Source: Gammaproteobacteria bacterium (GTDB taxonomy: Bacteria; Pseudomonadota; Gammaproteobacteria; DSM-19610). From it: DNA of 34,990 bases. Each line of letters starts with the position of its first letter. Positions within the stretch are counted from its first letter, which is position 1. Shown in pieces: positions 1-34,990 of the stretch. The stretch lies in contig JAUXGZ010000015.1 in the NCBI GenBank assembly GCA_030621785.1, positions 1 to 34,990 on the forward strand, given 5' to 3'. The notes below the pieces were generated by a model. That model was not told the origin of the DNA, ran no database searches, and saw only the letters and a list, made by a program, of their open reading frames with translations. A program made the translations under genes and the position numbers.

Positions 1-555
1 CATCGCAATGACCCGATCTACCACAGCACCTACACCGGCCGGCCACCGGATGAACCAGCCATCCTCGGTGTCGCGCTGAATGAAGTCTTTGTACCTATCC
101 TGCAGAAGCAGTTCCCGGAGATCACCGATTTCTACCTGCCCCCGGAGGGCTGCTCCTACCGCATGGCCTGCGTCAGCATGAAAAAACAGTACCCCGGCCA
201 CGCCAAGCGGGTTATGTTCGGAGTGTGGAGTTTCCTGCGCCAGTTCATGTACACCAAATTTGTCATCGTCACCGACGATGACATCAACGTGCGTGACTGG
301 AAGGATGTCATCTGGGCCATGACCACGCGCATGGATCCTGCGCGTGACATCACCCTGGTGGAGAACACACCGATTGATTACCTGGATTTTGCCTCACCGG
401 TGTCGGGTCTTGGCAGTAAAATCGGGCTCGACGCTACCAGCAAATGGAAAGGTGAAACCAGCCGCGAATGGGGTCGGCCCATCGAAATGGATGTCGATAC
501 CAGGACCCGCGTAGATGCCATCTGGAATGAACTCGGCATCGACCCCGAAACGTAG
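1..555 (+). CDS. ubiD: UbiD-family decarboxylase, C-terminal part (5' end outside the window)
   Basis: This is the C-terminal 184 codons of a 3-octaprenyl-4-hydroxybenzoate carboxy-lyase, a ubiquinone biosynthesis enzyme that uses prenylated FMN. The frame is open from base 1 and ends at TAG 553-555. Visible family segments are [40 protein letters not shown], the acidic run [16 protein letters not shown] and the tail [18 protein letters not shown], all typical of the UbiD C-terminal domain. Only the 3' portion is present, so start, promoter and operon partners cannot be judged. It converges on the chemoreceptor gene, 57 bp away. In E. coli ubiD is followed by the flavin reductase gene fre; here a reductase lies further along on the same strand, with the chemoreceptor gene between them. 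Confidence 0.93.
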
Positions 556-612
556 CCTGGGCTAAGCGACACGAACCCCGACCTGCGCAGCTGATCCGCG
601 CACCCGGGTGAA

Positions 613-1743
613 TTAGCCCGCCTGGCACAGCAGACTGTTGTCATTCTCCGCTGCCACAGCCATATTCTCCAGGCAGCGCAGCACATCCATGCTGGCCTCT
701 TCCATCAATGTCAGCTCCCGCAACGCGGCCTCAATATTGCTGTCGGCGTGCTGCGCAAGCGCTTCCAGCGCATGACGGTGCACCGCTCGATGCGGCTTCT
801 CCAGCTCACGAAAACCGGCCAGCCTGCTGAAGCAGGAGTGGCCCTCGCCCTCGTAATACCATTTGCCAAGACGGCAGCGGGTGTGGTCCGCAAAATCGTC
901 CAGCCGCTTGTCGGACACACCCATCATGACCTGGTAAATGTTGAATTTGTAAACCAGGTGATCGGTCTTGGCGAGCTCTACGAAGCTACGCAGCGCACCG
1001 GCTGAAATCACGCCCTCCATCTGGCGTGACAGTTCCAGTATGGATGCCATGCCCGCGCTGGAGCTGTTGCCAATGCGGCCCAGTTGCTCCGACTGCTCCG
1101 CCATAGTCTGCATCCGGTCCTCGGTCTGGCTGGTTTCTTCCTGAATCTTGGCTACCTGGCTGGCAATCTCCCGGGTCGCTTCATTGGTGCGCCTGGACAG
1201 GTTGCGCACTTCATCGGCCACCACGGCAAAACCACGGCCGTGTTCACCGGCGCGCGCCGCCTCGATAGCTGCATTCAGCGCCAGCAAATTGGTCTGTTCG
1301 GAAATCTCGCTGATCAGGTTAACGATGTTACCGATAGCACCCGCGCGTTCGTTCAGCCCTTCGACATTCGTTACCGCCTGGTCTACGGTTGTACCCACCT
1401 GCTTCAGGTTCCGGACCATCAGTTCGGTACCCTCGCGGGCTTCGACCGAAACCCGGGCGGCTTCAACGGCGACTTTCTTCTCGCAGGCCAACGTACCGGC
1501 CAACTGGGCCAGGGTCTGCTGCAACTGATCCATGCTGGCCCCGAAATGGTGGAAATTATTGAACAGGCCATGCGCCAGCTGACGCTCACGCGCGTGCTGC
1601 TGCCTGACGACTTCCAGCTCATTCACCTGCTGCTCCATGGCAGCCAGTTGCGTCTGGGTCGATGCCAGTTCGGATTTCGTATGCTCGAGCTCTTTTTCTG
1701 TCGTAGCCAATTGCACTCGCGAACGACTAAACCATCCAGACAT
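613..1743 (-). CDS. Soluble methyl-accepting chemotaxis protein with C-terminal CZB zinc-binding domain
   Basis: A 376-residue cytoplasmic chemoreceptor that would signal to CheA/CheW. No transmembrane segment is seen. The N-terminus (about 10-60) is a predicted coiled coil rich in Q, E and L. The highly conserved MCP hairpin tip is present ([20 protein letters not shown], then [15 protein letters not shown]). The last about 120 residues form a chemoreceptor zinc-binding domain: [23 protein letters not shown], then PHRAVH, which carry the His/Cys/His/His ligand pattern of that family. CZB domains bind zinc and in studied cases sense zinc or hypochlorous acid; the ligand here is not known. The start is well supported by GGAGG seven bases before the ATG. 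A sigma-28-like promoter lies upstream. The gene is transcribed divergently from the reductase. Confidence 0.93.
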
Positions 1744-1785
1744 ATCCTTACCTCCGCGTTTGACTCGATGTTCCCCTGTCCCCCG

Positions 1786-1812
1786 ATAACGGCCGTCGCA
1801 AGGTGCTCTTTA
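1786..1812 (-). promoter_or_regulatory. Sigma-28 (FliA)-like promoter for the CZB chemoreceptor
   Basis: On the minus strand TAAAGAGC (1812-1805) is followed after exactly 11 bases by GCCGTTAT (1793-1786). The flagellar sigma-28 consensus is TAAAGTTT-N11-GCCGATAA, giving 5/8 and 6/8 matches with the right spacing. The start site would be near 1779, about 35 bases before the ATG, and a strong GGAGG follows. FliA control of a chemoreceptor is the usual arrangement, which raises the likelihood. Confidence 0.6.
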
Positions 1813-1952
1813 CCCTGACCGGACTCCGGAAACCTCGAAACCAACCGGAAGCTCGCATGAAATTGGCACAGAACTCATGCGTTTACCTTCAACCCGGAAT
1901 GAACGAGAATGAGACTCCTTTATTATCTGACCTCCAGATTCGGGCTCCTGCC

Positions 1953-2987
1953 ATGGCTTTCAAGATTGAAATCGAATCCAGTCGACACCACTTTGACGCC
2001 GGAACGGACGAATCGCTGCTCGATGCCGCCCTGCGCCAGGGCATCGGCCTGCCTTACGGCTGTCGGAATGGCTCCTGCGGATCCTGTATCGGAACGCTGG
2101 TTTCCGGTCAGGTGCATTACCCCGACGCTAAACCCGAGGCCCTGGAAAATCAGCCGGCCGACCAGGTGGTGCTCTGCCAGGCACGCGCCGCCGGCAATCT
2201 CGTGATCCGCGTGCGCGAAGTCGAGGCAGGTCAGGACATAGAGGTGAAGATCCTGCCGTGCCGCGCCGAGCACCTGCAATACCTGTCCAGCGATGTGATG
2301 CAGGTGCTGCTCAAGCTGCCGCAAACTGAACGCCTGCAGTTCCTCGCCGGGCAGTACATCGAATTTCTACTCAAGGACGGCCGGCGGCGTGCCTTCTCCA
2401 TCGCCAATGCGCCTCATGAAGATGAGTACCTGGAACTGCACGTTCAGTACGTCCCCGGGGGTTCGTTTACCGGTCATGTGTTTGAGGATATGCAGGATCG
2501 TGCACTGCTGCGCATCGAGGGACCACTGGGTTCCTTCTACCTGCGCGAGCACTCCACGCGTCCGGTGCTGCTGGTCGGAGGCGGCACCGGCTTTGCACCG
2601 CTCAAGGGTATGCTGGAGCACGCCTTCCACACCGGCGAACAGCGTGAGCTGCACCTGTTCTGGGGAGCACGTAGCCGAGGCGACCTGTATATGCACGAGC
2701 TGCCGGAACAGTGGCAAAAGGAGCACCCGAATTTCCGCTACACGCCGGTGTTGTCCGAACCAGGTGCGGATGATCAGTGGCAGGGAGCAACCGGCCTGGT
2801 TACGCAAGCGGTGGTCGCGGCCTGCCCGGATCTGAGTGGCTTCGACATCTATATGAGTGGCGCACCGGCCATGATCGAGGCCGCCACCCACCTGTTTGCC
2901 GCTAACGGTGCCGAGCCGGAATACATGTATTCAGATGCCTTCGAATTCGCCCGGGATGTCCTCGACAAAATCAGGGAGAAGGGCTAG
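1953..2987 (+). CDS. 2Fe-2S ferredoxin/FAD/NAD(P) reductase (CDP-6-deoxy-glucoseen reductase-like, Fre-related)
   Basis: A 344-residue electron-transfer flavoprotein. Residues 1-90 are a plant-type ferredoxin domain with C-x4-C-x2-C (YGCRNGSCGSC) and a later Cys (VVLCQA). This is followed by an FAD domain with RAFSIANAP (the RxxS flavin motif) and an NAD(P) domain with LLVGGGTGFAPLKGML, ending in the family tail YMYSDAFEF. It resembles proteins annotated as CDP-6-deoxy-delta-3,4-glucoseen reductase, but no deoxysugar genes are nearby. Its closeness to ubiD suggests a role like E. coli Fre, supplying reduced flavin; this is inference. I chose ATG 1953 because an upstream extension to 1803 would run through the chemoreceptor promoter, and homologous sequence begins at MAFKIEIE. 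A TATTAT box at 1921-1926 fits a short leader. The stop codon abuts the inverted-repeat element. Confidence 0.88.
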   Translation: MAFKIEIESSRHHFDAGTDESLLDAALRQGIGLPYGCRNGSCGSCIGTLVSGQVHYPDAKPEALENQPADQVVLCQARAAGNLVIRVREVEAGQDIEVKILPCRAEHLQYLSSDVMQVLLKLPQTERLQFLAGQYIEFLLKDGRRRAFSIANAPHEDEYLELHVQYVPGGSFTGHVFEDMQDRALLRIEGPLGSFYLREHSTRPVLLVGGGTGFAPLKGMLEHAFHTGEQRELHLFWGARSRGDLYMHELPEQWQKEHPNFRYTPVLSEPGADDQWQGATGLVTQAVVAACPDLSGFDIYMSGAPAMIEAATHLFAANGAEPEYMYSDAFEFARDVLDKIREKG

Positions 2988-3004
2988 CCCGCATTTCTCA
3001 CCAG
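2987..3004 (+). repeat. Left terminal inverted repeat
   Basis: Eighteen bases that match positions 3132-3149 exactly in reverse complement. The inner 16 bases (2988-3003) also match 33112-33127. Confidence 0.8.
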
Positions 3005-3111
3005 TCGGCACGGATATCGCGCAGCATATTTGTTTTCGCAAGGGATTTTCTGACTGAGCGGAATACCAGTGTGTATACTCGAAGGAAGAAAATGTCTTGT
3101 GGGAACAAAGA

Positions 3112-4362
3112 TCAAGCGAGATCGTGTCGATCTGGTGAGAAATGCGGGCCAAGCGGCAGCGCCTTTTCACCCTCCGGTGCAGGCAACGCAGCATCGGCTA
3201 CCAGCAGATCGATACCTTTACGATAACAATCGGCCGCCTGCTGCGGCTCGTCCATCTGCTCCAGCACCCGCCCCAGCAGGCGCCAGCTCTCGGCGGAGGG
3301 ATGGAGTTCGATGCTGCGCTCCAGATGGCCGCGGGCCTTGCCCCACAATTCGTTGCGCACACTGATTTTTCCCAGTGCCAGCAGCAGTGCCGCATCGTCG
3401 GGATGCTGTCTCAGCCAGGATTCGGCGATCTCCAGCTGACCCTTTGCATCGCTACCGCTCAGGTTGCCGAACAGGTAGACCAGCGTTTCGTTCCAGTGCC
3501 GCTTCAGGCTGCTGACAATCGCCTGCCGGGCCTGCTGATGGTCTCCCAGGCGCACCATTTGCCCCAGGTAGACGGCTACAAAGCCTTCATCCAGCTGCAC
3601 CGGCAGCGGTAATTTCTTCCAGCTGTCGTGCAACAACTCCAGCTCATTGGCACTGGTCATGTGCAGCACCTGCTCGCGGTATACCTGCACAGCCAGCCGC
3701 TGCCACTGTTCGCCGTCCAGCACTTGACGGCGGCGCAGCTCGGGCAACAGCTCACGCAGTTTCGGCCAGTCTTTCTGCTGAACATAGAGCTGCATCAGCA
3801 GGTGCAACACCTGCACATTGCGCGGCGCCAGCTGACGCAGATGCGTCAACACCGTCTGCGCCCGCTCGGTCTGGCCACCGGCGAGTTGCAGCTCGGACTG
3901 CACCAGGCCGATAGCCAGTTCCGCCTGTGGGTGCTGTTCCAGTGCCTGCCGCAGGTACTCATCCCGGCGCCCGGTAGCGCCCTGTTTCCCGGCGGCGCGG
4001 GCGGCGGACAGGTACGATGCCAGCGGGATCATACTGGCGTGCGCCAGTTGTGCCAGCTTGCGCTCGGCACGGCGCGGATTACCTTCAATAAAGTCTATCG
4101 CGGCCTGGTCGAAACGACCGATCAAACGCTGGTTGCGCTGTTTCTGTCCCCAGTGCTGCAAGTTACGCGGCGTATGCCAGAGAGCCGCCAGCACGCGCAG
4201 TCCAAGGTAGGCCAGCACCAGCACCACGGCAAATGCCAGCAGCGTGGTTTCGATACTGTAGTTTCCGTAACCGATAAGCACATAGCCGGAGTCCGGCAGG
4301 GCAACCAGCGCCACCACTACCGATACAAGCAGGGCCAGCAGCCCCAGGATAAGCCACTTCAC
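3112..4362 (-). CDS. hemY: HemY, inner-membrane TPR protein of the haem operon
   Basis: A 416-residue protein of the proteobacterial HemY family, encoded with haem biosynthesis genes; its exact role in haem or tetrapyrrole metabolism is not settled. Two transmembrane segments lie at the N-terminus (WLILGLLALLVSVVVALVAL and about 40-60, TLLAFAVVLVLAYLGLRVLA). A long helical TPR region follows, for example KARGHLERSIELHPSAESW and AADCYRKGIDLL. The GTG start at 4362 overlaps the hemX stop in a GTGA tetranucleotide, so translation is probably coupled. A longer frame upstream lies wholly inside hemX and was not used. The final residues, GPHFSPDRHDLA, come from the inverted-repeat element, so the natural C-terminus has probably been replaced or extended. 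It is the last gene of the algZ-to-hemY run. Confidence 0.93.
   Translation of the reverse strand: MKWLILGLLALLVSVVVALVALPDSGYVLIGYGNYSIETTLLAFAVVLVLAYLGLRVLAALWHTPRNLQHWGQKQRNQRLIGRFDQAAIDFIEGNPRRAERKLAQLAHASMIPLASYLSAARAAGKQGATGRRDEYLRQALEQHPQAELAIGLVQSELQLAGGQTERAQTVLTHLRQLAPRNVQVLHLLMQLYVQQKDWPKLRELLPELRRRQVLDGEQWQRLAVQVYREQVLHMTSANELELLHDSWKKLPLPVQLDEGFVAVYLGQMVRLGDHQQARQAIVSSLKRHWNETLVYLFGNLSGSDAKGQLEIAESWLRQHPDDAALLLALGKISVRNELWGKARGHLERSIELHPSAESWRLLGRVLEQMDEPQQAADCYRKGIDLLVADAALPAPEGEKALPLGPHFSPDRHDLA
3132..3149 (-). repeat. Right terminal inverted repeat (inside the hemY 3' end)
   Basis: Exact reverse complement of 2987-3004. Read on the minus strand within hemY it encodes GPHFSP, close to the protein's C-terminus. 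Confidence 0.8.
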
Positions 4363-5498
4363 GGGGTGCTGTCCCGCGGGACCAGCGGCAATACCGCCTG
4401 CTGCTCGGTGAGCTTGATCTGCTGCTGCAACAGCCGTAGCGAAGCGGAAATATCCGGCAACTGCGGATGCACGTCCAGTGCCGACAGCTTCTCCAGTTGT
4501 TTGGACAACTGTTCCACCTGTGGATCGTGCCCGGTGAAATATTCGCTCACCCACTTGCGGGCTGTTTCCAGGCTGCTGCGGTACTGCACGGCATCGTCAC
4601 GCAGCAGGGCCAGGCGCGCAGCCTCCAGCTGCAGACGCAGGTTCTCGCGCAGAAAATATTCGCGTTCCGGCGGCAGCATAGGACGTACCGGGGTATCGTG
4701 TTCGCGGACCCGAAACACTTCCGACAACGAGTCGCCCACCACCTTGTACAGTTCGCGCCAGTCGCCGGCCGTCGCCTCCGCTTTGGTATCCCCCGTCGCA
4801 TTGCTGGCCGGCGGCTGATAGCGGGCACCCTCGACCGGCAGTTCGGCAACACGTTCCGCCGAGGCATTCAGGGTTGACGCCACGCCGTCCACATCGATCC
4901 CGGGTACCGACTGCAGTGCCTCCAGCTCGCGTGCAATCTGCTTGCGCACCGGGAGGTAATGCGGATCGGCCAGCTCGTGGAGGCGGGTATCGGCACTCTG
5001 CAGTGCCGCCTGCGCAGTACCCAGATCACGCTGCAACAGTAATTTCTGATTCGCGATGCGTAACAGGTATTCCACCTCGGCCAGGCTCCAGCCCGATTCG
5101 CTGCGTCCAATCAAGGCCGCCAGCACGTCCAGCCGGTGCTCACTCGCCTGCTGTTTTTCGTCCAGTGCGTCCGCGTCGGTTTCCAGCTTCAGCAGCTGTT
5201 TATCCAGTTCGCGGCGCGCATTCTGCTGGCGCCCGGTCATGGCCTCGATGGAGGCGCGCACCGGCTGCAGTCGCTCCTCTACCTGCGGACCCACACCCGA
5301 CTGGCTGTGTACGATCTGCTGGACCTGGCTCCACGTGAAGTACGCCGCCACCGCCAGCCCGATCGACAGACCCAGCGCCAGCAGTGCGAATATCAGCGGC
5401 AGGGGGCTGGACCGGCGACGTGCCGGTGGCTCCGGTTCAGGTGGGATATCGACCTGTTCGGACGGAAGGGCTACAGGAGCCTGATCGGATTCGCTCAT
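4359..5498 (-). CDS. hemX: HemX, uroporphyrinogen-III C-methyltransferase-like membrane protein
   Basis: A 379-residue protein of the proteobacterial HemX family. Members are often labelled uroporphyrinogen-III C-methyltransferase, but there is no SAM-dependent methylase motif here and the label should not be taken as activity. The order is a proline-rich cytoplasmic leader (VDIPPEPEPPARRRSSPLP), one transmembrane helix near 33-54 (LIFALLALGLSIGLAVAAYF), then a long Q/E/R-rich coiled-coil region and a helical periplasmic part with the conserved WSLAEVEYLLRIANQKLLLQ. I chose ATG 5498 (MSESDQ); an in-frame ATG at 5555 would add 19 atypical residues and crowd hemD. It lies between hemD and hemY and shares GTGA with hemY. 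Confidence 0.93.
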   Translation of the reverse strand: MSESDQAPVALPSEQVDIPPEPEPPARRRSSPLPLIFALLALGLSIGLAVAAYFTWSQVQQIVHSQSGVGPQVEERLQPVRASIEAMTGRQQNARRELDKQLLKLETDADALDEKQQASEHRLDVLAALIGRSESGWSLAEVEYLLRIANQKLLLQRDLGTAQAALQSADTRLHELADPHYLPVRKQIARELEALQSVPGIDVDGVASTLNASAERVAELPVEGARYQPPASNATGDTKAEATAGDWRELYKVVGDSLSEVFRVREHDTPVRPMLPPEREYFLRENLRLQLEAARLALLRDDAVQYRSSLETARKWVSEYFTGHDPQVEQLSKQLEKLSALDVHPQLPDISASLRLLQQQIKLTEQQAVLPLVPRDSTP

Positions 5499-5567
5499 AG
5501 TGGACCGCCAGTTTTCTTTCTCATTAGCGTTGCATTGTAACCCATGCCACTGCACAGGATTTCGACA

Positions 5568-6407
5568 TCAATCGGTACTTTCTCCGGCTCCGGCAACCTG
5601 CTCCCGGTGCCAGCGCTGCAGCGCATCGAGTACGGCTGCATCGGTGGCGTTGGCTGCCAGCACCGGGGGCTGTTGAAAACCCGCTTGCTCCACCAGCGGC
5701 AGCATGCGCTCACTCACCACCAGCAAGGGCGTCGACTTGAGCAGCTGCTCACCCTTCGGACCCAGCATTTTTTCCAGGTTACGCAGGCTTTCAGCACTGT
5801 TTACCACCGCAATATGGATATCGCCGGTCTGCCAGCGCTGCAACAGGCCGCTGGCATCGGTATCCGGACAAATACGCCGGTACGCTTCCACGTATTCCAC
5901 GTCGGCGCCGCGCGCCCGCAGTTGTCTGGCAAGAAATTCGCGCCCGCAGTTACCGCGGAAAATAGCGATACGCTGGTTCTGAACAGCGTGCATCTGCGGC
6001 AATTCCAGCAACGCCTCGCTGTTGAAATGCTCCTCCGGAACCAGGTCCGGTGGATAACCCAGCATCTCCAGCTCCTCGGCCGAGCGCCGGCCAATCACAG
6101 CAATCCGTACCGTATCCGGCCAGGGCCGCGTGGCGAGTATCTTTTCCATGCCGCGGTTGACGGCATTGACACTGACGAAAATGACCCAGTCGTAAAACTC
6201 CAGGCTTTCGATGGCATCCGTGAGGTTTTTGCTATCTTCCGGATCCTGGATCTCGAGCACCGGAAAGCGAATGGCGCTACCACCCTCGCCCTCGATCATC
6301 CGGCTCAGCGAAGCAGCCTGGTGCCGGGGACGGGTAACCAGCACGCCGACACCCTCCAGTAAGGGTCCGGTTTCGGGGATATCGTTCTCGAGCTCGTCCT
6401 CGGCCAT
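5568..6407 (-). CDS. hemD: Uroporphyrinogen-III synthase
   Basis: A 279-residue cytosolic enzyme that cyclises hydroxymethylbilane, with inversion of ring D, to uroporphyrinogen III; it acts directly after HemC. The family N-terminus GVLVTRPRHQAASLSRMI is present, followed by the two Rossmann-like lobes with VIFVSVNAVNRGMEKI and FRGNCGREFLARQLRARG, and IAVVNSAESLRNLEKM. The family has low sequence conservation, but position between hemC and hemX makes the call firm. I used ATG 6407 (MAEDELEND), about 18 residues before the conserved start. The open frame runs further upstream into hemC, but that part translates to a sequence unlike HemD. The gap to hemC is 58 bp, so they are probably cotranscribed. 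Confidence 0.93.
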   Translation of the reverse strand: MAEDELENDIPETGPLLEGVGVLVTRPRHQAASLSRMIEGEGGSAIRFPVLEIQDPEDSKNLTDAIESLEFYDWVIFVSVNAVNRGMEKILATRPWPDTVRIAVIGRRSAEELEMLGYPPDLVPEEHFNSEALLELPQMHAVQNQRIAIFRGNCGREFLARQLRARGADVEYVEAYRRICPDTDASGLLQRWQTGDIHIAVVNSAESLRNLEKMLGPKGEQLLKSTPLLVVSERMLPLVEQAGFQQPPVLAANATDAAVLDALQRWHREQVAGAGESTD

Positions 6408-6465
6408 AGTCACAGTCTGCCCCACTTGAGCGCGGGTGAAAAGTGCATTGTCAGGGAAACACCGA

Positions 6466-7419
6466 TCAACTCGACAAATCAGAACTTGCCTGGCTGTTGT
6501 ACACCTGCTCCAGGATCTCACGGGCGCCGCGCGACAGCAGATCTTCGGCCAGCACCCGGCCCAGTTCTTCGGCGTCTTCAGGCTTGCCACTGATAACACC
6601 CTGCACCAGTTCGCTGCCATCCGGCTGCCCCACCAGGGCACGCAGCAGAATCACCCCGTGGCTGATTTCCGCGTAGCCCGCAATCGGCACCTGGCAGCCG
6701 CCCTGCAGTGCCTCGTTCAGAGCCCGCTCGGCTTGTACCCGGATGGCTGTCTGCTCGTCATTGAGCGCTTTCACCAGACCACCTGTACGTTCGTCGCCAT
6801 GGCGTATCTCGATGCCAATAGCGCCCTGGCCAATGGCCGGGATGAACTGTTCCGGTGCCAGCAACTCGGTGATGCGCTCCTTCCAGCCCATGCGCCTGAC
6901 CCCCGCCGCAGCCAGCAGGATAGCGTCGTAGTCACCGCTATCCAGCTTGCCGATACGCGTGTTGACGTTACCGCGTAAATCCAGCACCTGCAGATCCGGC
7001 CGGCGCGCCCGCAGCTGGCACTGGCGACGCAGGCTGGAAGTGCCTACCCGGGCGCCCTCGGGCAACGCGTCAATACTGGTAAACTTGTTTGAAATCAATG
7101 CATCGCGGGGGTCTTCACGCAGCAGGATGGCGCCCAGCCCAAGTCCGTCGGGAAATTCCACCGGCACGTCCTTCATGGAATGGACCGCCAGATCGGCGCG
7201 CCCCTCGAGCATACCCACCTCGAGTTCCTTGACGAACAGCCCCTTGCCTCCCACCTTGGCCAGCGGCGTATCGAGAATCTTGTCACCCTGGGTCACCATG
7301 GTAACCAGCTCGACCTCAAGATCCGGATCGCGCACCATCAAGGCATCGCGTACAAAATTAGCCTGCCACAGAGCCAGCGGGCTCTTGCGCGTGGCAATAC
7401 GTAGTATGGAGTCTGTCAT
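6466..7419 (-). CDS. hemC: Porphobilinogen deaminase (hydroxymethylbilane synthase)
   Basis: A 317-residue cytosolic enzyme that condenses four porphobilinogen units into hydroxymethylbilane. The N-terminus [20 protein letters not shown] is canonical. The catalytic Asp is D84 in HSMKDVP, and the dipyrromethane cofactor is attached to C242 in [12 protein letters not shown]; both numbers equal those of the E. coli enzyme. Substrate-binding arginines are present in [12 protein letters not shown] and [13 protein letters not shown]. The length is normal (about 310). It heads the hem genes, 87 bp downstream of algR on the same strand, and may have its own promoter at 7461-7490. Confidence 0.97.
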
Positions 7420-7460
7420 GGCTGTTTGCCGCCTGAAATCTGGCCCGGTACGGAGCAGGG

Positions 7461-7490
7461 AGCATAGCGAGTGAAGCCTGACGTGCGCAA
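7461..7490 (-). promoter_or_regulatory. Possible sigma-70 promoter for hemC
   Basis: On the minus strand TTGCGC (7490-7485), an 18-base spacer and TATGCT (7466-7461) precede hemC, with a start near 7454 and a leader of about 35 bases. Matches are only 3/6 and 4/6, so this is tentative. It would allow hem genes to be expressed apart from algZR. Confidence 0.35.
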
Positions 7491-7506
7491 GTAGGTCGCG
7501 CCGTTA

Positions 7507-8256
7507 TCATGGGGAAAGAACCGGTGTCTGGCGGACGGACTTGCGAATGTCAGGTAACAGGCGGCGGCTTATTTCCAGGCGTATGTCGGTACCCGCGAGT
7601 ACCACGCAGCTGTGGCCGGCGCTGTTTTTCTCCACACCACGGAGGGCGCTGGCGGAAATCAGGGCATTGCGGTGAATTCGCAGAAAGCGCCCCGGAAATT
7701 CCTGCTCCAGCGATTTCAGAGATTCCTCGATGAGAATCTGCCGGCCGGCTGAAGCAACGGTGACGTACTTGTGGTCGGCCTGCAGGTAAATCACTTCGTC
7801 GAGTGGCACCAGTTCCAGGTTACCGCGGCTACGCGCACACAGGTGAGTACGGGCGCGACTGCCGATATCCTCTGCACGGATGCCCTGCAGCTGCGCAGCT
7901 CCGAGTCGGCCGGCTTTTTCCAGTGCCCGCTGCAGACGCTCGGGGTGGATGGGCTTCAGCAGGTAGTCAATCGCCTGGGCTTCGAACGCTTCCAGCGCAT
8001 GATCACCGTAGGCGGTGGTAAAAATGACCGCAGGCGGATTTTCCAGCAGGGCCAGATGGCGCGCCGCCTCCAGTCCGTCCATACCGGGCATGCGAATATC
8101 CAGCAGCACCAGGTCCGGCGCCAGTGCAACGCCCAGATCCAGTGCACTGCGACCATCGCCGGCCTCGCCACAAACCTGCCAGCCAGCCAGTTCCCGCAAC
8201 ATCCGCACCAGCCGCTCCCGGGCCAGCATCTCGTCATCGACCACCAGGCATTTCAT
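7507..8256 (-). CDS. algR: AlgR-type LytTR response regulator
   Basis: A 249-residue two-component regulator. The receiver domain (about 1-120) has the acidic pair D7/D8 in VVDDE, the phosphoacceptor D53 in VLLDIRMPGMDG, T80/T81 in IFTTAYG and K101 in YLLKPIHP. The C-terminal LytTR DNA-binding domain (about 145-240) shows VIYLQADHKYVTVAS, LEQEFPGRFLRIHRNALI and a basic tail. In Pseudomonas AlgR controls alginate, twitching motility and other surface traits; targets here are unknown, and no alginate gene lies in this window. It overlaps the sensor gene by ATGA and is followed by hemC, as in Pseudomonas. Confidence 0.94.
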   Translation of the reverse strand: MKCLVVDDEMLARERLVRMLRELAGWQVCGEAGDGRSALDLGVALAPDLVLLDIRMPGMDGLEAARHLALLENPPAVIFTTAYGDHALEAFEAQAIDYLLKPIHPERLQRALEKAGRLGAAQLQGIRAEDIGSRARTHLCARSRGNLELVPLDEVIYLQADHKYVTVASAGRQILIEESLKSLEQEFPGRFLRIHRNALISASALRGVEKNSAGHSCVVLAGTDIRLEISRRLLPDIRKSVRQTPVLSP

Positions 8257-9317
8257 CGCAGTTTCTCCCGGGGGAAATACAGGGTAGCCTCAAAATCCTC
8301 ACCGACTTCGCACAACGACACACCGGCCTGGACACCGAACGCCAGCTGCAGGCGCAGCCGAATGTTATCCAGAGCGATCCGGTTACCCTTGCGCCGGCTG
8401 GCCGTGCTGTGCTGCGTGCGGGGGTTGCGGATCACAATCGAAATACGCCGACCCTCGGCACGCCCGCTGACGCGAATACAACCACCGGCCGGCGAAGGCT
8501 CGATACCGTGATACACGGCATTTTCCAGCAGTGGCTGCAGAATCATCGAAGGCACCATGCGCTTGCGCGGCAACTGATCGATATCCCACTCGACCCGCAG
8601 ACGTTCACCCAGCCGCAGTGCCTCCATGCGCAGATAGCTGCTGGCGAGGAGAATCTCGTCGTCCAGCGTCACTGGCTGCGATGCCTTGCGCAACGTAACC
8701 CGGAACAGATCGGACAAGTCCTGTACCGCGCGCTCGGCCCGTTCCGGGTCGCTGCGCGTCAGGGCCGCAATACTGTTCATACTGTTAAACAGGAAGTGCG
8801 GCCGGATGCGGGCCTGCAAGGCTTCCACCCGCGCCTGTGCCTCGGCCTGAATCTGCCGGCGCCACTGATGCTGTACATACAGGTAGCGCAACACCAGCGC
8901 ACTGAGGATGGCGCTAATGCCAAGGTTGCGAAACAGGAAACCTGCGTGGTCGGAACCATCGGCCGGGTTGCCGCCGGAAAAGCCGGTGCGCCATGCCAGT
9001 TCGGTGATAATGGCCGTCACCAGCAACAGCAGCAGGTAGCTGACCAGTGCGGCAGCGGTATTACCGAAGCGCACCAGTAGTGGCCGCGCCAGGCACAGCA
9101 CCGCGGCGCTCGCCAGCGCAATCCATTGCACGAACAGGGAGACCAGACCCAGATCGCTCCAGGGATCGTTGTGACTGTTGGCCAGCACCAGCACAATGGC
9201 CAGCAACTCGGCGATCATGACCACCGCGAACACCAGCCGGATATCACAGAATCCCGGCAGGAAGAACGCTTCCTCCCGGGCAGACTCCCCACTACTGGAA
9301 CGTCCCTGATAACTCAT
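8253..9317 (-). CDS. algZ: AlgZ/FimS-type LytS-family sensor histidine kinase
   Basis: A 354-residue membrane sensor, the likely partner of AlgR. After a polar N-terminus (MSYQGRSSSGE) come about four transmembrane helices between residues 30 and 145, for example LVFAVVMIAELLAIVLVLA, WIALASAAVLCLARPLLV and AALVSYLLLLLVTAIITE. The His_kinase domain has the phosphoacceptor motif RIRPHFLFNSMNSI, then LQPLLENAVYHGIEP (N box) in a HATPase domain. The G-box part is short, as is usual in the LytS family. The frame is open to 9749, but that part lies inside argH antisense, so ATG 9317 was used. It is divergent from argH, with 85 bp between the start codons. Confidence 0.93.
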   Translation of the reverse strand: MSYQGRSSSGESAREEAFFLPGFCDIRLVFAVVMIAELLAIVLVLANSHNDPWSDLGLVSLFVQWIALASAAVLCLARPLLVRFGNTAAALVSYLLLLLVTAIITELAWRTGFSGGNPADGSDHAGFLFRNLGISAILSALVLRYLYVQHQWRRQIQAEAQARVEALQARIRPHFLFNSMNSIAALTRSDPERAERAVQDLSDLFRVTLRKASQPVTLDDEILLASSYLRMEALRLGERLRVEWDIDQLPRKRMVPSMILQPLLENAVYHGIEPSPAGGCIRVSGRAEGRRISIVIRNPRTQHSTASRRKGNRIALDNIRLRLQLAFGVQAGVSLCEVGEDFEATLYFPREKLR

Positions 9318-9387
9318 GGCAATAATCGTCTTCCCCGCAATGTCTATCCAGGCATAATAACGGCAGGGAGGCGCAGTTACTTTCGGG

Positions 9388-9393
9388 TATACT
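9388..9393 (+). promoter_or_regulatory. -10 element close to the argH start codon
   Basis: TATACT at 9388-9393 matches TATAAT in 5 of 6 bases and ends nine bases before the argH ATG at 9403. A start site at about 9400 would leave almost no leader. I see no good -35 element and no Shine-Dalgarno sequence between here and the ATG. Confidence 0.4.
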
Positions 9394-9402
9394 TGCGCGC
9401 TT

Positions 9403-10794
9403 ATGACTGAAAATACCGGCAATGAAAAACTCTGGGGCGGCCGCTTCACCGAATCCACCGATGCCTTTGTTGAAGCCTTCACGGCGTCGGTAAACTTCGA
9501 CCAGCGCCTGTATCGGTACGACATCGAAGGCTCGCGGGCACACGCACGCATGCTCGCCCATACCGGCATTCTTGCAGATACCGACCGCGATGCCATCCTG
9601 GACGGACTGGATCTCATCGAACGGGAAATCGAGGCCGGTGACTTCGAGTGGTCCGTGCAGCGTGAAGACGTCCACATGAACATCGAGGCACGACTCACCG
9701 CCCTGATCGGCGAAGCCGGCAAGAAGCTGCACACCGGACGTTCACGCAACGACCAGGTTGCTACCGACCTGCGACTCTACCTGCGGGATTGCATCGATGC
9801 CGCTGTCAGTGAGCTGAACCGTCTGCAAACCGGCCTGCTGGAGCTTGCCGAACGCGAGGCCGACACCCTGATGCCGGGCTTCACCCACCTGCAGGTTGCC
9901 ATGCCGGTGACCTTCGGCCATCACATGCTGGCCTGGTTCGAGAATCTGCAACGCGATCGCGAACGGCTGCTGGACTGCCGCCGGCGCGTGAACATCATGC
10001 CGTTGGGCGCCGCCGCACTGGCCGGCACCAGCTTCCCCATCGATCGGCACTTCAGTGCCCGGCTGCTGGGCTTCGATGTGCCGGCAGAAAATTCGCTGGA
10101 CGCGGTCAGCGATCGGGATTTCGTTATCGAATTCTGCAGCGATGCCGCGCTGGTACTCATACACCTGTCGCGTTTTTCCGAGGAACTCGTGCTGTGGGCC
10201 TCGGCGCAGTTCGACTTCATCGACTTGCCCGATCGCTTCTGCACCGGCTCCAGCATCATGCCGCAGAAGAAAAACCCGGATGTACCGGAACTGGTACGCG
10301 GCAAGGCCGGCCGCGTGACCGGTCACCTGGTAAGCCTGCTGATGTTGATGAAAGGTCAGCCACTGGCCTACAACAAGGACAACCAGGAAGACAAGGAACC
10401 GCTGTTCGATACCGTCGATACCCTGCTCGGCTGCCTGCGTGCCTTTGCCGATATGGCGCCGGCCCTGCAGTTGAAGTCAGACAATATGCGCCGCGCTGCG
10501 GCCAGCGGTTATTCCACCGCCACAGATCTCGCCGACTACCTGGTACGCAAGGGGCTGGCGTTTCGCGATGCCCACGAAATCGTCGGCAACGCAGTACGCA
10601 TTGGCATCGACAGCAATCGTGACCTGTCGGAAATGGGCCTGGAAGAACTGCAACAACTCGCCCCGGTTATCGACACCGACGTCTTCGAGGTACTCTCCCT
10701 GGAAGGATCCGTAGCGGCCCGGGATCACTTCGGCGGCACCGCACCACGCCAGGTACGCAAAGCCATCAGCCGTGCCCGCGAACGCCTCGGGTAA
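9403..10794 (+). CDS. argH: Argininosuccinate lyase
   Basis: A 463-residue cytosolic enzyme that splits argininosuccinate into arginine and fumarate, the last step of arginine synthesis. The family opening [20 protein letters not shown] is present, then [20 protein letters not shown] and the fumarase/aspartase superfamily signature [20 protein letters not shown] starting at residue 282, with the catalytic Ser near 283. Length is normal (about 460). ATG 9403 is immediately upstream of the conserved N-terminus. There is no clear ribosome binding site and a -10 box lies very close, so the message may be leaderless. Its stop is six bases from that of the GGDEF-EAL gene, which converges on it. Confidence 0.97.
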
Positions 10795-10800
10795 CGAACC

Positions 10801-13221
10801 CTAGCCCACGCTCCTGAAGCGTGGCGGCAATGCGCGCTCGACAACCTTGTTCGCGCTTTCAATGATCAGGTCTGTACCGGGCTTGCCAAGATAATAGCCC
10901 TGCACATAGTCGACACCCAGGCCCAGCACACGCTGGAATACCTGTTCGTTTTCGACGAACTCGGCAACCGTGCGCATACCCATGCCACGCGCCACATCGA
11001 CCAGCGCCTTGACGAACATCTGGTCCGACTTGCTGTTGTGTATGTCGCGAATAAAACTGCCATCGATCTTGAGTACATCGGCGTGCAGGTGCTTGAGATA
11101 GGAGAACGATGAAAAACCGGCGCCGAAATCGTCGAGTGATACCTGGCAACCCAGGCAGCGTACCTTCCTGATAAACTCGATAGCGGTATTCAGCTGTTCG
11201 CAGGCGGCTGTTTCGGTGATTTCAAAGGTGATCCGGTGCGGATCGACCCCCGCTTCCCGGACTTCACGTTCGATCAGTTCGTACATGCCATGATCGCCAA
11301 CCGACATCCCGGAAAGGTTGATCGAGAAGCCTATACTGTCCAGCTCCGGCGGCAGCTCCGCCAGATGGTGTATCGCCCGGCTCAACACCCAGCGATCCAG
11401 CTTCTGGATAAAACCGAACCGCTCGGCCACCGGTATAAACTTGCCGGGCTCGATCAGCGAACCATCATCGTCCTGCATCCGGACCAGTACTTCGTAGTGG
11501 TGTACCGGACTGCTGAACAGGGCCACGATCGGCTGGAACACCAGCCGTAGCGCATTATTCTCCAGCGCCTCGAGCAAACGGTCCTTCCATACCAGCGAAT
11601 CATCCATGCGCTCACGCATCATGGCATTTTCATCGTAACGGTATACCCGGTTACGACCTGCCTCCTTGGCCGAAGACATGGCCGCATCCGCCTTGGCCAG
11701 CAGCTCCACCGGCACCTCGCCCTGCTGCGGAAAAGTGACCATGCCGATGCTCGCCGTGACATTAAGAGTACGCCCCGCATATACGGGTTTCAGTGTCGTG
11801 ATGCGCTCGAGAATCCTGTGCGCCCTTTCGATACCCTGCTGTTCGGTCATGGCGACGCAGGCAACTGCAAACTCGTCACCGCTGATACGCGCCAACAGGT
11901 CCTGCTCGCAGGATGCATCTTTCAGATAACCCGCGACCTGCACAATGATCCGGTCACCGATCGCATGGCCGGCGGTATCGTTCACCAGCTTGAGGTGATC
12001 GAGATCAATCAACAACAACACGCCCGCCTGCCCGCTGCGCTGGGCGCGAAGTATTTCATGCTGCAAATCCTGCAGGAACCTGCGGCGGTTATACAGGCCG
12101 GTCAGATGATCCTGGTTAGCCAGCACCACCATGCGACGCTCGTCCTGTTTCAGCTTGGTAATATCACGCACCGTGCCGCGAAAGCCGGTGAACTGCCGGT
12201 CGGTATATACCGGCACCGCATTCAGGCGCAGACAGTGCTGGTCTCCCTGCAGATTCCTCAACCAGATTTCCACATCCTTGAAACTGGCCGGCTCGCTGTC
12301 GTGTGGCTGCAGCAGATCCATCAATTCACCCGGCACGCTACCGGGCAATTCCGCAGGCGTTTTACCCAACCAGCTTTCGACCGGCATATCGATCGTGTTG
12401 GAGACTGTTTCAGAAACGTAGCTAAAGCGGCCTGAGCCATCGGTTTCCCACAACCAGTCCGACGAACTGGCGGCGAAATCCAGGAAACGCTGCCGACTGT
12501 TTTCCAGATCTTCCCGGGAAGACTGGAGTGTTTCCAGCATACGGTTGAACGAGCGGGTCAGTTGTCCCAGTTCGTCGCCGCGTTTCCCGGGTACGTTTAT
12601 ATTCAGGTCACCATTACTGATTGCCCGGGTGGCATGTGCGAGTAACTGGATCGGTCGGGTCAGCGTGCGCCGGCTGATGCTGATCCCCAGCAGTACTGCT
12701 GTCAGCAGGATCAACAGGGAAAAGTACAGGGCATTCTCCCCCAGTACGCGATAGGGCGCCCAGTAGACCGAATGCCGGACCGCCAGCAACAGGTCCACCG
12801 CGCCCCCGTCACTGTCGGACGGGTAGCGGAGCCGCAGGACTGTTCCGCTGTAACGCTCACCGGCGAGTTCGAAAAGCAACCAGCCGTGGTCATCCGCGGC
12901 AGCTTTCAGGCGATTCAGTTCCGGCTGAATGTTATCAATAGTGCTGGCCAGCAAGCGGCTGCCACTAAAGACCACGACATCCGCGTAGACCCGTTGTTTA
13001 ACTTCGGCCACGTCCTGCCGGTTAAATTTACGGCCGGTCAGCAGACTCTCGAAACTATTGACCCGCAGTTGCCCGAAGGCATTGCGAGCCCGCTCCAGAT
13101 CGGTATTTATACTGGTTTCGACGTGTTCCCTTACCAGCAGGAACATTACACCTGCCAGTGCGACCAGAACGGCCATCACCAGCGAAACAACGAAAAGCGC
13201 GTTCTTCTGCTCTATATTCAC
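10801..13221 (-). CDS. Membrane HAMP-PAS-GGDEF-EAL protein (cyclic di-GMP turnover)
   Basis: About 806 residues. The order is a first transmembrane helix (about 8-28, LFVVSLVMAVLVALAGVMFL), a periplasmic sensor of about 130 residues, a second helix (ALYFSLLILLTAVLLGISIS), HAMP (about 180-230), PAS (about 245-360, WLWETDGSGRFSYVSE), GGDEF (about 370-520) and EAL (about 550-800). The diguanylate cyclase site reads RISGDEFAV, so the first Gly is Ser, a variant found in some active enzymes. The phosphodiesterase site reads YEVLVRM (EVL for EAL), with NLSG, EITETA, DDFGAGFSSF and the late Glu in VAEFVENEQ kept, so EAL activity is likely. No RxxD inhibitory site was recognised. The start is uncertain: GTG 13221 (GGAG upstream) or GTG 13272. 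Confidence 0.9.
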   Translation of the reverse strand: MNIEQKNALFVVSLVMAVLVALAGVMFLLVREHVETSINTDLERARNAFGQLRVNSFESLLTGRKFNRQDVAEVKQRVYADVVVFSGSRLLASTIDNIQPELNRLKAAADDHGWLLFELAGERYSGTVLRLRYPSDSDGGAVDLLLAVRHSVYWAPYRVLGENALYFSLLILLTAVLLGISISRRTLTRPIQLLAHATRAISNGDLNINVPGKRGDELGQLTRSFNRMLETLQSSREDLENSRQRFLDFAASSSDWLWETDGSGRFSYVSETVSNTIDMPVESWLGKTPAELPGSVPGELMDLLQPHDSEPASFKDVEIWLRNLQGDQHCLRLNAVPVYTDRQFTGFRGTVRDITKLKQDERRMVVLANQDHLTGLYNRRRFLQDLQHEILRAQRSGQAGVLLLIDLDHLKLVNDTAGHAIGDRIIVQVAGYLKDASCEQDLLARISGDEFAVACVAMTEQQGIERAHRILERITTLKPVYAGRTLNVTASIGMVTFPQQGEVPVELLAKADAAMSSAKEAGRNRVYRYDENAMMRERMDDSLVWKDRLLEALENNALRLVFQPIVALFSSPVHHYEVLVRMQDDDGSLIEPGKFIPVAERFGFIQKLDRWVLSRAIHHLAELPPELDSIGFSINLSGMSVGDHGMYELIEREVREAGVDPHRITFEITETAACEQLNTAIEFIRKVRCLGCQVSLDDFGAGFSSFSYLKHLHADVLKIDGSFIRDIHNSKSDQMFVKALVDVARGMGMRTVAEFVENEQVFQRVLGLGVDYVQGYYLGKPGTDLIIESANKVVERALPPRFRSVG

Positions 13222-13369
13222 AGCTGCCGGGGCTCCGCGGCACGGAGCGTGGACGCAGCGGCGCACAGCCACGCGCAGGTGCTGTCAGGCCAACTTCCTG
13301 ATGTGTGGATCCCAACCATCAACCGGTACTCGTGCGTAACTGACTCCACGGGTATATCGGCTACCGATG

Positions 13370-13378
13370 TGATTTAAT
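13370..13378 (+). promoter_or_regulatory. Extended -10 element for the MazG-like gene
   Basis: TGATTTAAT (TGn plus TTTAAT) ends eight bases before the ATG at 13386. A start site would fall at or just before the ATG, so the leader may be absent. The only ribosome-binding-site-like sequence is a weak GAG at 13380-13382. Confidence 0.4.
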
Positions 13379-13385
13379 TGAGTGT

Positions 13386-13754
13386 ATGAAAAAAGACACG
13401 CCGACCGATAGCCTGGAATGCCTGCGCGCCCGCCTGGCGACCTTTGCCGACAGCCGCGACTGGCAGCAATTTCACTCACCGAAAAACCTCGCCATGGCAC
13501 TCATTGCAGAAGCGGCCGAGCTGGTAGAGCATTTTCAATGGCTTAGCGAGGATCAAAGCCGCAACCTGCCGGCCGCCAAGCGGGATGAAGTACGTCTGGA
13601 ACTGGCCGACATTCTCATCTACCTCATCCGCAGCGCAGACCAGCTGGATGTTGATCTGATTGCCGCCGCGCAGGACAAAATCAAAATCAACGAAAACCGC
13701 TATCCGGTTGAAAAAGTAAAGGGAAAGGCCCGCCGCGCCGCCGAATACGACTGA
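13386..13754 (+). CDS. MazG-like nucleotide pyrophosphohydrolase (dCTPase/RS21-C6 type)
   Basis: A 122-residue, all-alpha NTP pyrophosphohydrolase of the MazG superfamily, expected to hydrolyse nucleoside or deoxynucleoside triphosphates to monophosphate plus pyrophosphate for pool cleaning. Metal-binding residues sit in EAAELVEHFQW (E42, E45, E48) and in ELADILIYL (E72 and D75), the ExxE plus ExxD pattern. The ending KINENRYPVEKVKG is typical of the group similar to eukaryotic dCTPase (RS21-C6). The protein is a single domain of normal length. It is divergent from the GGDEF-EAL gene and followed on the same strand by cyaA after a 165-bp leader with its own control signals. The preferred substrate cannot be read from sequence. 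Confidence 0.9.
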   Translation: MKKDTPTDSLECLRARLATFADSRDWQQFHSPKNLAMALIAEAAELVEHFQWLSEDQSRNLPAAKRDEVRLELADILIYLIRSADQLDVDLIAAAQDKIKINENRYPVEKVKGKARRAAEYD

Positions 13755-13761
13755 TCCGCAG

Positions 13762-13777
13762 TGTGAACCGCAACACA
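13762..13777 (+). promoter_or_regulatory. CRP/Vfr-type site in the cyaA leader
   Basis: TGTGA-ACCGCA-ACACA matches the CRP consensus TGTGA-N6-TCACA at 9 of 10 positions. A TATAAA box lies just downstream at 13783-13788, giving a start near 13795 and placing the site centre around -25. A regulator bound there would block the promoter. Repression of cyaA by CRP-cAMP is known in E. coli; its use here is inferred. Confidence 0.5.
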
Positions 13778-13782
13778 TTCCA

Positions 13783-13788
13783 TATAAA
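13783..13788 (+). promoter_or_regulatory. -10 element of a cyaA promoter
   Basis: TATAAA, 5 of 6 matches to TATAAT, about 130 bases before the chosen cyaA start. No good -35 hexamer is visible 17 bases upstream. Confidence 0.4.
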
Positions 13789-13919
13789 GGATCTGTCACA
13801 GATTCCGCTACAGGCAGCAGGAGCCGGTCCGCACGCAAACTGATCCATTGCAGACATTCTCCCGGTGCCGGCCGTCGGCCGGCGACCTGTTTTCCCCTGT
13901 GTCCCGGAGTATCAAGCTG

Positions 13920-16790
13920 ATGACGAATTCTGGCCGCGAGGTCAAAGCGGAAATCGTCATGGACGCACTGGAACTGCGCGCAGTCAAACGGCGTTTCATG
14001 GCGCTGAACAAAGATCGGTTGCGCCTGGTGCAGGAGTCACTGGATCGGCGTCAGCGGGACTTCATCCACCTGCTACCGCTGCTGTTCCATATCAACCACC
14101 CGATGCTGCCCGGCTACATTTCCAACCAGACACCCTGTGGAATATCCGGTTACATGCCGAGCCGGCGAACGATCCAGGCGGCCCGCAGTCTGGCGAAAAG
14201 TTTTTCACACCAACGCCGCGCCCAGCAGCGCTATTCCATTCATGCGCTGTACCTGATGGGCAGTACCGGCACCATCGCTTACACGCGGGCCAGTGATTTC
14301 GATATCTGGGTGTGCCACCGACCGGGACTTTCTGCCAGCGAACAGCAAACCCTGCAGGACCGGACGGACAGTATCGAGGTCTGGGCCGGTTCACTGGGGC
14401 TGGAGGTGCACTTCTTCCTGATGGATGATGCCGCCTTCAGAACCCGCGATCATCAGCAGCTCTCAAACGAGAATGCCGGCAGTTCCCAGCACCGTCTGCT
14501 ACTGGATGAGTTCTACCGCACCAGCCTGCTGGTAGCCGGCCGGTTTCCGGTCTGGTGGCTGGTGCCACCCGAACATGAAACCGACTATGACGAATACGTC
14601 CACCGGCTGATCGCTAACCGCTTTATCAAGGCCAACGATACCGTCAACTTTGGCGGCCTCGGCCAGCTGCCGAGGGAAGAATTTCTCGGTGCCACCCTGT
14701 GGCAACTCTACAAGGCGGTGGATTCACCCTACAAATCCATGCTCAAGATCCTGCTGATGGAAGCCTACGCCAGTGACGACGCCAGCGTGGAGCTGCTGGC
14801 CATCCAGTTCAAAAAAGCACTGTACCAGGCCGACGTACGCCGGACGCAACTCGATCCCTACATCATGATGTGCAACACCGTGGAAAACTACCTGTTCTCG
14901 CAGCGACAGCTCCACCGTCTCGATCTGGCACGGCGCTGTTTCTATTTCAAGGTCAACGAGGCCATGAGTAAGCCGGACCGACGCACCCGCCAGAGCTGGC
15001 GACGCGAGGCTATGCGCGAACTGGTGTCGGACTGGGGCTGGAGCCAGTCACGTCTGGAACTGCTTGATCAACGCCGGCAATGGAAAATCCAGCGCGTACT
15101 GGAAGAACGCAACATGCTGGTACGTGAACTCACCCGCAGCTATCAGGCACTTTCCAGGTCAGGACGCGATGCCGGCAACCATCAGGCCATCAACGCCGGC
15201 GACCTGAATCTACTGGGGCGAAAGCTGTATGTTGCCTTTGAGCGCAAGGCCGGCAAGGTCGAAATGATCAACCCCGGCATCTCCGCCGACCTGTCCGAAG
15301 AACGTCTCTCCCTGCACCACATCACCGGACGACAGCAGCGGGGCTGGGCTGTCTACCAGGGTAATGTGCCCCCTGGTGAAACCTCCGGGCACACGGCACT
15401 GAAGCGTACCACCAGCCTGCTGGAACTGCTGTGCTGGTGTCACTTTAACCGACTGGTCAACCGCAACCCGTCGATTATCAGTATATTCCCGCCCGAAGGC
15501 GATCTGTCCCAGTGGGAAGTTCGCTGTGTACTCGACTGCCTGCAACAGCTGTTTCCCGATGGCAAGCCACCCGCTACGGATTTACAGGCACTGGCAGACG
15601 AGACCTGTATACGCCGCGCCGGCCTGTTCATCAACCTGGCACACGATCCCATGGCCAAGCTGTCGCGTAACGGCATGCACCTGGTCAGCGAGCGGATCGA
15701 CCCACTCAGCTACGGCGGACAATGGGAGAACCTTGCGGTTGGCTTCGAGATGGTCGCTGCGACATCCTGGGGTGAGGTACTTACCTTCCGCTATCACGGC
15801 CCGACGGCACTGCTTTCCTGGCTGTGCGACTGTTACGCCTGGGTGCCGGTCAATTCCGGCAGGACACCCCCACCGGTTCCCTGCTTCAGCTTTTCTTCCT
15901 CGCGTGGCGCCATCATTGCCCGTCGACTGGAAGAACTGTATGACGAAATCACGGACTATTTTTATCACAACTACTGGCGTCGCCACGCGCGTTATGCACT
16001 CCGTATCGGCCATAACTACTACGTACTGCAATGCGAAAACGACATCCCCCGCTATCACGAACTGGATTCCCAGGCTGCCCTGCTGCGCTACCTTGGACAG
16101 CCGCAGGCAGGCTTCAGCCCCATACGCGTCGATGGGCAGGCATTCAGCGACTCGCCACTACCACTGCTGCTGGAGAAGAATGAGGAAGGGGTGGTGCAGC
16201 TGTTTTTCCGGGTAACCGGCCACCGTGCCAGGTTATACATCCTCGATGAGCGTGGCTCGCTGTTCTATCACACAACGTTGTTTCACGATCACCGTACACT
16301 GCTGGCGCACTACCAGGCTTTCCTCGGCAGCGTGCACTACCGCATGCGCAACATGGTGGCAAGTCACAGTCTGTCAGACAACGATGACACGCAATACCTG
16401 CAAATCGTACGTAACCGCCGGGACGAATACCTGCTCGAGCCCATCGACGGCAGTCTGTGGCCCGAACCGGATTCCGACATGGGCGTACAGCTCATCGGCA
16501 ACCCGGATGATACAAACGGCGATGCCTTCAGCATTTTCTGCCGCGAGCAGGAGTTTTCTTCTCTGGAATATGGCGGGGATGTTTTCGCACAGGTTGCCCG
16601 GCACATTATCGGGCAACGACACAGCGGCGGCAGTTACCCGATCCACATTACCGACATCGATCTGTGTCCCGCCATGCTGGGTACGGACAGTGCGAGCGGC
16701 GTACAAACGGTACACTTCCTGCAGCAGAAAAAACGTATTGAATACCTGCTGAACCATGCGCTGGAAAACCGGGCGCAGGCAGACGCCTAA
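13920..16790 (+). CDS. cyaA: Class I adenylate cyclase
   Basis: A 956-residue enzyme making cyclic AMP from ATP, of the enterobacterial/Pseudomonas class I type. The N-terminal catalytic domain starts with LLPLLFHINHPMLPGYIS, then YLMGSTGTIAYTRASDFDIW (about residues 111-130), with the nucleotidyltransferase-like G-S and D-x-D residues. A long C-terminal regulatory region follows. The length is close to that of characterised members (about 850-950). I chose ATG 13920, which has GGAG ten bases upstream and gives an N-terminus resembling Pseudomonas CyaA; in-frame alternatives are 13848 and 13959. Its TAA interlocks with the TAG of the convergent DUF302 gene. The leader carries a possible CRP site, suggesting feedback control. 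Confidence 0.96.
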   Translation: MTNSGREVKAEIVMDALELRAVKRRFMALNKDRLRLVQESLDRRQRDFIHLLPLLFHINHPMLPGYISNQTPCGISGYMPSRRTIQAARSLAKSFSHQRRAQQRYSIHALYLMGSTGTIAYTRASDFDIWVCHRPGLSASEQQTLQDRTDSIEVWAGSLGLEVHFFLMDDAAFRTRDHQQLSNENAGSSQHRLLLDEFYRTSLLVAGRFPVWWLVPPEHETDYDEYVHRLIANRFIKANDTVNFGGLGQLPREEFLGATLWQLYKAVDSPYKSMLKILLMEAYASDDASVELLAIQFKKALYQADVRRTQLDPYIMMCNTVENYLFSQRQLHRLDLARRCFYFKVNEAMSKPDRRTRQSWRREAMRELVSDWGWSQSRLELLDQRRQWKIQRVLEERNMLVRELTRSYQALSRSGRDAGNHQAINAGDLNLLGRKLYVAFERKAGKVEMINPGISADLSEERLSLHHITGRQQRGWAVYQGNVPPGETSGHTALKRTTSLLELLCWCHFNRLVNRNPSIISIFPPEGDLSQWEVRCVLDCLQQLFPDGKPPATDLQALADETCIRRAGLFINLAHDPMAKLSRNGMHLVSERIDPLSYGGQWENLAVGFEMVAATSWGEVLTFRYHGPTALLSWLCDCYAWVPVNSGRTPPPVPCFSFSSSRGAIIARRLEELYDEITDYFYHNYWRRHARYALRIGHNYYVLQCENDIPRYHELDSQAALLRYLGQPQAGFSPIRVDGQAFSDSPLPLLLEKNEEGVVQLFFRVTGHRARLYILDERGSLFYHTTLFHDHRTLLAHYQAFLGSVHYRMRNMVASHSLSDNDDTQYLQIVRNRRDEYLLEPIDGSLWPEPDSDMGVQLIGNPDDTNGDAFSIFCREQEFSSLEYGGDVFAQVARHIIGQRHSGGSYPIHITDIDLCPAMLGTDSASGVQTVHFLQQKKRIEYLLNHALENRAQADA

Positions 16791-17230
16791 TCCGCCGTGC
16801 GAACCTCGTCGAGGATCTGGCGAATATCGTTCTCCCACTTGTCGAACCTCGACTGCAGACTGCCACTGGCGTAGTTCGGGCGCAAATGCGCAAAACTCGA
16901 AGCCAGCAGGATGGTTTCATCACCCTCGGCAAAAATCGCAATTTTCATCGGGAAGTAAGGAACCAGCTCCGGGTACTGTTCACTGAGCAGGTTCAGCTCA
17001 TCGATGTCACCAAAAAAAACCACCCGGTACCTGTCTGTGGCGTAACCGGATTCGGTCAGCCCGATATCGACGCGCTGCACGCGTGAAACCTTGTAGGCAT
17101 GGTTGCCGATCGCCTCCTGCAACACCGTCATGGCCTCCGGGAAGGACAGCTGGGTACGCACCATGAAAAGATCCTGGGCAACGAGCAGCGGAGAGCACAA
17201 CAGCAGGAGCAGGAACAGGTATTTTTTCAC
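16787..17230 (-). CDS. Exported DUF302 protein
   Basis: A 147-residue protein with a signal peptide (MKKYLFLLLLLCSPLLVAQ), so it probably acts in the periplasm. The mature part is a single DUF302-like domain (SFPEAMTVLQEAIGNHAYKV, VVFFGDIDELNLLSEQYPEL, VPYFPMKIAIF). DUF302 has no established function. The two cysteines seen in the partner protein's DUF302 domain (in YFCN and LPCR) are replaced here by Gly and Met (FFGD, YFPM). The start overlaps the upstream cytochrome-DUF302 stop by ATGA, so the two are translated together and may form a complex; that is inference. The end interlocks with the end of cyaA. Confidence 0.85.
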   Translation of the reverse strand: MKKYLFLLLLLCSPLLVAQDLFMVRTQLSFPEAMTVLQEAIGNHAYKVSRVQRVDIGLTESGYATDRYRVVFFGDIDELNLLSEQYPELVPYFPMKIAIFAEGDETILLASSFAHLRPNYASGSLQSRFDKWENDIRQILDEVRTAD

Positions 17231-18276
17231 AGCGTCGCATCCTCCATGATTTCTGCGTAAATGTCGTGCATCTCCTGACAGGCCTTGTCCAGCTCGGCAT
17301 TGTTGAACAACCGACTAAGGTTCTTCGGATTGATAGTCATTACCTGCACACCGTGCCCGGTATCCACCAGCGTGATGCGGCAGGGCAGGAACAGGCCAAC
17401 CCTGGGGTCGATGGCCAGGGCCTCGTCGAGGAAGGAAAAATTGCAGAAGTACAGCATGACCCTGGCAGGATCCTCTTCCCCCTCGGAAGTGAGTCCTTCC
17501 TGAAAATACTGTACCCGGATAATACGGAAGTTGCGCCCGACGACAGCCTGTTTGAGGTTTTCCAGCGTCTCTTCCAGGCTGTAGGAAGACTCGAACTGGA
17601 TAATTGGATCCAGCGCACCGCGTGCCGGCCGCTCGTCCTCGACTTTCAGTTCGCGGATCCAGGCCACCAGGTCATTGGCATCCTGGTCGTTCAGGCCCAG
17701 CGAGCCAACCGCGGGCATCGGCGTCCCTTCGCGACCCGCCAGCAAGGTCGCTTTCAGCATGGCATCGCTTACCGAATGCTGGAAACCGGGGTTATTCAGC
17801 GCCGGCGCCATAACCGGGCTTTCACGCGGGCGGGAAAAAGTCACACCGGTACCGGCGCCACCCTGGCCGTGAACGCCGTGACAGGCCGCACAATGAGTGG
17901 CAAACAGCGTACTTCCGTGCTCTGCATTACCCTGCAGTGCCTGATCGCTGTAGACCGGCGCCGGCTTTTCGGACCAGCTGCGGATATGGCCGATAATCGC
18001 ATCCACCGCCTGCTCGTCCAGTGCCGGAAAAGCCGGCATTACTCGCCCGGGCCGTCCCTCGTGCAGGGTTTTACGCAGGTAATCGTCGCTCGCAACCGCC
18101 AGGAAATCCGGCAGGTTCAGCGGCACACCAACACCACCGTCACCATGAGCACCGTGGCACACGGCACAATTCTGCTGGTACAGGGTGTCGCCATCGGACG
18201 CCGGTGCCGCCAACGCGAACCCGCCAGACGCAAGAATAACGCCGGGAATCAACAATTTTAAGCATTGCATAAACAT
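17227..18276 (-). CDS. Dihaem cytochrome c fused to a DUF302 domain
   Basis: A 349-residue exported protein. A signal peptide (about 1-24, ending FALAA) is followed by two class I cytochrome c domains: CAVCH at 37-41 with Met80 in GRVMPAFP, and CAACH at 129-133 with Met187 in GTPMPAVG as probable axial ligands. From about residue 225 comes a DUF302 domain (QYFQEGLTSEGEEDPARVM, LYFCNFSFLDEALAIDPRVG, LFLPCRITLVDTG). It should be a periplasmic electron carrier, but the function of the DUF302 module is unknown. ATG 18276 gives the full signal peptide; ATG 18270 is also possible. An FNR/ANR-type box upstream suggests induction at low oxygen. It overlaps the second DUF302 gene by ATGA. Confidence 0.9.
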   Translation of the reverse strand: MFMQCLKLLIPGVILASGGFALAAPASDGDTLYQQNCAVCHGAHGDGGVGVPLNLPDFLAVASDDYLRKTLHEGRPGRVMPAFPALDEQAVDAIIGHIRSWSEKPAPVYSDQALQGNAEHGSTLFATHCAACHGVHGQGGAGTGVTFSRPRESPVMAPALNNPGFQHSVSDAMLKATLLAGREGTPMPAVGSLGLNDQDANDLVAWIRELKVEDERPARGALDPIIQFESSYSLEETLENLKQAVVGRNFRIIRVQYFQEGLTSEGEEDPARVMLYFCNFSFLDEALAIDPRVGLFLPCRITLVDTGHGVQVMTINPKNLSRLFNNAELDKACQEMHDIYAEIMEDATL

Positions 18277-18284
18277 ATCATAAT

Positions 18285-18290
18285 ATTCTA
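18285..18290 (-). promoter_or_regulatory. -10 element of the cytochrome c-DUF302 promoter
   Basis: TAGAAT on the minus strand (18290-18285), 5 of 6 matches to TATAAT. A start near 18278 would place the FNR-type box centre at about -41.5, the usual class II activator position. The leader would then be only a few bases long. Confidence 0.45.
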
Positions 18291-18312
18291 AAGTAGAAAT
18301 GACACTAATGCA

Positions 18313-18326
18313 TTGACCTGCATCAA
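18313..18326 (-). promoter_or_regulatory. FNR/ANR-type binding site
   Basis: On the minus strand the sequence is TTGAT-GCAG-GTCAA, nine of ten matches to the FNR/ANR consensus TTGAT-N4-ATCAA. Its centre is about 43 bases upstream of the cytochrome c-DUF302 start codon and about 41.5 from the predicted start site. FNR-family activators act under low oxygen or with nitrogen oxides, which fits a c-type cytochrome. Confidence 0.6.
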
Positions 18327-18348
18327 GCCCACGGCAGCCAGCCTGGTC

Positions 18349-19008
18349 TCAGCCAAGCCGCTCGACCAGCCAGGCGCGCAGGCTGTCGATCTGCATCGGG
18401 CACAGACTGTGCCCCATGGGATAAGGATGAAAATCCACCTCAAAACCTTCCTTGCGGATGCGTTCGCAGGACCTCTCGGCCCAGTGCAGCGGCACCACCT
18501 CATCCTGCTCACCGTGATCCATGCGCACCACCAGCGACCCGGGATCCGAGCGCTTCTCTGTCGCCAGCCGATCGGGCTGCGGCAGGTAGGCAGACAATGA
18601 CAGAACGCCGGCCAGCGGTTTGTCCATACGCAATGCCGTATGCAACACCAGCGCGCCGCCCTGCGAAAATCCTGCCAGCAGGATACGTTGCGACGGAACC
18701 CCGCGCGCCTCTTCACGCGCCACCAGTTCCAGCAACTGCCGGCGCCCCCGCTTGATACCTTCCACATCCTCACCCTGGCGAAAGCTAAGCTCGTAAATAT
18801 CGTACCAGGCGCGCATAACCATGCCGTTATTGAGGGTAACGGGCTGTAGCGGCGCGTGCGGCAACACGAAACGCACACCCAGTTCCTCACCGAGTTGCCA
18901 GTCCCGTATCAGCGGTTCGAAATCGCCCCCCTCTGCCCCCAGCCCGTGCAACCAGATCACCGTCGACCTGGCCGGTGTTGGCGGCTCGATTTCCAGTAAT
19001 TCAAGCAT
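18349..19008 (-). CDS. Carboxylesterase of the alpha/beta hydrolase (phospholipase/carboxylesterase) family
   Basis: A 219-residue cytosolic serine hydrolase related to Pseudomonas carboxylesterase II and YpfH-type enzymes, acting on short-chain esters; the natural substrate is unknown. The oxyanion-side motif VIWLHGLGAEGGDF is near the N-terminus. The catalytic triad is Ser in LLAGFSQGGAL (residue 115), Asp in HGEQDEVVP (169) and His in PMGHSLC (200). ATG 19008 was chosen because GGAGA lies six bases upstream; an in-frame ATG at 19020 would add four residues. It precedes the cytochrome c-DUF302 gene on the same strand by 72 bp, but that gene has its own promoter signals, so they need not be an operon. 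It is divergent from lptM. Confidence 0.92.
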   Translation of the reverse strand: MLELLEIEPPTPARSTVIWLHGLGAEGGDFEPLIRDWQLGEELGVRFVLPHAPLQPVTLNNGMVMRAWYDIYELSFRQGEDVEGIKRGRRQLLELVAREEARGVPSQRILLAGFSQGGALVLHTALRMDKPLAGVLSLSAYLPQPDRLATEKRSDPGSLVVRMDHGEQDEVVPLHWAERSCERIRKEGFEVDFHPYPMGHSLCPMQIDSLRAWLVERLG

Positions 19009-19078
19009 GGATGTCTCCATTCACACGGTTCCCGGACACTTTCTGCGAAAAACTGCCGGCTGGATATTCGCCGGCCCC

Positions 19079-19106
19079 TTGGATTTTGAAGCGGCCGCCG
19101 TATACT
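19079..19106 (+). promoter_or_regulatory. Sigma-70 promoter for lptM-lysA
   Basis: TTGGAT (19079-19084), 16 bases, then TATACT (19101-19106). The start would be near 19113, giving a leader of about 23 bases to the lptM ATG. The -10 is a 5/6 match. Confidence 0.5.
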
Positions 19107-19135
19107 GGCCACCACACTGCACACCGGTACTTCTG

Positions 19136-19336
19136 ATGCGACCCTGTTGGGCACAATACCTGCTTTGGCTGGTAATTTCGATCATGGGCATCGGCGCCAT
19201 GCTGACCTCCTGCGGACAGAAGGGCGATCTGTATCTGCCCAAAAAAAGTGCGCCTCCGCACGAGGTTCAACCCGAAATCCAGCCAGAAGTCCCGCCCGAA
19301 GCACCTTCCGAAGAACCGCCCGAGGAACAGAAGTAG
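19136..19336 (+). CDS. lptM: LptM (YifL)-type small lipoprotein
   Basis: A 66-residue lipoprotein. A hydrophobic signal (YLLWLVISIMGIGAM) ends in the lipobox LTSC, and the mature start CGQKGDLYLP is the signature of the LptM/YifL family. In E. coli LptM is an outer-membrane lipoprotein that helps assemble the LptDE lipopolysaccharide translocon. The C-terminal 30 residues are an acidic proline-rich tail of repeated xPE units (EVQPEIQPEVPPEAPSEEPP), unusual in its regularity. The position just before lysA matches lppL-lysA of Pseudomonas. ATG 19136 fits the promoter; ATG 19184 would leave a very short signal peptide. A longer open frame upstream has no support. Confidence 0.87.
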   Translation: MRPCWAQYLLWLVISIMGIGAMLTSCGQKGDLYLPKKSAPPHEVQPEIQPEVPPEAPSEEPPEEQK

Positions 19337-19342
19337 CTTCCC

Positions 19343-20596
19343 ATGGATTATTTTGAGTACCGGGATGGCCGGCTGTTCGCGGAACAGGTCGACCTGCAGC
19401 AACTTGCACAACGCTATGGCACTCCCCTGTACGTCTACTCGCGCGCGACGCTGGAGCGTCACTGGAACGCCTTCGACCAGGCGCTGGGGTCCCACCCACA
19501 CCTGGTGTGCTACGCCGTCAAGGCCAACTCCAGCCTGGCGGTACTGGCACTGCTGGCGAAACTCGGCTCCGGCTTCGACATCGTCTCCGGTGGCGAGCTG
19601 GCGCGGGTGCTGAAAGCCGGCGGCGATGCAGCCCGCATTGTGTTTTCGGGCGTCGGCAAGACAACCACGGAAATCGAACAGGCGCTGGAACATAACATCC
19701 GCTGTTTCAATGTCGAATCCACCGCCGAGCTGGCGCACATTGCCGGGATTGCCGCAGCACACGGTGTCATTGCGCCGGTATCACTGCGTGTCAACCCCGA
19801 TGTCGATGCCGGTACGCATCCGTATATTTCTACCGGCCTGCGCGAGAACAAGTTCGGTATCGACGTGCAGGCTGCTGTGCCCGCCTACCGCCAGGCCGCC
19901 GCCTCAGCCAGCCTGGAAGTGCACGGCGTGGACTGCCACATCGGCTCGCAGCTGACCGAGATCACACCATTCGTCGATGCGCTGGACCGGGTGCTGGAGC
20001 TGGTGGAACTGATCGAATCAGAAGGTATCCGGATTCGTCACCTGGACCTGGGTGGCGGACTGGGTGTTCCCTACCATGACGAACACCCGCCATCCCCGCA
20101 GCAGTATGTAATGCCTCTGCTGGCGCGCCTGCAGACTACCGACAAGGAAATTCTCATCGAACCCGGCCGGGCCATTGCCGCCAATGCCGGCGTATTGCTC
20201 ACCAGGACACTCTATTTAAAGGAAACCGCAGCGAAAAACTTCGCCATCGTCGATGCGGCCATGAACGACCTGATCCGTCCGTCCTTATACAGCGCCTGGC
20301 AGGACATCGTTGCCGTCGATCAGCGCGATGGTGAGCCGCGTAGCTGGGACATTGTCGGCCCGATATGCGAAACCGGCGACTTTCTTGGCAAGCAGCGTTC
20401 CCTGAACCTGCAAGCCGGCGATCTACTCGCGGTGTGTTCTGCCGGCGCCTACGGTTTCACCATGAGCTCCAACTACAACAGTCGGCCACGTGCCGCCGAA
20501 GTACTGGTCGACGGCGACCAGGCTCACCTGGTGCGGAAACGGGAAAGCATCGAAAGTCTGTTTGCCAACGAATCCATACCGGATCTTGCCTCCTGA
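19343..20596 (+). CDS. lysA: Diaminopimelate decarboxylase
   Basis: A 417-residue PLP enzyme of fold type III that decarboxylates meso-diaminopimelate to lysine. The PLP-binding lysine is K60 in CYAVKANSSLAVL. Also present are SGGELARVLKAG, HIGSQLTEI, the phosphate-binding LDLGGGLGVPY, the EPGRAIAANAG loop and the catalytic Cys in GPICETGDFLG from the partner subunit, followed by GAYGFTMSSNYNSRPR. The length is standard (about 415-420). It starts six bases after the lptM stop, clearly in one operon, and is followed after four bases by a methyltransferase gene. It shares substrate with DapF, encoded downstream. Confidence 0.97.
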   Translation: MDYFEYRDGRLFAEQVDLQQLAQRYGTPLYVYSRATLERHWNAFDQALGSHPHLVCYAVKANSSLAVLALLAKLGSGFDIVSGGELARVLKAGGDAARIVFSGVGKTTTEIEQALEHNIRCFNVESTAELAHIAGIAAAHGVIAPVSLRVNPDVDAGTHPYISTGLRENKFGIDVQAAVPAYRQAAASASLEVHGVDCHIGSQLTEITPFVDALDRVLELVELIESEGIRIRHLDLGGGLGVPYHDEHPPSPQQYVMPLLARLQTTDKEILIEPGRAIAANAGVLLTRTLYLKETAAKNFAIVDAAMNDLIRPSLYSAWQDIVAVDQRDGEPRSWDIVGPICETGDFLGKQRSLNLQAGDLLAVCSAGAYGFTMSSNYNSRPRAAEVLVDGDQAHLVRKRESIESLFANESIPDLAS

Positions 20597-20600
20597 GCGC

Positions 20601-21260
20601 ATGCAGCGCACGCCCGAACCCGAGCTGATGCTCGATCCCGAACAGGCGCAGGCTTACGCGCACGCCGATTTCAGCAAACCCCACGACCGCTTTATCCACC
20701 TGTTCCGGACACGCTGCGGCGACCCGGGCAACGTCACAGTGCTCGACCTGGGTTGCGGTCCGGGTGACATCTGCCGACGCTTCGCGCGTGCCTTTCCCGG
20801 CTGCACACTGCTCGGCGTCGACGGCTCGCAGCCCATGCTGGCACTCGGTCAAACCGAGACCCGGAACGCCGGACTTGCAGACCGCATCGCATATCGCTGT
20901 GGCTGTTTCCCTGACATCGACCTGCCGGAACATTTTGACGTGCTGATTTCCAACAGCCTGCTGCACCACCTGCAGGATCCGCTGGTACTGTGGCAAAGCC
21001 TGCTCCGGTACGGAAAGCCGGGGGCAAGGGTATTCGTCATGGACCTGCTCAGACCGGACAGCCGTGCGCAAACCGGGGCACTGGTGGCGAAATACGCCGC
21101 CGGCGAGCCCGACATTCTGCAACACGACTTCTACCATTCGTTACTGGCCGCCTGGCGGCCCGATGAGGTCGCACGCCAGTTACGCGACCAGAAGCTGGAT
21201 CGACTGCAGATCGAGGTAATCAGCGACCACCACTACATCGTTCACGGGCGCCTGCCCTGA
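20601..21260 (+). CDS. Class I SAM-dependent methyltransferase
   Basis: A 219-residue Rossmann-fold methyltransferase. Motif I is VLDLGCGPGDICRRFAR, motif II-like LLGVDGSQPMLALGQ, and motif IV LISNSLLHHLQDPLVLWQ. The substrate is not evident. It starts four bases after the lysA stop, so it is probably cotranscribed with lptM-lysA. In Pseudomonas dapF directly follows lysA, so this gene and the opposing HExxH gene appear as additions to that locus; that comparison is from memory. I used ATG 20601; the open frame extends into lysA but without similarity to the family. It converges on the HExxH gene with three bases between. Confidence 0.88.
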   Translation: MQRTPEPELMLDPEQAQAYAHADFSKPHDRFIHLFRTRCGDPGNVTVLDLGCGPGDICRRFARAFPGCTLLGVDGSQPMLALGQTETRNAGLADRIAYRCGCFPDIDLPEHFDVLISNSLLHHLQDPLVLWQSLLRYGKPGARVFVMDLLRPDSRAQTGALVAKYAAGEPDILQHDFYHSLLAAWRPDEVARQLRDQKLDRLQIEVISDHHYIVHGRLP

Positions 21261-21263
21261 AGT

Positions 21264-21764
21264 TCAAACCTGCCTCAATTTGAATGTCGGCTGCCCCCCG
21301 GCATCCAGCACACCGTGATCGATCAGCCACTGGCGCGCATCGGAGGCATCCTGTTCGAACCAGGCACGCGCCGAACCCAGGCGGAAACTGTAGCCCCAGC
21401 GATCCATGTCCTGCAGCATGCGCTTCATGCCCATGCCCGGCAGGTAACTGGCCAGCAGGATCTGCAGATAACAGACGCCATTCTCCTCGTCGTAACCACC
21501 GCCCGCGTCGGTATGCAGCCTGCTACGCCGGTTCGCACTCATACAGATATAGTGGCAGGCCTCGTGCAGGGCCGAGTGCGCCGGTGTGTCGGGTCGAACG
21601 TACAGGCGGCCGGCGATCAGGCCGGCTTCCTCATCGCCCCAGAAGCTGCCGGGGATATCGGCCCCGGCCGCGACGCTCTCCAGCTGCAATCCCCAGGCAC
21701 CGAGTAGAGTCCCGAGGCTGCTCGCATCGATAACAGCGCAGCGCAGTACAGCCGCGGCTATCAC
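21264..21764 (-). CDS. Conserved protein with an HExxH (zinc peptidase-like) motif
   Basis: About 166 residues. I do not assign a function. The central segment HSALHEACHYICM contains HEACH, the zincin pattern, followed by a conserved-looking TDAGGGYDEENGVCYLQ whose Glu residues could be a third metal ligand. A tail with MGMKRMLQDMDRWGYSFRLG and ARAWFEQDASDARQWL follows. No signal peptide or transmembrane helix is seen in this version. The start is uncertain: GTG 21764 has a G-rich run upstream, while a TTG at 21875 would add 37 arginine-rich, low-complexity residues. It is inserted on the opposite strand between the lysA-methyltransferase unit and dapF. It might be a metalloprotease, or the motif may be structural. 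Confidence 0.75.
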   Translation of the reverse strand: MIAAAVLRCAVIDASSLGTLLGAWGLQLESVAAGADIPGSFWGDEEAGLIAGRLYVRPDTPAHSALHEACHYICMSANRRSRLHTDAGGGYDEENGVCYLQILLASYLPGMGMKRMLQDMDRWGYSFRLGSARAWFEQDASDARQWLIDHGVLDAGGQPTFKLRQV

Positions 21765-21903
21765 CGGAACCCCCGTGTGCCAGTGCCACAGGTACCTGGT
21801 ACGGGCATTGAAAAGCGGTGCAGTCCGGTCTCTTGCATGGCAGCGGATTCTCGCGGTGTTGTGCCTCGCTTGCAAATCAGCCGCCAGGCCGTACCCTTAA
21901 CGC

Positions 21904-22734
21904 ATGAGACTGTCTTTCACCAAGATGCACGGGCTCGGCAACGACTTCATCGTCATCGATGCCACCCTCCAGGCGGTAGAGCTGGGTGCGGAACAGATTC
22001 GGCAGTTGGCCGCACGCCGCACCGGTATCGGTTTTGACCAGCTGCTGCTGGTGGAAAACAGCACCCGGACCGATTGTGAATTTCGCTACCGGATCTTCAA
22101 CGCCGATGGCGGCGAGGTCGAACAGTGCGGCAATGGCGCCCGCTGTTTTGCACGCTTCGTACGCGAAAAGGGACTGACTGAAGCTGACCACATCCCGGTC
22201 GAAACGCGTGCCGGGCGCATCGAACTGAGCATACTTGGCGACGGGCAGGTTGAAGTCGACATGGGCGTGCCCCGACTGGAACCGGCCGACATCCCCTTCG
22301 AAGCCGGCAACAGGGCCCCACTGTACGCTCTGTCGGTGGAGGGAGAAACGCTGGACATCGGCGTGATTTCCATGGGCAACCCACACGCGGTTGTCGAAGT
22401 ACCGCATATCGATTCTGCGCCGGTCGCACGCCTGGGTTCGGCCATCGAGTCCAATCCGCGCTTTCCCGAGCGCGTAAACGCCGGCTTCATGGAAATCGCG
22501 GACCGCGGGCACATCCGCCTGCGAGTATATGAACGCGGAGCCGGAGAAACACTCGCCTGCGGCACCGGCGCCTGCGCCGCCGTAGTGAGCGGTCGTCTGC
22601 AGGGTGAGCTGGATGAAACCGTGCGAGTGCAGCTGCGGGGCGGCGAACTTGTGGTAAGCTGGCGCGGAGAAGGACAGCCGGTACTGATGACCGGCCCGGC
22701 CAGCTTTGTATTTGAGGGAAGCATAGAAATATGA
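21904..22734 (+). CDS. dapF: Diaminopimelate epimerase
   Basis: A 276-residue PLP-independent racemase that converts LL- to meso-diaminopimelate for lysine and peptidoglycan. The N-terminus SFTKMHGLGNDFIVIDA is canonical. The two catalytic cysteines are C75 in QCGNGARCF and C219 in ACGTGACA, near the E. coli positions 73 and 217. NPHAVVEV and the ERGAGETLACGTG stretch are also present. Length is standard. The stop overlaps the DUF484 start by ATGA, so the two are translationally coupled, as in the conserved dapF-DUF484-xerC cluster. Confidence 0.97.
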   Translation: MRLSFTKMHGLGNDFIVIDATLQAVELGAEQIRQLAARRTGIGFDQLLLVENSTRTDCEFRYRIFNADGGEVEQCGNGARCFARFVREKGLTEADHIPVETRAGRIELSILGDGQVEVDMGVPRLEPADIPFEAGNRAPLYALSVEGETLDIGVISMGNPHAVVEVPHIDSAPVARLGSAIESNPRFPERVNAGFMEIADRGHIRLRVYERGAGETLACGTGACAAVVSGRLQGELDETVRVQLRGGELVVSWRGEGQPVLMTGPASFVFEGSIEI

Positions 22735-23423
22735 CCACACAAGCCAGCATGGATAGCACAGACACCTTGATGGACCCCGTGCAGGTGACCGAATTTCTAC
22801 GCAGCCGGCCGGAATTTTTCAATGACAATCCGGAACTGCTTGCCGAGCTGCGCCTGCAGCACCCCAGCGGCAAGGCCGTATCGCTGATCGAGCACCAGGT
22901 GCAGATCCTGCGGCAACAAAACAAAGACCTCAAAAACCGCCTGATGGAGCTGGTGGATGTGGCGCGTGAAAATGACCGTGTCAACGAACGCATGCATTCA
23001 CTGATCATCGGCCTGCTCGGCGCCGGCACAGCCGTTGAGTTGCTGGACCGACTGGAAGATCACCTGCGCAATGAATTCAAGGCAGACACCATCAGCATTC
23101 ACCTGCCCGCCGCCAGCGAAACCCTGCAGCGCGAAACCGGCACCCGCAAGCTGGTGCTGAATGAGGCGGTGAAACAGCTGTTCGCCAGCCCCCTGTCGGA
23201 AAACACACCGCTATGTGGACGGCTGAGCAATGAGCAGCTCGAATTTTTGTTCGGCGACCAGGCCATGGCTATCGAGTCGTCAGCCGTGATTCCACTTGGA
23301 ACGGGTATGCTGGCCATCGGCAGCCGGGAAGTGAACCGCTTCCACTGCAACATGGGCACGCTGTTCCTCAGCCACCTGAGTGAACTGCTGAGCGGACTGT
23401 TGAAGAACCACAATATCAGCTGA
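22731..23423 (+). CDS. DUF484 (YigA-like) protein
   Basis: A 230-residue DUF484 family protein, GAF-like in fold, of unknown molecular function. Visible signs are the N-terminal VTEFLRSRPEFFNDNPELLA, the helical VSLIEHQVQILRQQNKDLKN (probable coiled coil), and a GAF-like domain from about 100 (DTISIHLPAASE, SSAVIPLGTGMLAIGSRE) ending in LFLSHLSELLSGLL. Members almost always sit between dapF and xerC, as here, which hints at a link to chromosome segregation or cell wall work but proves nothing. It overlaps dapF by four bases and precedes xerC by 32 bases. Confidence 0.93.
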   Translation: MTTQASMDSTDTLMDPVQVTEFLRSRPEFFNDNPELLAELRLQHPSGKAVSLIEHQVQILRQQNKDLKNRLMELVDVARENDRVNERMHSLIIGLLGAGTAVELLDRLEDHLRNEFKADTISIHLPAASETLQRETGTRKLVLNEAVKQLFASPLSENTPLCGRLSNEQLEFLFGDQAMAIESSAVIPLGTGMLAIGSREVNRFHCNMGTLFLSHLSELLSGLLKNHNIS

Positions 23424-23455
23424 CAACTTCAGACCGCGCAGGGAGCCACGATTCC

Positions 23456-24364
23456 GTGCTGGCAAGCGAACAAACCTGGTTGCAACGATTCGAAACTCAC
23501 CTGCGTGACGAACGACGCCTGTCCCCGCATACCCTCGATAGCTACCGGCGCGACCTGCAAACCATGGTTCAGTTCTGCGACCAGCGGCAGATCGATCGCT
23601 GGATACAACTGTCGCCGCAGCACCTGCGGGAGTTTGCCGCGCTGATCCACCGACAGGGCCTGGGCGGCCGCAGTATCCAGCGCCGGCTTTCGGCACTGCG
23701 CAGTTTCTTTCGCTACCTGATCCGCGAAGGCATCCTGGCGGCCAATCCCGCCCAGGATATCCGCGCCCCGAAGACCGACCGCAAGCTGCCACATAGCCTG
23801 GACGTGGACCGGGTACAGCAACTGCTGGACTCACCTGCAGACAACTGGCTGGAGCAGCGCGACCAGTGCATGCTGGAGCTGATGTATTCTTCCGCCCTGC
23901 GGCTGGCGGAGCTGGTCAACCTGGATACCGAACAACTCGATCTCCGCCAGGGTGAAGCACGCGTGCTCGGCAAGGGTCGCAAGACGCGCATCGTGCCGGT
24001 TGGCCGGCAGGCGCGTCGGGCCCTCCAGGCCTGGCTACAGGTACGCGCCCTGCACTGCGAGGCAGACGAGAAGGCACTGTTCATCAACCGCAAGGGAACG
24101 CGCCTGTCGGCGCGCAGCGTGCAACAGCGCCTCAAACGCTGGGCACTGAAAAACGGTGCCGACAGCCGCCTCCACCCGCACGCACTACGCCATTCCTGCG
24201 CCACCCACGTACTGGAATCCAGTGCCGACCTGCGTGCGGTGCAGGAACTTCTGGGGCATGCCAACCTGAGCACTACGCAGATCTATACCCATCTCGATTT
24301 CCAGCGCCTGGCACAGGTCTACGATCAGGCCCATCCCCGCGCGCGCAAAGCGGGAAAGCGCTAG
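23456..24364 (+). CDS. xerC: Tyrosine recombinase XerC
   Basis: A 302-residue site-specific recombinase that, with XerD, resolves chromosome dimers at dif. The SAM-like N-terminal DNA-binding domain includes LSPHTLDSYRRDL and RSIQRRLSALRSFFRYL. Catalytic residues are all visible: R149 (SSALRLAEL), K173 (VLGKGRKTR), H242 and R245 (HPHALRHSCATH), H268 (LLGHANLSTTQIYTH) and Tyr277. Numbers are one or two off those of E. coli XerC. The GTG start at 23456 has GGGAG upstream at a 10-base spacing. No dif-like site was recognised in the window. It closes the dapF-DUF484-xerC operon. Confidence 0.96.
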   Translation: MLASEQTWLQRFETHLRDERRLSPHTLDSYRRDLQTMVQFCDQRQIDRWIQLSPQHLREFAALIHRQGLGGRSIQRRLSALRSFFRYLIREGILAANPAQDIRAPKTDRKLPHSLDVDRVQQLLDSPADNWLEQRDQCMLELMYSSALRLAELVNLDTEQLDLRQGEARVLGKGRKTRIVPVGRQARRALQAWLQVRALHCEADEKALFINRKGTRLSARSVQQRLKRWALKNGADSRLHPHALRHSCATHVLESSADLRAVQELLGHANLSTTQIYTHLDFQRLAQVYDQAHPRARKAGKR

Positions 24365-24385
24365 CCGGCATCCGTCTCCGCAATA

Positions 24386-24394
24386 TGCTATATT
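24386..24394 (+). promoter_or_regulatory. Extended -10 promoter for the TIGR02647 gene
   Basis: TGCTATATT is an extended -10 (TGn plus TATATT). The start would be near 24401, with a leader of about 43 bases holding GGAAAGG before the ATG. There is no clear -35, which extended -10 promoters often lack. Confidence 0.5.
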
Positions 24395-24443
24395 AGCGGG
24401 CGCTCACGCCAGCATAGACGAAACAACGTGGAAAGGTGCGATC

Positions 24444-24698
24444 ATGCATTACACGAACGAACAAATGGCCGAAATCGATATACTGATTTATTACGGCTTC
24501 GATACCACCAACCAGGGCATCAAGGTCCATTCGACCGCGGACGCGGAAAAAATTGATGCCGTACAACGCCTGTTTGAAAAAGGCCTGGTTACCCAGAAAG
24601 ACGGTGGTTACCTGACCGATCTGGGCAGGAAAGCGGCAGAACACGCGCATGCGCTCGTGTTGATGCTGGCGCCGCGCAAACACAGCATTGCCAGCTGA
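24444..24698 (+). CDS. TIGR02647 family small protein
   Basis: An 84-residue cytosolic protein of the TIGR02647 family, found in Pseudomonas and related gammaproteobacteria and sometimes described as DNA-binding without direct proof. The sequence has the pattern IKVHSTADAEKIDAVQRLFE, then KGLVTQKDGGYLTDLGRKAA, which resembles a winged-helix dimer with a short wing, and a helical tail EHAHALVLML. The start is supported by GGAAAGGTG upstream. It has its own extended -10 promoter, and a 9-bp stem-loop covers its stop codon, so it looks like a single-gene transcript. Confidence 0.88.
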   Translation: MHYTNEQMAEIDILIYYGFDTTNQGIKVHSTADAEKIDAVQRLFEKGLVTQKDGGYLTDLGRKAAEHAHALVLMLAPRKHSIAS

Positions 24699-24713
24699 CC
24701 GATCGTCAGCTGG
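24691..24713 (+). terminator. Stem-loop at the end of the TIGR02647 gene
   Basis: CCAGCTGAC (24691-24699) and GTCAGCTGG (24705-24713) form a perfect 9-bp stem with a five-base loop. It includes the TGA stop. The sequence after it (ATAGTTATGT) is only weakly T-rich, so it may be a weak terminator or an mRNA-stabilising hairpin. Confidence 0.5.
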
Positions 24714-24849
24714 ATAGTTATGTAGCAAGCTCCCGGGTACAGACTGCCTGTTTTCAACGCAGCAACCCTGTCCGATCCACCTGAAACTCCTGGCCTGCCC
24801 CGAACTACAGGCACTGACCAGCCCAACCCCTGTTATCTGGAATAAACCA

Positions 24850-26463
24850 TTGTTAATTACTGCAAACATCACCATGCAATTTGGCGCCCGGCCACTGTTT
24901 GAAAACGTCTCTGTCAAGTTTGGCGATGGCAATCGCTACGGCCTGACCGGAGCCAATGGCTGCGGAAAATCAACCTTCATGAAAATACTGGGGGACGATC
25001 TGGAGCCATCCTCCGGCAACATTTCAAAAGATCCTCACGAACGCATCGGCAAATTGAGGCAGGACCAGTTTGCCTACGAGGAATACAGTGTGATCGATGC
25101 GGTGGTCATGGGGCATGAGGAACTGTGGGCCATCAAATCAGACCGCGATGCGATTTACGCCAACCCGGAAATGAGTGAAGCGGATGGCATTCGCGCCGCC
25201 GAACTGGAAGCCGAATTTGCGGAAATGGACGGCTACACCGCCGAGGCCCGGGCCGGCGAATTGCTGCTGGGCGTGGGCATTCCCGTTGAGCAACACTTCG
25301 GCCCCATGAGCGCAGTCGCCCCCGGCTGGAAATTGCGTGTGTTGCTGGCGCAGGTACTGTTCTCCGAACCGGATATCATGCTGCTGGACGAGCCCACCAA
25401 TAACCTCGACATTAATGCCATTCGCTGGCTGGAAGGGGTACTGAACGAACGCAACTGCACCATGATCATCATTTCCCATGATCGCCATTTCCTCAACAGC
25501 GTGTGCACGCACATGGCGGATCTGGACTACGGTGAAATACGTATGTACCCCGGTTCATACGATGAATACATGACCGCTGCAACGCAGGCCAATGAGCGCC
25601 TGCTGGCCAACAATGCCAGGAAAATGGCACAGGTTGCCGAACTCAAGGCTTTCGTCAGCCGCTTCTCCGCAAATGCCTCGAAATCAAAACAGGCAACTTC
25701 CCGGGCCCGGCAGATTGACAAGATCAAACTGGACGAAGTGAAGCCTTCCAGCCGCCGCAGCCCCTATATCCGCTTTGAGCAGGACAAAAAACTGCATCGC
25801 CTGGCGCTCGAACTGGAAGATTTCAGCAAGGGCTTTGATCAGGAGCTGTTTACCAACTTCAACCTCAGCGTAGAAGTTGGCGAACGCGTCGCAGTGATCG
25901 GACCCAACGGCATTGGTAAAACAACCTTGCTGAAATGCCTGGTCGGTGACCTGGAACCGTCAGCCGGCGTCATAAAGTGGTCAGAAAATGCAACCGTTGG
26001 TTATTACGCACAGGATCACGCCGCTGATTTCGAGGCCGACAAACCCCTGATCGAGTGGATGGGGCAATGGAGCCAGGCGAGCGATGACGAGCAGGTGATT
26101 CGCGGCACACTCGGTCGCCTGCTGTTTTCCCAGGACGACATTGGCCGATCTGTCAAAGTGATCTCCGGTGGTGAACAGGGCCGCATGCTGATTGGCAAGT
26201 TGATGCTGCAACGTCCCAATATCCTGCTAATGGACGAACCCACCAACCACATGGATATGGAATCCATCGAGTCACTGAACCTGGCGCTGGAAAACTACCC
26301 GGGCACCCTGATCTTCGTCAGTCACGATCGTGAATTCGTGTCCTCGCTGGCGACGCGTATTATCGAACTGACACCCGCCGGCATTGTCGATTTCCGTGGC
26401 AGCTATGAAGACTACCTGCGCGACCAGAACATGGACCAACGCAAAGTCAACGCATCAGCTTGA
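24850..26463 (+). CDS. ybiT: ABC-F family ATPase YbiT
   Basis: A 537-residue soluble protein with two ABC ATPase domains and no membrane part, of the ABC-F translation-factor class that acts on the ribosome. Walker A1 is GANGCGKST (34-42), followed by [12 protein letters not shown]; the second site is GPNGIGKTT (about 353-361) with [10 protein letters not shown] and [12 protein letters not shown]. Long matches to E. coli YbiT over the inter-domain linker ([20 protein letters not shown]) make the subfamily call firm. The start is TTG at 24850, immediately before [11 protein letters not shown]; no ATG lies near the conserved N-terminus and no strong ribosome binding site is visible. A rare start codon could limit its level. 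Confidence 0.95.
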
Positions 26464-26481
26464 TGCGACTCCGTTCGGTGA

Positions 26482-26514
26482 GAGTCCGGTCCGGCCGCGC
26501 GGACTCCACCGGAC
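26482..26514 (+). other. Overlapping alternative stem-loops after ybiT
   Basis: GAGTCCG (26482-26488) pairs with CGGACTC (26500-26506), while GTCCGGT (26484-26490) can instead pair with ACCGGAC (26508-26514). The two 7-bp stems share bases and exclude each other. No T-tract follows. It lies between the ybiT stop and the next start codon and could be an mRNA structure affecting the small exported protein; no function is shown. Confidence 0.35.
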
Positions 26515-26527
26515 GACACTGCGCCCG

Positions 26528-26881
26528 GTGCTGAAAACGATACCACAAACGCTGCTCATCAGTGTCTTGCTGCTGCCGGCGATCGCCGTTGGCGCCGCAG
26601 CCTGCGGCCCGGTGACCGACGCTCAAACTGCCCGGGATCTGGGGCGCAAGGTACTCGCCATCGATCAGGCGATCCGCAACCCCGGGGCACCCGGCTCGAT
26701 GCAGGCCATCCTTGATCTTGGGCTAGACCAGCGCTATTACACCATGGTTCGCGGCTGGCTTTCGTATCAACTCCAGGGCGACATCAGCATACTGAACGCA
26801 AGCCAGGAAAAAATACCCGCCGCGCTCAGGGCACGTATCCACTTCCTCGAACAGGCCATTCGCGCCATTGATCTCGAATAA
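26528..26881 (+). CDS. Small exported protein of unknown function
   Basis: About 117 residues from GTG 26528. The N-terminus has a basic residue and a hydrophobic core (IPQTLLISVLLLPAIAVGAA), so it is probably secreted; the Cys in GAAACGPV might make it a lipoprotein, though the lipobox is poor. The mature part is helical (ARDLGRKVLAIDQAIRN, MQAILDLGLDQRYYTMVRGW, IPAALRARIHFLEQAIRAID). I do not recognise the family. The frame is open from inside ybiT, but the upstream part has no start or signal that fits. It is probably cotranscribed with ybiT, with a structured 64-bp gap between. Confidence 0.65.
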   Translation: MLKTIPQTLLISVLLLPAIAVGAAACGPVTDAQTARDLGRKVLAIDQAIRNPGAPGSMQAILDLGLDQRYYTMVRGWLSYQLQGDISILNASQEKIPAALRARIHFLEQAIRAIDLE

Positions 26882-26904
26882 CCCGCGCCCTCCCGGCCGC
26901 GCCT

Positions 26905-26931
26905 TAAAGAGTCACACTCCCCGGTCGATAT
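26905..26931 (+). promoter_or_regulatory. Sigma-28 (FliA)-like promoter for the Aer-like receptor
   Basis: TAAAGAGT (26905-26912), 11 bases, then GTCGATAT (26924-26931). Against TAAAGTTT-N11-GCCGATAA this is 6/8 and 6/8 with exact spacing. The start would be near 26938, 46 bases before the ATG. The -35 part is nearly the same as that of the CZB receptor promoter (TAAAGAG). Confidence 0.65.
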
Positions 26932-26983
26932 TTAGCAGATAACTACCCCGGACATCGGGAAATTATTAGCAGGGCGGCATGCA

Positions 26984-28564
26984 ATGAAGATAAATACACC
27001 AGTGACCGATACGGAAATCGACTATCCGGAAAACTACAACATTCTGTCAACCACTGATCTCAAGGGCGCGATCACGTACTGCAACGCTGATTTCGTCGAA
27101 ATAAGTGGTTTTTCCATCGAAGAGCTCAGCGGTCGCAATCACAACATAGTGCGCCACCCCGACATGCCGCCGGCTGCATTCACCGATCTCTGGTCCAGCA
27201 TGAAACGTGAGCAGCCCTGGATGGGCATCGTCAAGAATCGCTGCAAGAATGGTAGCTACTACTGGGTCGATGCATACGTCACCCCGATCAAGGCACACGG
27301 CAAGGTCCGGGAATACCAGTCGGTACACACCAAACCGGAACACTCCACAGTCCGCCGTGCGGAGAAAATTTACCGGCAACTGATGCAAGGCAGAATGCCA
27401 CTGGCATTACACCTGCCTGCAATCGGCATTCACTCCAAACTGGCGGCCGGCTTCACACTCGCCCTGGCGCCGCCACTGTGGGTGCTTGCCACCAGTAGCA
27501 CAGCGGGTAGTCTCGCGACCATGGCAATCGGTGCACTGAGCCTGGGCGCTGCCGGCGTAACCACGGCGCTGATATCAGGCCGGTTACGAGCAGGCGCCCG
27601 CGTTGCACGTAAAATCATCGACAACCGGACGATGCAGCTGGTCTATACCGGTTCAACGGACGAAGTTGGTGCAATGACTCTGGCCATAAAAATGATCTCT
27701 TCGGAACTGCGTGCGGTGGTAGGGCGTATCAACGACTCCAGCCTGCACCTCAAGGGCTCGGCAGAATCGCTGGCCGGCAGCATTGAAGACACCAGCGGGC
27801 ACGTCAATGAACAGCAAACCCAGACCGACATGGTGGCAACGGCCATGAACGAAATGTCCGCTACCGTGCAGGAAGTGGCGCGTAACACCGCCTATGCCGC
27901 CGACAGAACGGCAGAAGCGCAGCACTTCGCCGGCAAGGGCCGGTCGGTAGTCGACGAAACCATCCAGTCCATTCGGGACGTCTCCGGGGGGGTTGAACAG
28001 GCCGCCGGGGTCATTAACCAGCTGAACGATGATGCAACCCGTATCGGCACAGTGGTGGATGTTATCCGTGGCATTGCCGAACAGACCAATCTGCTGGCCT
28101 TAAACGCCGCCATCGAAGCCGCACGAGCGGGGGAACAGGGTCGTGGCTTCGCCGTCGTGGCTGACGAGGTGCGCACACTGGCGCAGCGGACACAGCAATC
28201 GACCCAGGAAATCCAGAACATGGTCGAACGTTTGCAGACGGGCGTCAACGAAGCGGTAGACGTGATGGGTCAAGGCACCCGCAAGACCGAAGTAAGTGTG
28301 CAGTGTGCGACAGCGGCGGGCAATGCGCTCGAAGATATTGCCAGCACCATCAGTGAAATCAGCGATATGAACCTGCAGATTGCAACTGCTGCCGAGGAAC
28401 AAAGCGCTGTCGCCGAAGAAATCAACAGAAATGTCGCCACCATCAACGAACTGGGTCAGGGCACCGCGGACGAAGCCCGCCATAATGGCGAGATCAGCCA
28501 GCAACTGATCGACGAGGCGCAACGTCAGCAGCAACTTGTGGCGCAGTTCCAGCATCGGGCCTGA
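26984..28564 (+). CDS. Aer-like PAS-domain methyl-accepting chemotaxis protein
   Basis: A 526-residue receptor of the Aer type, expected to respond to redox or oxygen through FAD bound to the PAS domain. The PAS domain is at about 20-120 (LSTTDLKGAITYCNADFVEI, IVRHPDMPPAAFTDLWSSMK, NRCKNGSYYWVDAYVTPI). A membrane hairpin follows at about 150-200 (AGFTLALAPPLWVLATSS, MAIGALSLGAAGVTTALISG) with almost no periplasmic loop, as in Aer. The signalling domain has the conserved tip [20 protein letters not shown] and [17 protein letters not shown]. No CheR-binding pentapeptide ends the protein. The start is supported by the sigma-28-like promoter upstream. It converges on the 404-residue hypothetical gene. 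Confidence 0.93.
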   Translation: MKINTPVTDTEIDYPENYNILSTTDLKGAITYCNADFVEISGFSIEELSGRNHNIVRHPDMPPAAFTDLWSSMKREQPWMGIVKNRCKNGSYYWVDAYVTPIKAHGKVREYQSVHTKPEHSTVRRAEKIYRQLMQGRMPLALHLPAIGIHSKLAAGFTLALAPPLWVLATSSTAGSLATMAIGALSLGAAGVTTALISGRLRAGARVARKIIDNRTMQLVYTGSTDEVGAMTLAIKMISSELRAVVGRINDSSLHLKGSAESLAGSIEDTSGHVNEQQTQTDMVATAMNEMSATVQEVARNTAYAADRTAEAQHFAGKGRSVVDETIQSIRDVSGGVEQAAGVINQLNDDATRIGTVVDVIRGIAEQTNLLALNAAIEAARAGEQGRGFAVVADEVRTLAQRTQQSTQEIQNMVERLQTGVNEAVDVMGQGTRKTEVSVQCATAAGNALEDIASTISEISDMNLQIATAAEEQSAVAEEINRNVATINELGQGTADEARHNGEISQQLIDEAQRQQQLVAQFQHRA

Positions 28565-28574
28565 CGGCGACCAC

Positions 28575-29789
28575 TCAACCCAGGGGCCTGGCGCGCATAA
28601 AATCCCGCAGATAGCAGGTGAAGAGTTCAGGATTGGAAGCCTGGAGCAATTTTCTCTGCTCCATCAAGGCCGTATCGACGAGCGCAGAAGGTTTTTCCTG
28701 TACCAGCTCGACGGTTGCCCGGTAGTCTTCCGGCACGTCGACGCCATCAAGGCATCGCCCGGTTGCCAGCCACCGGGCCAGACCGGGCTGATCAATGAGA
28801 ACCCAGGCAGGGAAATCGCGGTTCGGCAATTCCGGGTCCAGCTCAAGAAAACGCCCCCATGAATGCCGCCACTGCGACTCACCCTCGTCACCGATGCAGC
28901 GCGCCTGGTCCGGAAAACGCCAACACAAACGAAACCAGTCTGAAACAGCTTCCGAATCCTGGTGCAAGCGACCACAGGCCCGGGCGTGACGGCGCAACAA
29001 TACGGGTTGCTTTTCCCAGCCGGATATCGCTTCGACGCTTGCTTTTACCTGCCCCCAGTCCTCTGCCCGAAGCGCGGAATAACTACTGTGCAACTCTGGA
29101 TGGTGCGGGTCAAAGCCGACGCCGAGTAAAGCCTGCGTCAGGCGCTGCCACTGCGGCGCCAGAAAATGTCGGGCACCGGGGCCCAGGATCTCTTCAGCCA
29201 GGGGGCATAATTCCTGTTGCAACCCTGTCAGCTCGAGAAGGGCATCTTCAACCGGAGATGCCATGCTTCCCGCCATCACCAGGCGTTCCAGCCCACCCAG
29301 TTGGTGATGACCGGGATCATTCTCGAATAAACGCTCCAGCAAACGCCTGGCTTCCACCCCATCCTGCTGGATCAGTGCCCGGATAATGCCGTTGGCCAGC
29401 GTCACACCAGCACTATCCATCAACAGATCCAGTTGCAGCGCCGCATCGTCCTTGCTATAGCCGGAGTGGAAACATCGCTCGGGCGCGCTCGCCGCACTAA
29501 AACGCAGGCACTGCCCCGGCTGTGCCCCGCCGCTGACATAGCGCTGGGGCTGCGGCGCAAGACCCAGCGCTTTGGCATAGTCCTCTGCCCGCTGCAGAAG
29601 ATCACGACTTTGCCCGGGATCGCCGAACAGGCGTTCCTCGAGATACTCACACTGCCCGCCTCGCCAGGCTTCGTAGTCCGCGTACAACAGCCTGCCCTCG
29701 GCCAGCAGCAGTTCCAGGGGAGTGTAGGTGCCCTGTTCAAAAAGCAGCCGATCCACGGCTTCGCGAGTTTCCTTGTCCGCCTGATTCAT
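28575..29789 (-). CDS. Unknown helical protein coupled to the SNF2 helicase gene
   Basis: A 404-residue soluble protein that I do not recognise. It is rich in Leu, Glu, Gln, Arg and Trp and looks mostly alpha-helical, with segments spaced like helical repeats (LQRAEDYAKALGLAP, LANGIIRALIQQDGVEARRL, DALLELTGLQQELCPLAEEI, WFRLCWRFPDQARC). No signal peptide, membrane helix or catalytic motif is visible. Its ATG overlaps the stop of the SNF2 gene in ATGA, so it is translationally coupled and probably works with it. It could be a structural or substrate-recognition partner. Its 3' end is 10 bases from the convergent Aer-like gene. Confidence 0.85.
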   Translation of the reverse strand: MNQADKETREAVDRLLFEQGTYTPLELLLAEGRLLYADYEAWRGGQCEYLEERLFGDPGQSRDLLQRAEDYAKALGLAPQPQRYVSGGAQPGQCLRFSAASAPERCFHSGYSKDDAALQLDLLMDSAGVTLANGIIRALIQQDGVEARRLLERLFENDPGHHQLGGLERLVMAGSMASPVEDALLELTGLQQELCPLAEEILGPGARHFLAPQWQRLTQALLGVGFDPHHPELHSSYSALRAEDWGQVKASVEAISGWEKQPVLLRRHARACGRLHQDSEAVSDWFRLCWRFPDQARCIGDEGESQWRHSWGRFLELDPELPNRDFPAWVLIDQPGLARWLATGRCLDGVDVPEDYRATVELVQEKPSALVDTALMEQRKLLQASNPELFTCYLRDFMRARPLG

Positions 29790-32700
29790 ACCAACGGCTC
29801 GAATAACAGATCCAGGTCGTGATCCGTCCAGTTGGTCTGCATACCATCGCTGTGATCGAACAAACTGTCGGCGAGCGCCTGTTTACGCACCTGCATAATC
29901 TGTATTTTCTCCTCGACCGTACCCATAGTGATCAGCTTGTACACAAACACCGATTTGGCCTGGCCAATGCGATGGGCGCGGTCTGTCGCCTGACGCTCTA
30001 CCGCCGGATTCCACCAGGGGTCATAGTGTATGACTGTATCGGCCGCAGTGAGATTCAGGCCCACACCACCGGCTTTGAGACTGATCAGAAACAGCGGCAC
30101 TTCACCTCCCTGGAAACGCTCGACCGGAGTTGCCCGGTCCCGGGTGCGACCCGTCAGCTTGACGTAATCGATGCCGGCTTCGCGCACAGCATCCTCGATC
30201 AATTTCAGCATACTCGTGAATTGTGAAAACAACAGTACCCGCCGCCCCTCCGCAATCATCTCCGGCAACAGCTCCATTAACATCTCCAGCTTGGCCGAAC
30301 GCCTGACCCTGGCCGCGCTCGCCAGTTTTAGCAGCCGCGGGTCGCAACAGACCTGACGTAGCTTCAACAGGGCATCGAGAACCACAATATGACTGCGGGC
30401 CAGCCCCTGATCAGCTACGGCTCGATGCACCCGTTCGTGCATGGCAAGTCGTATGCTCTCGTACAGGTCCCGCTGCGCCCCCTCCAGTTCCACGCCGCGA
30501 ACAATTTCTGTCTTCGGTGGCAACTCGCTGAGAACCTCCTGCTTGGTACGTCTCAGCATGAAAGGCCGCACCCGCCTCGCAAGCCGCCGGGAGGCGTCTT
30601 CATCAGCGTGCTTCTCGATGGGATTTCGCAACACCTGCCGAAACTGTTTGGCAGTTCCCAATAAACCCGGCAACAGGAAGTCGAACAACGACCACAGCTC
30701 GCCGAGATGATTTTCCAGCGGCGTTCCCGTCAGGCAAAGGCGATAGCGTGTGTCCAGTTGCCGCACCAGGCGGCTGGCGCGGGTCCCGGGGTTCTTGATG
30801 AACTGCGCCTCATCGAGGATTAGAACGTACCAGCCATGCTTCAGCAGCACGTCCTGATCACGCGACAGCAGCGCATAGGTGGTAAGAACCAGATCGTAAT
30901 CCGCGATGGAATCGAAGTACTGGCGACGCTGTGGGCCGTGCAGGGTCAACACCCGCAGCCCCGGGGCAAACCGGGCTGCCTCACGGCGCCAGTTGACCAT
31001 CAGGCTGGTCGGGGCCACTACCAGGCTCGGCCGGTCCATACGTCCGTGTGCCTTCTCCAGTAACAGATGCGCAAGGGCCTGCATCGTCTTGCCCAGGCCC
31101 ATGTCATCAGCCAGTATACCGCCCAGTTTGTGTTCACGCAGAAACTGCAGCCAGGACAAACCCTGGCGCTGGTAATCCCGCAATCGGGCGTTCAGATCCG
31201 CCGGCGGAGCCACTTCGGGGATGGTCTCGATGCCTCGCAGACGCTCGGCCAGCGCACGCTGATCCCTGGCACCCGTCCAGTGCATCCGCGTTGCGGCATC
31301 CTCTCCATCCAGTTCTGCCAACCGGGCAAGCTGAATGCGGCTGAGGCGCAGCTGACCGGATTCATCGAGTACATCTTCCTGGTAGAGCTCGAACAGGGTG
31401 TCCAGAATGTTGCGGATGCGACCCACCGGCACCGGTAGCATCCGTCCGTCATCCAGTGGTACGATCAGCTGCTGATCCGGGTCCAGCTGCCGCAAACGGT
31501 CCTGCTGGAATACCCTGGGAAACTGCTGCAACAACGCCACCAGAGGTGGTAGCAGGTTGATCAGCTCACCCGCCACCTGTACGCCCAGACTGGTATGGAA
31601 CCACGTACTCCCCTCCCGGGCTTCAATCTGTCCGTACCACTGTTCCACCTCGGCCAGACGATAGTGAAAACTGTCGTCAAACTCAACGCACCAACCCTGC
31701 TCACGTAAACGTGGCAAGGTATCGGCCTGAAAATCGAACCACACCTCGGGCTCACCGTCATTAACGAAACTGTCGCTGCTACCCTCACCATCCCACAGGC
31801 CATTCCATTCCAGCCCGGCGTCCACAAGTTGATCGGCACACTGCTCCTCGAAATCCGGATCTCGCCGGATTTTCAATACCCGATGCCCGACCAGTACCTG
31901 CGACGGCTGCGTACCACCGAGACGCACACCGGCATAGTCAAAAGTCAGGCAGACCCGATCGGTCTCCACGCCTCCTTCCCAGGGCGCTTCGACCAGTTGT
32001 GAACAAAACCGCAGACAGGGAACGGGCTGTCGCACGATATGCTCTTCAACCTCGAGTTCACGCAACAACGGTAACTCCACACCCGGATAACGCTTTTTCA
32101 GTGCCGCATGGAATTGTTTTCCGTAACCCGCTTCAATACCGACCATTTGAAACAGTTCAGCGAGCAACTTGTCCGGCAGATCCGCTTCCAGTTGGCCGCA
32201 CTCCCCGGATGCAGGATCGATATACCAGGGCGATCCCAGCAGAAAAACAAAGGGCGCCTCCGGCTCGGAGTGAAATTCCGGATGTTGCCTGCCGGTTGCG
32301 TCGGTACCCCAGACCAGGGTACAGCGCCGGTTCCGACCACGGTGTAGTGTGGCTTCGGCATCGCCCAGCAGGCAACGTCCGGTCTCCAGCATTCTGACGA
32401 GCAGATCGTCACCGGCAGGCCCGCACAAACGTTGCATATCCGTTATCGCGTCAGCCACCAGGGCATCCAGTTCAGCCAGCAACTCACGGTCCCTGCGCAG
32501 CAGAAAACGCGGTGGCATACCACGTACCAGCCAACGGGGTTGATATGCGCTCCGGCTACCGAAACCACCGGATTTCAACAACCGGGCGCTGGCGGTCTCC
32601 AGCGTGATTCCATAACCATTGCCGGGATCGGGAAACAGCAGATACAGCAGACGCTGCTGAACATTGGCGGGGTAAACATCATCCGTGGCTGCAGCCCTGA

Positions 32701-33031
32701 CAGCTTCAGGCCGCGATCGAAGCAACCCGTCACCGGTCAGCTCACTTTCATTTCCCAATGCCCGCAACAGCACCGCGACCACATGTTCGCAATTACTGCG
32801 CCGTGCGCAACTGCACTCACCACGAATGAGCACGGATCCCTCGACAGGATCATCTACCCGAACATAGGTGCGGTAAACACGTTTTCCGGAACACTTGACC
32901 AGTGAGGTGATGATCTCACCATTACGGCTTACATCCGGGGACATTACCTGTCCCTGTTCCAGCAAAAGTCGAGCCTCATTCCGGAGCTCGGGGCTAAACG
33001 CAGTACGGAGATCTTCGAGGCAATACAACAT
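29786..33031 (-). CDS. SNF2-family DEAD/DEAH-like helicase with SWIM zinc finger
   Basis: A 1081-residue ATP-dependent DNA translocase. A SWIM zinc finger lies at 68-95 (GECSCARRSNCEHVV; C73, C75, C81, H83), followed by a long middle region of the bacterial SNF2-associated type. The ATPase core starts near 620 with RDYQRQGLSWLQFL, Walker A DDMGLGKTMQ (about 640-650), DEAQFIKNP (about 742), LCLTGTPLENHLGELWSLFD, and helicase motifs V-VI in SLKAGGVGLNLTAADTVIHY and ERQATDRAHRIGQ (about 990-1025). All core motifs are intact. The biological role of bacterial SNF2-SWIM proteins is unclear. A TATATT box (33043-33038) lies about six bases before the ATG. It is coupled to the downstream 404-residue gene. 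Confidence 0.95.
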   Translation of the reverse strand: MLYCLEDLRTAFSPELRNEARLLLEQGQVMSPDVSRNGEIITSLVKCSGKRVYRTYVRVDDPVEGSVLIRGECSCARRSNCEHVVAVLLRALGNESELTGDGLLRSRPEAVRAAATDDVYPANVQQRLLYLLFPDPGNGYGITLETASARLLKSGGFGSRSAYQPRWLVRGMPPRFLLRRDRELLAELDALVADAITDMQRLCGPAGDDLLVRMLETGRCLLGDAEATLHRGRNRRCTLVWGTDATGRQHPEFHSEPEAPFVFLLGSPWYIDPASGECGQLEADLPDKLLAELFQMVGIEAGYGKQFHAALKKRYPGVELPLLRELEVEEHIVRQPVPCLRFCSQLVEAPWEGGVETDRVCLTFDYAGVRLGGTQPSQVLVGHRVLKIRRDPDFEEQCADQLVDAGLEWNGLWDGEGSSDSFVNDGEPEVWFDFQADTLPRLREQGWCVEFDDSFHYRLAEVEQWYGQIEAREGSTWFHTSLGVQVAGELINLLPPLVALLQQFPRVFQQDRLRQLDPDQQLIVPLDDGRMLPVPVGRIRNILDTLFELYQEDVLDESGQLRLSRIQLARLAELDGEDAATRMHWTGARDQRALAERLRGIETIPEVAPPADLNARLRDYQRQGLSWLQFLREHKLGGILADDMGLGKTMQALAHLLLEKAHGRMDRPSLVVAPTSLMVNWRREAARFAPGLRVLTLHGPQRRQYFDSIADYDLVLTTYALLSRDQDVLLKHGWYVLILDEAQFIKNPGTRASRLVRQLDTRYRLCLTGTPLENHLGELWSLFDFLLPGLLGTAKQFRQVLRNPIEKHADEDASRRLARRVRPFMLRRTKQEVLSELPPKTEIVRGVELEGAQRDLYESIRLAMHERVHRAVADQGLARSHIVVLDALLKLRQVCCDPRLLKLASAARVRRSAKLEMLMELLPEMIAEGRRVLLFSQFTSMLKLIEDAVREAGIDYVKLTGRTRDRATPVERFQGGEVPLFLISLKAGGVGLNLTAADTVIHYDPWWNPAVERQATDRAHRIGQAKSVFVYKLITMGTVEEKIQIMQVRKQALADSLFDHSDGMQTNWTDHDLDLLFEPLV

Positions 33032-33084
33032 CCGGAAAATATATCATGCTGGTGACTCACAAGCATGCGGTTGACAGTTCAAAA

Positions 33085-33108
33085 ATATCTGCTGCCTGAT
33101 GCAGATAT
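33085..33108. repeat. 8-bp inverted repeat between the helicase and GH130 genes
   Basis: ATATCTGC (33085-33092) and GCAGATAT (33101-33108) with an eight-base spacer. It could be an operator for the helicase gene, whose start is 54 bases away, or a hairpin at the end of the GH130 transcript. No T-tract fits a classical terminator. Confidence 0.4.
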
Positions 33109-33111
33109 CAA

Positions 33112-33127
33112 CCCGCATTTCTCACCA
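33112..33127 (+). repeat. Solo copy of the inverted-repeat element end
   Basis: CCCGCATTTCTCACCA is identical to 2988-3003 and to the reverse complement of 3133-3148. No partner end is found nearby, so it looks like a remnant or a single REP-like unit. It lies just past the 3' end of the GH130 gene. Confidence 0.75.
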
Positions 33128-33140
33128 TGATAGCGGGCCC

Positions 33141-34088
33141 TTAACAGGGTGGGCGGCTATTGCTGACGCACAGGTCTACAAGGTCGTCCAGACGCGCGCT
33201 TCCGACGCACATCACGGTGTCCGCGCCGCCCCAGTAAATCTTTACGCCGCCGTCATCATCCGCGACTGCACCACAGCTAAAGACGACGTTGTGTACGTAG
33301 CCCGTGATCTCCCAGGGATCCTCCGGAGCCAGTACCCATTCATCCGAGACGCCAATAATCTTTGCCGGATTGGCAAGATCGTGCAGTGCCACGCCCAGGC
33401 GGTAGACCGCTCCATCCATGGTCTCGAATACTCCGTGGTAGATGCTGAGCCAGCCGCGCTCGGTGCGGATTGGCGTCGCGCCAGGACCGATTTTCGACTC
33501 GTCCCAGTGATATTGCACCGGTTTCATCACCACCTCGGAATCACCCCAGTGCACCAGATCCGGCGACCATGACAACCACACGGACCAGGGGCTGATCTCC
33601 GAATGAGGGCGGTCCAGACGGGCATAACGGCCGTTGAACCGCTGCGGGAAGATAACAACGTTGCGCATATCCGCCTGCGTGATCAACGCCACGCGCTCGA
33701 TAGACCGGAAGTCGCGTGTCTTCACCAGCGCGATACGCACGCCATGGCGCGAATATGCACTGTAGGTAATCAGGTACTCCCCGTCGCTGCACGAGATACG
33801 GGGGTCCTCCACTCCGAGGGCTTCGTACTCCGCGAATGCGCCTTCGGCCGACGGCACCAGGAACGGCTTCGGTGCGACGGTAAACTTGAAGCCGTCTTCA
33901 CTCTCGGCGATGCCGATGATCGACCGGCCGCTGCGCAAGTGGGATCTGAACAGCATGATAGTGCGGCCGTCGTAGCGCGTTATACCTGCGTTGTGTACGG
34001 TCTCCACCGGATAGGGGACATCGTCCCGGGTGAGGATCGGGTTGGCCGGGCAGCGTTCGATCAGCGGAGTATTACGAGCAGCGGTCAT
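33141..34088 (-). CDS. GH130 family beta-mannoside phosphorylase or hydrolase-like protein
   Basis: A 315-residue five-bladed beta-propeller glycosidase of family GH130. The family includes phosphorylases of beta-1,4-mannosyl-glucose and beta-1,2-mannan as well as beta-1,2-mannosidases. Visible signs are the start RCPANPILTRDDVPYPVETV, then HNAGITRYDGRTIMLFRSH, LGVEDPRISCSDGEYLITYS (the EDPR block with the likely catalytic Asp), IGPGATPIRTERGWLSIYHG and VLAPEDPWE. There is no signal peptide, so it is cytoplasmic and more consistent with intracellular phosphorolysis. ATG 34088 has GGAGG seven bases upstream; ATG 34094 would overlap that site. It overlaps the glycosyltransferase-cupin gene by 17 bases, so they form one operon. 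Confidence 0.9.
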   Translation of the reverse strand: MTAARNTPLIERCPANPILTRDDVPYPVETVHNAGITRYDGRTIMLFRSHLRSGRSIIGIAESEDGFKFTVAPKPFLVPSAEGAFAEYEALGVEDPRISCSDGEYLITYSAYSRHGVRIALVKTRDFRSIERVALITQADMRNVVIFPQRFNGRYARLDRPHSEISPWSVWLSWSPDLVHWGDSEVVMKPVQYHWDESKIGPGATPIRTERGWLSIYHGVFETMDGAVYRLGVALHDLANPAKIIGVSDEWVLAPEDPWEITGYVHNVVFSCGAVADDDGGVKIYWGGADTVMCVGSARLDDLVDLCVSNSRPPC

Positions 34089-34990
34089 AGTCATCCTCCA
34101 GCCGGATAATGTCATCTTCGCCGAAATAATCACCCATCTGCACCTCTACCAGAACCAGAGGGATGTCGCCAGGGTTCATGATTCGGTGTACTGCACCCTT
34201 CGGGACATCCACAGACTGCCCCGTCTTGAGCAGGATTTCCTGGTCCCCCACGGTAACCAGCGCCTCGCCACTGACTACGGTCCAGTGCTCGGCCCGGCGC
34301 CGGTGCCGCTGCAGACTCAGCCGCTCGCCCGGTTTGACGATAATTTCCTTGATTTTGTGGTCGTCCCGTTCGCGCAGGTTTTCATAGTGTCCCCACGGTC
34401 GGTAGTTCTCGCGCGCGTCGAGGATTTCCCGGTAGACATCCAGGTAGCGCCGCGCCATGTGCTGGCTGGTAAAGCGTTCCTCAACCTCTTCCCGGCATGT
34501 GCGCCGGTCGAGTGTGCCGATCCTGCCCACCGCCTGCACGGCGGCGTCCACATCGGACACAATGAATCCCGTGTGGCCATCGCGTATGAGTTCTGGCATC
34601 GACCCTCGCCCAAAGGCAATCACCGGCGTGCCACAGGCCATGGACTCGACCACACTCAGCCCGAAAGGCTCATTGAAGTGAATCAGATGCAACAACGCCC
34701 GCGCACCGCCCAGCACCTCTTGTCTTTTTTCCGGCCCGACGGACCCGATATATTCCACTGCAGATCCATCGATATGCGGCTCGACCTGTTCCCTGAAGTA
34801 CGCCTCGTCCTGCACGATGCCGGCGATTACCAGCCGGATACCGGTTCTGCGCGCCACCTCGATCGCTTCGTGGACTCCCTTATGGTGGTGGATGCGCCCG
34901 AAGAACAACAGGTAGTCTCCCGCGTCTTCCCGCCAGGGGAATTGTGCGACATCGATGCCATGATGGATGGTTGCGATGTAATCGAGTTCA
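34072..34990 (-). CDS. GT4 glycosyltransferase fused to a ManC-type cupin domain (5' end outside the window)
   Basis: The last 305 codons of a larger protein. The first part is the C-terminal lobe of a GT-B family 4 glycosyltransferase: IHHGIDVAQFPW, FFGRIHHHKGVHEAIEVARR and the donor-binding EPFGLSVVESMACGTPVIAF with the E-x7-E pattern. It is followed, without a break, by a cupin domain matching the C-terminal mannose-6-phosphate isomerase part of ManC/AlgA (YRPWGHYENL, VKPGERLSLQRHRRRAEHW, VSGEALVTVGDQEI, GEDDIIRLEDDYDR). The nucleotidyltransferase domain that normally precedes this cupin is absent. In ManC, as I recall it, the motif is QMHHHRAEHW; here it is QRHRRRAEHW, so one probable metal-binding His is lost. 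The protein and its GH130 neighbour suggest mannose-containing glycan metabolism. Confidence 0.88.
   Translation of the reverse strand, partial: ELDYIATIHHGIDVAQFPWREDAGDYLLFFGRIHHHKGVHEAIEVARRTGIRLVIAGIVQDEAYFREQVEPHIDGSAVEYIGSVGPEKRQEVLGGARALLHLIHFNEPFGLSVVESMACGTPVIAFGRGSMPELIRDGHTGFIVSDVDAAVQAVGRIGTLDRRTCREEVEERFTSQHMARRYLDVYREILDARENYRPWGHYENLRERDDHKIKEIIVKPGERLSLQRHRRRAEHWTVVSGEALVTVGDQEILLKTGQSVDVPKGAVHRIMNPGDIPLVLVEVQMGDYFGEDDIIRLEDDYDRCS

Follow-up and report, generated by a model that had tools for sequence, protein, structure and literature searches.

An obligate pair of DUF302 proteins, one fused to a dihaem cytochrome c and one lacking the canonical cysteines, tracks sulfur oxidation in Gammaproteobacteria

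The window analyzed here, a stretch of 34,990 nucleotides from a gammaproteobacterial assembly (GCA_030621785.1, contig JAUXGZ010000015.1), encodes two DUF302 domains side by side (Table 1). One of them, in gene A, is fused to two c-type cytochrome domains, and the other, in gene B, stands by itself and lacks the cysteines of its neighbor. Structures have been solved for this domain family, but to our knowledge its function has not been established. The locus therefore raises the question of what two such domains do together, and what role the cysteines and haems might play.

Table 1. Coordinates of the features discussed, in positions of the window
Feature	Position	Strand	Description
Gene A	17227..18276	-	349 aa; signal peptide, two c-type cytochrome domains, C-terminal DUF302
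Haem motif span	17878..18168	-	CAVCH (A residues 37-41) to CAACH (residues 129-133)
Codon of A Cys278 (YFCN)	17443..17445	-	Canonical DUF302 cysteine 1
Codon of A Cys299 (LPCR)	17380..17382	-	Canonical DUF302 cysteine 2
Codon of A Cys333 (DKACQ, C-terminal helix)	17278..17280	-	Third cysteine, replaced by a B cysteine in one clade
A stop/B start overlap GTGA	17227..17230	-	GGAGG ribosome-binding-like site upstream, within the last codons of A
Gene B	16787..17230	-	147 aa, GTG start; signal peptide and DUF302 without canonical cysteines
Codon of B Val54 (RVQRVD)	17069..17071	-	Cys in eight related pairs in which the third Cys of A is missing

Gene A matches cytochrome profiles twice (Cytochrome_CBB3/Cytochrom_C) and then PF03625, the DUF302 profile. 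The DUF302 domain scores 38.5 bits against a curated Pfam cutoff of 23, which places it within the family, and comparison of the gene A model with DUF302 structures by Foldseek gives TM-scores of 0.79-0.87 (target-normalised). Upstream of this domain, two CXXCH motifs (C37/C40/H41 and C129/C132/H133) are each accompanied by a downstream methionine, as befits c-type haems. The conserved residues M80 and M187 could serve as sixth ligands, which would give both haems His/Met coordination. The haem domains of A are similar to CcoP and to the dihaem subunit of bc1, and the haem region has TsdA and SoxCD among its weak structural matches. Like CcoP and other dihaem c-type cytochromes, A carries electron-transfer haem domains in tandem, but it scores far lower, at 56.3 bits against a cutoff of 179.95 for the CcoP NCBIfam equivalog, and thus falls outside that class; it also adds a DUF302 domain. 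The N-termini of both A and B are signal-peptide-like. Given export and two c-type haems, the proposal in the original prediction that the fusion hints at a periplasmic redox role is the natural reading of gene A.

A Pfam search with gene B itself gave no match, and its membership in the family at the sequence level comes by way of its relatives, 11 of 17 of which match PF03625 when aligned (best 2.6e-07). The AlphaFold model of gene B (pLDDT 84.9) has strong structural matches only to the DUF302 structures 1q9u, 1j3m, and 7tj1, with VIA-align Z scores of 14.0-15.5 compared to 8.1 for the next row, and Foldseek E-values against DUF302 structures fall as low as 6.9e-08. KA1 domains and PYR/PYL receptors were rejected as relatives of B, their VIA-align Z of about 8 or below being taken as a sign of a common fold arrangement. 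The DUF302 cores of A and B align without gaps at 23% identity. Gene B is a diverged branch of DUF302 that has the same fold and lacks the classic site. The solved PF03625 members (1q9u, 1j3m, and 7tj1) share this fold with both proteins, and A shares the places of their CN and LPC cysteines. However, the solved members are single, free-standing, haem-less domains, whereas A and B are obligate, diverged partners, one of them fused to two haems. PDB entry 7tj1, which has the DUF302 fold and is matched by B, is titled “putative fluoride ion transporter CrcB” and looks mislabelled.

The two genes were originally described as joined by an ATGA overlap. The four-base overlap is real, but here it reads GTGA, with B starting at GTG. 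Together with the GGAGG ahead of the B start, this arrangement would be compatible with translational coupling. A four-base overlap of start and stop is found in 73 of 82 adjacent pairs (ATGA in 44, GTGA in 27, and TTGA in 2). In a panel of 369 genomes from the gammaproteobacterial class, B is present in 62, and all 62 also carry A. One more panel genome (G085) has A without B, and its A-like match is weak. The distance matrices of A and B for the 82 pairs show a mirror correlation of r = 0.86, matched by 0 of 1000 permutations, a value that includes shared species history. A phylum-wide search added one carrier (G585), the genomes listed all belonging to the same class, and a search for the pair on plasmids found none. 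Named relatives include Thiogranum and Sedimenticola MAGs.

The haem domain is absent from A in nine pairs. Most of these form branches of their own for A and for B, which indicates that the pair was either duplicated or retained as a pair without the cytochrome. Haem-less pairs thus show that the cytochrome is optional and the pairing is not. The A/B pair is an obligate unit. Among the haem-less pairs (L086, L088-L093, L095, and L099), several B proteins are lipoprotein-like and several A proteins look membrane-anchored. In L086, a quick tree indicates that the cytochrome part was apparently lost secondarily.

The cysteine contrast between the two domains is equally consistent. Alignment confirms that YFCN of A matches FFGD of B, and that LPCR matches YFPM [FLPC(R) versus YFPM(K)], as had been proposed. 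The CN and LPC of 1q9u and 1j3m align with the YFCN and LPCR of A, so that these are the canonical DUF302 cysteines, and the corresponding residues in B are Gly and Met. In related genomes, none of 84 distinct B domains has Cys at either canonical position, Gly and Leu being commonest there, and nearly all A domains keep the canonical cysteines. The original prediction was to be given up if the cysteines proved non-equivalent or poorly conserved; when this was tried, they were found to be equivalent, conserved in A, and absent from every B. The same genome encodes a free-standing DUF302 protein (L001) that has the canonical cysteine pair and no signal peptide. Another DUF302 protein of this genome, which bears a signal peptide (L003:707-1180), has FCN, but LCP rather than LPC.

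Unlike the solved DUF302 members, A has a third conserved cysteine, and its distribution suggests that B takes part in the same site. In 71 of the 82 pairs, A carries the full set of three cysteines and the B site has no cysteine. Eight pairs have two on A and one on B, two have none of the three, and one has lost Cys2. In the eight swapped pairs, the third position of A varies (G, W, A, F, S) and the B cysteine is fixed. It lies just past the second strand, where RVQRVD is changed to QRCD, QKCD, or QLCD. The swapped pairs cluster on both the A and B sides of a quick tree, and therefore appear to represent one event kept in eight lineages. As judged from these sequences, the most economical reading is that the pair requires the third cysteine and that both subunits border a common site. 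Since B gains a cysteine in the clade in which A lost its third, B probably helps build the site, and a single composite site of three cysteines is probably shared between the two subunits. Consequently, the earlier division into a redox-active and a non-redox subunit holds as a description of the cysteine contrast, but it is too simple in that B supplies a cysteine in the swapped clade. Two B proteins (L047 and L063) have an unrelated additional cysteine.

Conserved cysteines in periplasmic proteins frequently make disulfides. It is therefore conceivable that the DUF302 pair serves mainly as a dimerization scaffold held by structural disulfides, with A acting as an ordinary dihaem electron carrier, as the likeness of its haem domains to CcoP and the bc1 dihaem subunit might suggest. 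We consider this improbable. The number of cysteines is odd, all three are retained in each of the nine haem-less pairs, and structural disulfides are unlikely in L001, which has the canonical pair and no signal peptide.

A clue to function is that the pair tracks sulfur oxidation across genomes. Among 38 carriers and 38 non-carriers, soxB is present in 35 versus 8 (p = 2e-10), dsrA in 32 versus 8 (p = 5e-8), and at least one of the two in 36 versus 10; the non-carriers were picked by list order and the statistics ignore kinship, so these co-occurrences are confounded by phylogeny. The link with ccoN is weaker (33 versus 16), and when the comparison is limited to ccoN-positive genomes the sulfur link stays (31/33 versus 9/16, p = 0.003). 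FccB is a poor discriminator (17 versus 8). Against the link, eight genomes are dsrA-positive and lack the pair. Both soxB and dsrA are present in the genome from which the window was taken.

Among all 63 carriers, both soxB and dsrA are absent only from G229, G329, G333, and G353, the last of which is 75% complete and has a genus-mate (G145) that carries soxB. Of the carriers with at least 94% completeness, those without either gene (G229, G329, and G333) are exactly those whose A protein is short of canonical cysteines. In G229 and G329 all three A cysteines are lost and in G333 only Cys2, and the haem motifs of A are intact in each. This association (p = 1e-4 by genome, about 1e-3 by genus) corresponds to about two independent events. 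Sulfide oxidation may nevertheless persist in G333, which encodes an FccB homologue. The A protein of G333 (L128) has LPF in place of the second cysteine motif and an extra Cys nearby (NYLCS); the gene may be at an early stage of decay, its site may have changed, or the sequence may contain an error.

Our preferred explanation, which we hold tentatively, is that A and B constitute a periplasmic heterodimer with a composite three-cysteine sulfur site, from which electrons leave through the haems of A. The two DUF302 domains would form an obligate dimer in which B stands in for one subunit of the homodimer thought to be usual for DUF302 proteins. The three cysteines, all on A in the window and divided two to one between A and B in the swapped clade, would converge in one site, and this site may bind or transiently carry a sulfur species such as a thiol, persulfide, or sulfane sulfur. 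Released electrons would then flow to the two putative His/Met c-type haems and onward to the respiratory chain, where a cbb3 oxidase is the probable acceptor, in organisms with Sox and/or reverse-Dsr sulfur oxidation. Thus, the pair would be a periplasmic heterodimer working as a sulfur-compound dehydrogenase or an electron-transfer module.

This proposed job is similar to that of SoxCD, TsdA, and other periplasmic sulfur dehydrogenases, in that sulfur oxidation would be connected to c-type haems. Unlike the SoxCD/TsdA class, A and B have no Mo cofactor domain, and the DUF302 three-cysteine site would take its place. A bolder version of the proposal is that the pair represents a new kind of enzyme for periplasmic sulfur oxidation, in which a DUF302 heterodimer has a three-cysteine site spanning its subunits and a third cysteine that moved in one lineage. 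This is unlikely on present evidence, but if true, the DUF302 pair may cover, in Dsr-type oxidizers, part of the role that SoxCD has elsewhere.

The main rival is a metal site. Three conserved cysteines are as typical of metal binding as of sulfur chemistry, and the pair might bind copper, zinc, or iron and assist the assembly or regulation of cbb3 oxidase or another metalloenzyme, with the haems reporting on or reducing the metal. Several gene contexts would suit such a role: ccoN is present in 33 of 38 carriers, one A/B pair adjoins hemN-like and fnr genes, a published table of genes responding to microoxia places a Bradyrhizobium DUF302 gene next to ccoG (PMC6515984), and in Acidihalobacter a DUF302 gene flanks a copper-resistance cluster (PMC7760498). 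However, ccoN is unmatched in five carriers at the threshold used, its link with the pair is weaker than that of soxB, and the sulfur link persists among ccoN-positive genomes. A metal site also does not predict the loss of cysteines in genomes without sulfur-oxidation genes, of which G229 and G333 keep ccoN. We therefore judge the metal site to be a serious but somewhat unlikely explanation.

Published gene contexts offer independent support for the sulfur link, without establishing it. According to one report (PMC5037610), a DUF302 gene is located in the sox clusters of Acidithiobacillia and others, between soxA and soxB. Its product is presumed there to be periplasmic, is proposed from domain analysis to be a homodimer, and is tentatively linked to trithionate oxidation. 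Other studies indicate that the sox clusters of Sulfitobacter contain DUF302 genes (PMC11034169), that the sox cluster of T. thioparus lacks the gene (PMC5248467), and that one DUF302 gene is similar to a gene of an sqr operon (PMC5061849). The sox-cluster protein and the A/B pair are both linked to sulfur, but the available text of PMC5037610 describes one gene within the cluster, whereas the pair lies outside it. That text mentions neither a cytochrome fusion nor a second DUF302 partner, and neither a cytochrome fusion nor a cysteine/no-cysteine pair was found in the DUF302 literature surveyed, some of it judged by title.

The sulfur-oxidation link, the third cysteine of A with its one-clade subunit swap, and the haem-less pairs all go beyond the original prediction. 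An obligate pairing of a domain with cysteines and one without, a haem fusion, a swap confined to one clade, and a strong association with sulfur metabolism together allow specific and inexpensive tests of the role of DUF302. Should the preferred reading hold, it would fill in a periplasmic electron-transfer step that has been missing for widespread sulfur-oxidizing Gammaproteobacteria.

Genetic context near the pair provides little further guidance. The pair seldom adjoins sulfur genes, which counts against the preferred reading, and in most relatives the neighbors are housekeeping genes, from which little about function can be learned. In the window and most relatives these are genes for a class I adenylate cyclase (cyaA), a carboxylesterase, and a lysA-type decarboxylase, along with dapF. 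In another group of relatives the neighbors are parE and parC. At two loci of the swapped-cysteine clade (L035 and L101), the pair is flanked by a parE-like and a parC-like gene.

Two congeneric genomes (G020 and G287) carry A and B inside an operon, flanked by napG-like and napH-like genes. The operon also encodes a NapA/Fdh-like molybdenum enzyme with a Tat signal, along with NapG/NapH-like proteins and a dihaem cytochrome. Such a placement raises the possibility that the pair is a dedicated subunit of this uncharacterized enzyme and its NapG/NapH-type partners, as does the fact that close orthologues of the enzyme (77-84% identity) are confined to carriers, occurring in 8 of 39 carriers and 0 of 16 non-carriers tested. 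However, 31 of the 39 carriers lack the enzyme at that identity, and A and B are located elsewhere in the other six of the eight genomes that have it. A dedicated subunit therefore seems very improbable. The operon is conserved in its own right (L067, L094, and L137-L142). Beyond the molybdenum enzyme of about 900 aa and the dihaem cytochrome, it encodes several NapG-like proteins, one NapH-like protein, a NapH-like membrane protein of 500 aa, and a 200-aa “HHVLGRPAYSL” protein with no Pfam match, and in some cases a NapC/NirT cytochrome.
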